Source of the DNA: Pythium myriotylum
Lineage: Eukaryota; Oomycota; Peronosporomycetes; Pythiales; Pythiaceae
Assembly (NCBI GenBank): GCA_023091665.1
Contig: JALJCQ010000004.1
Span: 744,001-808,000 of the forward strand
Length of the DNA stretch: 64,000 nt
Direction of reading: 5' to 3'
This document shows positions 1 to 64,000 of the stretch, in pieces. The notes under the pieces were generated by a model. The model ran no database searches. It worked only from the letters and a program-made list of their open reading frames with translations, and was not told the DNA's origin. Each line of letters starts with the position of its first letter. Positions within the stretch are counted from its first letter, which is position 1. Both the position numbers and the translations under genes were made by a program.

Positions 1-1339
1 TGCAGAGCGCATTCATGCATGAAGACAGTCGTGAAGACGGCTGGTTTCGTCTGGTTTCTTCGCAGTTGTCAAAGATGATCCCTTTCTGGCCCAGAAACTG
101 GGTTTGTTGGCCTCGAGGATGACTTGGCCACACGCCTAGACAGTGTTCTCGATCGGAAGGGTCGAAGGAAACAGAAAAGCGGTCATAATTTTCAGAACTT
201 CATCCACGGATACGACCAAATCTTCGCCTATTGGGCGTAATCCGATGTGCGTTGTGCCAGGGTAATCAGTGTATTACTGTCGGGCGTCGTGCAGTGGCGG
301 CTTGGAATTCTGATGTGGGGCTGCTCGAAATACCGACTCGGAATGGTGTAGTGACAGTTGAATCGCTCTTTGCCAACCTTTGTGATGGGGTCTATCGAAT
401 TCATTCAATAAGACACTATCCTTCACGATAGAAGGCATTTTTGTCATGAACCGACCATGAGCACGCTGCCTGTGACAGGCTCGTCGACGAGACCGTAGCT
501 ACCCAGCTATTCGATTTATGAGACACGATTATGGGATACTGCCGGCACGTTTACCATGACGCGGCGCAACTCCTTCTGTGATGGAGTTAGATCGCTCGGC
601 GAGTAGCATCGACGCATACATGCAACCTTTGCTCTTTCTGTTATAGGTATAGAGATAGCGCTCAACGCTGGCACGTAGGATATGTAACCACGGAGTGATG
701 TGATTGCGAAGCAGTTCTGGTTGGTCTGCGCGACCGATCTAGACTGTGGGATAGACCTAGGAGCTGTGTCTTGAGTCCATCGCGAGGTTGGCGATCAAAC
801 CCGCAACGTGAGTGCTCGCTAGTGGTTTGTCCATTGGTGCTCGCTTAGTCCGTATGCTGGCTGCCAGCCTTGACGTGTTTGGCCCGGCATTCCAGTTCAG
901 TGTCTACTCTGTCTCGCGCTGTAACAGTTCAATGGAGACGTCGCTTGCACCATCGTAACCATCATCGACGTCATACGCTCTAATCGACTGTGTGAGAGGT
1001 CGTCAAGAAGTGCATGTCATTGCTGCCAGCGTCTTTCTTCACATCGCCCATTGGTGCTTGCTTAGCCACTGTGATAGGCTGCTACAGCTGCTACTGGTTA
1101 TCGTGTTTGCCCTACATCTGCCATATGCAACGCGAAATTTGGTGATATCTTATGCGAGAGAACGGCTGTGCTTTGGGCGGCGTCTCTGTGTTCCAATAAA
1201 TTTTAACTGCGTCGCCAGGATCGCTCTGACGCTGGCAAATTGGTACACATGTTGGACTCCGTGAAAGTACCCTTTATTAGTGCGTCTCTGATACTTGCTA
1301 CATGACAGATCCCGACAGCTTCAAGGGCGAGCAGCGGCC
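1..1339. other. Gene-poor stretch, no supported gene
   Basis: All frames are broken by stops; the longest open stretches (about 66 and 90 codons near 231-431 and 992-1264) match no family I recognise and have no plausible introns around them. A roughly 19-base phrase (ccattggtgct, one variable base, gcttag) occurs near 831 and again near 1047, the only internal repetition I noticed. It could be intergenic DNA, the 3' flank of the downstream oxygenase, or a decayed mobile element; nothing seen decides between these. Confidence 0.5.
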
Positions 1340-2620
1340 TCAAGCTGCGTTTTGAGTCGCTACGTTTGCCAAGAACGGGAACACCATAGTGGCGTGTTCC
1401 ATCGTCAGCTCTGGTGTCGTATAGAAGGTCACGAGGTTCTCGGCCGATCGTCTCGCAGGGACTGCCGCTCGCACGAACATCTCACGTTCGTACTCGGCAA
1501 TCGCTGTATTCGTCTTCGCCAGAGCATCCGCTCGGTCGTTCACCAAGTTGCCGAGAGCGGTGGAGATCGCATTAGCCAAGTGCATGGCGTCCACCATCGC
1601 AGTGTTCACTCCCTGGCCTGCAAAAGGCGACATGAGGTGAGCAGCATCGCCCATTAGAGTGACACCGGGACGGTGGTCCCACGAGATTCCAACGGGCATC
1701 GCGAAAAACGGCCAGAACACCAGGGGTGATCCATCTTCGTCGTCGCCGATGCTAGCGGCTGCAGCTAACGCGAGCTCTCGAAGTTGCTGGCCCCAGCTAG
1801 CGAATTGGGCCGTCACGAGCGTCATGACTCGTTCACGGTCGGTTGTGGCGTCCTTGAGAAGCTCATGTTGACGCCAATCCGCTGGCGCGCGTACCCCCAG
1901 ATGCACATGAACAGATCCGTCAGTCGTACGCTGCGCTCCAATTACGTTGCCATTACCAAAGCAGTACAAGTTCCCCTGGCCAACAAGGTCCACAAAGTGC
2001 GGGAACTTGGCATCGAAGCCACGGATCTTGATATCAAAGGACATGGCGCCAAGTTCGTTCAACGAAGGTGTCTTGTCTGTCACCAACGGACGCACACGAG
2101 ACCACGCGCCGTCGGCACCAATCACAACGTCGGCAACTACACTTCGGTCCCCGTCGAACACCAGCTCGTATCCTTTCTCGTGCGGCTGAACACTGACCAG
2201 CTTGTGACCCCATTGGATCGCGTCCTTCGGCAGAGATTCTTCGAGGACGCGGTTGAGATCCGTCCGATCGATCTCGGGGCTGTAGCGGTCACTGTCGACC
2301 GTGTCGTTTCCGTCGTAGTAACAAATCGTCTTCCCGTGGTGGTTCACGAAATGGATCTCCTGTCCCTCTGTGCGGGCAAAGTCATGGAATCGGTCGTAGA
2401 GACCCGCTGCTTCGATGGCTTTGAGTCCCTTGTCCTTGTTGAGATCTAGGCTGCCGCTGATACGACGCGACTCAGCACTTGCCTCGGCCTCGTACAGCGT
2501 CACAGCCCACGGCACGGGCTTGCCTTGCTGTTCGAGCTCGCGGGCTTTACGTTGTAGGATGTTGGCCAGCGTGAGACCCGAGGGTCCTGCTCCGACAACG
2601 GCGATGCGAATTGGGCTCAT
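1340..2620 (-). CDS. TetX-like FAD-dependent monooxygenase
   Basis: A single-exon, 426-residue class A flavoprotein monooxygenase. The N-terminal Rossmann fold carries GAGPSG at residues 10-15, followed by the SGSLDLNKDKGLKAIEAAG stretch that resembles the GTLDLHKG region of TetX-type enzymes. The central DVVIGADGAWSRVR is the family DG motif, and GDAAHLMSPFAGQGVN near residue 326 is the second FAD-binding GD motif. Such enzymes hydroxylate small aromatic or polycyclic compounds using FAD, NAD(P)H and O2. The substrate cannot be told from sequence. No signal peptide or membrane segment is visible, so a soluble cytosolic enzyme is likely. The absence of introns and the closeness to bacterial TetX relatives rather than fungal salicylate hydroxylases suggest acquisition from bacteria, which is an inference. 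Start chosen: the ATG just before PIRIAVVGAGPSG, giving the usual short lead-in to the FAD motif. Confidence 0.9.
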   Translation of the reverse strand: MSPIRIAVVGAGPSGLTLANILQRKARELEQQGKPVPWAVTLYEAEASAESRRISGSLDLNKDKGLKAIEAAGLYDRFHDFARTEGQEIHFVNHHGKTICYYDGNDTVDSDRYSPEIDRTDLNRVLEESLPKDAIQWGHKLVSVQPHEKGYELVFDGDRSVVADVVIGADGAWSRVRPLVTDKTPSLNELGAMSFDIKIRGFDAKFPHFVDLVGQGNLYCFGNGNVIGAQRTTDGSVHVHLGVRAPADWRQHELLKDATTDRERVMTLVTAQFASWGQQLRELALAAAASIGDDEDGSPLVFWPFFAMPVGISWDHRPGVTLMGDAAHLMSPFAGQGVNTAMVDAMHLANAISTALGNLVNDRADALAKTNTAIAEYEREMFVRAAVPARRSAENLVTFYTTPELTMEHATMVFPFLANVATQNAA

Positions 2621-3362
2621 GGTTTCGAGGGCGAAAAAGGCTTGAAATCGGCTTGAGGAGTGACTTGGCTTGGTTGATCCGAGTCAAATTTGGAAGTGGT
2701 CTCCGGTGGGCTCGTTGGTGTGCAGCTCCGATGTCCAAGGCCACCCTTCGCGGGGGCAGAGCTTCCCAATCGACTCGTGAGTGTCGGCACGTCCAACACC
2801 GCGGCGTCCAGGCCACACAGATCGATGGGCCTTCTGAGTCGACGGTTGTGTTGAAGTCGTCGATAATGAGGACGATGCCAGTCCAGAGTAATCAGAAGGG
2901 ACATCATGAGAAGCAGAAGTTTTCTGGGTGGATTCGAACGGGTCGTCGCCTGGTACAGTCCACTTATATTGAGACAATGCGGCAACAGTATTCCTCGACC
3001 AGTTTCCTTTCGCCGCGCATGTCTGTAGAAGAGGACCTTGTAGCATGGTAATCGACCGTGGACGAGATGGTGTTAATTGTAGAAAGGCGTGCCTGTTGTT
3101 GGCTCCCTCGTCATCCTCATCATCATTGATGATGAGGATGACGGTGAGGACAATGTTGATGTTGCTGATGATGACCATTTACGACCTAATGATCTTCATC
3201 CGATATGGTTTGAATACGGCTTGATTGATGTTATTAGCCCTGTTTTCTCGACTGTCGTTGCACTTCGGTGTATGGCGGAAGCGAAAGGGTGGATCTGCTC
3301 AGCCTAGACGCGAGTTGTCGGAGGATCTTAATGAGGATCTTAATAAAGATCATGGATGGGTA
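2621..3362. other. Intergenic stretch with one strong hairpin
   Basis: This separates the start of the oxygenase from the 3' end of the membrane protein, both on the minus strand. Overlapping open frames of 70-160 codons on both strands show no conserved motif. The one clear structure is the inverted repeat at 3109-3143, listed separately. Confidence 0.5.
3109..3143. repeat. Perfect 17-nt inverted repeat (hairpin)
   Basis: The arms at 3109-3125 and 3127-3143 are exact reverse complements around a single central base. They are built on a cat/atg trinucleotide pattern (cgtcatcctcatcatca and its complement). The sequence lies about 220 bases beyond the stop of the minus-strand membrane protein gene, so it could form a hairpin in a long 3' UTR. 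It may also be trinucleotide drift. Confidence 0.7.
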
Positions 3363-4190
3363 TCACACATTCCCAAGATATGAGGAATCGGCGGGAGATG
3401 CCCTTACTGTTAATCCCGAACGCGGAGACAATTGATGAGTGCAAATCCACGCGATAACTGACACCACGAGGAGCGCGACAGCTGCGACAAGCGTAAGCAT
3501 AGAGCCCACTCCAACCGAAAACGAGCTGCTCTGGCCGAGTACTGTCGCCCACGATAGGTAGTTCATGGTCGAGCTTGCCCCGCCAATCGTGCTCGCGACA
3601 ATCACTACCGTATACCTTGTCGCCACGGCCGGGTACGACAGCGCCAAGCTGTCAAACATTACCAAGCAGCTGATAAACGCCATCGCAATGGAAATACTGG
3701 GAAGAACTAGTGCCATACGCCCCTCCGATCCGCACATACGAGCAAAAAAGTACGCTAACGGCGGATCGATCTGCGAAATCTCGCCGTTGTATGCTTTCAC
3801 TGCTAGCGTGCACGCCGAGGCGTAACTCGCGATGTCTTTGCCGTTGGCGGCCAGCACTGGTGACGGTTTGTGGTAAGAGAAGCATCGCTCGACGGAAACT
3901 TTTCGATCAGTCTGGAAGCAAATCTCGAGCGCGCCGATGCGCGTTGTGGTGTGAGAGGAAGAGCTGTTGGCATGAAACTCGTCAAAGAAAGGAGCGAAGG
4001 CTGTGCTGTGAAGATAGGACGTGGACGCGACTGCGACGGAGAGCAGCACTATAGCTGAGGCGAGCAGCGCAGATGCGATGAGCGGAAGGAAAGTCACGAG
4101 CCGGCTCGCTCGCCCGTCGGAGGAGTCGTAGCTCTTGGTCATGGCGTGTTTGTGGTTGTGGCGCGTCGGATCAAGAGAAGGGAAGATCAT
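3363..4190 (-). CDS. Four-helix membrane protein, unknown function
   Basis: 275 residues in one exon. A basic N-terminus of about 30 residues precedes hydrophobic helix 1 (about 32-54). A large loop with four cysteines and serine/threonine-rich sequence follows, then three more helices near 158-180, 190-212 and 225-250 and a short polar tail. This outline (helix 1, long extracytoplasmic loop, helices 2-4) resembles claudin/SUR7-type tetraspan proteins, but I see no W-GLW-C-C signature, so that is only a topology analogy. An alternative start at the second Met (MTKSYDSS, 16 residues in) would remove the first segment without touching helix 1. Function unknown. Confidence 0.65.
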   Translation of the reverse strand: MIFPSLDPTRHNHKHAMTKSYDSSDGRASRLVTFLPLIASALLASAIVLLSVAVASTSYLHSTAFAPFFDEFHANSSSSHTTTRIGALEICFQTDRKVSVERCFSYHKPSPVLAANGKDIASYASACTLAVKAYNGEISQIDPPLAYFFARMCGSEGRMALVLPSISIAMAFISCLVMFDSLALSYPAVATRYTVVIVASTIGGASSTMNYLSWATVLGQSSSFSVGVGSMLTLVAAVALLVVSVIAWICTHQLSPRSGLTVRASPADSSYLGNV

Positions 4191-4748
4191 GACCTGAGAT
4201 ATCTCGTACTATGCTTTCTCAGAGGTGTTTCGCACCACAGATAGTCTGGCACGGAGCTGTGCTAGGGGTAGTATATCATATGTGGAAGGAAGTCAGTAAA
4301 GCTGGACTGCCTGATATCATCCGGCTGGATAGAAATTGGGTCTTCATGGAGACCTGGAGGCAGAATGCCGAAGGGCCTTTGCTCTTGCCTTGACTATGAT
4401 AAAGAGGTCTGCTTGCGTGTGGAGAAGACTCATCGTTAGTGGTCTGAACTCGAGCCGAGTCACTCGAGTGGGCGGCTGACGCTTTCACACTGAGAAAAAC
4501 ACCAACACGTCCCCACAGCAGCCATCGACCGCTGCAAATGGTAAACCCTCGACAAAACTCTGATCTTGGCGAAGGATTTCAAAGCAGAACGGAAGGGAAA
4601 CAAGGAGGAGGAGGCTTGTTTCGCCTGGTGGTTGTGTGGAATGTCTTGTCCCTAATTTGATATCCTGAATGGGTGTGAAATTCCGTTTTGTAAGGGTCAC
4701 TAAAACGGAGAGTCACTGATTGCCTATCGACATCGCCGAGCACCTCAC
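4191..4748. other. Divergent intergenic region
   Basis: This lies between the starts of the minus-strand membrane protein and the plus-strand DOT1-like gene, so it should hold both promoters. No frame over about 70 codons looks coding, and I see no repeat or recognisable promoter box. Confidence 0.4.
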
Positions 4749-6247
4749 ATGACCACGATGATCGACCTGCGCGACGTTGTCTCCGAGCTGGCGCGCCTGG
4801 CGCCGCGTCTCAACGCCTTCGAGCCGAACGACCCGACGTGGCAGCAGGTGCGAGCGCCGCGCGCGAAGAAACGACGCGAATCCGTTCGCTAGAACTCACG
4901 CTATTCGTGGTTTTCCGCCTCCGCAGGCCGAGACGCGTGCGCTCGCCATCCGCGACCAGGTGCGCGCGCTGCTCTCCACGCCCGAGGGCATCCAGAAGCT
5001 GCGCGAGAGCGACTCGCTGGAGACCATGAAGCGGCTCGTCCCGGAGGTTCGTCCCGTGATTGTCCTCGCGAGAGAACGCTGTGGAAGGTCTGACGTTGGC
5101 CAATTAGGCGGCTCGCGACGAGATCGCCGAGCTCCACGTGGCCGACTTCGTGCTCGGCATGCTCTTTGTCCAGCCGTTCCGCGTGTTCGAGGACGCGTAC
5201 AGAGGCTTCGGACCAGAGGTTGGTGGAGCGTGCGAGTCTGATGAATCGAGTATGAGGGTGCTCACAGTGGGAGGTTGTGATATTAGTACGGGAAGGAGCT
5301 GTCCAAGGAAGCGAGAGAGAGCTCCAACAATATCAAGTCGTCCTATGTACGCGATGCTATTGCTTTCGCCAAGCTACTTGTCTCGGACACTGACAGCTCT
5401 TCTATCTCACTGGGTAGATCTACGGCGAGATTCTCTTTTTCCCGTTCGCAGAGGTGATTCGTTATGTCGCGCCGAACCTTCCCGAGCACGCCATCTTTTA
5501 TGATCTCGTACGCATGCACTTGGTGGGGCTTGCTTTTGATGGTAATAGGGATACTCACGGGTGGTGGTGGTAAAACCAGGGATCTGGCACCGGCAAGGCA
5601 GTGATCGCCGCAGGTCTCATCCACCCTTTCGATCAGGCAATCGGCATCGAGGCGCTGCAGCCGCTTGTCGCGTGCGCTGACAAGCGCCTCGCGAGTTTAC
5701 GCAAAAGCCACACCAAAGCCTTGACTCCCGATGTCGAGTTCCTCTGCGCGGACCTGCTCGCGACCTCATGGGAGAACGGCGACGTCGTCTTCTGCCACGG
5801 CACGTGCTTCAACGACACGTAAGTGGTGGAGAGCACATCAGCGCGATTCTACAGTCAGCTCATTCGAGGTGTTCTCGGTCTACAGGGAGTGGGGACAGAT
5901 CTCGCTGGCGGCCGAGAAGCTCAAGCAGGGAGCGTACTTCATCTCCACGTCGCACATCCTCCAGTCGGCTCTGTTCGAGGTCGTCAAGAGCTACAACTTC
6001 CGCATGAGCTGGGGCACCGCGACCCTCTACGTCCACGTACGCATGCTTTGCTTGGTCACTCGGTGCGGACGGATGGACTCACTGGCTTGTTCGTTCTGCT
6101 CAGCGTCGTCGTCGTATCGGCCGCTGGGCTGCGCAGATGCTCCGCGGCGGTCGCGCCTCGCGTACAGATCTCCTCGAACTCCAGCAGCAGCAACAGCAGA
6201 AGAAGGCGAGTGCCGAGTCCAAGCACGACGAACTGCGAGGCAACTGA
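4749..6247 (+). CDS. DOT1-like SAM-dependent methyltransferase
   Basis: Eight exons: 4749-4847, 4927-5046, 5108-5218, 5287-5346, 5418-5507, 5580-5818, 5886-6036, 6104-6247; 337 residues with all phases consistent. After an alpha-helical N-terminal half comes IYGEILFFPFAEVIRYV (the DOT1-family YGE motif) and FYDLGSGTGKAVIAAG around residue 161, the SAM-binding motif I. Then follow CIGIE-like GIEALQPL (motif II), VEFLCADLL and DVVFCHGTCFND, which stand where DOT1 proteins have their F-ANNFAF-like active-site segment. A basic RRRRIGRW stretch and a poly-Gln run (near 6181-6199) close the protein. In animals and yeast DOT1 methylates histone H3 Lys79. Here the substrate is unproven: the core fits the DOT1/methyltransferase fold, but HGTCFND differs from canonical DOT1. 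Confidence 0.85.
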
Positions 6248-6559
6248 TCTCGCTCGGGGCTTGCTTTTCTTCCGTAAATACCAGCTAAGACACGGATTTC
6301 TCCGTGCGCAGTATTCTCCACGTCTTCTTGAACTGTCGACGGGTTGATTTCGGCCCAAATTTCGGAACTTCGATTATCGTAGTGACACGAGACAAGCCAT
6401 GGTCTTGTTTGAAGCCTTTTCATTGGCCAATTGACTGCTCTTCTCTCTGTTGATTGGTTGATTAATCGTCGAACCTGTTCTGATTCGTGGAAAAAGATCC
6501 ACTTCCGGGGTCCGGACGGAGCTCTTCAGGCGCTTGATGCCGTCACCATCCCCGCGACC
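6248..6559 (+). other. Intergenic spacer before transporter-PLD gene
   Basis: About 310 bases between the DOT1-like stop and the transporter ATG. The transporter frame stays open upstream to about 6431 but contains no ATG before 6560, so this is taken as 5' UTR and promoter. No distinct element was seen. Confidence 0.45.
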
Positions 6560-9172
6560 ATGCCCGCGCAGCTGAGCAACGCCCACTTCGCCTCCGACTC
6601 CGCCGCGACCATGGACGCGCACCTGCCGCGCTGGTTCCTCGCGGCCGCCGGCGCCAGCGTCGCCGTCACGCTGCTCTGGATGGTCGGGCTCGTCGCGCTC
6701 CAGCACTCGCCGCAGGTCGCCGCGCACCTCGCGCTCGACGACAACAGCAGCCTCTTCCTCTACGCCGGCGTGCTCAACTCGCTGCTCGGCAGCTTCCTCT
6801 CCGCCAGTGGTTACTGCTGCCAGAAGTTTGCCCACACGCGCGTGCAGCGCGACCCGGCGCTCGGCACGGCCTCGCAGCAGCCGCTCTTCGCCTTCGGCCT
6901 CTTCTTGCTCGCGGTCGGCACGGTCTCGGCCGTGCTCAACCTCGGCATCCTCGGCCAGGCCGTGCAGGCGCCGTTCGCGGCGCTCACGCTCATCTACAGC
7001 GCGCTGCTCGGCCACTTTGTGCTGCGTGAGAAATTCGCAGTCGTCGACTTCTTCTCGAGCGTGCTCATCGTCGCGGGCGTGGCCATCGATGTCTTCGCTG
7101 CTCAGCTCGCGCAGGTGCCGCAGCAATCGTACACGCTGTCGTCGCTCGGCGCACTGATCTTCCGCGCGTCGTTCTTCCCTGCGGGCTACACGCTGCTCGC
7201 GCTCGCGTACATCACGCTGCTCCTGCGCGCCGTGAGTCGCCACAGCCTCCACTACCGCGCCATCGGGCTGCTTGCGTTCTCTTCGTCGGCTGGCATCATG
7301 GCGGGCTTCACAAGCCTCGCGACCAAGTCTGCCGTTGAAGTCGTCAAGGCTGCGCTGCGTGATCACCGCATTTACGAGATCGTGAACCCGTTCTTTGTGC
7401 TCATCGTCGTGGGCATCCCTTGCGCGCTCGTGCCGCAGCTCTTCTTCCTCAACAAAGGGCTCGAGTTCTTCGGGACACTCAAGTTCATCCCGCTCTACCA
7501 GGCGTTCATCATCCTTGGCAACATGGTCTGTGGTATGATCTTCTATAACGAGATGGCCAGCTACTCGCTGCTGGCGCTCGCCACATTCCTCGCCGGCGTG
7601 GCTGTGACCCTCGCTGGTGTCTGCCTGCTGCTTGCCAAGGTCGAGTCGGGTGTCCACTCCGCGCGTGTGGCCTCGCTCTCTGAGCGCCAGCCGCTGCTTC
7701 CCGTGTCGGCATCGCCCGCCGTGCAGTCAGCTGCATCGGCCGATCCCTTTGTCACACAGTTCAGCTTCGAAGACATGGAGTTCGCCTCCGAGAACGTCGA
7801 GACGCTGACAGACTTCGATCTCTGCAAGCGTCGCATCGTCGATTTGTTGCAGTCGGCGCAAAAGTCGATCTACTACTCGACTTTCCTCTGTGACTTCCAG
7901 CAAGAACTCATCGCAAGCGACGGCGGTCGCGTTACGTTCCTCGCCTGTCTCCAGGACGCCGCCGCCCGTGGTGTTGAGATTTGTATCCTGTACAATCCCG
8001 TGGTCGACTACGGCACTGAGTCTGCTGCAGCTCTCCAGGCACAGCTGCCGCCAGGTGTGACGCTCGCGTGCAGTGTGAGCGATCTTGGCCCCAGCGTCTT
8101 CACGCAGCTGCTCTCCAACAACTCGAAGTACGCCTTCCACCATCAGAAGTACCTCTGCATCGACGAAGAGACGATCATGGTCACAGGATGCGACGTCAAC
8201 GCCGAGCGTGCTGGTTGGTTAAGACTCAATGCGCTCGGGTACTTCTGGCACGAACTGAGCGTCGTGGCACCGTGCACGCCCAAGATGTTCCAGTGGATCC
8301 GCAGCAACCACGCGCCGAACGCGGCCAAGCGCCACTTCGACCAGTTCGTTGACTCGCCACCCTTCCCGCTCGTGGCTGGCGGCTGGCACGAGGAGAACGC
8401 CATGCTCAACATGATTCTCAACGCCAAGGCGAGCGTGCACCTGGAGAACCAGATCCTCATCTCCGGCGGCACCATGCAGCACAATCGCATCTGCGCCGCG
8501 ATCGTCGAGCGTGTGAGCCGTGCTCACCGCAACCGCGAGCGTTTCCACGTGTTGCTGCTCACCAACGCCGCTCAGCAGGATGAGCCGTCGCAGGTTACGC
8601 GCATGTACTGCACCCTCTCAATCCAGTGGTCGCTCGAGCAGCTCGAGGCTGCAGCCGCCGAGCGGGGACTCTCTCGCGAGCAGCTTGAACGGTATGTCCT
8701 TGTTGGTCGCCTCGAGGCCGACGGTGTACTTGTGAAAGTGCATTCGAATATCCTTATCGTCGACGGATGGTACGCGCTTCGGTCGTCCTCTAACCTTGCA
8801 GACCGTAGCCTCAGTGCGCGCCCCACTGACACCGAACTTGGGCTCCTGATCGCTGGTCCACAGGTTGCGCGGCTGCAGCAGTCGCTACTCAACATGTATC
8901 TGCGCACAGACGAGCGCACTTCGTTGACACTCGTCCGTGTGATGGATGCAGCACGCGACAGAGATCAAGGCTGCTGCATCGTACCCCTAGAGAAGAAACG
9001 GTGGAGCCCTGTGATCACCTGGTTCTTGATGAACTTGTTCGTCTACGGTAGCGAAGGTGCCACGGGAGGACGCGTCAAAGTCACGTACAAGACCACGAGC
9101 GTCACGATCCCAGGAGATGTTACGAAGCAACTCGATGCGTCAATCCCGCACGCAGCTGTGGCAGCCAGTTAA
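6560..9172 (+). CDS. NIPA/DMT-type transporter fused to phospholipase D-like domain
   Basis: Single exon, 870 residues from the first ATG. Residues about 20-350 hold nine or ten hydrophobic helices in the drug/metabolite-transporter style. The phrase GSFLSASGYCCQKFAH resembles the first-helix-pair motif of NIPA magnesium transporters. A cytosolic linker leads to a PLD fold. The first catalytic motif at about residue 528 is HQKYLCID (HxKxxxxD, intact), followed by the expected GCDVNAER. The second at about 728 is HSNILIVD, with Asn in place of the catalytic Lys, followed by the usual SSSNLADRSLS. Known family: paired HKD motifs hydrolyse or transfer phosphodiesters. With the second Lys missing, activity may be changed or lost. 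The fusion would place the PLD unit at the membrane. I know no named homologue, so substrate and ion are unassigned. Confidence 0.85.
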   Translation: MPAQLSNAHFASDSAATMDAHLPRWFLAAAGASVAVTLLWMVGLVALQHSPQVAAHLALDDNSSLFLYAGVLNSLLGSFLSASGYCCQKFAHTRVQRDPALGTASQQPLFAFGLFLLAVGTVSAVLNLGILGQAVQAPFAALTLIYSALLGHFVLREKFAVVDFFSSVLIVAGVAIDVFAAQLAQVPQQSYTLSSLGALIFRASFFPAGYTLLALAYITLLLRAVSRHSLHYRAIGLLAFSSSAGIMAGFTSLATKSAVEVVKAALRDHRIYEIVNPFFVLIVVGIPCALVPQLFFLNKGLEFFGTLKFIPLYQAFIILGNMVCGMIFYNEMASYSLLALATFLAGVAVTLAGVCLLLAKVESGVHSARVASLSERQPLLPVSASPAVQSAASADPFVTQFSFEDMEFASENVETLTDFDLCKRRIVDLLQSAQKSIYYSTFLCDFQQELIASDGGRVTFLACLQDAAARGVEICILYNPVVDYGTESAAALQAQLPPGVTLACSVSDLGPSVFTQLLSNNSKYAFHHQKYLCIDEETIMVTGCDVNAERAGWLRLNALGYFWHELSVVAPCTPKMFQWIRSNHAPNAAKRHFDQFVDSPPFPLVAGGWHEENAMLNMILNAKASVHLENQILISGGTMQHNRICAAIVERVSRAHRNRERFHVLLLTNAAQQDEPSQVTRMYCTLSIQWSLEQLEAAAAERGLSREQLERYVLVGRLEADGVLVKVHSNILIVDGWYALRSSSNLADRSLSARPTDTELGLLIAGPQVARLQQSLLNMYLRTDERTSLTLVRVMDAARDRDQGCCIVPLEKKRWSPVITWFLMNLFVYGSEGATGGRVKVTYKTTSVTIPGDVTKQLDASIPHAAVAAS

Positions 9173-9307
9173 GCTGCAGCTCCGTGCAGAAGTGAGTTGA
9201 AAATGGATACAAGCTATGAAGAGAGAAATCTGCCTTCGTCACCGTAACTAGCTGTATTCTGCCTATTACATAGTTCACACTCGTTACACGTCAGTAGCCT
9301 GTTTCTT

Positions 9308-12300
9308 TTACCAATGCCTGGTAAGCGGCTGTCGATTCGCCATCGAGAGTAGTATTCTTGCTTTGTGGCGCCTCCAATCGTCTGCCCAAACCACTGTCAG
9401 GTGTGGATAATCCGCAGTTGCTGGTTCCATAACGTACGCTTTCTTCTGCGGGGGTTCCATGCCGAGTAGCTCGAGAACCTCATTTCTCGCGACACGAGCG
9501 TTGGCAATCTGTGCAGACGGAGCGTCGTCAGTTGCTCCGAAGTCGACATCATTGATAGAATCCCATACCGGTCCATCCCAAGCTGTTCCGCTGAGCACGT
9601 CCACGAAAGCGTCATACTGAAGTAGTACAAGTCAGCCTCAGCCCAGCAACTGATGACTCAGTCGCACGTACCTTGGACTCATCGACCACTTCTTCGTGCA
9701 CGAGCAGTCGCGTGTACAGCTTCTCAGCAGTGAGTTTGCGCACTTTCGGAAAGCGGTGAGCGAGAAAAAGAACAAGCGCCTTCAGCACTTTGTTTTCTGT
9801 CTCTGATTCGCTGGGTAGGAGACCAATCAGTACTGTGACACCAGCGGCGAGCTTTGGGATAGCGCTTGTCTTCGAAATTTCCTCCTTCAGAGCAGAGTAC
9901 AACCGATCACCAAACTCAGTGACGTTGGTATTTTCATCCCGTTTCTGGAAAAGGAAAGCCAACAACCCGTCTTCTAGTAGCATCGCAATCGTCTTCATGA
10001 GTGGGATCGTTACGCGGTCGTCCTGTGAGTGGCGCGACAATAGGGTGACTAGGAAGAAAGAAAAGCGCGTGAGTAGACCGAAATTCTTCGCCGATGTGTG
10101 CGCTCGAATCCACTCGAAAAGCGCGCCCTTGGAAGCTTTGACAACACTCTCTGTCAGTCCTCCGACACTGACAACAAGTCCAGCAGCAGCGGCTTCCATG
10201 TACTCGGGGATATCGAGAAGTCGGACTACTATAGGAAACGTGTCGTGTGCCATCGACCAGTTGATCGACAGAGACGACGGAAATATCTGTTTCTCTAATT
10301 GAAATCGATCGGGAATTCCATCGACTCGCGGGCTCTGCGAATGGAGCAAGCGAAAAAGCACGGAACCAGACACGACGCGGATGTTGTCCAATTTTTCAGC
10401 GAGCTGCTTTACAAGAGCGCAGATCTACACGAGGAATCGTTAGATGCATAATCTCATCGTCAACGTTGGCAAACATACCACTTCGCCCGTCACAGTTGGA
10501 GCGATTCGTTGACGGAAGCGCAGCTGAGTTTCTTCGGGCACCCCGTCTGTCTCAAGACGGCTTGAAAGTGCAGGGATATGAAACGTAACCGCATCCAACG
10601 ACTCCTCTGGGATAATTCGTAGTCGCCGCATTTGAATCAAACCAACTCCAAGGGGAGGGAAGTAGAAAAATCCCAACGAAGGCTTCTCAAAGGCAATATG
10701 GCAAAGCACATCAGCATCAACTCCCACTGCTTCAAGATTCTGTCCTTCGGCATATGCAGTTTCGTCGTTTGTGAGAACGCGTCGAATCACACCTTGACCA
10801 AATGCAGTTTCTACTCGAGCTCCAACAAATCGTCGCTCGAGAGCCTTCAATCTGAACGGGTAATCGAGCAAGAGTCGTTCCAGGCCGAGCATTGCTTCTT
10901 TACGTACCCAGGAACCAACATCGCCTCGCTCGTCAACACCGTAGTCGTTGTGGATGCACCTTACCAATGTATGGACCACGGATTCTTCCAGGACACTATC
11001 GTCCAATTCTAACGCATTTGGCCCATTCAGTCGTGAAAAAATATCTACGAGGGCCTGGATAGCGGCGACACGACTCTCAGCATCTTGCTCATCTTCAGTC
11101 TGAGCGTCAATATCTGCCGCTCGAAGCAGTACCCCTACAATTTCGACGATTGTGGGCTGGATCAACTGCTTCGCAGCAACCCCGAGCGCACGGATATATC
11201 CCCTTCGAGTTGCAACGTTTGGGTTGAACACAATGGTTCCACTCTTGTCGCTCGCTTTTAGCAGAATCCCGCTGTTGACGAATCTTGGAGCAATCGCGTT
11301 GAGATATTGGTGAACAGCTGGCGTTCCTTTTTCATACATCTTGGGGCAGTATTGAGCCGAAAATGTTCCAAACGCATCGATACCTGCATTGCGGACGCTT
11401 TCGACTGGGTGAATTATACACTCTTCGAGTATCGAAAAGTATTTTTTCACGTTCACGAAGCTCAGGCTGAAGCCAGCTTGCGAAGTAACCTGAATCAACT
11501 GGCACACAGCTGTGCGAATTGTTTCCCCTCCACGTCCACGAAACAGGCGCCGCTTTTCGATCTCGACGGGCAGTGTCTTGAGCTTCGATTGAAGCTCACC
11601 GTCAATAAACGAAGGTGCAAGGACCAACGAGCGAAGTACGTGGCCGATGGCGAGCGTTGCCCCATGCCGAGCAATCACCTCTAGTTCAGGAGATAATGCG
11701 TTGTGTGCCAGCTTTGGCAGCACATACGTCATGGCGTACGGTGGATCAAGGGCGGCTATCTTTCCCATGGCTTGGGATGCGAGCACACGAATCGATGCAT
11801 CCCAATGAACGATCTTCCTTGTCAGCAAATGCTCAAGTAAAGCATATCGGTAGTCAGGATACTTGGCAATAAACACGCTCACGTCCAAGAAAGCATGGCG
11901 CAAGTTTGCTACACTGAAATAGTCCGCCTTGGTCAACAAGTCGATACCATGCGGAAAGTTGTTACGCCCCTGACGGCCAACATTCTCTTGAAATGCAGCT
12001 GATGCCGCACGACGACAATTGAGCTCACGATCAAACACACAGTTGATCAACATAGCAGGCGCCAAAGTATCCACCAGATGTGGAAGAAGAAGAAGCGGTT
12101 CGTAAGCTCTCGCGAATGACCAGCATGCGTAACACGCTGCATCACGGACGTGGGCTCCGATACTGTGGGCACCTCGGCGAATATCGTACTGCAAGGCCCG
12201 AGCCACGCAATCGACCGCCTCGGTGAGGCGACTCGGTAGTAGTACACCACGACGAGCAAGCTCAGCAAGAGCCAGACTTGCTCCATGCCAAGCCCCTTCG

Positions 12301-13825
12301 CCTTCAGTGGCCACAAAAAGCTCCAGCACTGACTGCACGACGTCATCTGCATACTCGAAAGGCAGTCGACCCGTAATGCGGCCGATGCCTTTAGCTGCTG
12401 ACCACCGAACTATCGTGTCCTTGTCGCGAAGGCCACACAGTAGCACATCGACGATCTGTTCCAATTCCTCAACCGCGTCAAACTCCACGTCAAAAACGTT
12501 ATCCTTTGGCATTTCAACTTGGCCCTCAATATGGCTGGTTGCTGTCGAGATCAGCCCGATTCTTTGCATGTTCATTTCAAGTGATCGAACACCTCGTTGG
12601 TAGCGCCACGATTGGACTCGCGGTGGCAGGTAGAGGAGTCCTAGCCGCTGTACGAGCTTGACACTCAGCTTCCGATGGAGCGTGCTACTTGAGCTAGGTG
12701 TTCGCTCTTCGTCTGTGAGCGATGCTATGAGCTGCATGATGCTGGAAAAGTAGATGCGGCTAGCCTCGATGTGTTTGTCTCGAGGGGAGTGCTTCGCAAG
12801 GTACGCGAGACATCGCATGATTCCAGTGATTTTGAACTGCTGGACTCGCCAAGGAGTGTGCGCTATAGATGCGTCTTGTTCTGCAGTCGTGACAGCGGCA
12901 ATCGCAGCCCGAACTTCGGTGTCGGCCCACGACAGGAAGCGCTCGAGGTGGTGGGCCTCCATATCAGGTCGACTCAACAGCCTTGCGAGGCAGACCGCAG
13001 CCGCGAGCTGCGTTGCACCTGCGTCAGCTAAGTACCCTTTGCAAAGCGTGAGGATATTGCCAACGAGAGAGCTGGTCGCCGACGAATCGATGGTGTTGAG
13101 ATCAAAAGGCACGAGGCAGAGCATCGAAAGCCAGAGCAGGAGTACGTAGCGCGACTCCCACGCACTGTGGTCGGCGCGGTCTTGCGATTGCAGCATCAGC
13201 AGTGTCGGCTCAAAGTCGCTCACCTCGTGTGGCAGCAGCTTGACGATCGTCTTGTACCCTCGTACTTTGCACAAGTGGTACACCAGCTGGAAGAGCGCGT
13301 GCAGCTTGGGGTTGCGGTAGATCTGGAAGGGGAAGACCACGCCGTCAGGCGACGCGGCCGCCGCCTCGAGTCGCTCGCGCGCGACATCTGACACGACGCG
13401 CCGGATCTCAGCGAGCACTGGCGCCAGCAGCTCGCGCAGGTACGGGTCGAGCAAGTGGGACTGCTCCAAGTACCGGTCAAGCTACACGCACTTGGTCAGT
13501 CCAACGCAATTGGTTTTTTTTCAGCAAGCCGGCTCCGATCTCCACGTACGATGGTCGTGACAGTCTTGTGCTTGCGCGCGAAGGCCTCGTCGACGGCGCT
13601 CTCTGCGCTGGGGAACTCGGCCGCCGCCAGCTCGCGGAGCAGCGCGAGCACGTGGTCGCGCTCCGTGAAGAACTTTCGCTGGCTGCAAGCCTCGTCCGCG
13701 TCGGCGTCTCGCTCGTCGCCGACTGGCTCGTCTGCGCGCGGCGCGTCGCTCGCCGCGTCGTCCACGCGCTCGTCGCGCTCGCTCGGACGCGGCGGCGAGC
13801 GCGGCGCCGTCGTCGTCGACGCCAT
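9308..13825 (-). CDS. TBCD: Tubulin-folding cofactor D
   Basis: Complement of 13550-13825, 10479-13481, 9672-10424 and 9308-9616: four exons, introns 68, 54 and 55 bp, 1446 residues. Strong matches to the family run along its length, for example SHLLDPYL, KVRGYKTIVKLLPHEV with ESRYVLLLWLSMLCLVPFDL in the N-terminal part, DTIVRWSAAKGIGRITGRLP in the middle, and VSVGGLTESVVKAS and LAHRFPKVRKLTAEKLY near the C-terminus. Cofactor D is a HEAT-repeat scaffold that holds beta-tubulin and works with cofactors C and E in assembling alpha/beta-tubulin dimers; in animals it is also found at centrosomes and basal bodies. The human protein has about 1,190 residues, so this one is longer, mainly in an acidic N-terminal lead and central loops. 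The start ATG at 13825 opens the only frame that splices into exon 2. Confidence 0.95.
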
Positions 13826-13996
13826 CGAGGCTCTGGAGGTGCCGGAGGATTTTCGGTCGCCTCTTCAACCCCCAAGGTGCAACACCAAAGAAATAGAGAC
13901 CCAGAGGGGGGGGGTGCAAAATTGAGCATTACCGTAATTTTATCGTAACCTGGAACATACCCCCTCGCATTAATGACTGCCACAAACTCAGCAAGC

Positions 13997-15511
13997 TCAC
14001 ACGAGAATGCCGTCGGCCTTCTCGAGGTCGTCCTCGGCGCCCGTGCACACGGAGGGTTGCTTGAATCGCTTGAAGAAGCGCAAGATCCACTTGCGAAGCG
14101 TGGGCTCTTTCTTGCCAGCCGTGAAACTCGGGTGGAACTCGTGGAGGTAGTCCAGAACGGCCTTGACATCGGTGCCTGTAGGCAACAAAATATCGTAAAC
14201 ACTTGTCCCCAATGCTCCGATACCAAACGATGGAGCGTACCTTGCCCTTTCTGGTGTCGCTCACTAACCCAGTTCATGAGCTCGTCTTCGAAAGTGCAGG
14301 TGCTTCGGCGGCCTCCACCGGCGAGTCGGAACCGCTTTTTGTCGGCGACGGCGAGCTTGTCGCGAATGCTATTCCAGTAGACGAGCGTATTGGGACACTT
14401 GATACCGAGCTCCTCGGCAACCTCACTGATGGTTTTGCCTTCATCGAGCATCTTGAGTGCGTTCAGCTTGAATTCGTTTGAGTGGAGCACGTAACCGTTC
14501 GGCGACTTTCGTTTCGTTCGTCGCTTTCGCTGCTGGCTCCCGTCACTGCCGGTCGAGGCGTCATCACCAACTCCGAGACTAGTATCGACATCCACATTGT
14601 CTCGCACATCCGATGGTGGAACCACATCTTCATGGTCGCTAAGTCCAGTCATCATGTTCCCCTCGCTTGGAAAATGGCGCTTGAGAAATCTCGCCACCCA
14701 CACGGACATCGAAGCACCAGACCGGCCTTCCACAAACGAAGGATACTGGGTTTGAAGATGCGACACGATGTCTTGGTTAGTGATGGGTGTATGCTTGTGC
14801 GATAGTAGCCACTCGATCAGCTCTTTCTCGTGGTTGAATGTCGTTCGGCGCTTGACTGGAGCGTTTGAGTGGGCAAGGGCCGCGTCCGCCGTTTCGTCTC
14901 GAAGTTTCGCTTGCTCCAGCTTCCAATACTGAAGGGTGGTAGTGCTTTTAAGCCCTAATTCAACGACAAGCGCTGTCGTTGCTTCCGGCGACGCCGCCAA
15001 TGTGTGGAGAGCGACAGCCTTGACTTCGTTCGAGAACCGCGGTGGCTCTTCCTCCGTAACAAGCCCAGCGAGGAAATTGTGGAGCCACGTGAACGTTCGC
15101 TCGCTTGCCGCCGGCTCAAGCAGCTCGGGGAACTTGGTGTCAAAGTAGTAGAGCACGTCATCTTCCGACGCCGCGATGCCTACCGCAACCACGTAGCATT
15201 AGTAAGTCACAGCAAGCGAGCGCCAGACGCGACGCGGTACCTCCGTTCGCAGCTCGACATTGCTCCATCCACTGGAGCACTTCGGGCTCGAGCTTGCTCA
15301 GTTCCGGGAACAGCGTCGCCGCGCCCGTGAGCCCCACGGCCAAGAACTGGTCGCCCGCGTGGCCGAGCGCCGCCGCGTCGACGAGCGCCACGTCGCTGAG
15401 CCGCGAGCCCTTGGCGTCGGCGTCCAGCGCCTTGGTCGGCGTCTCGGGTGTCGCGTGAAGAGGCGTCTTGTCCGACGCCAGCACCTGCTGGGCAGCTCCA
15501 GGCATCTCCAT
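13997..15511 (-). CDS. Tandem psq-HTH / CENP-B-type DNA-binding protein
   Basis: Complement of 15241-15511, 14241-15179 and 13997-14175; introns 61 and 65 bp; 462 residues. It contains the same two-part module twice. The first part is a helix-turn-helix of pipsqueak/transposase style (RFSNEVKAVALHTLA...TTTLQYWKLEQAKLRDE, and later SNEFKLNALKMLDEGKTISE...NTLVYWNSIRDKL). The second part is a CENP-B/Tc5-like helical domain (TFNHEKELIEWLLSHKH...VARFLKRHF, and TFEDELMNWVSERHQKG...WILRFFKRF). A basic KRRTKRK patch between modules looks like a nuclear localisation signal. No DDE transposase domain follows, so this looks like a retained, domesticated DNA-binding protein rather than an active pogo-type transposase. 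The start is uncertain: 15511 is the nearest ATG, while the frame stays open toward APC10. Confidence 0.75.
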
Positions 15512-15671
15512 CGTTCCGCCTTCAACGCCTGCTCGAAATATTGTGTCCTGTCCAGTAGACCCCCCCTCGTTTCCAACAGTCCAGTTTCGAACACTTGATG
15601 GCGACTGTTGAGTTTCCGAGAGGGGGTACACTCGACGCGTAACCCGGCGGTCAGCCTCATCATCCATCCTG

Positions 15672-16357
15672 ATGGAGGTCTCCATGGACGAGCCGACGGA
15701 TGACGCCGAGCGGCGCGAGGTCGGCGACGAGGCGGTCTGGTCGCTCTCCACGGCCAAGCCGGGCAACGGCGTGGACCAGCTGCGCGACAGTACGTGACGG
15801 CGCGGCGCGAGCGCAAGGGCGTCGAGGGCACGGCTGCTGACGGCGGGGCTGTGAATGCGCAGACAACCTCGACACCTACTGGCAGTCGGACGGCCCGCAG
15901 CCGCACCTGCTCAACATCCAGTTCTTCAAGAAGACGAGCGTCAAGGAGATCGTCATGTATCTGGACCACAAGCTCGACGAAAGCTACACGCCGCACAAGA
16001 TATCGATCCGCGCCGGCTCGACGACGCAGGACCTGCGCGAAATCATGGTGCAGACCATCGTCGAGCCCACGGGATGGGTCACGATCCCTCTGACAAGCCC
16101 CGACGACGCCGAGGTTCGTGTCGCTTTGGTCATTGGCCTCGATGACGAGACGTCGCCTCTGATTCGTCTCTGCGCTGTGATGTGAGCAGAGCCCACTCCG
16201 CGCGTTCCTCTTGCAGATCGCGATCGTTGGGATGCACCAGAACGGGCGGGACACCCACATCCGCCAGGTCAAGATCTTTTCTCCGCGCGACTCGTACCAC
16301 TGGAGCACGCTCGAGCCTTCCACGGTGGAAGTCTCGGCCTACATGCGCATCCGCTAA
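15672..16357 (+). CDS. APC10: Anaphase-promoting complex subunit 10 (DOC1)
   Basis: Exons 15672-15789, 15863-16113 and 16217-16357; 169 residues. The protein is essentially one DOC domain, with [52 protein letters not shown] and [17 protein letters not shown] all closely matching animal and fungal APC10. The C-terminus ends in MRIR, an Ile-Arg tail of the kind that docks APC10 on the APC3 TPR subunit. The role follows from the family: APC10 forms the D-box co-receptor with CDC20/CDH1 and promotes processive ubiquitination of cyclins and securin. It lies head-to-head with the CENP-B-type gene (160 bp between starts) and tail-to-tail with the next minus-strand gene. Confidence 0.96.
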
Positions 16358-16466
16358 AAAAGAACCCTCCAGCACGACAGCAACGGTGCTCGACTATTTA
16401 AATCAATCTCCCACGAATCCTGGATTGCGCTGCGTATAAATACCGTACGATCGACTCGCAGTCCCC

Positions 16467-16722
16467 CTAGTGCTCGCGGTACGACGTCTTCTGCGCGGCG
16501 TTCTTGAACCTGTTCACCACACCAGCGTCAGTCTCACGCCACTTGCCACTCGGCGCTCCTCGTCCCCACGCACACGCCGTGGAAGATCTTGGTCATCTCC
16601 GTCACCTCGGCGTCCGTGCGCGCCATCTTCTCCACGTTGCGCGCCAGCAGCGCCACCGACGCGTGCAGCTCCGTCATCTTGGTCGCCAGCTCGGCGTACG
16701 CGCGGGCCTTGTCGTCGTCCAT
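16467..16722 (-). CDS. 63-aa helical peptide, possible DASH (Dad2-like) subunit
   Basis: Complement of 16574-16722 and 16510-side exon 16467-16509; the 64-bp intron has GT-AG ends and a split Val codon; 63 residues. The whole protein looks like one or two amphipathic helices (ATKMTELHASVALLARNVEK, then a short helix with EMTKIFHGVFKNAAQK). The size, helical register and a closing aromatic-rich helix resemble small outer-kinetochore DASH subunits such as Dad2, which help couple kinetochores to microtubules. That is a resemblance only; no diagnostic motif exists for such short proteins. It sits between APC10 and RIO1 with a shared 214-bp divergent promoter region toward RIO1. Without the intron the frame ends after an unrelated hydrophilic tail. 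Confidence 0.55.
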
Positions 16723-16775
16723 GGTCGTGTCTCTCCGCGGCAAGTTCAAAAAAGCACGCAATGAATTGACTGCAA

Positions 16776-16783
16776 TTCATTTC
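16776..16783 (+). promoter_or_regulatory. Oomycete-type initiator (Inr) match
   Basis: The sequence ttcatttc fits the oomycete initiator consensus YTCANTYY. It lies 154 bases before the RIO1 ATG in the divergent promoter, so it could set a RIO1 transcription start. Short matches like this arise by chance, so support is weak. Confidence 0.3.
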
Positions 16784-16815
16784 AACACCTCCCTGGTTAC
16801 TTTTCTGAGGTTTGA

Positions 16816-16837
16816 ATACCGGTTTACATACCGGTTT
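16816..16837. repeat. Two-copy ataccggttt element in divergent promoter
   Basis: The ten-base word ataccggttt occurs at 16816-16825 and again at 16828-16837, spaced 12 bases start to start, each with a palindromic accggt core. It lies between the starts of the 63-aa peptide gene and RIO1, so it is a candidate binding site for a transcription factor dimer. Confidence 0.5.
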
Positions 16838-16936
16838 GTACATCAACTTTGGTTGGTCAAGTTGCGCCACTCGAAAAGGCAGCCAACCCATCAAGAGCTC
16901 CTCGAGTCATCTCTTTCTCTCTGGAACCGCGACGCC

Positions 16937-18397
16937 ATGGCGGACGAAGACAGCTTCCGACTCTCGAAGGTCGCGGAGAACCAGCTGCAGCGGTCGATGC
17001 GCAATGGCGAGACCGGCCGCACGCGCCACACTGGGCGCGACGACCGCGCCACCGTCGAGCAGGTGCTCGACCCGCGCACGCGCATGATCCTCTACAAGAT
17101 GCTCAACTCCGGCGTCGTGACCGAGATCAACGGCTGTCTGAGCACCGGCAAGGAGGCCAACGTCTACCACGCGCGGCTGCCCGATGGAAGTGAGGGCGCC
17201 ATCAAAGTGTACAAGACCTCCATTCTCGTCTTCAAGGACCGCGAGAAGTACGTCACGGGCGAGTTCCGTTTCCGCAACGGCTACAGCAAGAGCAACCCAC
17301 GTAAAATGGTCAAGTTGTGGGCTGAGAAGGAGATGCGTAACCTCCGGCGTCTCGCCGATGCTGGTATCACGTGTCCGACGCCGTTGATGCTGCGATCCCA
17401 CGTCTTGCTCATGGAGTTCATTGGCAAAGACACGTGGGCAGCGCCGCGACTGAAAGATGCGAAGCTCAGCGAACTGCGATACCGCGAGTGCTATCTCTCT
17501 TGTGTGAAGATGATGCGCACTATGTACCAGGTGTGCAAGCTCGTCCACGGAGATCTGAGCGAGTACAACATCCTCTACTTTAAGAGCCGTCTGTACTTCA
17601 TCGATGTGTCCCAGTCGGTTGAGCACGAGCACCCGAGTGCGGCTGATTTCCTTCGCAAAGACTGCAAGAATATCAACGACTACTTCGCGAAATACGGCGG
17701 ACTGAACACGATGACGACCCAAGAACTGTTCGACTTTGTGACGGACCCACGCATCACGGAAGAGACCGTGGATGACTATTTGGATGCCGTGCAACAGCGA
17801 ATTGCTGACCGGCCAATTGAGCGGTCTCACGCTGAGCAGGTGAACGAGGCTGTCTTTATGAACACATTCATCCCTCGTTCCCTTGGTGAAGTGCTTCACT
17901 CAGAGCGTGAGCAGCTCGATTACATGGAAGGTCGCATGGAGCAGTCCCTCGTGGATGCCATCTCACGTCTTGGTGTCACTCCAAGCACGAGCGGACCACG
18001 CCTAATGGATATTCTCAAGCCAGAAGAACTCGACGAGGATGCTGATGCGTCGTCCAGCGAAGATGAAGACGACGAGGAGGAAGGAGAAAGTAAACGCGAT
18101 GAAGAACGTGACGCCGAGGAAGACGATAATTCGGATGAAGAGGACGATGACGATGATGACTCGGATGACGACGACGAAGAAGAGCCAACAGGACGGGCGC
18201 GTCTGACACCTGAGCAGCGAGCTGCGTTCCGGGAAGAAAAGCGGTTAGCGCGTGAGCAGCAAAAAGAAGAAGAGAAGCTGGGCAAAAAGGCCCGTAAGCA
18301 GGAGATGAAAGAGCACAAGAAGGCGCGGCGCGAGACAAAGATCCCGAAGCATGTCAAGAAGCGCCACAAGAAGCTTGCCCAGCAAAAGGGCAAGTAA
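16937..18397 (+). CDS. RIOK1: RIO-type serine kinase 1 (RIO1)
   Basis: Single exon, 486 residues from the ATG at 16937. Kinase landmarks: P-loop STGKEANVYH (69-78), ATP-binding Lys90 in AIKVYK, the catalytic loop HGDLSEYN with Asp206 and Asn211, and the metal-binding IDVSQSVEHEHP with Asp223. These are the exact RIO1 versions. RIO1 is an ATPase-like kinase that acts late in 40S ribosome maturation, releasing trans-acting factors such as NOB1 and PNO1 from cytoplasmic pre-40S particles. The C-terminal third is a long run of Asp/Glu (about 360-420) followed by a Lys/Arg-rich tail, as in other RIO1 proteins. The frame is open upstream, but MADEDSF is the first ATG with family-like context. Confidence 0.96.
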   Translation: MADEDSFRLSKVAENQLQRSMRNGETGRTRHTGRDDRATVEQVLDPRTRMILYKMLNSGVVTEINGCLSTGKEANVYHARLPDGSEGAIKVYKTSILVFKDREKYVTGEFRFRNGYSKSNPRKMVKLWAEKEMRNLRRLADAGITCPTPLMLRSHVLLMEFIGKDTWAAPRLKDAKLSELRYRECYLSCVKMMRTMYQVCKLVHGDLSEYNILYFKSRLYFIDVSQSVEHEHPSAADFLRKDCKNINDYFAKYGGLNTMTTQELFDFVTDPRITEETVDDYLDAVQQRIADRPIERSHAEQVNEAVFMNTFIPRSLGEVLHSEREQLDYMEGRMEQSLVDAISRLGVTPSTSGPRLMDILKPEELDEDADASSSEDEDDEEEGESKRDEERDAEEDDNSDEEDDDDDDSDDDDEEEPTGRARLTPEQRAAFREEKRLAREQQKEEEKLGKKARKQEMKEHKKARRETKIPKHVKKRHKKLAQQKGK

Positions 18398-18427
18398 TCG
18401 CGACAGTATACGTTTCCACTTCTCATA

Positions 18428-19375
18428 TCATGCGTCTGGGCTGGTGATTACCTTGAGACTGTCCTGGAGCTTTGCCGTGTAGCGATTGAGTGCCTCGATA
18501 ATTTCGTCGTCTTCACGCTCTCTTGCCTGGGCCTCAGCGACCAAAGCGTTTTGGATTTTGGCGATTTCTTGTTGGGCAAATGCATGGAACCGCTCGTCTC
18601 CTCGTATCCGCGTCGATGAGTATGCGTCTAACTCGTTCTTCAACTGAGAGTACTTCATTTCGCGATCGCGCTGATGGCATTGCACAGATTAGAGTCATGA
18701 AATCCATTAGCAGGCTCACTTCAGTTGACACATACTCGCTCCTTGTCGAAGGTCTCAGCAGTCGTGTGCTCGTGGTCACTTAGCCGCTTGAGCATGGCAT
18801 CTTCCTGTGCAATACGCCGTCGCCGCTCTTCTTCAAATTGATCCATGAATATGATGAGCTTTTGTGTGAGCTCGTTGGTCTTATTTTCGATCATAAGTGG
18901 AATATCGTGCTTCTCCTTCTCGAACAAAGCCCGCACATCCTGGATCTCATGAGCCAGCCCATCCAAGCGTTCGTGGACTTCCTGAGCACGGGCGTCGAGA
19001 AGCTCTTGGAAGCGCTGGGTCATCGCTGAGACCTGCTCGTCACAATAGTTCTGCAATGACTTGTTCATTTCGACGCGTTTGCGGATCTCGGCCTCGAGCT
19101 TCCGCTCTAACCTGCTCATCTCTTGCTTCATCTCGGCTAACCGATACTCATCCTTCTCTCGGCGAGCCTAGTGAGCGAACGAAAGTGAGTCGTGAGTGTG
19201 TTTCCAGAAATTCGTGAATACATCGCACGCGCGTGCCGATGCGCATGACATCGTCAAAAGTCGAAAAGTCGTTCATGAGCTTGTCGAGTTTGCTCTTCGT
19301 GGCTGTCGCGCCGAGCTGTGCGAGCGCGTCGCTCTCGTCGCGCTCGCCATTTTTTGCCGTGTCGTGCTGGTTCAT
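18428..19375 (-). CDS. SF-assemblin / beta-giardin family fibre protein
   Basis: Complement of 19229-19375, 18736-19167 and 18428-18670; introns 61 and 65 bp; 273 residues. Nearly the entire chain after residue 45 is coiled coil in the family pattern: LERKLEAEIRKRVEMNKSL, VSAMTQRFQELLDARAQEV, FEKEKHDIPLMIENKTNEL, EERRRRIAQEDAML and DHEHTTAETFDKER. SF-assemblin forms striated fibres that run along flagellar root microtubules at basal bodies of algae and protists. This fits a zoosporic organism and agrees with DNAAF3 elsewhere in the window. It converges with RIO1 (30 bases between stops). The ATG at 19375 gives a short non-helical Ser/Thr/Asp-rich head, as usual for the family. Confidence 0.92.
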
Positions 19376-19500
19376 CGCCAAAGCCCAAAATGAACGTCTC
19401 GCGACGCTTGAGTATTGGATGCGACAGAATAGATCTCTTGTATTTCTTCATGTCAAGCACGTATCAAGTCAATAGTATGGTTTCAAAGAGTCTAAATGGT

Positions 19501-22500
19501 TTAGATGAAGAAGGGACCCTCTTCCTCATCGGGCAGGATATCGGCTGCCGTAGTTATGACCGTGACACTGGAGGCGGAGTGGAGACGGCGACGCGATGGC
19601 GAGTGGGTCTCAGCATCAACGACGCGCAGGCTCTTCAGGAAAGACGGATATTCAACCACTTGGGTGACCTTGTCCACAGATGCATCCTCATTAGATTCTG
19701 CATTTCCGCTTGTTTGGTTGGACCTCCGGATCGTGAAGGCATCCGCCAAGTGTTCAAGCTGCTCATCCTGAAAGGGACAGTCATGTTCCTGATTCACGCA
19801 CTTCATGACAGCGATGAACTTGTCCCGGCTCACGTATCCTCGGTGCTTCTTGTCCAGGCGGCGGAACACAAACTTGAGATACATGCGCTGCTCGTTCAGT
19901 ATATTCTTGACACTGTCGAGTAGAGCATCAGCCCAAGACAGGTACTTGTCATTCGATGATGGACTTAGAGGCGGTGCTTCGCCTGTATCAGCGGCCGCAG
20001 GATTGAGCTGCGTGTGTGAGGCATTAAAACTCGACATCCAAAGACTGCGTTGTCTTGTGCTGTCGGGAGAGAACACGTCTTCAAACACGTTCCATACAAG
20101 CTTCTTCTTGTCGTCTTCCACAGCAGCAACGCCATAGAAAGTCTGCAGAATAGCAGAGTGGAGGGCTCGAGCACCGCTTTCGTCCAGAGCAGGCAGGAGC
20201 TGGATACTTTGAGAAGCTTTGAGCAAATCATCAGAGTTAAGGTATCCCTTGCTTGACGTGTCGAAGTCTAAGAATGCCTCCTTCAAACTTGAATAGTGTC
20301 TGGAAGATGCCAATCTCGAGCCGAACTGTTGCAGCAAGTCAACAGCACGGACATCATCAACGTCGAACAGCTCTTGAAGATAGTCGGAGCGACTGAACTC
20401 CGCGAAGAACGATCGGAACTCTTCAAAGTCCACAAACCCATCACGGTTTTGATCCATATGCTGCATGAGCTCAAGGATTTGCTGCTCAGACAAAGTGCTT
20501 CCTAGCCCAAGCTTGCCCTGGATCGTAGACCGGAAGACGTCGTACGTGATGAAACCGTGTTTGAAAAAGTTTTCGTGACTGCCCTGAGTTGCAATGCCAC
20601 GAATGCTTTTGATGTACATGGGGTAGTGCTTGTTCAAGTCGATTGAATCTGGATCCGAGGCTCTTGCACTGCGGGTCTGGGATGCTTTGAACAGATCGAA
20701 TGCAGCCCGAATCTTCTCACTCAGATCCATCGCATCAACATCGACGCTCCCCTTGCTCGCGACCAGAGCGTCGCAGAAAGCCAACCAAACACGTCGAACA
20801 AGGTGGCGCCGCCAATCGACACTGGTGAGTTCAACCGTGTATCGCCCCAGAAATGCTTCGTAGTCTACGCGCCCATCATCACGAGCAGCTTCTCCTCCTA
20901 CGAGTTGCTTGAAGTACGACAAAAAGCGCGCATCAATACCCAGCACTTCCCGCAAGGTATCTTTCCACTGCAGTTTTGTTACTGTCCCAGTACCATCCAC
21001 GTCGACTTGAGTAAATGCAGCACCGAGTGCAGACTTCTTCTCCCCAAGCAATTCAACAAGAGACATCATAGTTCTCCGTTCGAGGCGACGAGCTTTCTTT
21101 CTCCACTCATTCTTGCCAGCATCGCTTAGCTTCTGGAGTGGCTGCGAGTAGTATTGGACGACATGAGGTTTTAGGTTACCATTTTCGACCACCTGAAGTT
21201 GTACGAAAGCGCCCTTGTTGTTCTGGGAGCCACAGTAACTGGAGGCAGAAAAAATCGTGAGGAGCATGCCGTCATGGGTTATCTCGTATCCCTCCTCTTG
21301 GCATTCGTGGGATCGAATCACCAAGCTCAGTTGATTTAATGCGCAGAACTCCTTTGTCACGTCAGGGCCGAACTCAACACCGGCACCTCGCTCAGATGGC
21401 CTACAACCATCGATTTCACGTGGGTCACTCCACAACAAATGGGTGAACAGTTCGTCTTCTCGGCTAGTGCCAAGAGTTGGAACCTCTCGACGGTGATTGA
21501 TGCGCTGGAGCTCCTCGATCGTAACGTTTGTGTGACTGCTTAGACCTCCGTGTGTCGCGAAAACTCGCTCATTAATCAGCGCGAATATCGGCAAGAGCTC
21601 GAAAACGTCCTCGAACATCTGAAACAACTGCACACAAGAGTATTTCCGCGAGCAGCTGATTGCGTCTGAGCCATCAAATTGAATGCTTTCCGAGCTGTAC
21701 TTGACATAGATCTCGTCTTCAAACCCAAAATTCTCGTTGATCATACGTTCCTCGTGGTTTCCTCGATTCAAGAAAACGTAGTCTGGATACAAGAGCTTGA
21801 AGCTGAGGAGCAGAATCATTACCTCGACACCATGAGATCCGCGATCCACGAAATCACCGTTGAATAAGAACCATGTCTTAGGGCTCGGAACTCCGTTCTT
21901 TTCCAAGATTGTGAGGAGGTCCTCCAGTTGTCCGTGAATGTCACCTACGACAATAAGGTTCACGCCTGCGGGAATCACGATCGTGTTCATCGGCGACGTG
22001 TACTTGGTGGTGAAGAGCCGGATTGTTTCATCCAATATGTGATGAACGTATACTCGATGCAATAGGATGCCATTCCGGAACTGGTCGATCAGCTTCATTA
22101 CAGTCTCCAATCGGAGTGGAAATGAAATATGAACTCCTCGGTAGTGCTCGAGGGACTTTCGCACTAGCTCTTGTTCATCTTGATCGTCGAACACCAATTG
22201 AGGTGTGTCGTAGGAGTTCAGTGTTGGAACCATGGAGGTGAGCTCGCTAACGCTTGACGACTTGTTCAGGATACGGACCATCTGAACCGTTTTCTGTTCC
22301 TGTACTGTCTCGAGCAAGTTCCATGTGCTGAAGTTGAGCTGTGCGCGGAACAGCGTCTGAGCCAAGTGCCTTCGGATCGTGCTTTTGATGCGGTTAGCAG
22401 AGAGAATTGTGTCCGAGTACAGCTCGACGTAGCCAAGCGCTACACGGCGAATCTCACCACCTTTTTCAAGCGCCGCGCTCACAAATGCACCGCTGTGGTC

Positions 22501-23268
22501 TGAATCGTCAGTCGCATCGAGCTTGACAATCTTGCCAGGGTACATGCCATACAGAAGCACGCGCGTGCCCACCTTGAGCTCTGACTGCTGGATCTTGGCT
22601 GGGCTACAATCGCGACAAATTCGCACAATATCGTAGTAACCCTGCATGGGCAATCGGTTGACGAAGACCGAGCACTCATCGCACATGCAGGTCCCGCACT
22701 TGCGGCAGTGATGTGGTCGGAAGAGCAGTGTGAACTCCTGGCGGCAAACGAGGCAGTGCTGCGTGTTCTGCATCCAGATGGGCCGAAGCGCAAGTCGGAA
22801 GGCCTTCTCCCACTTGACATATGTGGCGTCCGTGGATGCGCGCAGCTTCCACGACGTGAGCTGGCCCGTAAGCGAGTACCCGGTGAGGTTCATCTCGAGC
22901 TTCTTGCGGTTGAAGGCCATGCCGCGCTGCACCGCCGTGCCGTCGTACTCGTCCTCCTGGCGCGCGAGCTCCTTGCCAATGAGCGAGACGTTCAGCATGA
23001 TGACACCGCGCAGATGCTGCGGTGTGAGCGTCACGTGCACGCGTCGCTGGCCGCCACCAGGCGCGTTCTCCTTGGGCATGGGCAGCTCGTAGTAGCAGAA
23101 GCGACCGTTCCGGAAGAGCAGGAAGTAGCGGAAGTGCGCGTAGTCGCCGATCTTGATGAGCGGGCCTTCCATGAGCTTTTGGTCCTCGTAGTAGTTGCTC
23201 ACGGGCCCTTCCTCGCCGCCCGCGAGCATCCAGCCGCTCAGCCACGACCGAGCATCCTCGCCCTCCAT
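19501..23268 (-). CDS. PH-FYVE-PPEF-type Ser/Thr phosphatase with EF-hands
   Basis: Single exon, 1255 residues. Order of parts: a PH-like domain (about 30-160, beginning KLMEGPLIKIG and ending KWEKAFRLAL); a FYVE-type zinc finger (about 172-221, CLVC, then RPHHCRKCGTCMC and ICRDC); an IQ-like basic helix (about 293-310); and a PPP-family phosphatase with GDIHGQ (about 442), GDFVDRG (about 471) and RGNHE (about 502). Then come several EF-hand loops (DVDGTGTVTKLQW, DQNRDGFVDFEEF, DTSSKGYLNSDDL, DKKHRGYVSRDKF). The catalytic core and C-terminal EF-hands match the PPEF/RdgC calcium-regulated phosphatases. The N-terminal PH and FYVE domains should bind phosphoinositides, probably PI3P on endosomes. 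Inference: a calcium-regulated protein phosphatase targeted to phosphoinositide membranes. Confidence 0.93.
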   Translation of the reverse strand: MEGEDARSWLSGWMLAGGEEGPVSNYYEDQKLMEGPLIKIGDYAHFRYFLLFRNGRFCYYELPMPKENAPGGGQRRVHVTLTPQHLRGVIMLNVSLIGKELARQEDEYDGTAVQRGMAFNRKKLEMNLTGYSLTGQLTSWKLRASTDATYVKWEKAFRLALRPIWMQNTQHCLVCRQEFTLLFRPHHCRKCGTCMCDECSVFVNRLPMQGYYDIVRICRDCSPAKIQQSELKVGTRVLLYGMYPGKIVKLDATDDSDHSGAFVSAALEKGGEIRRVALGYVELYSDTILSANRIKSTIRRHLAQTLFRAQLNFSTWNLLETVQEQKTVQMVRILNKSSSVSELTSMVPTLNSYDTPQLVFDDQDEQELVRKSLEHYRGVHISFPLRLETVMKLIDQFRNGILLHRVYVHHILDETIRLFTTKYTSPMNTIVIPAGVNLIVVGDIHGQLEDLLTILEKNGVPSPKTWFLFNGDFVDRGSHGVEVMILLLSFKLLYPDYVFLNRGNHEERMINENFGFEDEIYVKYSSESIQFDGSDAISCSRKYSCVQLFQMFEDVFELLPIFALINERVFATHGGLSSHTNVTIEELQRINHRREVPTLGTSREDELFTHLLWSDPREIDGCRPSERGAGVEFGPDVTKEFCALNQLSLVIRSHECQEEGYEITHDGMLLTIFSASSYCGSQNNKGAFVQLQVVENGNLKPHVVQYYSQPLQKLSDAGKNEWRKKARRLERRTMMSLVELLGEKKSALGAAFTQVDVDGTGTVTKLQWKDTLREVLGIDARFLSYFKQLVGGEAARDDGRVDYEAFLGRYTVELTSVDWRRHLVRRVWLAFCDALVASKGSVDVDAMDLSEKIRAAFDLFKASQTRSARASDPDSIDLNKHYPMYIKSIRGIATQGSHENFFKHGFITYDVFRSTIQGKLGLGSTLSEQQILELMQHMDQNRDGFVDFEEFRSFFAEFSRSDYLQELFDVDDVRAVDLLQQFGSRLASSRHYSSLKEAFLDFDTSSKGYLNSDDLLKASQSIQLLPALDESGARALHSAILQTFYGVAAVEDDKKKLVWNVFEDVFSPDSTRQRSLWMSSFNASHTQLNPAAADTGEAPPLSPSSNDKYLSWADALLDSVKNILNEQRMYLKFVFRRLDKKHRGYVSRDKFIAVMKCVNQEHDCPFQDEQLEHLADAFTIRRSNQTSGNAESNEDASVDKVTQVVEYPSFLKSLRVVDAETHSPSRRRLHSASSVTVITTAADILPDEEEGPFFI

Positions 23269-23453
23269 GGCGATTCGCAGTCTCTTCTCGTCGAGGCATT
23301 GCTCGGCTCGCCCAGTCAGCAGTCGTCGGAGTGATGGTCGTTTTCATGCGGTTTAACAGTTCTGGACACCAGTGTCGAAAACAGAATCATGCGTTATGAG
23401 AGGTTTCCCATTCTGGGTTTCTTCAACTTCAAGGTTTGGATTCTCCCGCGCGA

Positions 23454-25076
23454 ATGAACACCAAGGGAAACCAGCGCGCGTCGGCGGCGCCGAGCGCGGC
23501 TGCGGCCAGGCGATGGCACGTGCGCGTCACCGTGGACACGCACGCGCTCGCGGCGCGCGGATCGCCGTTTTCGCTGCTGCGAGAGCTGCTCGGGGGCCCG
23601 AGAACCGCGCTGCTGATCGGACTCGCGACGGGCGCGCACCTCTTCAACGCGCTCGACCAGCTCTCGCGGCTCTGTCTGCACGAGGCAAGCCTGCTGAATA
23701 TCCTACGGAATGGATGTTCTTCATGCTGACGAGGGTTTACTGGTTAGCGCATCTGGACGGCAGTGGTCAAGCCATCGGCTGTTGGAGTCAAGCAACTCGT
23801 CGTGTTCGTGCCGCCGTTCGCGTCGGGAGAGAATATCGCTAGTCAGATCAAGCGATTGGCTGCAAGCATGCAACTTGATATCGCGCTCAACGCAGTCGAC
23901 TGCGAGAATGTGCCACCGTTTGGTGAGTGGGATGTGGACCGAAGAATGGGCTGGTTGTAAATTCAACTGTTTGCAGTGATCGACGCACTGGTTGCTTCCA
24001 TGCTCACTGGCCAACTGGAAGCTGCTGGGTACTTGCTTCACCATCCTGTTTGGTGGACTGATGTAGCTGACTTGGCTGAGACCAGATGCACTATCGTGGG
24101 AGAGGCCTCTGAACGCCAGGTTGTACTCAGTTCTAATATGTTCGTTGGCGATGTGCCCACAATTTCGATGCCCCAACTTGCGTGGCATTTTGACCAAAGC
24201 CGCCAGCAATGCATCTTGGAATTGGTGAGATCAAACCTGTAAGGTTCCCAGGCTGGAATATAATTTTACTGTTTATCTGTGAAGACATGCATTCCACTCG
24301 TTATGAGGCTAAAGACAATAGCGGAGGATGCCGAGATCAGCGGCGAGGATGACGAGGTTGACGAGACGAGTGGGTGGACAAATAGCTCTCGCGTTCGAGT
24401 TCTACCAAGACTAAGCAATGGCTGGGTGGTGTCTCGCTTGGCGTACGTTCGCAAATTTGTTAGTCGCGGAGTGGTGAACACTAACTTGAGTTGAAACGAT
24501 AGGGAAGAACCATTCCCAGCTCCAAGGTTTGCAAGGATAACCTCCTGCTGGTTGATGAAGGAAATCTTAACGTTCTGATTTCTTAGCGCGCTGAATGAGG
24601 CTCCTCATATCCCACGCACAAGAGATGACTTTCGACGATATTGGCTTCAAGTTCACGGCATCCGTATGTTCCAAGGTGGATGCCTTCTAGGACTTTTTAG
24701 ATTAGACTGAACTCCTTCAGATTTACCTCAGGATTTTGGAGGATTCGTACGCGTCCGATTTTCAAGTACGTCTATCTTCACGTATCCGGCATGCTGTGTT
24801 TCGACCCAGTGGACGCCGCTTCATAAACAAACCCGTTTGGAAGGACTCGACATCATTCGTGGATTTGCCTCGATAGTGAGGCAGATGTACGGTGAGGAAA
24901 ATGTATCCATATCGAACCCGGATGATCAGGTTGAAAAATCAGCAGTGCTGCTACCTGCATCAGCATTGGTCAATGATACAACGACTCGCAGCAATGGATT
25001 ACTCGTAGCTCCTGGTCAGTTGCAACAGCCAAGAAAGAGACGAATGATCCATCGAGACTGCTACATGGCATCGTAG
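23454..25076 (+). CDS. C18orf63-like (DUF4708) protein
   Basis: Exons 23454-23684, 23748-23922, 23977-24224, 24285-24442, 24503-24526, 24587-24663 and 24721-25076; 422 residues, all phases consistent. The first intron appears to be GC-AG (gag|gcaagc ... ggttag) and exon 5 is only 24 bases. The stretch DDFRRYWLQVHGIHLPQD followed by SIFTYPACCVSTQWTPL resembles the YWK-MYGYRLP and LFTYPLSCI phrases of animal C18orf63 proteins, and the N-terminal half fits the same domain. The function of this family is unknown in any organism I know; it has no enzymatic motif. It ends 35 bases from the DNAAF3 stop. The assignment rests on a few motifs, so the family call is moderate and the exon structure firmer. 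Confidence 0.7.
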
Positions 25077-25111
25077 AGCTGTTTGCGTGTATTTGGATGT
25101 GTGTGGCTTGG

Positions 25112-27054
25112 TCATGTGCGTTGGAAGTTAAACCGAAGAACAGCATTCTCAATTTTCAGCAGGTCTTGCTTCGAATAATTGTCGGTGAACTCAAAACTGG
25201 GCTTCAATCTTTGACATTTCGCCATCTCTAGCAGCTTTCTCACATACAAGAGTCGCTGCTCTTCAGTAAGAGGGAGCAAGAAGCTAGGGGGGGGGATCAG
25301 TGGACTGCTCTAACTCGCAGAACGAAGCGAAACTTACGTCGGTGCCTCGACACTCACGGTTGCATGGTCGCAGAGGAGGTCAGTAAAACCTGGTGCATTT
25401 GGCTCGGATGCGTCGTTCAAGATGTGGCAATGTTGTGAAGAGAGAAAAACGTGGTCGAAGCGATGCACGTAGCGTTTCTTTGCGTACAGGTCTTCGATCC
25501 TACCAGTGAGCGGGATGATCTAGGCATCGAATCGTGAACATGGTGAGTTTCAATGCCTGGTCGATGATCTCTCACCTTTATGTTGTCAAATGACTCGACG
25601 ATTGTCTTGGCTCTCGCCTCTGCGTCGCGCTCCCGTGCGCTTTGCGTCCGAGCGTCGCTGCATAGTGGCGTGAGTAAGAGAGATAGCTTAGATTGGCCTT
25701 GAAGAAGACTCGTCGTACCTACTCGAGTCTTGGTTGCTGACCACCTTCTCCTCGTCGTCGACTTCTTCGATACGATGCAGATTGTTTGTATCTTCTGTTG
25801 CGCCATCCTCATCCGTGCTTGATTTGTCCAGCTCAGACTCGCCAATACCACTGTAGACGTCGTGGGCCGTCTTCATCGTGTACACCTCACCAGTCTCAAT
25901 CTCGTACAAGTATGACAGGACATTGTACACAGCGACCTCTGTTGTGTTCTAGCGATACAAGCAAGATCATCAGCTTACGGTTTGTGTGTGTCTCAGTGTT
26001 CCACGTGCTACGTACGTGGCGATTCTGCTCTACACCAGTCCCTTTATTGTGGATCTCGAAGAGCTGCTTAGCAAACTTGTTGTGCGCGTTGCACTGAACC
26101 CCGAATGAGATGTACGGACCGATTATAATATCTGTCCAGATACCTCGGCAGAGAACCGAGCCGTGATTCTTCTTGTGAGCCTCGGTGTACGATGCCATCG
26201 ATCGGTTGGGCTCCGTGTAGCTCTGATCGCCAAACTCGAAGGCAATCCCCGTGTTACGCCATGTCCGGAATTGCTTGATATGAATAACACTGGCGTTCTC
26301 AATCTTCTTGAGTATCATCTACATCATACCGAGCATTAATCAACTATGAGGAAACCTTCAATTTCAGGAATGGATTCGCACCGTGTAGTCCCAATCGACG
26401 AGGTTGTCTCTGTAATCGTATCGTGTCTCGTAGTAATGGCGGAGGCGGTGGTCACGTAGCTTCACCACTGGACGCAACATACTGCGTAAGCACAGATACA
26501 CCCAAGAAGCTCTATGAGGACGTACTGTCAAACGGTACTTTGGGCGACCAACTTTGGACGGTGTCCACCAGCTCGTCTCTTGTCTTCATTTTTAAATGCG
26601 TCAAGTCAACTTGATCCGCGAGCCAACCGCGTTCATTGTGCACCAAGTCAAGCAGCGCCTTGGTCTTGCTTGCAACGTACCCAACCGTGCGCTCTTGCAA
26701 TAGCGCGTTGCCGAAGACCTCGAGAAAGACGTTGCATCTCTGACGAACAGGTAGTTCCCAGTCCTGCGCGATCTGAAGCAGTAGCAGATGGCGTGCCAGC
26801 GGCTCCACCGACTTCTCGTACACGTAAATGTGGATTGGTCGTGTGGCGGTCGCACTGTGACGGCGGCGGCTCGCGATGGTCGCCAGCACGTGGCGGATGT
26901 CGCCGGGACCAACGAGGAGCATGGACACTGGTGTCGAGTCGTCAGCGTCAGATTCGTTCGCTGGCATGTCGCGCTGCAAATCGAAGCCCGGCGAGAATCC
27001 CCACATGTTGACTGTGCCGAGACTCATCATCAGTGCGCTTGTGGTGCGCGCCAT
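25112..27054 (-). CDS. DNAAF3: Dynein axonemal assembly factor 3
   Basis: Complement of 26526-27054, 26382-26467, 26016-26318, 25719-25948, 25576-25657, 25338-25519 and 25112-25283: seven exons, introns 54-67 bp, 527 residues. Diagnostic stretches: LGTVNMWGFSPGFDLQ, SMLLVGPGDIRHVLATIA, IYVYEKSVEPLARHLLLLQI, NVFLEVFGNALLQ, KLRDHRLRHYYETRYD, IKQFRTWRNTGIAFEF and WTDIIIGPYISFG. DNAAF3 is a cytoplasmic factor needed to pre-assemble outer and inner dynein arms before transport into the flagellum; it is found only in lineages with motile cilia. The fold is methyltransferase-like, and VGPGD stands where SAM-binding glycines would be. Start at 27054 is the first ATG before the conserved block. A run of nine C (minus strand) lies at the 3' end of the last intron. 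Confidence 0.95.
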
Positions 27055-27239
27055 CGTGCTGTGCGTCGCAGGCCCGACTGCTTGGGAAATGACGCGGCGT
27101 CCATTTCCACCGAGCGGATCCTGAAGCGACACGGAAACATGATTGGCTGAAATTTCGAACGAAAATATCGAACCGTTCACCCTTGAATAGAAGACCTTGT
27201 TTGAAGCTGGTCATCGACAATGGATCTTCAGCTGAGACC

Positions 27240-28545
27240 ATGATGCTTCTCGCCGTTGGCGCCGCGGTGGCGCTGCTGGCGTCGGCTGTGGACGGCGCCA
27301 GCCGCGTGTTCGTGGACGGCGTCTTCCCGTTGGCGCTCTCGGCGTTTGAAATGGAAAATTTGCAGGCGTGTCCGTGCGAGACGCAGGCGCTGTGTCTGCC
27401 AGTTGAGTGGACAAGGCGAGCGCCTCGAGCGAAGAAAGAGGTCTTCGCGTTCTCAGTTGCGACGGACGACCGCTGGAAGCAGTATGACTGGGATCGCGTG
27501 ACGACCATCGCGTGGAATGTGGACAAAGAACTGCTCTGCCACGCGCACAGCAAAGGAGTCAAGGTCGTCGTCAAGCACAACTTCGACGAGCCAGACAAGC
27601 TGTGCGACGTCTCCGCGAGGCGTCAGTGGATCCGCGAGACGTACGAGAGCATCATCGATAACCACGCGGACGGAGTCAACATCGACACGGAGAAGGCTTT
27701 CTTCGGCGAGCAGGCAGAGTGTCAGACGCAGCTGGTTCGGGAGCTGCGCGCTGAGCTGTCGAGTCATCCGCTCACGTCGAAGTCACAGGTGAGTTGGTTG
27801 TGCTACTTTACTTTGCGCCATGTAGTTCTATTATCGGTGGTGAATCCTTTGTGATTAGATCACATTCGACGTGCCGTGGGCGCCGCGGCCGATTGACGGC
27901 CGCTACTACCAGTGGAAAGAGCTCTCGGAAGTCGTTGACTTCTTCTTTGTTATGTCGGTAAGTCGAGGCGCTAAACTCGACTCTCCAAAGGATTTAGACT
28001 CACACTACATTGGATAGTATGATATGCGCAGCCAGATCTACTACCAGTGCCTCGCAGCTGCCAACTCACCGCTTGCTCTAGTGCGACAAGGTCTCTACGA
28101 GTTCATTCGCGCCTACCATATCCCTCCTGAAAAGCTCGTGCTCGGGCTGCCGTGGTACGGTTACAAGTACGAATGCGAGTCATTCTCTGCAGCTCAGTCG
28201 CTGTGCTCCATCGCGCCTGAGCCCTTCTTCGAAGCCCCATGCAGCGATGCTGCCGGGTCCCAGCTGGACTATGGCGAAATCATGAAACTTGTGAAGCAGC
28301 ATGGAGAGGGCAATCGCCATTGGGACGAGCTCACACAGTCGCCGTTTTTGCAATTTAACCACGGCAACCCGACCAAAACGACCCAGCTCTGGTTCGACGA
28401 CGAGCAGAGCCTCCGTCTCAAGTATACGTTGGCCAAGACGCTCGGACTACGCGGCGTAGGCATGTGGAATGCCGACACGCTGGACTACGCCGGTGACGCG
28501 GACGGCGCGCGTCGTATGTGGCAAGCACTCGATGCGATCTATTGA
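27240..28545 (+). CDS. CTBS: Di-N-acetylchitobiase, GH18
   Basis: Exons 27240-27788, 27859-27957 and 28018-28545; 391 residues. An N-terminal signal peptide (about 1-19, MMLLAVGAAVALLASAVDGA) leads to a mature protein with paired cysteines (CPCETQALC). The GH18 active site DGVNIDTE is at residues 144-151, with Glu151 as the acid. Further landmarks are FFVMSYDMRSQ, LGLPWYGYKYEC and LGLRGVGMWNADTLDY, all chitobiase-like. The animal enzyme is lysosomal and removes GlcNAc from the reducing end of chitobiose in asparagine-linked glycan cores. Here it could act in glycoprotein turnover or on small chitin oligomers. It starts 185 bases from the DNAAF3 start, head to head. Confidence 0.93.
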
Positions 28546-28975
28546 CCGTTACGGTGGTGGGTTTCGACGTTTGCGACAGGTGTTTTATACATACTATACA
28601 AAAACCAAGGTACGCGAGTGTTTTCAACAGTTTGCAACGAGTGTCTTTTTCTATTTGATGGGATCTTGAAGGGTTGTGTGCAAGTTGCCGTGCCCCACCT
28701 GAGATTCTGTGCTGGTACTTGGGGAACGAAAGGGCGGAAAGAAAGATACGATGTTTTTCTATAGAACTGGATATGGGGCAACGCCGTCGGTGGCATTCTG
28801 GATTCGCGAGCCGCAGCCGCAGAAGAGCCCTCGTCCATAGCTTCGAACAGCAGACAGCCATCCCCACAGTCTTCGCTGCTCTCGTCCGATCTAGTCCGTT
28901 CTAGTCTCGTGAGACCATCAAACACGCCTTCTTGCCCATCACGACGCACGTCTACAGACGCTGAAACAAGACACG
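28546..28975 (+). other. Spacer between chitobiase and RWP-RK genes
   Basis: About 430 bases holding the chitobiase 3' UTR and the RWP-RK 5' region. I see no conserved frame, repeat or initiator match. Confidence 0.4.
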
Positions 28976-30295
28976 ATGCTCTCCAGCCGACAACACTCCC
29001 CGTCGGCCCACGAGAACGAGGCCTCGACCTCGTCCACAGCAGCCATGACCATCTCCCGAACGCCGACAGCGTCGTCGTTTCTCTCAGAAATGGTGGCAAC
29101 CCCCACCGGTACAGTGATGCCTACGAAGCTGGACTTCCAGTCCCCCATGCCGCCCCACGCCCGACTCGCCTCGGCGGCGATGCTAGCGACACCGGCGGGA
29201 AAGAAAGCACTGGGGCTCATGCTGCTCGAAGGTGCGACAACGCCGTCGCTTGAGCTCCCCATCACGTGCAACTTCGATGCCTTGAGCAACCACTTTCACC
29301 TACCGCTCAAGATCGCGGCCGAGAAGTTCGGTGTGCGTGCGACGGCCTTTAAGAAACGTTGCCGTGCCATTGGCATCCGCCACTGGCCCTATCGTAAAGT
29401 GCGAAGCCTCAAGCGCTCACTCGAAGAACTCAATCGGTGTAGGGAGCAGGGTCTGCTCAACGATAAGCAGCACCACCAACTTGCTGTCTTCCAGTCTCAG
29501 CTCGACAAGCTTTTGTCGCCTGAGACTTATGGCATCGATCCCAGCGGCCGCTTGCCTCCTGGTGCCTTTGACCATGACGATGGAGACGACATCGACCAGG
29601 ACTCATCTGGAGACGATGATGCGTCCTGTGCTTCCAACCAGAGCCCTCGCATCCAGGGCGTGACGGCCTTTGCTGATTTCAAAATCACGTCCTTTCGGGC
29701 CAAACGTAGCAAAAAGAACCCCGAAGTCGCCATGAAGAGCCATCTCCCAACGATCAAGCGTGGGGACTTCTCCATGCCACCTGGAATAATTACGGCTGCG
29801 AACTACGGAGATGGTCCCGCATACTATCGATTCCCTTCAGGGGACGAGATGTCGACATCGAAGGGTGGGGGTTCGGGTCCATACATGCACAACGAAGAGT
29901 TCATTCCAAGCGTGTCTGTGAGATTCGCTCCACATACCGGTAGCGCAGGGAGTGGACTTCCAGGTTTTGACTCGTACGATCCCTTCTTTCACGACTTTAA
30001 GAGTGAGTTTACGCTGACGATGGAAGATTTCGGAGGTGAAGACAGTGTGCCAAGCTCGTACGGCATCGACACATCGGTGCATGACGACTTCTTTCCATTC
30101 TCTCGCTCTCCGACTATGGCTACTCTGCGTGCGTCGACAACGCCGAGTGGGTCTCACCGTACCTCGTCCCGAGCAAACAGCTCCTCTCGCCCATCCTCCG
30201 CCGATACTCACTCCAGAAGTCCCAATGAGGAAAGTGAGACAGGAGACGACGATGTCTTCCTGCAGATCTCCCCCGACTATGGGTGCTTGGTATGA
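28976..30295 (+). CDS. RWP-RK domain transcription factor
   Basis: Single exon, 439 residues. The RWP-RK DNA-binding domain lies at about 104-155: HLPLKIAAEKFGVRATAFKK, then CRAIGIRHWPYRKVRSLKR. The core reads HWPYRK where plants have RWPxRK, so the first Arg is His. A Leu-rich helix after it may dimerise. The rest is low-complexity: acidic stretches (DDGDDIDQDSSGDDD) and Ser-rich regions usual for activation domains. Plant members (NLP, RKD) control nitrogen response and egg identity; stramenopile members have largely unknown targets. The start ATG at 28976 leaves a long Ser/Thr-rich leader typical of such proteins. Confidence 0.9.
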   Translation: MLSSRQHSPSAHENEASTSSTAAMTISRTPTASSFLSEMVATPTGTVMPTKLDFQSPMPPHARLASAAMLATPAGKKALGLMLLEGATTPSLELPITCNFDALSNHFHLPLKIAAEKFGVRATAFKKRCRAIGIRHWPYRKVRSLKRSLEELNRCREQGLLNDKQHHQLAVFQSQLDKLLSPETYGIDPSGRLPPGAFDHDDGDDIDQDSSGDDDASCASNQSPRIQGVTAFADFKITSFRAKRSKKNPEVAMKSHLPTIKRGDFSMPPGIITAANYGDGPAYYRFPSGDEMSTSKGGGSGPYMHNEEFIPSVSVRFAPHTGSAGSGLPGFDSYDPFFHDFKSEFTLTMEDFGGEDSVPSSYGIDTSVHDDFFPFSRSPTMATLRASTTPSGSHRTSSRANSSSRPSSADTHSRSPNEESETGDDDVFLQISPDYGCLV

Positions 30296-30435
30296 AAGCG
30301 GCGCGTCAGGAGTGCCCGGCTTCAGGTTGTTGATGTGCCTCTGGCAATCTTAGTTACTTCCGTGCAAGTGTATAGTAACGAACGAAAGAATAAGCGCGTG
30401 AGAAAAATCCATGGCCATATTTTGTTCTGTGCATT

Positions 30436-32671
30436 TCACCGACTCGATCGTAGCCACGCGTCGAGGAGTTTAAACGTGAATTCGGCAACTTTTTGCGACA
30501 TGGTCAGCGCATACATCGGGTTATCGCTAGTGATACTGAACAGATTGGGAGAAATGACGATGGCTAGTTCCGCGCAGAGACGAGTTTCAGCTAATTCCAG
30601 TGTGATGTCGAGAGGAAGCGCACTTTTGGTCTCACCCAGGTTTCTTGCCGACATCTTGTTGTCCTTTTCGTTGTTCGCGACCTCAGCCATTAGATCAAGG
30701 AGCCATCGTACCAAGCTGCCGTGAAGAGGAGGGAATGTATCAATCGATGCCAGAACACTCAGAGAGTCCTAGAATTTCATGGTGAGGCCTGGTTGTGAAT
30801 GAGTGGCAGTACACCTATTGTACCTTCAGATCACAAGTACGATAGATGAGCTTCTCCGGTATTACGTTGAAAAGACTTTCGGGAAGCTCACGAAACCACA
30901 CCTGCAGGTGGACAAGACATTGATGTAAGATTGAGTTCTATCGCAAAGGATGCTTTGTTCGTCTACTCACTTTGATAAGGTTGGCGACGATATGAACATC
31001 CCTGCACCCTGCATAAGTTCCGTCATTGATTGCCTGTTTCACTTCTGCACACTTGTCTTTGTCGGGTGCTAGGCGAAATATTCCCTCTGCGAGCAGACCA
31101 CCATTGGCAATGAGAGACTCTTTCAGCATCTGCAGCACGGCAGGTATCTTTTTCGCGTATCCCGTCACATGCCGTTTCGGAACAGCTTCAAGAGGGAGTC
31201 CAAATTGGTGGTTCAACCGTCTCCAGGCCCACGGTAGCCCCTCATAACGTGCAAACTCGTTATTGTACGTGACATGGAGCTCTTGACGAGTTTTGTATGG
31301 AAGGCTAATTCGATCTTTGGGAATACTCGGTCCATTTTCGTAGTTTCCCGTCCCAGAGAGCTCGCTCGTATCGTTCACCGTTGACATTGATGCTCCATCT
31401 TCGTAAACCACACTAGTGGGTTTTGGTAGGGGAACGCCTGTGCTTTCTACACGACCTTCCACTGCGGTCCAAGTCAGTCATTTCGACTCACCACAAGCCC
31501 CAAACCTAAACGTTTGGCCCACGTACATTTGTCGTCGTTTTTCCCTTCGTCAGACAAGTTGTCCGCAGACTCTAAGTCGTCGTTGCTGACGTTATCCACT
31601 CTGTTTATTCGCTCGCTTTGGGTCGCTACAAGTGTAGCCTTCTGGACCTCAGTGAACTGGGCGAGCAGGTGGTGAGTTGAGCTTCGCTTCGCAGCGGACC
31701 GCAATATGATACCGGCCTCCTCCTCGACGTCCGCATCTTCTGCGGCGGCCGCTGGCGCCGGTGCCACAGAACGAGCACGGTTCATCGATGACGCTTTTGG
31801 ACTCGCGGCACTCTCGCTTGTCTCCTTTGGGTAGAGAGGCTGCGCTCCACGTCGTGCGCGGACCCACTCCGGTGCTTGCAGGGACGCGACTGCTGCATGA
31901 GCAGACTACATTAAAGAAAAGGTGATATGCGTTATAAAGAGGTGGAGAGATGATGCCTTACCTCAATCATCGTCGAACGCCGGTCATTGTCAAGCTTGAA
32001 GAAGCCGATGTCGTAGAGAAGAGCGAGGAACTACGTGAACTCGTCTCGTCAATTGCATGATAACGAAGCAAGGAGCGGCATCACCCACCTCATGCGTTGT
32101 TGTTCGCGTTTCAAACATCTTTTTGACCAGTCGATGGATCTCTACGTGGTTCACACTCTCCCATCAGCCAGCACAAGCTCCTACCCACTGCTTTTCTGTT
32201 CGTACCATCGACGTTATTCAGGATCCCGCCAACGACCTGCGCGCATTCATCGGCCTGCTCGACCGAGTGGAAGCGAAACCCGTAGCAGCGCCCATCAGCG
32301 TTTGTGAACTGCCAGAACAGCTCGTCGATTGGCGCCCACATGCACTTGGCACTGACGACGTCATTGACGACTACGCGGCCTGTCTCGAGCACCCACGCGA
32401 CGAGGCGGAAGTTGCGCAGGAGCTGCGCACGTGGCGAGCCGTCGTGCGCCATCTCCAAGAACACGTGCAGCTGCGTCCACGCGCCATCGGCGATCGGCCG
32501 CCAGAGCACGCCGCCGCCCTCAACCTCGGACGCGTCGTCGCTCGTCTCCACGGCGTCCTCGTGGCGCGAGAAGACAACCGCGATGGCCGTGTACACGACG
32601 ATCTCACTACACACAGCTGCAGCTCTGAGTGCGAGGCTGTCTCAGAAGTCGTAGGGCCTGACGTACCCCAT
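30436..32671 (-). CDS. EVH1-CRIB-RhoGAP signalling protein
   Basis: Complement of 32667-32671, 32206-32606, 32089-32141, 31962-32030, 31527-31905, 30971-31461, 30824-30901 and 30436-30768; 602 residues. The first coding exon is only ATGGG; the 60-bp intron after it has GT-AG ends. Parts: an EVH1/WH1 domain (about 1-130, with WTQLHVFLEM, FRLVAWVLETGRVVVNDVV and GFRFHSVEQADECAQVVGG), an Ala/Ser-rich acidic linker, a CRIB-like motif (ISLPYKTRQELHVTYNN with YEGLPWAWRRL), then RhoGAP with the arginine finger in EGIFRLAP, DVHIVANLIKVWFRELPES and NKMSARNL...VISPNLFS. EVH1 binds proline-rich ligands, CRIB binds GTP-bound Rac/Cdc42, and RhoGAP switches Rho GTPases off. A local actin-control module is the likely role. 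The start exon is the least certain part. Confidence 0.87.
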
Positions 32672-33118
32672 GCGTGATGGCGCACTCCAGGAACTGTGGT
32701 GGCCGCAGTTGAAGAGGCATCGAGGAGGTGACACCTCTAATTACCGATCTAGGAGCTCCAATAGAGGTACAAAACGTGGTACTGTAGTCACTTTCGACCT
32801 GTTATAGTTTATTCAGCTCTTCCGAGCAGCTAGATTCCGTCTTCCTGGATCGGAGATGGATCTTGCTCAGCCGAAATGGGCCAAATTTCCTCCATGCTCG
32901 TCTGCGGGACTCGCTAGACCTCCTACCTTCCGCAAGCCACTAGCCTCTGCTCAGCTGCAACGCGCCGTTCGTCATTTCCACCCATTTCGTGCTTCTACAA
33001 TGCTGATATCAGTCGTGCAGCGAGCCAAGACCACGCTCACACCGCCGCGACCTCGCTCTCGCTTCCAGTCGCCGCGCGTCTTTTCTCTGTCGTGAGAATG
33101 CTCGTGCGATGCCGTGTG

Positions 33119-33206
<88 letters not shown>

Positions 33207-33309
33207 GTGGAGTAAGCCTCCGAGCTTCCTCTCCTGCTTGAAGAGTGTCAATATCTCTCATATTCGATACGCGTGGTGCTTCTATCGCTCGACGCAGAAA
33301 TCCTTCCTC
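32672..33309. other. Divergent intergenic region with TC repeat
   Basis: This separates the starts of the RhoGAP gene (minus) and the DHMPP membrane protein gene (plus), so both promoters should be here. Apart from the long TC microsatellite I see no conserved frame. The open plus-strand frame at 32856-33095 shows no family likeness. Confidence 0.45.
33123..33204. repeat. (TC)n microsatellite, about 40 units
   Basis: An essentially perfect run of about 80 bases of alternating C and T (GA on the other strand), ending about 105 bases before the ATG of the plus-strand gene. Long CT tracts occur in core promoters and can be polymorphic in length. Confidence 0.95.
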
Positions 33310-34581
33310 ATGGGAAACGCGCCGTCGTCGCCTCCGCCGGCGTGGGACGCCGAGGCCTGGCGCGCGCGCTGCGCGGACTCGGCGCTGCGCCTGCGCTTGC
33401 AACTCACGAGCGCGCGCTCGCTGGCGCTCTACGAGGCGCTCGGGAGCCACGTCGCCGACGCCACGGCCGGCGGCGCCGTCTTCTGGCTCGGCCTCTCGCT
33501 CGCGCAGCTCTTCCAGCGCGCGCTCCGCGTCGGCGCCGCCTCGCGAGTCGCCTCGACGGCCATCGGCACGGTCGCCGTCGCCTCGTCGTCCGTGCTCGCG
33601 CTCCACTTCGCGTCGTTCCCCAGAGAGATCGCCGAGGCCGTGCGAGGGCGACACGTCGAGAACGCGTCGTCGCTCGTCGTCGCCAAGCTCCGGTCGCGCG
33701 TGCAAGACCTCGCGGACGCGCCATTCACGGTCTACATGGCCATGGGCGTGCTCAGCTTCAAGATGCTCGGCGGCCGCATGAGCTCGCTCGCGCCGAGCCA
33801 CTTCGCGAACCTCGGAGCCTTCCACCTCAAGAAGGCGTCGCTCCCGGCCACCGAACTGTACGCGGACAACATTGAGCGCGGAATCATCCAGCAGTTTGGC
33901 CGTCTCTATGGCTGCCACACGTGCGGCGTCAAGCGCGGCGTGCAGTACCACGCCGACCACATGCCTCCCAAGCTGTGAGTCCGAGTGCTCGCACCAGGAC
34001 CAATACAGTAACTCACTAGCGATCTTTCCCGTGTAGCGTCGCGAAGCAACTGAACGCAGCGTGGTGGAGACGGCTCTTCGGGCGCGACGTAGCCTTTCGG
34101 TTCTACCCGCAGTGCTCGCCATGCTCCAACCAGCAGGCGACTGTGGTCAAGATGGGGAGATCGGACCTGAAACTGCATTTGACATCTTTTCGCATTTACC
34201 ACACGACGGGGTTTTGGCTTGTGCTGCTGTGTACAGGCGGTCTGTACTTTGGAGGATCATCGTTCCAGGGTTCGTAGCTCTTCTTGAAGTACCGTGTAGT
34301 TGTGGGAAACTAAAAATTTTGTTGTTGTAGAAACGGCAGACATCCGCCCCACAAAATCGTCTGCAGAAGTCTCACGAGATAACGACTTGGTGCTTGAGCC
34401 ATCATCGTCGGATCATGGCCTACTCGTATCCCTGCGCGAGCGTGAGAAGAAGATTCGTCGTCAACGTCGCGCCATTCGCGACGATCCTGATTTGGTCGCT
34501 GCTTTGGACGCAGAATTGCACACCATTGAAGAGTGCAAAAAGCGTCTCAAGGACACCTTACGAAGACAACGACGTCGATAG
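33310..34581 (+). CDS. Myristoylated-type membrane protein with HNH-like DHMPP zinc site
   Basis: Exons 33310-33974, 34037-34269 and 34331-34581; 382 residues. The N-terminus MGNAPSS fits an N-myristoylation site. Two hydrophobic stretches (about 50-100) follow, then LYGCHTCGVKRGV, YHADHMPPK, and YPQCSPCSNQQA. The CxxC...DHMPP...CxxC pattern resembles an HNH/treble-clef metal site. A C-terminal helix (FWLVLLCTGGLYFGG) crosses the membrane. The tail is a basic coiled coil (LREREKKIRRQRRA, KKRLKDTLRRQRRR). I recognise no named family; nuclease activity is not shown and membrane placement argues for another role. The start ATG follows the TC microsatellite. Confidence 0.7.
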
Positions 34582-34771
34582 ATACTCGAGATACGCTCGT
34601 TTGAATTATAGCGATCCGAGACATGACAATTTCCAGCGACTATTGTCGTGCATAGAATCGTAAGGGTCAAGCCGTTCACGGCAATCAATCTATTTTCGCT
34701 TGAAGTGCCTTACAGCAAATATCCACCCCAAGCATGAACCTCGGTAACTGTTCCACAGTCATCTCTCAGGC

Positions 34772-37700
34772 ATGACGACAACGAACCGTGAGCAACTCGC
34801 AAAACAGCTCCTCCAAACGTTTGACGGAAGGTCGCGCCATTCAATAAAGCCGATCAGTGGAAAACTGCCTCATGGGAGTTCTGGAGTTGCCCGAACCGTT
34901 CAGCGGCGAAAGTATCCGCATCGACTTCCATCGCCAACTGAAGAGCAACTAGAACGACGCGAACAAGGTTGGAACGATCGATTCGCTTGTGATACTCCGC
35001 AACAACCAAAGCGACCGCAGCGGAATCGCTCAATCAACGACAGCGTGGATGCGCAAGATGCAAAGGAGCGGAAGATCCGAGATGAGAGACATCACTACGG
35101 TCATCCTGGGGCGCCGAAGCAGCGTCAGCGCCGCGGTCTAGGTCGACTCGTCCCAATCGCCCCACTGGGAGCACCTGCTCAGGTAGTTCAGCGCTGTCCT
35201 CGATTTGTCATGAGCCATCGCTATATTGCTGGAAACATGTCTATGATAGGAGTCCGACACAATGTCGTCCAAAGAAGAGAGGCTGCGGTTCAACGTGCTG
35301 AAGGCGATTGACGCCCGCGAGACTCTTATCTACCAATTGAACGCGCTCATATTGTGTACTCCCGTCCAGGAGGCGATAGTCATGGCAGCGGCAAGAGCTT
35401 CCGGTGGAGGGCTGGTTCCACAGAAGCCCCGATCAGACGTTGGAGGCATCAATACCATGACCAATCCACGCGAAGCCATGCGAATTGCGCACCAGCTGGG
35501 CACAGACCTCCAGCTCGCAGGGATTCAAGTTGTCGAAAGCATCGTCGAGTGGATGCTTGAGGCAGGCGCAAAGGCAGAGTATGTATCAAAGTCGTCTCAT
35601 GCTGGCTCGTGCTGACTTGATCGTTCTGCATAGTCGGCCACCAGAGTTTTTATGGCGCGGTCATAACTATTTCTTGAAGATGGAAAAGGATCTCGATTTT
35701 GCCGGTCCAGAGCTTCTTGCCCGGGGGGTTGAGCTCGACTGTTTCTCATTAACCAACCCGCTTTGTATTCGGCCAGGCCAACGACTTGGTCGTGTGCTGG
35801 CAGCTCAAACAATTATAGGAGAAATGGCCGACATGAGTCGTCGAGAGAGGGGACAAGAAAGTGAACGCGGAACTCGGAAAGGGAGTGGCGACTCGTTGAG
35901 TAGATCACCTGAAGAAACGAGACCAACAAACAGGTCGACTAACCAAACGCCTGTTAGTGGGGGTCGATGTGCCGTAGACATGGTCAGTGGAGAACCCATC
36001 AAGATACTTCAGACTCTGACTGGCGCAGATGAGCTGATCGCTTCGCTCGACGAAAGAAGTGATTACGAAGAAGAAGATCCTGATTTCGTAAGCGCAAGAT
36101 CATCTAATCTGGCGAACTCGGAAGCTGTCAGCAGTTTGTCAAACGCTTTGCAGGATCATGAGTCCGCAAAAGATCTGATCAGCATCCTCGACGAAAGCTT
36201 TTCTGAAAAGATTCTTCCTCAAGAGCTCGACGCGATCGAGCCACAGCCGGCTGAGAACTCTGGGGAAAGTACCGCACGGAATGAATATGAAAACAGCTTT
36301 GATGACGAGCCACAAACCGAGGACCAAGACCCGGTAACCTTAACAGACTTGACTTCCGAAGAACCCAAAGTTGGTTTGGCATCTGAGCCGGAAAAAGCCC
36401 TCTATCCTGGGGACGATAATTTGGAGGACGATATCGGAGGAGAATGTTCCGATGCTGTTGGTTCTGACGATACCTTCTTGGTCACTGAAACGACATCTGC
36501 TCTCGAGACAAGGATAAATCCTGGTGACGTTCATATTGATTGGGATGAAGTAGCAAAGGCTCTTGCAACTAGTTGCGGGGCCCTTAATGCTCTCGCAGGA
36601 TCTACGCTACGACAGTGTGCCCTATGGAGAAAAGAGAAGTGTCAGGACTTTGAAGACGTCGTGAACGGTGGATCTTGGTCCAGCTTCCAAGATACTCTCA
36701 GCGGCTCCTTTCTCAGCTCGCTTGACCCAGCTTTAGTGAACTGCCCATCTATTGATCAGACTGTTGAGAACATATCCCGCACTGAGGAAGTACACCAAGC
36801 CGGATTGCTGATGCTGCTGCTGGAAGAGTGTGAGGTTGTGGTCGACATCGTGTGCGCAGCTCTTGCACGCACCATCGAACTTGATCTGAAGCGTATCAGT
36901 CCATTGGTGTCGGAGGTGGAGTTGGTGGACATCGTTGAAATAACAGAGACACTTCTTCGTCGAGATGAAATTCGAAATGCTCTGCGATGGGTCACTCGCG
37001 CAATGGATATCTTGCGGCAGCTAGCAGTGACTCAGAAACTCCACAACAAGCGAGTATCCCAGGGACTAAGCCAGCTCCTTCAAGTATTTTATCCTTATAT
37101 CATCAACCAACGAAAAGATAAGCAACTCTCTGCTTGGCGTGCTGCCAGCCGTGCCTTTGTCGAGGCCGCAAACATCCACTTCGAGCGACTTGCGTTCTTG
37201 ATGAATGGAACATGCAAGGTCTTTTTGTTGAATGTACTCAGCCTTGCACGTAACTCCGAGGATAACGAAGACGTCGAATCCTTGGAGATCCCGAAGCTTA
37301 CGATTGTTTGTGATCGTGTAAATGTATTGGTCAGTTCAGTCGCTGCTGTTTCGGCGAAGTGCTTCAAGACCACTCCTGCTTCGTTGCTCCACTCGCGTTT
37401 CCAGTTGTATCCGTTCTTTCGGTGTTCGTTCGGCGAGAAGCTTGTGGATGGCGTGACTGTCGAAGAAGGAGAAGGCAAAGGGCCGTTGAAGGAGTGGTTT
37501 ACATTAGTTGCTCAAGATCTCGTAGCTAAATGGCGCGCTGTCGATCTCCCAGTCGACTTATCGTCTGACGAATATGATCCTGTTCTCGCTAATGGTAACA
37601 AGCTCGTGGTTGATCGGTGGAGTAGTCACCTGAAGGCCGGATACAAGGTGGAGTGGCGATCTCCAGTAGATAACACGACTATTTCTCGAATTATCAACCT

Positions 37701-39063
37701 GTGCGACCCACAAAACGGCACTTACATGTTGGATCGAGGAGGTCTCTCCAATCATGCCTTCTCGGTGTCCGAGCTACGTGTATTCCAACCTAGGTTTGCA
37801 TATCTTGAGTACGTCCAGTCGTCTGAAACGTATTGGCTCAACGAGTCGTTGGAGGACACCACAGAAAATCGAGAGGTTCTCGAATTCTGCGGCTGGCTCT
37901 TCGCTAACGCCTTGGTGCACCAATGTGGTCTACAGCTGCCAATTCATCGGCTTCTCTTCGAACTGATTCTCCACGAAGACCGCACGGTCACCCTCGAAGA
38001 TCTTAAGTCTCTGGACTCTCTCGTTTCTAACGCGCTCCAGCAGCTGACGCATATGAAGCCCTCGGAGTTCGTGGGCTACTTGGAGTTTGAAGGGCTCCCT
38101 TCGCATTGGTCGGTTAACGAGTACATCAAGCATTCACTCGACACCAAGTACGGTCCTGAGTCCAGCGTTGGCTGGCAGCTTCCCATGTTGCGAAGAGGTT
38201 TCTACCGTGTCTTCACTGCGCATGACATTCTAAGCACATGCTTATCTGCGGAGGATCTCGCTGAACTCGTGAGCGGTGAGTCATCCTCAAACTCTGATTT
38301 CAGATTCGACCAAGTGTTCCGCGTCTCTCTCGATCCCGACTTTGCCTCTTGCTCTCCGTTGAGACGATGCTTCTGGGAAGCTGTCGATGGTTTCGACCCC
38401 GTTCTCAAACGCTACTTCGTCAAGTTTGTCACCGGTGTCGATACGCTCCCGCAAGCTGGCACAGAGGTACGCATACGCAATGCTTGATGACTGGGGGTTG
38501 TCGCTCACTCGCTTGGCTGGTGTCATAGTTTCTTCGCATCGAGATGCCATTCCCTGCGACCTCACCGAGCGACTGCGAGAAGACGCTCTCGATGCTTCCT
38601 CAGTCCCATGTACGCATGACTGTCACCGGACACAAGTGCATGCGACACTAACAGGCGCCTTGCTGTGGAACAACAGACGTGCGACAACACGCTTGAACTG
38701 CCTCACTATTGGCGAGCGCTGTGCTGGAAGCACAAGCACGACGCCGACCAGCCGAGCGAGCCTCTCGAGCGGGAGCTGGTCGTGCTCTTGCAGCGCAAGC
38801 TTCAACAAGTGGCCGAGTACTCGTCGGGATACGGTCTCGACGGAACGAAGCCGCTCGGCGGCTCTCTGGCGGGGCTTTTTCCGGGAAGTCACGGCGCGGC
38901 TGCCGCACTGGACGTGCAAGACAGTTACGAGTCGCTGGACCTGCCCGCTCTGGACGGCGACGGCGAGGACGCTGCCAGAGAGAGCGTCGCGGGCGACGCG
39001 ACAGCCACGCGACCGCGCGAGGAGGAAGAGTACGGCGGCGACGACTGGGAGGAGGAGGCGTGA
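34772..39063 (+). CDS. HECT-domain E3 ubiquitin ligase
   Basis: Exons 34772-35182, 35250-35578, 35634-38466, 38529-38609 and 38677-39063; 1346 residues. The N-terminal half is largely unstructured and acidic, with no WW, RCC1 or ankyrin repeat that I can see. The HECT domain occupies roughly 840-1270, with EEGEGKGPLKEWFTLVAQDL, GLPSHWSVNEYIKHSL and LKRYFVKFVTGVDTLP. The catalytic cysteine is Cys1220 in SHTCDNTLELPHYW, split from SH by an intron. After Cys1220 there are 126 residues, against about 35 in most HECT proteins: a short insertion, the usual GYGLD-like end, then an extra 75-residue acidic tail. Known role: HECT ligases take ubiquitin from E2 onto this cysteine and pass it to a substrate. 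The substrate here is unknown. Confidence 0.9.
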
Positions 39064-39370
39064 CAACGTCCGTTATGAGTCACTGCATTCATTCGTGTGT
39101 CGCTTGCGGGATGATATCGTAAACAGATCGCCGCCAAAACCAGGTGAGCTGCTCACTAGTTAACCATATCAAGGTAGTATCCTTGATTCGTCTCGCGGAC
39201 ATATACTACTTCCACATACCTTGTTTTGGAAATATAGAAGCGAGATTCCCGTAGTGGGTTTATTTTGGCGGCCCACGGTGGGCCAATGACAGCCGTCGGC
39301 GTCATCACCCGTCAGCTCACTGCACCCGCCATTCCCCATTCCCGAGAAGCGACGGACGGCGACGAGCGAC
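39064..39370 (+). other. Spacer before HMG-CoA reductase gene
   Basis: About 307 bases between the HECT stop and the reductase ATG, in the same orientation. I see no conserved frame or clear initiator match. It should hold the reductase promoter. Confidence 0.4.
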
Positions 39371-42331
39371 ATGCCGGCGCCCGCGAGCGACTTCCACGCG
39401 GCGCTCGACGACCTGCTGCTCGCCGCGCGCGCGCTGCTCAAGCGCGCGGCCCACGCGCCGACCGCGGACACCGCCGCCGACGCCGCCGCGCAGCGCAAGC
39501 TCGACGAACTGCTCGCGACGGCCCACGAGCTGCGCGCCACGGTGCACGCTGCGCGGTCCGCCAGCGCCACGCCGCGCGCGTGCAAAGAGCCCGTCGCGAC
39601 CGCCAAGCGGTTCGACCCGCTGCAGCCCACGCCGCCGTTCGCGGCCGAGGACGCCTGGACCGGCGCGGCCACCAGCAGCTCGGGCGCGTCGCAGCCGTCG
39701 GTCTGGTCCGGGTTCTACAACAAGACGCTGCGCGAGCGCTTCGACGTGCTCGCGCTCATGTACCCGCGTCTGCAGCGCATCCGACAGGACACGGACACTA
39801 TGGTCGAGGACAAGCCCCTCCTCGACGCCACGGCCAAGCTCGGCGAGCTGCCCGTGCGCACGGCCAACCTCATGATCGAAAACTGCATCGGCGTGCTCGG
39901 CATCCCGCTCGGGCTCGGACTCAACTTCGTCGTCGACGGCAAGCACGTCTCGGTGCCGATGGCGGTGGAGGAGCCGTCGGTCGTCGCCGCCGCGTCCAGC
40001 GCAGCCAAGCTCGTCGCTGCGTTTGGCGGCGGCTTCTCGACGGCTACGACGGGCAACGTCATGACCTCGCAGGTGCAACTAGTGGATACCCCCGACATCG
40101 CGCAAGCTGTGGCGGCGATCGCTGCCCACCGCGAGCGGCTGCTGCACATCGCGAACACGACGCTCTGCCCCAACATGAAGAAGCGCGGCGGCGGCGCCAT
40201 CGACATCTACTGCCGGGTCGTCACGCAGCGCTCTCGCTCGCGCCAGACACAAACGCGAACTGAGGACACTGAGTTCTGGTACACTCCATGCGACGACGAG
40301 CTCACGATCCAGGCGTCAGACGCCGATGTCGAGTACCTCGTTGTCCACATTGACGTGGACGTGTGCGAAGCCATGGGCGCCAACATTGTCAACACAGTTG
40401 CCGAAGGACTCTCGACCGAGATCTGCCACCTCACCAAGAGCCGCTGCGGCCTGCGTATCCTAACGAACCTGTGCATGCAGCGTCGCGCGCGCTCGACGTT
40501 CGAGATCCCCGTGAAGAAGCTCGGCTGGAAGGGCGTGGACGGCGATCAGGTCGCTGCGCGCATCGTCGAGGCGTACAACTTTGCGGCCATCGATCCGTAC
40601 CGTGCCGTGACGAACAACAAGGGCATCATGAACGGCATCGACGCGGTGGCGCTCGCGACAGGACAAGACTGGCGCGCCATCGAGTCAGCAGCGCACTGCT
40701 ACGCGAGTCGCTCGGGACAGTACACGACTCTCTCCAAGTACGAGATCGTCGACCGCAGTGACGGCGTGCGTGTGCTGCGTGGCAGCCTGGAGATGCCACT
40801 CTCGGTGGGCTCGAAAGGTGGCGCACTGCAGACCCACCCAGGCTACCGCGCCACGCACTCGATCCTGGGCCAGCCGGATGCGCGAAGCCTCAGCAGCATC
40901 ATCCTCAGTGTCGGGCTCGCGCAGAACTTCGCCGCCATCCGCGCAATCGCCATCACGGGCATCCAGAAGGGCCACATGGCTCTCCACGCGCGCAACATCG
41001 CGGTCGCGGCCGGCGCGCCCAGCGAGCTCGTCTCGGAGGTGTGCACGTACATGCTCGGGCGCAAGTCCATCAACGTGGAGACAGCCAAGGAATACCTCCA
41101 CGCGCACGAAGTCTTCTCGGAGATCCACAGCAACTCGCCACCGTTGTCGCCTCAGCAGCAGCAGGTGCAGTCCGAGCCTCTGCCATCGATGTTCTACGTG
41201 GAGATCCGCGTGCCCCACTTGGAGAGCACTATCAGCCTCAACATTGCCTTTGAATCGATCAACAAGCACCCGCAGTACATCGCGATCCAGCCGACCAGTC
41301 CGACTGCTGCGAACGGCGACGCCGTCGACCTGCCGCTCATCCAAAGGCAACTCCTGGGCGACAAGGGCTACAACCAGCTCGAGAAGATGTTCTTGTTCCT
41401 GTCGTCGATGCGGTCGATCGTGATCGCGGACATTGAGGACCAGCAGCAGACGGAGACGGCGCTCCCGATAGTGTCGCGCGCGAACTTGGCACTGCAGAAC
41501 AAGCTGCAGCTGCTCTCTGTGCTCATCAATATCCTCGTGTTCCGGCTCATGGAGATCCGCTCGCAGGCTGCCGGCGCCTTCTTCCGAGAAGTGCTGTCGA
41601 GTGGCTCGTCCCTGACCGACCTCGACGGCTCGAGATGTCGCGCGCTGCTGGTTGACGTGCCAGCGAGCGACGACGTGCTCTCCACGGGCCTGCCGCTCTT
41701 CCTCGCGCTCTGCCAGGTGCTGCAGTACCACCTCGAGCAGGACGTGGCCCACGCGCTCATCCGGGAGCACATGGCCAAGGAAGAGTGGGCGCTGCTTCGC
41801 GCGGTCGTGCGCAGCTTCGAGCTGGTCTCGGAGCAGCCTGTGACGATCGAGAGCCAGTCAAGCGACGAGGAGAAGCTCGAGGCGTTCATGGCCATCCACG
41901 CCAAGCGCTGGCAGGCCAACATGCTGCTGCTGATCGACCTGCTGGCACTCGCGTCGGAGCTCGTGACGCCGGCGCGACTCGAGTCGCTGCGTTGCATCGG
42001 CGAGTACATGGAGTGGGAAGGCACGGTCGCCCACGACATTGCCCGCCACGCGCGCGCCATCACCGAGCGCGAGCCCAACGCCTTCGTCTACTGGCTGCGG
42101 CTCAAGGGCGTCAACATCCACGCCGAACCCGTCAGCGAAGAGCTCGTGGACGAGTTCCGGCGAGTCGCGCACGTGTACGCGCAGCACAAGTGGCGAAGCG
42201 TCGAAGAATCGCACGCCGCCGCCGAAGAGCCCGTCGTGTTCTCGCTCGCGGCGGTCAAGCGCGTCGTGCAGCTCGTGGGGCACGTGTACGGCGAGCGAAG
42301 TGGCTCGCAGCCTCGGAAAGACTCGTTCTGA
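39371..42331 (+). CDS. Class II (bacterial-type) HMG-CoA reductase with long C-terminal extension
   Basis: Single exon, 986 residues. The reductase core spans about 110-585 and follows the class II (Pseudomonas/archaeal-like) enzyme closely: MIENCIG (Glu170), VEEPSVVAAAS, EAMGANIVNTVAEG (cofactor loop), NNKGIMNGID (Lys417), ATGQDWRAIESAAH (Asp433) and QKGHMALHARN (His535). All four catalytic residues are present. Class I (animal, plant, fungal) versions would read TEGCLVAS where this has VEEPSVVAAAS. The enzyme reduces HMG-CoA to mevalonate (or runs in reverse in mevalonate-eating bacteria). There is no membrane anchor, so it should be cytosolic. About 160 extra N-terminal residues and about 400 C-terminal, mostly helical residues of no family I know flank the core. 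The absence of introns and the class point to a bacterial origin. Confidence 0.93.
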   Translation: MPAPASDFHAALDDLLLAARALLKRAAHAPTADTAADAAAQRKLDELLATAHELRATVHAARSASATPRACKEPVATAKRFDPLQPTPPFAAEDAWTGAATSSSGASQPSVWSGFYNKTLRERFDVLALMYPRLQRIRQDTDTMVEDKPLLDATAKLGELPVRTANLMIENCIGVLGIPLGLGLNFVVDGKHVSVPMAVEEPSVVAAASSAAKLVAAFGGGFSTATTGNVMTSQVQLVDTPDIAQAVAAIAAHRERLLHIANTTLCPNMKKRGGGAIDIYCRVVTQRSRSRQTQTRTEDTEFWYTPCDDELTIQASDADVEYLVVHIDVDVCEAMGANIVNTVAEGLSTEICHLTKSRCGLRILTNLCMQRRARSTFEIPVKKLGWKGVDGDQVAARIVEAYNFAAIDPYRAVTNNKGIMNGIDAVALATGQDWRAIESAAHCYASRSGQYTTLSKYEIVDRSDGVRVLRGSLEMPLSVGSKGGALQTHPGYRATHSILGQPDARSLSSIILSVGLAQNFAAIRAIAITGIQKGHMALHARNIAVAAGAPSELVSEVCTYMLGRKSINVETAKEYLHAHEVFSEIHSNSPPLSPQQQQVQSEPLPSMFYVEIRVPHLESTISLNIAFESINKHPQYIAIQPTSPTAANGDAVDLPLIQRQLLGDKGYNQLEKMFLFLSSMRSIVIADIEDQQQTETALPIVSRANLALQNKLQLLSVLINILVFRLMEIRSQAAGAFFREVLSSGSSLTDLDGSRCRALLVDVPASDDVLSTGLPLFLALCQVLQYHLEQDVAHALIREHMAKEEWALLRAVVRSFELVSEQPVTIESQSSDEEKLEAFMAIHAKRWQANMLLLIDLLALASELVTPARLESLRCIGEYMEWEGTVAHDIARHARAITEREPNAFVYWLRLKGVNIHAEPVSEELVDEFRRVAHVYAQHKWRSVEESHAAAEEPVVFSLAAVKRVVQLVGHVYGERSGSQPRKDSF

Positions 42332-42377
42332 AGAGGGAGTAGTAGAATAGAAGCAAAACTGACACAATGGAATTTCG

Positions 42378-43009
42378 CTAACGAGGCGTCTCGTCGTCCT
42401 CGTCGTGCTCGTCCTCGTCGTCGTCGTCTCGCTGCTGCAGCACCACGAACGCGAGCGCGTAGTCGCCGTCGTGGGAGATGGAAACGAGCGGCTCCTAGCG
42501 CCGCCACCAGTCAGTCGTCAGTCGGCGGCATCTCGCAGACAGAGAGAGCGAAAGAGTCTCTGGGTACGCACATGCAGTCGCAGCTGGGCCGCGAGCGCCG
42601 CGGTCTCGCCGTGGAACTCGAGCTCGAGCGCCTTGGCCTCTTTCGCCACGGGCAGCGCCGTCTGGATCTGCCGCGCGAGGTCGCTCGAGCGCTGCCGAAC
42701 GGCGCAGATCTCCGGGAAGAGCACGCGGTAGCGCTGGAAGGCCTTGAACGTCGCCTCCTTGACCGCCCACCTGCTCACAATCCCCCCGCAACTCGTGAGC
42801 TCCTCACGAGCGCAAAATGCATCTGGCCGGCCGACCGACCTGGAGGCGAGGAAGAGCGGCCGCTGGGCCTCGGGGCGGGCGCGGAACTCGGCGATCTCGC
42901 GCGCGTGGAAGGCCTTGGCCAGGAAGCGCTCGCCGAAGCGCGCGTAGCTGCGCTGCACGCGCGAGACGCGCGCGACGTCGACGCCGACGCCCACGATCCG
43001 CAGGCGCAT
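42378..43009 (-). CDS. acpS: Holo-[acyl-carrier-protein] synthase (AcpS)
   Basis: Complement of 42840-43009, 42572-42770 and 42378-42494; introns 69 and 77 bp; 161 residues. AcpS landmarks: GVGVDVARVSR (Asp11, metal ligand), FGERFLAKAFHAREIAEF, RWAVKEATFKAF (Glu62, metal ligand) and LVSISHDGDYALAFVVL. The enzyme moves the 4'-phosphopantetheine arm of CoA onto acyl carrier proteins, needed for mitochondrial or plastid-type fatty acid synthesis. Two introns show it is a settled nuclear gene. No clear targeting peptide precedes the core. An unusual acidic tail of about 18 residues (DDDDEDEHDEDDE) follows the fold. It ends 46 bases from the HMG-CoA reductase stop, tail to tail. Confidence 0.92.
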
Positions 43010-43124
43010 GGACGATTTCGGCCAATGGACGTCTCTGGGTGCAAATCAGTGCGCCCCTCTTCCATCTGACTCGGCTCCTCAGCTGAGCTGCGCTCGCTCG
43101 GCTCCCTCGGCGAACCGGCGCGGG

Positions 43125-43769
43125 ATGCCACTCCGTCTTTTCTCCGCGGCGGCGATGACGCGGCTCCACGCCGACGCGTTCCTCGACCACGTGGCCGCGC
43201 GCGCGACGTCGCGCCACGCGCCGCTCGACGCCAAGCGCCCAGCGCCCAAGCAGAACCCGATCCAGCGCGTCGCACACGCGGCCGAGCCGGCGACCGTCGC
43301 GAGCGCGAAGGCCGACGGGCGCGTCACGGTCCAGGTCGTGATCGACAAGGTCGGCCACGGCGTCGCGCCCGAGCAGCCCCTGCTGGCGCCCGAGCCGGCG
43401 CCCACGAGCCAGGCGCTGGCGTTCGCATTGCTCGAGCAGAAAGAGGCGGCTGTGCAGAGCGAGCTCCTGGCCCAGTGGCAGCGCCGCGACTCGATCGAGC
43501 TCGCGCTCGTGGGCGCCGCCGTGCTGGTCGTGGCGCTCGTGGTGATGGCCATCGCGCGGCGGCAACAGCGCGCGTACGAGCGCTCGCGGCAGCAAGCGAC
43601 GACGACGACGACGACGACGACGACGGACGAGAGCGAGTCGGCGGCTCAGGCGACCAGCGGCGACTTGGAGAGCGGCGGAGCGACCGGCGAGTTCCCCGAC
43701 GGACTCGCGACGCCGCCGAGCGAGGACGAGCTCTCGACGCCGTCCAGCGTAGAAGAAGGCATCGTGTGA
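43125..43769 (+). CDS. Single-pass membrane protein, unknown function
   Basis: 214 residues from the ATG at 43125; an ATG at 43008 is in frame but overlaps the AcpS start codon, so the downstream one is preferred. A basic N-terminus (MPLRLFSAAAMTRLH) could be a mitochondrial targeting peptide. There is one strong membrane helix around 128-148 (LALVGAAVLVVALVVMAIA) followed by RRQQRAYERSR and an acidic Ser/Thr-rich tail. A run of nine threonines is coded by an (ACG)n repeat near 43597-43623. No family recognised. It lies head to head with AcpS. Confidence 0.55.
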   Translation: MPLRLFSAAAMTRLHADAFLDHVAARATSRHAPLDAKRPAPKQNPIQRVAHAAEPATVASAKADGRVTVQVVIDKVGHGVAPEQPLLAPEPAPTSQALAFALLEQKEAAVQSELLAQWQRRDSIELALVGAAVLVVALVVMAIARRQQRAYERSRQQATTTTTTTTTDESESAAQATSGDLESGGATGEFPDGLATPPSEDELSTPSSVEEGIV

Positions 43770-43776
43770 TCGCGAG

Positions 43777-45555
43777 ATGCGCGTGCATGTTACTACTAGT
43801 GTTCACGTCGAAAATAGAATCTTTGCTTTCAGTGCAACGGCGGCAGCACTTCTCGTGGGCATGGCCACGTCGCCCAACAAGCTCATCCACGAGCTGGTCG
43901 AGCAGAGTCGCGATCGCGTCGCCCATGTCCGCGCCGGACAGAGTCTCTTTGAGGTTCTAGACGCGCAACTCGGACCGCCTCCGGCTGTGGTTCGCGACCT
44001 CAAGACCCTGCCACGCCTCGGCCACAACGCTAGCAGAGTCGATGGACTGCGTGCGACGATACGCAGCCGTGCGGCCGTCGTGCTGCCGCCAGCGAATCGG
44101 CCGTCGGCTCCGTTACCCTCATCCTTCGAGCAGTACGCGTTCTATGCCGGCAGCAAACTCGCTCAGAGCGAGAGCGTCAACATGCTGGACCGTCGCAAAG
44201 CCGTCGCCGCCGACGTCTCGCAGCTCAGGAAGCTCGCAGCAGTCGTGTCTGACCAGACACTTGCGTCTGGAGCGATGGCCGCCAAGCTCAAGCGAGCAGT
44301 AGGCGTGATGAAGTCCAAGGACGCGTTCCTCGCCCTCAAGCACCGCGCCCCGCGGTCGCTCGAGTTCAAGAACGCCCACATGGCGTTTCTCGAGTTCAAG
44401 GCCACCGGAGAAGCCACGACACCAGGCAACATGGCGCGCATCAACGCCTCGACGCACGAGCCTATCCGCTACGGCGACGCCGTCTGTCTCCTCTCCTTGA
44501 TCTCCGACCTCCCGCTCGCCGTCGGTCGCAACGGCCGCTCCATGGCCGTGACCGACGCCGTCTCGGGGCCTCACATGGTGTTCACAGTCGTCGACTTCTG
44601 CAATCCGTCGCGACAGGACGATCTTCTCGTCGGTGACGATTTCTGGCTACGTGTGGACGCGTCATATCTCGATGTCGGCGACGAAGACGAGATCCTCTCG
44701 CTACTCATGGACACACACTACTACCTCGGTGGCCCCGGAGCGATCGAAGACGAGCCCGTCGAGAAACTCCATGCACGAGGAGCCAAGTATGCCCCGGACG
44801 ACAGCAAGACGCCAGATCGAGCCTTCAAACTCGTGGCCATGAAAGCAAGCGTGCCCTCGTCCGAGTATTATGGAGACGACCGAGCAACACGCGAGTTCGC
44901 CATGGAGACCAACGCGAGCGTGCTGCGGCTCGCGAAATGGAGGTTCGCTCCCGCACGAAGGCGGTCGATGCGCGACGCTGGTGACAGTGAAGGAGACGCG
45001 ACCAACGAGGGGCAGCTCGTGCTCAACTGCGCTTCAGTAAGACTCGTGCAGGGGGATTTTGAACTCGAGTATGACACTGAACGATGTCGCGCAGTCTTGC
45101 GAGGGGCTATTGGTCGCTCGGTTGACGGAGCGAAGGCCCACGCGACGGCTGGAACCCAGAAACGCGAAGCCGGCACGTGGCAAGTGCGGCTGATGCATCG
45201 CCAGGCGTTGACTCGAGACCAGGATGCGCTGAAAGAACTCCCGTCTCTTTCACCTCCTAAGAAACAAAACCGCTCAGAGCATGAGGAAGCGCTCGAGTGG
45301 CTTCAGTTCCATCGAGACAAGGTGGAACGTGAAGCCAAGCGCACCAACAGCAAACGCGCGCTCGCCAGGGACGCCCACTGTGCCTACGACAAAGTGGCGG
45401 CTCTTAGCAACGCCAAGCTACTGCAGGTCGAGCGAGCCAAGGCTCAGAACCACCGTGAGTACTTCCAGAATTGCTTCCAAACAGCGTTCGGAAACGCTCC
45501 AAGCCAGGCGCATCACGGGGTCAGAACAGAGAACGTCACGCTGCCTCGGCTGTGA
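43777..45555 (+). CDS. Uncharacterised 592-aa protein, possible beta-trefoil core
   Basis: Single exon. Met1 or Met29 (at 43861, MATSPNKLIHELVEQSRDRV) could be the start; the second gives a more usual N-terminus, since the first runs through a short hydrophobic stretch. An Ala/Lys-rich helical part (about 130-190) is followed by a beta-rich middle: IRYGDAVCLLSLISDLPLA, HMVFTVVDFCNPSRQDDLLV, GDDFWLRVDASYLDVG. This YGD-based pattern recalls MIR/beta-trefoil repeats of ryanodine-receptor type, but the match is weak. The C-terminus is coiled coil (EEALEWLQFHRDKVEREAKR). No catalytic motif. Function unknown; its stop lies only 34 bases from the NSUN5 stop. Confidence 0.65.
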   Translation: MRVHVTTSVHVENRIFAFSATAAALLVGMATSPNKLIHELVEQSRDRVAHVRAGQSLFEVLDAQLGPPPAVVRDLKTLPRLGHNASRVDGLRATIRSRAAVVLPPANRPSAPLPSSFEQYAFYAGSKLAQSESVNMLDRRKAVAADVSQLRKLAAVVSDQTLASGAMAAKLKRAVGVMKSKDAFLALKHRAPRSLEFKNAHMAFLEFKATGEATTPGNMARINASTHEPIRYGDAVCLLSLISDLPLAVGRNGRSMAVTDAVSGPHMVFTVVDFCNPSRQDDLLVGDDFWLRVDASYLDVGDEDEILSLLMDTHYYLGGPGAIEDEPVEKLHARGAKYAPDDSKTPDRAFKLVAMKASVPSSEYYGDDRATREFAMETNASVLRLAKWRFAPARRRSMRDAGDSEGDATNEGQLVLNCASVRLVQGDFELEYDTERCRAVLRGAIGRSVDGAKAHATAGTQKREAGTWQVRLMHRQALTRDQDALKELPSLSPPKKQNRSEHEEALEWLQFHRDKVEREAKRTNSKRALARDAHCAYDKVAALSNAKLLQVERAKAQNHREYFQNCFQTAFGNAPSQAHHGVRTENVTLPRL

Positions 45556-45589
45556 AGGAATCGGATGGGTCTATATTGTTTCGAGTCTA

Positions 45590-47200
45590 TCATGATGTCG
45601 AGGTTGCCTCTTGGGTCTGGAGCCGCTGCTGCTTCTTACGCTTCAGCTTCTCCTTCTTGCGACGTTTCCGCGCATCCTTCTGAGACTCCGAGACCTGCTT
45701 GCGCTTCGAGCCGACGGCTGGCTGGTCTTCCTCCTCGTGTTCGTCGTCCTCCTCGTTGTCTTCTTCAACGATCGCAGCACTTTCAGCTTTCTCGGTCGCA
45801 GGGTTGTCGTTGGGTGATGAGATGGACGTAAGCGTCCCCTTCGCACTGGCGTCTCGCTCGAAGTACGCGACGAAGAATCCATTCGTGTTGTCTTCGTGGC
45901 CATCAGCGCGCACCAACGCATCTGCTTGCGCTTTGGTGAGTCCAGCTACTTCCAGACCTCGACGTGGCCACGTCGGCAGGCACTTGCGCAGCACAAAGGG
46001 CTTAGGGTCTTGAACGTTCTGCGCTGAGCGCAGCGCAGCGGCGACGACTTCCTCGTTCTCTTTTTGGAAGATCGAACATGTCGAGTACGAAACGCGCTGT
46101 ACTTGCGGGAACGAAAACGCTTTGAGTAGGGCCTCGAGCTGGAAATCAGCGAGCGACTGGAGCCGCGAGGCGACGTCGCCGTCCACATCCACGTCATTCT
46201 CTTGGGCGTTCTTATCACTGGCAATGTCCAGCAAATGGTCCAACCGGTTGGTCATGCCAGAGCCTGAGCACGAAGGATCCAACAGAATGGACCGGACGTT
46301 TGCATACGTCGGGGCATTGACATCGACTTCGAGAAAGCTCTGGAGACAGGGCTCCACGAGTGCGTCGGCTCCAGCGAGTTTCATGCGACGCTTCAGCAGC
46401 TCGAGTCGCTTGGCCGATCGATCGAACGCGAACACTTTGCGTCCACTCAGAGACGAGTTCTTGGCTTGCTGTTGGTGGAGAAGCATCGCTGCGTGGCTTG
46501 TCTTGTTGCCAGGGGCGGCACAGGCATCGATGACGTCGCCCTCCAGACCGGCGGGGTCGCCTCGCTCGCCGTGCAGCACGAACGCCGGGAAGCAACTGGC
46601 TTTGTCTTGCAGAATGAGCTTGCCGTCTTTGACGAGCTCATGTTCGTGGAGCTCCGTGCCTGCCGGCAACACGACCAAGTCACCGACGTGCGCGTCCTGC
46701 TGCACCGCGTCGCCGAACTCGCGCTTGAAGGCCGCGAGCTCTTCGCTCGAGATCTTGAGCGTGTTGACGCGCACGTATCGCGGCAGCAAGAGCTCGCTCT
46801 TGCGGTTCTCCTTGGGCAGCAGCGCCTCGTTCGAGGCTACTTTATGCTTGATCTTGAGCCGCACGAGCGCCGTCTTGAACGCGTTCGCGTGGAGCATGAG
46901 CTCCTTCTTGACATGGCCGCCGCCCTGGATCTTCTGGTGGCGTCCGAAGAGCAGGTCGTAGAGCGAGATCAGCAGCAGCGCGCGCGGGGCGCCGGCCTTG
47001 AGCTTCTTGGCGAGCTTGCACTGGGGCACGGCGTCGAGCAGCTGCAGCAGCAGCGGCTTGAAGCGCAGCGTCTCGCAGACCAGCGCGAAGGAGCTGCGCT
47101 TGTGCTGCACGTTGTCAGCGTACGCGAGGCTCTTGAGCCCGCCCTCGCGCCGCTCCAGCTTCTGCAGCAGCTTGGCCGCCTCCTTGTACAGCTCGCTCAT
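45590..47200 (-). CDS. NSUN5: NSUN5/Rcm1-type 25S/28S rRNA m5C methyltransferase
   Basis: Single exon, 536 residues from MSELYKEA. Family landmarks: ALVCETLRFKPLLLQLL, LPRYVRVNTLK, the cofactor motif DACAAPGNKTSHAAMLL, VRSILLDPSCSGSGM (the PC-motif region, with Ser-Cys), and YSTCSIFQKENEEVV (the TC motif with the nucleophilic Cys). LHEHELVKDGKLILQDKASC matches the NSUN5 [20 protein letters not shown] block. NSUN5/Rcm1 puts one m5C on large-subunit rRNA near the peptidyl-transferase region. The C-terminus beyond the core is an acidic then Lys/Arg-rich tail, suited to nucleolar targeting. An upstream in-frame ATG at 47236 is possible, but the family aligns from 47200. Confidence 0.95.
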   Translation of the reverse strand: MSELYKEAAKLLQKLERREGGLKSLAYADNVQHKRSSFALVCETLRFKPLLLQLLDAVPQCKLAKKLKAGAPRALLLISLYDLLFGRHQKIQGGGHVKKELMLHANAFKTALVRLKIKHKVASNEALLPKENRKSELLLPRYVRVNTLKISSEELAAFKREFGDAVQQDAHVGDLVVLPAGTELHEHELVKDGKLILQDKASCFPAFVLHGERGDPAGLEGDVIDACAAPGNKTSHAAMLLHQQQAKNSSLSGRKVFAFDRSAKRLELLKRRMKLAGADALVEPCLQSFLEVDVNAPTYANVRSILLDPSCSGSGMTNRLDHLLDIASDKNAQENDVDVDGDVASRLQSLADFQLEALLKAFSFPQVQRVSYSTCSIFQKENEEVVAAALRSAQNVQDPKPFVLRKCLPTWPRRGLEVAGLTKAQADALVRADGHEDNTNGFFVAYFERDASAKGTLTSISSPNDNPATEKAESAAIVEEDNEEDDEHEEEDQPAVGSKRKQVSESQKDARKRRKKEKLKRKKQQRLQTQEATSTS

Positions 47201-47424
47201 TCTCCCAATGGACTCGCCGAGTAGCCACCGGATCATAGTGACATTGAGTGGCACTCACTGGAGGTATTGTAAAAATAGTGTGGACCACGTTATTCGATGA
47301 TTCAATGTCACTCGCTGCTGACTCTGTCCTTGGCGCGAGGGACCCTCTGAAAGCCAGACAGCGGACCGACAACACGGCGGGTCACCATGGCAGATCCATT
47401 CTCCGACTAACCGCCTCGCGCACG

Positions 47425-49180
47425 ATGCGGTTCTTCTCCGCGCTGGTGCTGCTGCTGCTCGCGCCGTCCGCCTCAAGCGCCTCGGACGCGAGCGGCGCCG
47501 GCACCGTGACGGCCAACGCCAACGCCACGACGAGCGCCTCGGCCGCGGCCGCCGACGGCGTCATCATCGTGCGCGGCAACAAGATGTACAACAGCAAGAC
47601 CGGCGCGCGCTTCTTCATCAAGGGCGTACGTTCCTCGCACAGAAGGCTGCTCTCTGTGGATGAACAGGTACTAACGGACCTGTTGACTGTAGATGACTTA
47701 CGAGTACGCCGTGGATGACGAGCACTACGCCAAGTACTCCAAGGACGTGATCGCCAAGCACCTCGCCGACGTGGACATGAACACGCTCCGTCTCTACGAC
47801 ATCAACCCGGACCTGTCGTACGCCAAGTTCATGGGTGACATGGCTGCGCGCGGCGTGTACGTCATCGTCGGCGGCACGCCCGACAACAGCGACTACTGGG
47901 GCAAGTACCGCTATGCGACGCTCAAGAAAGGCACGGGGCCGGCTGAAGGAGAGACCTGCTACTCGCCTGTGCTGCTCGAGTACGGCAAGAAGATCGCCAA
48001 GAATTTTGCCCAGTTCGACAACACGCTCGCCATCCTCATTGGCAACGAAGTCATGCAGAAGGATCTCACGGCCGGCGCCTGCGTCAAGCAGTACACGGCG
48101 GACCTCAAGACCTGGATGCGCGTCAACGCCAAGAAGATGCGCACGATCCCGATCGCGTACGCGGCTGCTGATAGCGCGTACGGAACGAAGATCCCGAGCG
48201 CCGAAGAGTACCACACGCTCAAGATCCAGGGCTTGCTCTGCGGTGACAAGATGCAAGACGGTGTGATGACGCGCAGCATTGACATCTACCTCATCAACGA
48301 GTACCGCTGGTGCCCAGGACGGGAGTTCGCAGTGTGGTCGCAGTTCCTTAACATGGCACAGGGACTGCCGATCGTGATCGGCTTTGGAGAGTACGGCTGC
48401 AAGATCGATACCCCACGCGACTGGGCCATGGTTCCCTACCTCTACGATGAACCGGCCAAAACGTCCGAGTTCTCGGCCACTTTTTCGGGTGGTCTAGCCT
48501 ACTCGTTCGGCGAGGCCAAGCTTCCGGCCGGCTCGTTGTTCCCCATGTTTTCGGGTGGCTCCATGAACCCTCTGGGCGAGCCCAGCAACGTGCCTTCGGT
48601 TGACTTCACGAACCTGAAGAAGCAGTTTGCTGACCATAAGCCATACTCCGACCCGGCTGCGTGGAAGAGCGACGCCAAGTGCTCGTGGGCGCCGGATCTC
48701 GCGACCAAGGTAAGCGAGACGAACAAGCGTGCGAGCGCCAGCGGGTGGATCGTCGCGGACTGCGAGGCGGACGTTCTCAAGGTCGTCCCGACGGACACGT
48801 GGGTCACCAAGTCGCGTCAGGGCGCGGATTGCGAGAGCGGCTCGGATTGCGATGTCCCCATGCCGACCTCTGTGGGCACGACGCAGGAGGACATCTGTGG
48901 AAAGGCCGCGACCAACGCAACGACCTCCACTGGTGGTGCGTGCACATCGTCTTCCGACTGTCTCAACGGCGGCGAGTGTGTCGAAGTGGACAAGGCCAAG
49001 CAGTGCAAGTGCGCGGCATGCTACACGGGCACCAACTGTGGATTCAAGGACGACGCGTCGTGCCCATCCAGTTCAGGCTCGACGACCCCTGCGCCTACTA
49101 CGTCGGCAGCCGTGGCGACGGTTGCGTCGACGATCGGAGTCGCTGTGAGCACCGCCGTCGTTGCGGTGCTCATGATGTAG
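47425..49180 (+). CDS. GPI-anchored GH72 beta-1,3-glucanosyltransferase with EGF-like module
   Basis: Exons 47425-47625 and 47693-49180; 562 residues. Signal peptide about 1-18, then a Thr/Ala-rich stretch. The GH72 domain (about 45-350) has FFIKGMTYEY, NTLRLYDINP, LIGNEV (acid/base Glu186) and GFGEYGC (nucleophile Glu300), with LAYSFGE after it. Then come a cysteine-containing linker, an EGF-like module (CTSSSDCLNGGECVEV...CKCAACYTGTNC), a Ser/Thr-rich stalk and a hydrophobic C-terminal tail after a small-residue site: a GPI signal. Fungal Gas/Gel/Phr enzymes cut and rejoin beta-1,3-glucan chains at the wall. The same role is expected here, since oomycete walls contain beta-1,3-glucan. The EGF module replaces the cysteine-rich X8/CBM43 domain found in yeast Gas1. 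Confidence 0.93.
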
Positions 49181-49255
49181 AGACAAACGTGATAGAGGGT
49201 GGAAGTAACAAAGAGGACACACCAAGACAGCTTGCACGATAGAGCAGTCGATTGG

Positions 49256-49994
49256 TTACACAATGATATGACATTGTCCGGTTTGACTAAGCGCCGCGAC
49301 CTCGTCGGGTAGCACGTATCCGTTGGCCCCGAGACTGAACTGGTTCCCTTGTAGCTCCCTAGAACAGAACCGCATATGAGTTGGCCCGCTGGTAGATTTG
49401 CAGCCCAGGTTGTGTAGTCAGTGGCTCACAAGTACTCGAGAAACGCGAGGCTTCCGATTGATGGCGGCACCACGCCGTCAAGCCAGTTGCGGTCGAGTCG
49501 CAAGACTCGAAGCGACGTCAAGAGCGACACGGTGGGCGGCACCGACCCGGTGAGGAAGTTGGAGCTCAGATCTCTGCATTAACATGTCAGTGTAAAACTC
49601 AAAAGTGGCATCGAGCCATCGCTCGCACAGCTCCTGGAGAAACCGCAGCGACGCGCGCGGGAACTCGACGGGCAGGTACCCGACGAGGTTGTTGTTCGGC
49701 AGGCGGATCGTGACGACGTGGAAGGCGTCGTCGCACGTGACGCCGTACCACTGGGTCCAAGCGCATGTGTTAGATCTCGTGGCCCCCGCCCTCGTCTCTC
49801 TTACTCACGCTGTCGAGACACGGGTCGCTCATCTCGTTCTGCACGTCCCAGCCGTTGCGCCACTGGCGGCCGTCCGTGGCCCAGAAGAGCAGCTGCAGCG
49901 CGCCGCGCTCGCCGCGACTCGTGGCGCTGAAGGCGTCGCGCGCGAGCGCCAGAGGGCTCACGAGCGCCAGGCTCATCCCCAGCAGCTTCAACAT
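49256..49994 (-). CDS. Small secreted leucine-rich-repeat protein
   Basis: Complement of 49809-49994, 49629-49750, 49430-49573 and 49256-49358; introns 55-71 bp; 184 residues. Signal peptide about 1-18 (LGMSLALVSPLALA). The N-terminal cap is of plant LRR type: WRNGWDVQNEMSDPCLDSV then WYGVTCDD. About three LRRs follow (IRLPNNNLVGYLPVEF, LDLSSNFLTGSVPPTV, LRLDRNWLDGVVPPSI), then ELQGNQF and a short tail with one Cys. No transmembrane helix or kinase. The mix resembles plant DRT100/PGIP-like secreted LRRs. The ligand is unknown; it could act in the wall or outside the cell. It starts 115 bases from the HIRA start, head to head. Confidence 0.87.
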
Positions 49995-50109
49995 CGCGGA
50001 ACTCCATACTGCCACGGCGGGTAGTCGCGGCTGCCTCTAGAACTTGATACCACCACCTCCCTCCAAACCCCCATCACATCTCCAGCGCGGGGAGCTGCTC
50101 ACGAGATAG

Positions 50110-53100
50110 ATGCTCGTGGAGAAGCCCGAGGACGTGCGCCACGAGAACGCGGCGGGCAACGGTGAGCGCTCGCGCGTGTCGTCTCTGAGTCTGACTCGCG
50201 CTGATCTGAGTGGCGACGGCAGCCTCCGCGATCTACGGCGTCGACGCGCATCCCAGCAAGCCGCTCTTCGCCACGGCCGGCGGCGGTGAGATTGCGCCGC
50301 GTCAACAGCTCCACGGCGCCGGCTCACCGCTCTTTGTGTTCCGGCAGATGGATCCGTCAAGATCTGGTCGCTCGAGAGCTCTGCGGACGGCGGACTCGCG
50401 ACGTTCGAGCTGCTGGCGACCTTGGCGTTCCACGAGCAGGCCGTCAACTGCGTGCGCTGGGCTGGCCACGGGCGATACCTCGCTTCGGGCTCGGACGACC
50501 AGCTCGTGCTGCTCTACGAGCTACAGCCTGGCGCGCCGCCACCCGTCGCGTTTGGATCGAATGCCAAGCCCAACAAACAGAACTGGGTCCGTTGCTCCAC
50601 GCTCAAGCGCCATTCGATGGGTGAGACCGCTAGTTGCGTCTGCGAGGCGACATGTCTAGCTGATCGATTATTCATTACGTATTCGTTGGTGCAGATGTCG
50701 AAGACGTGGCCTGGTCACCGGATGACCGTCTCCTCGCCACGTGCTCGATCGATAACTCGATCTGCATCTGGGACGTGGACCCGACGGGCATCTCGCCTGT
50801 CATGAATCAGCCGCTCCAGACACTCACCGGCCACAATGGTTGGGTGAAAGGGATTGCATGGGATCCTGTCGGGAAGGTACGTTGATGGAAAACGAGAAAT
50901 CGCGCAGTACCTGACGTTGGAGCGTCCAATAGTATCTCACCAGTGCTGGCGAAGACAAGACGGTGCGCGTCTGGCGTGTTGACAATTGGCAGCAAGCGCA
51001 CGTCATTTCCGAGCCATTCGAGGCATGTGCATCCACATCAAACTTCCGGCGGCTCTCATGGTCACCGGATGGTTCGGTGCTGTGTGGCACCCATGGATTC
51101 AAGTCGAAGAAACACATTGCGGCACTGCTCGACCGAACATCTTGGTCGAATGACGTTGACTTCGTCGGCCACCAAGGGGTTGTCACCTGCGCTCGTTTCA
51201 ATCCAAAGCTCTTCGGTGAGTGGGGGTATGCTTCCTTCGCCTTGATTAGTGCTAACGACGAATGGGATAGTCAAGGACCCGACGTCCGAGAAGGAGTATG
51301 CTTGCTGTGCTGTGGGCGGAGATGACGCTACGGTCAGCATCTGGCTAGCGCACATGGCGCGTCCACTCACTGTCGTGAAGGAGTGTTTCGAAGCGTCTGT
51401 CACTGATCTGTCGTGGCTGGTTGACGAAGGTCGATCGACTCTGATTGCAAGCTCACTCGATGGAAGTATTTGTTGCTTTCAGATGGATACGGGGGAGATT
51501 GGGCTTCCGGTGTCAGACTTGCGGCAAAGCAAACTTCTCCAAACAAAGGTGCGTGATGAATTTGCACGACACTACGTGCATCTTTTAACTCGATGTTTGG
51601 GTCGATAAAACAGTATGGATCGAGAGCGGGAATAACATTAGCCTCGACTTTTATCGAAAACCCTCTTCAACTGCAGCTCGAAGCGACATCATCTGCGCAA
51701 CAGTCAGCCACGTCAGCAACTACCACAAACCTCGTTCCCAAGAAAAAAAATTCGACAACGACGGTTCCTATTACCGCAACAGCAGGAAAAGTGAACATTC
51801 TTCAAGCTGTATCGAAGAAAGGAGACAAGAAGCGAATCTCACCTGTGTTACTCCAGCAAGAGAGCAGTGAAGCGCATGCTACAGAGACAACACCGCAACC
51901 AAGTGCACCCAATCCTGCCTCCGTCGCTAACAAGATCCAGAATATCCTGGGTCCAACCGTACCGGAGAATCTCGGCGATACCAGTCTTCTTGACGAGCGC
52001 ATGACAGGAAAGTCGAGTCATCGTACAGCAGAGCCAAATGGTAGCGCTCCGAAGGTGTCAACTCCTCAACCAGCGTTGACCGCGTCGATACAATCAAAAG
52101 CCGATGCGAAGCGCCAGCGCGAGAATTCACACAAGAGAAAGCGTGATGGCGAGCGTGGGACAGCAGGAGGGGCGACTACAGCCGCAGGTGCCGCTGTGAT
52201 GGCGAAAGCAAAAGAAGTGACACCACGACCTCCGAAGGTGCTAACACAGAGGTGAGAATCGTGTTTGTGACGGGGCCCTCTAGCTGTAATTAACGATGTT
52301 ATGCGCACACAGTGTCGATGGTGCATCGAATGGATCAGCTACAACGCCTGTGCTACCCACGTTTCCCATGCGAGTTTCATTTTCTGTTGAAATTGATGCA
52401 GTTGGTGTGGATATCCAAGCTTCTGCCACATCTCCACCGACTCCGAATGTTGTGGAAGTCACAGTACACAATGCCAAACCAGCAGGCGCTGTCGATGTGA
52501 CTGGTACGTATCACATTTCCTCCCAAGAGGGTTGACCTCGTTACTGATGTTTGCTGAAACAGCATCAGAAGCTGGCCCTGTGTTCTCAACAGTGAGATGT
52601 TCTCAAAACAACATCGTTAAGTGGGTCGATCGATTCCCTGGGCACGTCGTTTGTGTTTGTGGAAATGCGACTGTGTGCGTCGTGGTTACCGCCAACGGGG
52701 ATATGTTCATTTTGAGTGGGAGCGGCCGTCGTGTCTTCCCGTGCATTTGTACGTGTATCTGAGAGCCCTCTTCCTGTTCGAAAAATCCTGATGTGTTTGT
52801 TATGGTAGCTCTCGGTGGCGCAGCTTCAGTGGTGGAGTGTAGCCCGGGAAAAACTCCATACGTTATGGTTATCTTGGCCAGTGGTGCAATGAAGATCTGG
52901 GATGTGACTTCGCGTAAAGTTTTCATGCACGACTCAATTGAATCACTTGTCTCGGTAGGTCTCCCCGCCTACATTGGACTCAGTGAACTTGTGCGTGAAG
53001 CTCATTTACTCTTTTGAATTAAAAAGTCCACGTATGGAACGGCCCAGAAAGTGACTTTACTTCGAAGCACGGTCTCTCTCGCTGGTCTTCCAATGCTCAC

Positions 53101-53992
53101 GTTTGCAGTCTCAAATCACGAGACCAAAGGATCAGCCAGTCTCCATTCGTACACATTCGACGTTGGCATGCAGTCGTGGTAGGCTAATTGTTCGTCAGTT
53201 TCCTGAAATCAGTATACCAGTGACTGACATCATTTCTACAGGATGCGAGTCGCTGACGACAGCTTCGTATACTCGGACTTTCACTCGACGTTGTCCACGG
53301 AGGCAGTTGTTGCACGTGAGATTCCGGTACGTCAGAGACTCATTGCCTCAAAAACAAATTTGCGTTTTAAGGTGATCTTCACTTGTTGTGCAAAGATGGG
53401 TCCACTTCGACGTCTCCAAAACGCATCAGGTTTTAGCCGTACACAGCGTGGTGTCGCGTCCGCAATGCTCCGAGATATACCTGACCCGATTACACAGCGC
53501 AGTGTTACGAGGGCGCATCTCGAGCACCAGCTCACAGCCGCAATTGTCGTTCAGAGCCTGGAAGAATACCAGTACTGGTGAGTGTATGATGACCATCAGC
53601 CAAAAGGCACTCTTACTCATGTGTAACACATCATGTAGGCTGAAGGCGTACGTGCGCTTTTTGGCCACTGACGAAGACGTTCCTCGACTGGAGGAAGTTT
53701 GTGCAGACTTCCTTGGTCCGTTCCATGCCGTGTCTACCAGTTCTAGTGCAAAGAGTGCGTGGGATAACTGTGTTTTGGTAAGACCGCCACCAACATCTTG
53801 ATGGTCTCGATTCTGACGCCCGTATCAATCTAGGGCCTGTCGAAACGAGAGTTGTTGCGACTCCACATACTACCAACGATGGCGTCAAACCGAATGCTTC
53901 AGCGCGTTGTTGCGAAGTACCAGCTAATGCTGAGCGAGATAGATGCACGCGAGAAACCGGAAGAAGAGTCAGTTGACGAGAGTAAATCCTAA
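50110..53992 (+). CDS. HIRA: Histone chaperone HIRA
   Basis: Fifteen exons: 50110-50161, 50211-50285, 50348-50620, 50695-50876, 50933-51215, 51271-51548, 51614-52251, 52313-52503, 52563-52748, 52809-52954, 53027-53178, 53242-53326, 53396-53577, 53639-53777, 53834-53992; 1006 residues, phases consistent. The N-terminal WD40 propeller (about 20-430) includes VKIWSLES, YLASGSDDQLVLLYE, DVEDVAWSPDDRLLATCSID, GHNGWVKGIAWDPVGKYLTS and SWSPDGSVL. A low-complexity middle follows. The C-terminal Hira domain includes LGGAASVVECSPG, MKIWDVTSRKV, HLEHQLTAAIVVQSLEEYQY, FLATDEDVPRLEEVC and LSKRELLRLHILPTMASNR. HIRA places histone H3.3-H4 on DNA independently of replication, with UBN1 and CABIN1 partners. 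The acceptor of exon 13 is the least certain junction. Confidence 0.94.
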
Positions 53993-54175
53993 GGTGGGGT
54001 TGAAAGAGATTAAGAGTCTATGCCGTAGTTGAGTTGGTCACAGCGCTCGTATGGCGGGTGGGTTATCTAGAACGGATGAAAACGAAGAGCAAATCTAACT
54101 TTGATCAATGCATCCAGCTCCATCACAACTCATTCGTTTGCGTTTCTGCAGGGTGTTCATCGAGAGGCGTAATTC

Positions 54176-54817
54176 TCAATCGCGCTCGGTTACACGAAGC
54201 CTGTCTCGGAGTCGCGCAACTAGAGTCTCCTGCTCGATTTCGTGGAGAGCTGCGAGTGCTGGATCATGCTCTAGACCCTCCAACGCGGCTGCGAGGTCCG
54301 GGTGATTCGCGTGGCTCGCCACTAACAGCTGCCACATAGTTGGCATTGGCTTGGTCTCTACTTCTACCGTGATCGAGGGTGCGGTGGACCGTGGCGTCGG
54401 GTCAGGCACTTGAATTCCTTTCGTTGAGCTCAACTCTGTCGGTGTCTCGCTAGCCAACTCACCTAACGCAATGAACTGGCGCGTACGTTCAACTCGGTCG
54501 CGCACCTCCCCGAGCTCTCGGATCGCGTCGTCACGCTCTGCAATCGCGCGCTGGACGATGCATCGCACGTCAGCGACGAGCTCTTTTTCGTTTGTGCGAA
54601 GGAGATCTAACTGGGTCTTCTGGAAGAACGAGAGCAGGAGATCACACACAAGCTTGTCGCAATTGTACGGTCCGGCGCGGGGGCCAGGCAATGAGAACTT
54701 CCTGGGGCTGGGGCGAGGCGCACGCGGTGGCTTAGCAGCGGCCGTGGCTCCCTTCGTGTCCAGGGCCACTCGGCGTGGTGCCAACGTTGGTGACATCGTT
54801 GGCGTTGACTTCTTCAT
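54176..54817 (-). CDS. Coiled-coil protein, unknown function
   Basis: Single exon, 213 residues. A basic Pro/Ala/Arg-rich head (APRRVALDTKG, RAPRPSPRKFSLPGPRAGPYN) precedes a helical region from about 50 to 120 (CDLLLSFFQKTQLDLLRT, AIAERDDAIRELGEVRDRVE), a Ser/Thr/Pro linker, and a second helical part (MWQLLVASHANHPDLAAALE, ETLVARLRDRLRVTERD). The basic head plus coiled coil is a layout seen in microtubule-associated proteins, but I recognise no family. It converges with HIRA (183 bases between stops) and diverges from the next gene. Confidence 0.6.
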   Translation of the reverse strand: MKKSTPTMSPTLAPRRVALDTKGATAAAKPPRAPRPSPRKFSLPGPRAGPYNCDKLVCDLLLSFFQKTQLDLLRTNEKELVADVRCIVQRAIAERDDAIRELGEVRDRVERTRQFIALGELASETPTELSSTKGIQVPDPTPRSTAPSITVEVETKPMPTMWQLLVASHANHPDLAAALEGLEHDPALAALHEIEQETLVARLRDRLRVTERD

Positions 54818-54994
54818 GGGTCGGAGGATTCCGAATCGCGAATGGCAATGCTCAAATGCCCTTTCTCGATTTGGATGGTTGTCTTATCACAGTGGGTTCG
54901 CATTCGCGTCGCCAAAGTTCATCCATTTAAACTGTATTTGATTTGGAAGTCGAGTTTGCTATTTCTGAAAGCAATCGGCCGCCCACTTCCTGAA

Positions 54995-55002
54995 CTCATT
55001 CC
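54995..55002 (+). promoter_or_regulatory. Oomycete-type initiator (Inr) match
   Basis: The sequence ctcattcc fits YTCANTYY and lies 16 bases before the CNB gene ATG at 55018, within the typical oomycete 5' UTR range. Chance matches are common. Confidence 0.3.
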
Positions 55003-55017
55003 TCAGTCCGACATGCC

Positions 55018-58000
55018 ATGGCAGACTCCTCCCGACTCGTGACTGCAACCATGGAGGCCGTAGGGACCCCTCTGGAGCCCAGGCGCAAGCTTTCGCTGGC
55101 ATCCGAGCTAGAGACAATGTCACAGAGTGGCGCCTTTCTACGGGCAGTCGAAGAAGACCGCCCAGAAGTTGCCGTGTGTCGAGCCATCCTTCAGAAGCGG
55201 CCAGGAAGGCGTTCACTAGACGACATCCACGTAGTGCGTACGCCTTCCAGACTCACGCTGATCTCGTTGACTGATGACCGCCTCAACAGCTAAAATCGCT
55301 TCTGAGCACGTCCAAGCTGCTCGAATTCTTCTCCAATTTGGATGCCTGTGAGTTAGTGTAGTCGAAAGAAGATGGGTAGTATCCTGACGAATATATTTCA
55401 CGCAGACAAGGTACACGCGAGCTATCCGGATTGAGTCGTGACGACGATTCACAAGCCGAATTCCTCAGGTTGACAAGCTGTATCAATCGATTGAGATAAT
55501 AGTGTTCGACGAGAAGGGCGGGGTCATCTTCGAAGAAGTACGTGAGCGCACTGTCCTCGTAATCTTTTGTACCATGGATATATAATTGCATTACTGCTCT
55601 CAGGACGACCCAGGAGAGAACTTCTACATGGTTTTCCGCGGACAAGGCAGGTTTCTCGCGACGAGCATCATTATCATGCACTCTAATTGTCATTTCAGTT
55701 GAGATCAGGAAGCGCGATCCCCTCGGAACCATGGATCCCGTGACCAAGAAGCCAGTGACAACCCACATTGCAGCCCTTAGTTCTGGAGACAGCTTTGGTG
55801 AACGCGCACTGCTGTACGAGTCGGACCGCAGGGCAGGTATGCTGCATAAACCACTGGTATCCCACCTTTCCTGATCTCCCATCCTTGCGTAGCGACGGCA
55901 GTGGTTTCGAGCGACAGCGCAGAGCTGATTTTCATCAACCGCAACGTCTTCACCGATCTGCTCAAAGACTCCCACGAGGCCGACGTCACCGGTGCGACAT
56001 TAGAGGTATCCAAACGATTTCGATCCAACAAGGATATCATCCGCAATATCTTCATGCGCACGTCTGCCCAGCGATCGGAAAAAGACCTCAAGTTCGCCGT
56101 AGAATACCTGAAGAGTGTCAAATTCTTCGCGCGTTTTTCGTTTGAGGTGCGCAAGCAACTGTGTAAGGCGATGAAACTCATCAGTGCCGTGACCAACACG
56201 GTGGTTTTCGAGGAAGGCCAAGTGGGGCGGCACTTTTACATTATCTTTTCGGGGAGCACAGAAGTTTCGGTTCGCACGAAAAATCGCTTTGACGAGACCT
56301 CAGACAATGTGGTGTCTCGTTTGAGTGAGGGCGAGTACTTCGGCGAGTTGGCTCTCTCTGAAACTGGAGGATTGCGTCGGGCGACAGTTCGGTGCACTGA
56401 CTTCTGTGAGCTGCTTGTTCTCGGACGTGATCAATACGAGCCTCTGATCAAAAGATACCAGAATGAGTACCATGCTCAATATGCCAAGATGCTTAGCAGG
56501 AATCCTTACTTTATTGGCCCCGAATGGGATGATTATACGATTCAAGCGATGTGTGCGGTCATGGCAGAGAAATACTTTCCGTTTAAAGGTGAGATTTGCA
56601 AGCAAGGCTCTCGAGCGACCGAGATGTTTGTCATTACCCGCGGCGAATGCATGATGGTCCATGAGGGCAAACACCCGATCACGGGTCACCCGCAGCAGTA
56701 CGAGTTGGGGCGGTTCGGACCTAACTCTGTCTTAGGCTGTGCTGAGTAAGTGACTTATGGCATGCACTAATCGGCTTGGGAAAAATTGACTGGTAGCCGT
56801 CTGATCACAGAGCTTCTGCTGGACGCTTCAACGACATCTATACTCGGGATTATTCGATCGTTGCCGAGTCGCCAGTCCGTCTCCTCGTGCTCTCACGGTT
56901 TGATATCTTTCACCTAATGTCTTCCAGTGCGCGCGAAAGCCTCCAACGCTCATCCGCTGGAAACATGCGCGAGAGCATCGAGAGTCGAGCCATCAAGAGC
57001 GTAACATGGGAGCGGTATCGAAAAGAATTTCTCGCAGACGTGATGAGTCGGAGAGACTGTGATGGTTGCCACGGCATTGGAGCAAGACGAGCGGCATCGT
57101 CTAATCGACTGGGTAAATCGGCGTCTACGCCAACGCTAGGGTCCAGTGAGAGATCGCTGAAACCTTTGGTTGAGTCTGGAACCTTAATACTCGAACCACG
57201 ACAAGGTCGAGCTCGGCCGCGCAAGTTGGCTAAAGTCAAGATGCTACCCGACAATAACAATTTGTTAGATGAAGCTACCAAGACTACCGAGGAAGCTCCT
57301 GGATTCACGAAAGGAGTGGACCCAACCGTCGGTCGACGGAGAAACACGGTTCAGGGGGAAGATGAAGCAAGCAATTGTCAAGGTCTCTCGCCTCAGCTCC
57401 TGGTGATATCTGCCGAAGAAGATGTGGAAGGGGAGATGGAGCAAACGCGCCCTCCTCAAAACGCAGATAGCGAGGCAGAGCGCGAAGAAAGAGCAGAAAT
57501 GTCTGAGATTAGACTCCGGCAACCCGTGCGAGGTCGCCGAAAATCCATGGTTAAAAGCAAGACGCTCGCGATACTCGAGTCTACGACGTCGCTCAGCCTG
57601 CCATCGATTCCACGAAACTTCGAGAACTTCCACGAGAAACCTCTCTATGCCTCGTCTAGCCTCCCATCGGCAATTGTCATCCCACCCCCATCCAGCGCAA
57701 GTAGCACGTCTGCTCCATCGTCAGTGGGTCGGCGTCGCAGCATTCGGTTAAGATCAGACGCTGCGCTGGGAAATAGGCAGCCCAGTGCACTGCTGCCTGC
57801 TTCAGTAATCTGGACCCCGGTGCACGGTGCGTGCCAGCCATTTGCCTTGCTGGGCTTTTTGAGAGAGCGAGCACTATCCAAGCCTGTGCATGGTGGGTCC
57901 ACCAAGCCCTCGCACTTGAATTCCATCGCACTATCGTCAGCGACACCCATCCAGAAGCAAACCGTCTCCAGCGCCGTTGAGTCTAATCTGTCTTGCGTCG

Positions 58001-58563
58001 TTGCCTTCCGGGTCTTCGGTAAATTCTCGGAGCTTTGCATGGCGCTCGATATGTTCCGCCACGTCTGTTCTCTCGAGAGATCTCCACCTTCACAAGAGCG
58101 CGACTCCAGCCGGTTCGTGGTGTACAAAGAAGACGAGATGACCATGACGATGGAGAACTACTTCAGTGACGCGACCTCGACGCCGTACCAGTATCGCGCA
58201 CTCGACGTTCCTCAGCCCACGGGCCAACGCTACGCCTGCGTAAGCGTGAGCGTCGAGTCGCCTGCACGAAGCATCGAAAACGTTGCTGTGCACGTGTACC
58301 AGTGCTTCCCGACGCCCCAGAGCGCCGTGCGATTCGCCAAGCAGATAGCGTCGGCCTCACTCGCGACGCTTGCACTGAGTGTCGTGCCGCTCTTCGAGTG
58401 GGTGCCACTGGCCGAGATCGAGCGCTTCGACGCCAAGAGCGCGGACCTGGAGCAAGCGCTCGAGAGCATCTCACTGCGAGCAGCCGACCGACCGCTGAGC
58501 ACGTGGAAGGCACGGAAGGAGGCCGTGAAGAAAGCCCGCGTGCATGCTACGAAGCGGAGCTGA
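55018..58563 (+). CDS. Triple cyclic-nucleotide-binding-domain protein
   Basis: Exons 55018-55233, 55290-55347, 55406-55410, 55469-55537, 55604-55646, 55699-55836, 55893-56745 and 56811-58563; 1044 residues. Exon 3 is a 5-base microexon, and intron 5 appears to be GC-AG. Three cNMP-binding folds follow one another: about 80-200 (GENFYMVFRGQ, SFGERALLYESDRRAATAV), 245-365 (VGRHFYIIFSGSTEVSV, EYFGELALSETGGLRRATV) and 385-500 (ATEMFVITRGECMMV and its partner past the intron). The phosphate-binding Glu and Arg (FGE-AL...RRAT) are in place in the first two. No kinase, channel or exchange domain is visible. The C-terminal half is a basic, Ser-rich region plus a conserved-looking end (about 870-1044). 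It may sense cAMP or cGMP as a scaffold. Confidence 0.85.
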
Positions 58564-58667
58564 GACCGTTAACTTAGTGGGGAAATGGGTACATTGTCAT
58601 GTGCGCCACACCATGGACCTGGTGAGGAGCTCTTCATCATCTTCCCCGGCTCGCTTCCTCGACGACC

Positions 58668-59566
58668 ATGGCGCCACGGACCGCGCAGACGCCCGTGCGG
58701 CTCAACGTGTACGACCTCACGGAGGCGAACGACTACATGGCGTGTACGTGCGTCTACTGAATCTGGAGAACGAGGCCCCGCACGCTCACCCGCTCGCTCG
58801 CAGACATCGGCCTGGGCTTCTTCCACACGGGCGTCGAGATCGCCGGCGACGAGTTCTCGTTCGCGAGCGGCGCCGGCGTCTTCTCGTCCACGCCGCGCCA
58901 GGCGCCAGGTGCGATCTCGTGTTCTCGTCTCTTGTGGCTCGGCTGAGGCGTCGACGCTCACTCGCGCTCTCCTGCAGGCGCGCGCTTCCGCGAGTCCATT
59001 GAGATGGGCATGTTCCCCGGCTCGGCCAGTGAGGCGCGCAACCTCGCTCTCTCGCTGCGACCCGATTTCGACGGCGCCAGCTACAATCTGCTGACCAAGT
59101 AAGTGGGGATTCTACCAGGTCACGAACTCATTTTCTCACGTGATTGGCCTCTACATCAAGAAACTGCAATGCGTACTCGGACGCGCTCTGCCAGTTGCTG
59201 CTCAACAAGCCGATCCCGGCGCACATCAACCGCGCTGCGTACCTCGGTTCGTTCTTCAGCTGCTTGCTGCCGGAGGATCTCTCGGGCCAGGCGCCTGTGG
59301 GTGACTCCTCGTCGTCTGCGTCGTCGGCTTCCGCCGCGCGCCGCAACGAGTACTCGGCTTTTGCAGGTCCGTGGATAGCTGCCTCGCGTGATATAGATCC
59401 AATCTGAGGTCTTCTATTGTCGTTAGGTGCTGGTATGTCGCTCGGAGGAGACGAGAAGGTGACGTCGACGGCCTCTTCATCATCCTCGACACTCGCCGAC
59501 CGCCGTGAGAAGGTCCGCTTAGCAGCACTCCAGCGGCTCCAGAAGAATGATGACGCATCGACGTAG
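58668..59566 (+). CDS. PPPDE (DeSI-type) deubiquitinase/desumoylase
   Basis: Exons 58668-58743, 58804-58908, 58978-59098, 59161-59366 and 59427-59566; 215 residues. It has RLNVYDLTEAN, GLGFFHTGVEIAGDEFSF (catalytic His33), SYNLLTKNCNAYSDALC (catalytic Cys103) and IPAHINRAAYLG: the PPPDE papain-like fold with its His/Cys pair in permuted order. Related proteins (DESI1/DESI2) remove SUMO or ubiquitin from substrates. The C-terminus is Ser/Ala-rich and disordered. All junctions are GT-AG and phase-consistent. Confidence 0.93.
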
Positions 59567-59645
59567 ATATCAACTCACGTCGGGGCTGTGTTGCATGGTA
59601 AAATACGGATTTCGATCTAACGAAATGAGGAGGATCCGTTTCACT

Positions 59646-59653
59646 TCATTTTT
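59646..59653 (+). promoter_or_regulatory. Oomycete-type initiator (Inr) match
   Basis: The sequence tcattttt (preceded by t) fits the YTCANTYY initiator and lies about 50 bases before the ATG at 59702. Support is weak, as for any 8-base match. Confidence 0.3.
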
Positions 59654-59701
59654 AGGATGACAACGGTGTGAGTTGAACTGAACGAGCAAGCCACTTGAGA
59701 T

Positions 59702-62700
59702 ATGGGGAGACCAGCTGCATCGCCAGTCAAGCGTGCAGCTAATGGAGGCCCCGCAGGTGGTACAGCCACCGGACTTGGTGGATCGTCAGTCGCCACCAAT
59801 GGAGGCGGCAGCGACGATCTGCAGCTCACCGAGCGCACAGAACGAGTAGAGAGCACGATCGTTTCCCGCGAGAACGCGACCCACTTGGCCTTTGCAGCGA
59901 GCCGCTCCCGGGACTTCGTGTATGCTGCTTCCAGTCAGTACATCCGTCTGCTTGACGACTACTGCAACAGCTCGGAGGGCAGCGATGGTGGGACGGCGTC
60001 GCCTCTACTCGTGGTTGTGGGCCAGCCTGGCACAGGTAAATCCTCGCTTCTAGCCCATTGGGCGGCGCTCCGTCGTGCGTCGGAGGATGGTGCCCATGAG
60101 TTCATCTACGAGCACTACAGCGGCTGCTCGTACGACAGTGTCAAACTCTCGCTGTTTCTGTTCCGCCTCATGAATCAACTAAAGGTCGCGTACTCTCTGC
60201 GTGACTTTGAGTTACCGCACGAGCACGAAGAGGAAAAGCTGAAGTTCTCGTTTGCGAGATGTCTCGAAGCCGCGGTCGGTCGCACGAACCAGCGAGGCGC
60301 CGGCTCCGGGTCATCGTCCAAGAGACGAAAGTGAGTCAAGCCGTGGACTGTGTAGGCGTTTGTGTGGCTAACGTGATGCACTACTGACGTGGTCAGCATT
60401 GTTCTGATCTTGGATGGTATCGACTGCATCCGTACCGAGGACGGAGGCGACTCGCTCTCGTGGCTACCCAACACGTTCCCACTAGGTGTCCGAATCATCG
60501 TTTCCGCCAACCATTCGGTCATCAACGCTCCACACGACGGAAAGAACTCGCTCCAGCGTGCATCCCGCGTCACTCGAAAGCCTGTGGTGTACGACGGGGA
60601 CGGAGACTTAATCTACGACACTTCACTGCCTCCTAGCGAGCACGACTCGCATACGATTCGCGAACTGAGGCGTCGACGGGTCTCTTTTGTTGTCGTGGAG
60701 CCGCTAGACGAATCTTCGTGTCGCGCGATCATCCAGCTCTACAACATCCGTTCGCCTCAAGCCTCGCTAAGCTGCGGCGAGGAAGACGCAATTGTCGACG
60801 CACCTGGAAGTGCCAACCCATTGTATCTCCGGCTGATCTTGCAGGGCCAGGAGCTCTTCCACGACGCGGCAGAACGCTTTACGTGGCTAGAGCGTGTGAC
60901 TCGCGCAACTGAAATCCACAGCGTTTACGAACTTTTTATTCGACGGTGGAACGAGATTTTGCTCGAGGATCTCAACGAGCAGCTCCGCAAGTTATCGCCC
61001 CAAACCGATGCAGATGACACCGACGTTGCTGCTCCACCGACGCCGACTCACAAGCTGACTCGACGAGCGACCAAGCGTGATGTGACCGCCGCGGCCGACA
61101 GCAACAACAGCCACGCAGCCTCGCAACTCGCGCACCCGTCGCCCACACGCACCTCCGGACACGCTCCCCCGTGCGCAGCAGATCCCGTCGAGTTGGAGAA
61201 CCTGTACGTGGCGATGGAGCAGCGCGTGCTGCTGGTTCGCCACACGCTGTCGCTGCTCTCCGTGTCTCGCTACGGACTCTCCGAGACAGACCTCCTGCGT
61301 CTGCTGGAAGACAGCGTGCCGCGTGCCGTGTGCCAGCGCCTGCTAGGGCTGCTCGCGCCCCACCTGATGCAGATCCGCCGACGCGACTGCGGCAGCGACG
61401 GAGAGGAAGTCGTGTTGCTCGACTTGAGCCACAACCAATTGCGGCTGCTGGTGCGCTACGGCTTCCTCGGCGACGACCACATGCGCCACTGCTACTACAA
61501 GGAGCTCGCGACCTACTTTGGCGGCCTCGAGGCCTCGCAGCGTCGAGTGGACGAGCTGCCCGTGCAGCTCGAGCGCTGTTCCATGTGGTCGGCGCTGCAG
61601 GGCGCGCTCGTGGACATCAAGATGTTCCAGCTCTGGTGGCACGAGCGCAACCGGCAGGAGTTCTTCTCGTACTGGATGGTGCTCCGAGCCAACTGCTCGA
61701 TCCACGACCCCGTGGACGACTTCATCCGGTCGCTCGACGAGTACGTCGCCCACGAGAGTCCGAGCGCCGAGCAGCTCTTGTCGCTCTGTCTCACGATCAC
61801 CGACTTCCTGCGAGCGTGGCAGCGCGTCGACGACTCGCGCAGTGGGCAACTGGCGCTCGCGCGACCGCCTCCACCTCAGCTCAACGAGTTCATCTCGAGC
61901 CTCGGCGGCTTCTTCTCCACGACGCATCTCTCCGAGCACGAGGCCCGGCGCGTGCAGAGCGAGATCGACGCGCTCTGCATCCACAAGGACGACGCCTACT
62001 TCGTGCGTCGGTGGCTCTGGACGCAGTTCCCACTGATCGCCATCGCGTTCGAGAGCCGCTTCCTGCGCAGCCTGCTCGCCGGCAAGTCTTCGTCGACCGC
62101 GTCGCTGGATCCGCACGGGAAGGAGGACGACGCGAGCAGCAGTGGCCACGCGGACAAGGACAGCGGCAGCAGCTCGTCAGCAGCCCAAGCGCCAGGCAGT
62201 GGCTCGGCCTCCAAGACCGCCAAGCCCGTGGTGCTGCCCAAGAGCTTCGGCGGCCACAAGTCCCATCCGAGCCCACTGCACCCGGCCCGACGCAAGCCGT
62301 CGCTGCTCTTCAAGAACTCGAGCGACTCGCTCGCGTCGTCGACGGACGATGGCGCCTTCGAGTTCCTGTCGGCGGAGAACACGGAGCTCACGGTCGGCTC
62401 GGTCTCCAAGTACGAGAGCCAGGTCATGGAGCTGCGCGCGCGGCACGACAAGCTCCGGTTCGCGGCCAAGGAGAAGCAGAGCGCGCTGAGGACGCTCGAG
62501 TTGCGGCTGCTGGACGCGCGCGCGCAGGCCCGCGCGAACGGGCAGAGCGCGAGCCAAGTGGACGAGCTGCTCGAGCACATCCGCGTGATCGGCGAGGAGA
62601 CGACGCTCGGGCGGCAGCGCGGCGACTACTACAAGGCGATCCTGCGCCACTGCGAGATCCACCCGGCGCGCGACCCGAACGCGATCGAAGTGACCGAGAC

Positions 62701-64000
62701 GGCCGTGAACCGCATGCGGCAGGACATCGTCGAGCTGCAGCAGAAGACGCAGGTGGCGTCGTACGAGGCGCGGCTCGCGAGCGTCGAGAGCCGCAAGCTC
62801 CAGCAAGTCATCCAGGACAAGAGCCAGATCCACAACGCGGCGCTCGAGAGACTGCGGTGGCGCTTCGAGCTGCTCCAGCGCATGATGGTCCAGCAGCGGA
62901 GAGCCACGGCCGGCGCGCGCGCCGACGGGCTGCTCGCGAGCGACTCGCCGCACGAGCAGTCGGACGAAGAGGCCGAAGACGCCACGGGCGACGGCGAGGA
63001 CAACAACGGCGAGTCGCGGCGGCAGCGCAAGCCGTCGACGGTCGTGGACGAGCGCGTGGCGCAGTTCAACCGCGCCAAGGACAAGCTGCTCCACAAGAAA
63101 GAGACGACGCTCGAGCGGCTGCGCAAGGTCGAGTCGCTCAAGGTCTATCTCGGCGGCCCGTACAAGGACGACGGCGTGCTCGGCGCGCTCCGCCAGGTGG
63201 GCATCAACAAGCCCGAGGAGGCGCATCTCTACTGGCAGGACCAGCAGCTGCACGCGGCGCAGCTCGAGGCCGAAGAGCGGAGTCTGGAGCAGCGCGTCGG
63301 CGACTTCCGCGACAAGCTCGCGACGCTCCAGTCGCAGCTGCTCAACCTCAAGCTCGGCGGAGGCGCCACTGCGGAGCCGGCGAACGCCGAGTGCTCTCCG
63401 GCAGCGGCGGCGGCAGCGGCGGGAGTGCCATCGTCCGCCGGCGGCGCGCCGTCGATGGGCGACGCGCCCTCGCTTGCCGTCGCGGCGTCGACCCACAACC
63501 TCAAGCTGCTCGAGCAGCGCGTGGGCGACGCGCTGGCTGTCGCGCAGCAGAAGAAGGAGCGCGCCGCGAGAGCCAAGGCGCTGGCCGAGCGGCTCCACCT
63601 CGGCCTCCACCACGTGGCGCAGATCCTCGGCGTGCAGACGACGCAGCAGATGGAGTCGATCGAGCTCGCGGACGCCGTGGAGCAGGTCGTGCGGCTCTAC
63701 TTGGGCGACGAAGGCCATCTCCAGTCGGCCTCGTCGTCCAATCTGCGGCGCAAGAACAGCGCGCGCGCCATGGGCATGGCCTCGCAGAGCGGACTCCACG
63801 CCATCGCGCCGCCGGACACGCGCTCGCCCGACGAGAAGCGGCGCTTCAACGTCCGCGTCTCCAGGTCGCCGCAGCGGCAGATGAACCCGTACGTGGACGA
63901 CGCCGTCGGCAGCAAGGACGCCGACGACGAGGACGACAACGACTGCGACGAGGAGGAGGACGACGACGACGACGGCAACCAGCAAGCCGACACGGTCACG
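59702..64000 (+). CDS. P-loop NTPase fused to long coiled coil (3' end cut by window)
   Basis: Exons 59702-60330 and 60397 to beyond 64000; 1411 codons in the window, no stop. The first part is a STAND/NACHT-like NTPase: a Gly-rich head, then LLVVVGQPGTGKSSLLAHW (P-loop 107-115), IVLILDGIDCI (Walker B, at the start of exon 2), FPLGVRIIVSA and a helical winged-helix-like region through about 700. From about 900 there is a long coiled coil with RGDYYKAILRHCEIHPA, QKTQVASYEARLASVESRKL, NAALERLRWRFELLQRMM and VAQFNRAKDKLLHKKETTLE. That coiled coil recalls outer-dynein-arm docking proteins (CCDC151/ODAD3 type), though only loosely. An acidic run (CDEEEDDDDDD) lies at the window edge. The NTPase half echoes NPHP3-type ciliary proteins. 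Role inferred, not shown. Confidence 0.75.

Follow-up and report, generated by a model that had tools for sequence, protein, structure and literature searches.

Textbooks place the control of isoprenoid synthesis at HMG-CoA reductase (HMGR). A gene of Pythium myriotylum, located in a 64,000-nucleotide stretch of contig JALJCQ010000004.1 (positions 744,001–808,000, the whole of which is referred to here as the window), encodes a class II form of this enzyme with a long C-terminal extension. This raises the questions of where such a gene came from and what role the extension may play. A sequence-only reading of the window had proposed a transfer from bacteria followed by growth of a new regulatory or partner-binding part.

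The gene and its class II catalytic region

As shown in Table 1, translation revealed a single open frame of 986 codons with no internal stops. An intron at the variable stretch was considered and ruled out, as the other oomycete proteins shown contain this stretch; the predicted absence of introns is therefore borne out. The N-terminal lead also exists, but its length is about 105 residues, not the 160 first proposed, because the class II fold begins near residue 109. Residues 1–100 have a mean occupancy of 9–30% per 20-residue block in the 68 more distant alignment rows.

Table 1. Features of the reductase gene (window coordinates; residue numbers refer to the encoded protein).
Feature	Window position	Strand	Remarks
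Class II HMG-CoA reductase with C-terminal terpene-synthase-fold domain (predicted)	39371..42331	+	one ORF, 986 aa
N-terminal lead, residues 1–104	39371..39682	+	helices 4–28 and 34–64 predicted, then low-confidence linker
Class II HMG-CoA reductase catalytic region, residues 105–580	39683..41110	+	
Cofactor-helix motif C-P-N-M-K-K-R, residues 266–272	40166..40186	+	Met269 and Arg272 in 119/119
Variable insert, residues 286–320	40226..40330	+	coding; found in the oomycete proteins shown
Catalytic Lys417	40619..40621	+	by alignment
Catalytic Asp433	40667..40669	+	by alignment
Catalytic His535	40973..40975	+	by alignment
C-terminal domain, residues 605–976	41183..42298	+	class I terpene-synthase fold (predicted)
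S716-x-x-x-N720, putative DDxxD equivalent, in the helix where that motif would be expected	41516..41530	+	0/119 acidic at 716, 717, 720
R846-W-Q848, candidate pyrophosphate-sensor Arg	41906..41914	+	predicted helix break, 42 residues before H888
H888-D889-x-x-R892-x-x-R895-A896, putative NSE equivalent	42032..42058	+	helix end; D889 in 119/119

The Pfam model HMG-CoA_red (PF00368) matched residues 156–540 (E 3e-90). The NCBIfam "degradative" model TIGR00532, which we take to represent class II, scored 296.9 bits (E 2.7e-88) against a cut-off of 259.95, whereas the NADPH (class I) models stayed far under theirs (TIGR00533, 33.8 vs 441.8 bits; TIGR00920, 23.7 vs 778.35 bits). The solved structures best matching the predicted model were class II enzymes, with class I enzymes well below. 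A whole-family profile run against solved structures matched HMG-CoA reductases only, plus one weak chance match, and left the tail unmatched. The profile scores and the predicted fold thus agree with the class II assignment of the sequence-only reading, and the four catalytic residues that it counted are all present. Aligned to class II enzymes, with roles assigned on what we take to be the P. mevalonii numbering, E201, K417, D433 and H535 correspond to the putative catalytic Glu, Lys, Asp and His. Counted over 119 aligned family members, Lys417, Asp433 and His535 are kept in all 119, and Glu200 and Glu201 in 117 each.

An Arg at position 7 of the cofactor motif has been described for NADPH-type and "undefined" class II groups, the latter with some promiscuous members (PMC13370337). 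From this Arg, NADPH or dual cofactor use is predicted, and the enzyme probably uses NADPH or both cofactors. It presumably works in the biosynthetic direction, making mevalonate.

Contamination of the assembly was ruled out, since many named oomycetes among the matches listed have relatives of the same length; the ORFs beside the reductase gene, which match HECT and NSUN5, also argue against it.

Directly upstream lies a HECT-domain ubiquitin ligase frame (window 35485–38487, plus strand; E 2.4e-22), and a holo-ACP synthase-like gene (ACPS, E 1.4e-9; window 42518–43009, minus strand) is placed tail-to-tail with the reductase gene. In Bremia lactucae record P0052 a similar ACPS domain (52% identity) stands directly behind a reductase in which the C-terminal domain found no match; this arrangement represents either a gene-model join or a domain replacement. 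The GC content is 0.59–0.68 over several genes in window 38000–51000, compared to about 0.50–0.53 in the adjoining 34–38 kb and 51–54 kb.

Distribution and phylogeny of the fusion

The protein search gave 1539 matches, and the distribution was read from the best 120 of them. Among the matches listed, the nearest is a metagenome protein (76% identity); named oomycetes (Pythium, Phytophthora, Peronospora, Lagenidium, Saprolegnia, Aphanomyces and others) show 48–69% identity, and chytrid, blastoclad, neocallimastigomycete and monoblepharid fungi, together with unnamed sequences, 33–47%. Proteins P0045 (50%, unnamed) and P0042 (56%) come in between. The C-terminal region is conserved outside the oomycetes in blocks that include PSxFYxE, LNIAF, KLKLLSxLLN, GFPLLLALWQVF, HxKRFQVTMFLLCD and EWExTxAHD. 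The extension, put at 400 residues in the sequence-only reading, is real and spans about 390 (approximately residues 600–976), but it is neither a lineage-specific novelty nor a new private growth, being common to many oomycete genera and zoosporic fungi.

When the C-terminal 406 residues alone were used as query, six proteins of 283–385 aa were obtained (three from named oomycetes, the others unnamed). As candidates for a stand-alone C-terminal domain these tail-only matches were rejected and read as HMGR fragments. A search of prokaryotic genome contigs with a single peptide pattern gave 56 matches, none confirmed as a relative.

Metagenome proteins P0122, P0126 and P0128 of the reductase family, two of them tail-only, are labelled HMG-CoA synthase at source, probably a mislabel passed on. 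Proteins P0184, P0188, P0189, P0201, P0226 and P0240 (750–762 aa) combine class II HMGR with GHMP kinase domains (PF00288, PF08544) and are possibly reductase-kinase fusions; P0184, the only one of them included in the tree, groups with bacterial loci.

The phylogenetic analysis was based on 113 catalytic domains hand-picked from 311 extracted (86 proteins and 27 of 80 fetched bacterial loci). In the careful tree, which is unrooted and includes many rows without an organism name and five with odd letter make-up, all 37 domain-bearing rows fall inside one 64-row clade (bootstrap/SH-aLRT 100/96). This clade also contains 26 rows without the domain, some perhaps truncated, and one with a weak match; none of the 27 bacterial-locus rows is found in it. 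Single clades are formed by the oomycetes (6 rows, 100/97), the fungi (15 rows, 100/97) and the Amorphochlora group (8 rows, 100/100), and the fungi form one clade with two holozoan-type rows (17 rows, 100/99). The accession prefixes Clim and Sdes were assumed to denote Corallochytrium and Sphaerothecum, respectively. Presence of the C-terminal domain needs at least 10 changes on the careful tree. The quick tree separates the 64 rows plus five unnamed ones, as a 69-row group, from the other 44 (SH-aLRT 100), and all 27 bacterial-locus rows are among the latter. Record P0068, attributed to the locust Schistocerca gregaria, is placed among unnamed members of the eukaryotic clade and is probably a contaminant.

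A catalytic domain of class II, the usual bacterial kind, would be in keeping with a recent bacterial transfer into the Pythium lineage and the later growth of a new extension. However, many oomycete genera and fungi have the identical architecture, and the tree, named beforehand as the refutation of such an origin, sets the gene among eukaryotic and unnamed class II sequences, with all 37 domain-bearing rows in a clade (100/96) apart from the bacterial rows. A recent transfer is therefore highly improbable. The separate clade indicates an old fusion, which either arose in early eukaryotes and was later lost in some of them or passed from one eukaryote to another; the gene may have entered eukaryotes by an old transfer.

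Predicted fold and putative ligand site of the C-terminal domain

The C-terminus had been described as belonging to no known family. This holds at the sequence level, where no convincing family match was obtained, but not at the level of fold, a class I terpene-synthase fold being a well-supported prediction of the structural model. The Foldseek search with this domain gave no match under E 0.001, and its top match was modest (TM 0.40/0.52, rmsd 10.8).

No terpene-synthase family of Pfam or NCBIfam matched the C-terminal region, and hhalign against terpene synthases (a thin set of seven sequences) gave probabilities of 0.2% (local) and 0.0% (global). A permissive HMM search of 1094 ORFs and 350 shuffles ranked the true synthase domains under many decoys and shuffles; the 1094 "decoy" ORFs were drawn from all fetched loci, so that synthase ORFs and the reductase gene itself were included. 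Only the Pythium reductase gene scored high; the synthase locus L092 had one ORF at E 13. Since no sequence similarity to terpene synthases was found in these searches, the proposed homology is based on the predicted fold. The terpene synthase model PF19086 had no match in the Pythium genome, which by itself carries no information, as the control genomes gave none either; it matched two of six other genomes.

Several other matches were rejected. Those to NA-iREase3 (Pfam; E 0.003 and 0.00041, under its cut-off, in one of 11 members) and to an EXO70A1 profile (E 0.34) were judged to be due to chance, and NCBIfam searches of 11 C-terminal pieces gave four matches (E 0.07–0.1) with unrelated names, each in one member.

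Putative equivalents of the synthase metal motifs were placed by eye, from helix order and spacing. Conservation among the 119 family members amounts to 114 for S716, 116 each for N720 and R846, 113 for H888, 101 for R892 and 109 for R895. The sequence nearest to the NSE motif is HDxxRxxR, with an acid next in 83/119. The comparison set consisted of seven bacterial synthase domains, six of them halves of three proteins that resemble one another. In these domains an Arg precedes the NSE motif by 46 residues and DD precedes it by 143–153, and an RY pair follows it by 87 or 96. Of 11 reductase-family sequences queried, seven fitted the search pattern; here the Arg lies 42 residues before HD in six and 44 in one. 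Residues of the S716 type (five sequences matched) are located about 151–223 residues before HD, i.e. further than the DD–NSE distance in the synthases. An R-Y-type pair occurs 73–76 residues after HD in 3/7 family sequences and is absent in the Pythium protein.

The predicted terpene/prenyl synthase fold and the strong conservation of acidic residues (D889 in 119/119, E881 in 110/119, D856 in 109/119) would be compatible with an active domain performing prenyl transfer, cyclisation or diphosphate hydrolysis at an unusual-metal or metal-free site, which would make the protein a bifunctional enzyme. Such activity is nevertheless improbable: the strict NSE motif (N/D)Dxx(S/T)xx(K/R)(D/E) was found in 0/119 C-terminal regions, a DDxx[DE] string in just 16/119, at scattered positions, with none in that of the Pythium protein, and the putative DDxxD site lacks an acid in all 119.

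The combination of lost metal motifs and conserved basic residues near the likely sites makes the domain a natural candidate for a prenyl-diphosphate receptor. The reading that we prefer, with a probability of roughly 45%, is that a catalytically dead domain of terpene-synthase fold acts as a prenyl-diphosphate sensor on the class II reductase. The C-terminal part of about 390 residues would be an old fused domain of class I terpene-synthase fold in which the Mg2+ sites have degenerated. It would still bind a prenyl diphosphate (GGPP or FPP), with Arg and His residues in place of the metal, and the ligand-bound domain would alter the attached reductase, so that no sterol-sensing membrane domain would be needed for feedback control. 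The motif equivalences, the loss of synthase activity, the ligand and the regulation are all parts that we infer. GGPP is a reported feedback signal acting on yeast Hmg2 (PMC7948459).

It is somewhat unlikely that the domain is instead purely structural, binding no ligand and either setting the oligomeric state or docking the reductase to another enzyme or a membrane. The 26 of 64 clade rows that lack the domain are consistent with such a role, as are the putative nature of the ligand function and the placing of the motif equivalences by eye. However, D889, R846, H888, N720 and Q848 are kept in 112–119 of the 119 members, from oomycetes to fungi, which is more than a spacer needs. The sensor reading, extended to a metal-independent receptor in an old eukaryotic class II HMGR that provides soluble end-product feedback, is put forward more tentatively.

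Mevalonate supply and comparison with known systems

PF00368 matched at one place in the 58.7 Mb assembly; it also matched the archaeal controls, whose HMGRs are presumably class I. Across the whole genome, the class I model found only the class II gene and one stretch elsewhere (model positions 74–225), both under the cut-off, so that the suggested check for a class I gene found none. The genome was searched in six frames, exon by exon, and absences are accordingly provisional. HMG-CoA synthase, mevalonate diphosphate decarboxylase and polyprenyl synthases were found above cut-off, as well as mevalonate-kinase-like frames, none of which exceeded it; in the same provisional six-frame searches neither Dxr (MEP pathway) nor a squalene/oxidosqualene cyclase was found. 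Since one HMGR, mevalonate genes and no Dxr or cyclase were found, all the mevalonate of this sterol non-producer probably derives from the class II gene.

Plant HMG-CoA reductases are class I enzymes. The HMG-CoA reductases among Aphanomyces euteiches ESTs are closest to cotton and belong to the sequences without Phytophthora orthologues (PMC2248709), which suggests that class I HMGR may have been lost together with sterol synthesis. P. sojae also has one HMGR gene (PMC9635365). Lovastatin at 80 µg/ml reduced its mycelial growth by only 31.9%, whereas sporangia were reduced by 67.7% at 20 µg/ml and 93.3% at 40 µg/ml (PMC9635365), so the weak action of the statin is not uniform. Bacterial class II enzymes are weakly inhibited by statins (PMC13370337), and one can thus conceive of inhibitors with no effect on plant and animal class I enzymes.

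Class II is still described as confined to bacteria and archaea in a 2026 preprint (PMC13370337). In the open-licence literature searched, no description of an oomycete HMGR as class II, nor of an HMGR with a terpene-synthase-fold domain, was recognised. P. myriotylum appears to be a eukaryote relying on class II HMGR alone, in an architecture not found in that literature, which raises a testable question: does a degenerate terpene synthase sense FPP or GGPP? If so, HMGR would be controlled in a way distinct from both the sterol-sensing domain and UBIAD1, and in oomycetes that have lost sterol synthesis and class I HMGR perhaps no other kind of HMGR control remains.

Class II HMGR was noted in demosponges, Capsaspora and some fungi in 2016, and a transfer into the opisthokont ancestor was proposed (PMC4784904). 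These are also eukaryotic class II enzymes, and named fungal rows share the clade of the Pythium gene, in a tree that does not include the sponge and Capsaspora sequences by name. The passages of that paper on eukaryotic class II mention neither a C-terminal domain, nor a terpene-synthase fold, nor oomycetes; the oomycete members imply a wider distribution than a transfer into the opisthokont ancestor (PMC4784904).

Bacterial class II HMGRs (P. mevalonii, Delftia, Burkholderia, S. pneumoniae) resemble the Pythium protein in catalytic fold and residues, and in the N-terminal region from about residue 109, but their solved chains comprise 369–458 residues without this C-terminal domain, and their cofactor motif is unlike C-P-N-M-K-K-R. 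Closest to the domain in predicted fold are class I terpene synthases (7e4n Sat1646, 7e4o and the alpha domains of plant terpene synthases) and prenyl-diphosphate synthases; the terpene synthases lack detectable sequence similarity to it, and here the domain is fused to a reductase. Class I HMGRs with a sterol-sensing domain (human, yeast) catalyse the same step, and in both systems the extra domain is proposed to be regulatory.
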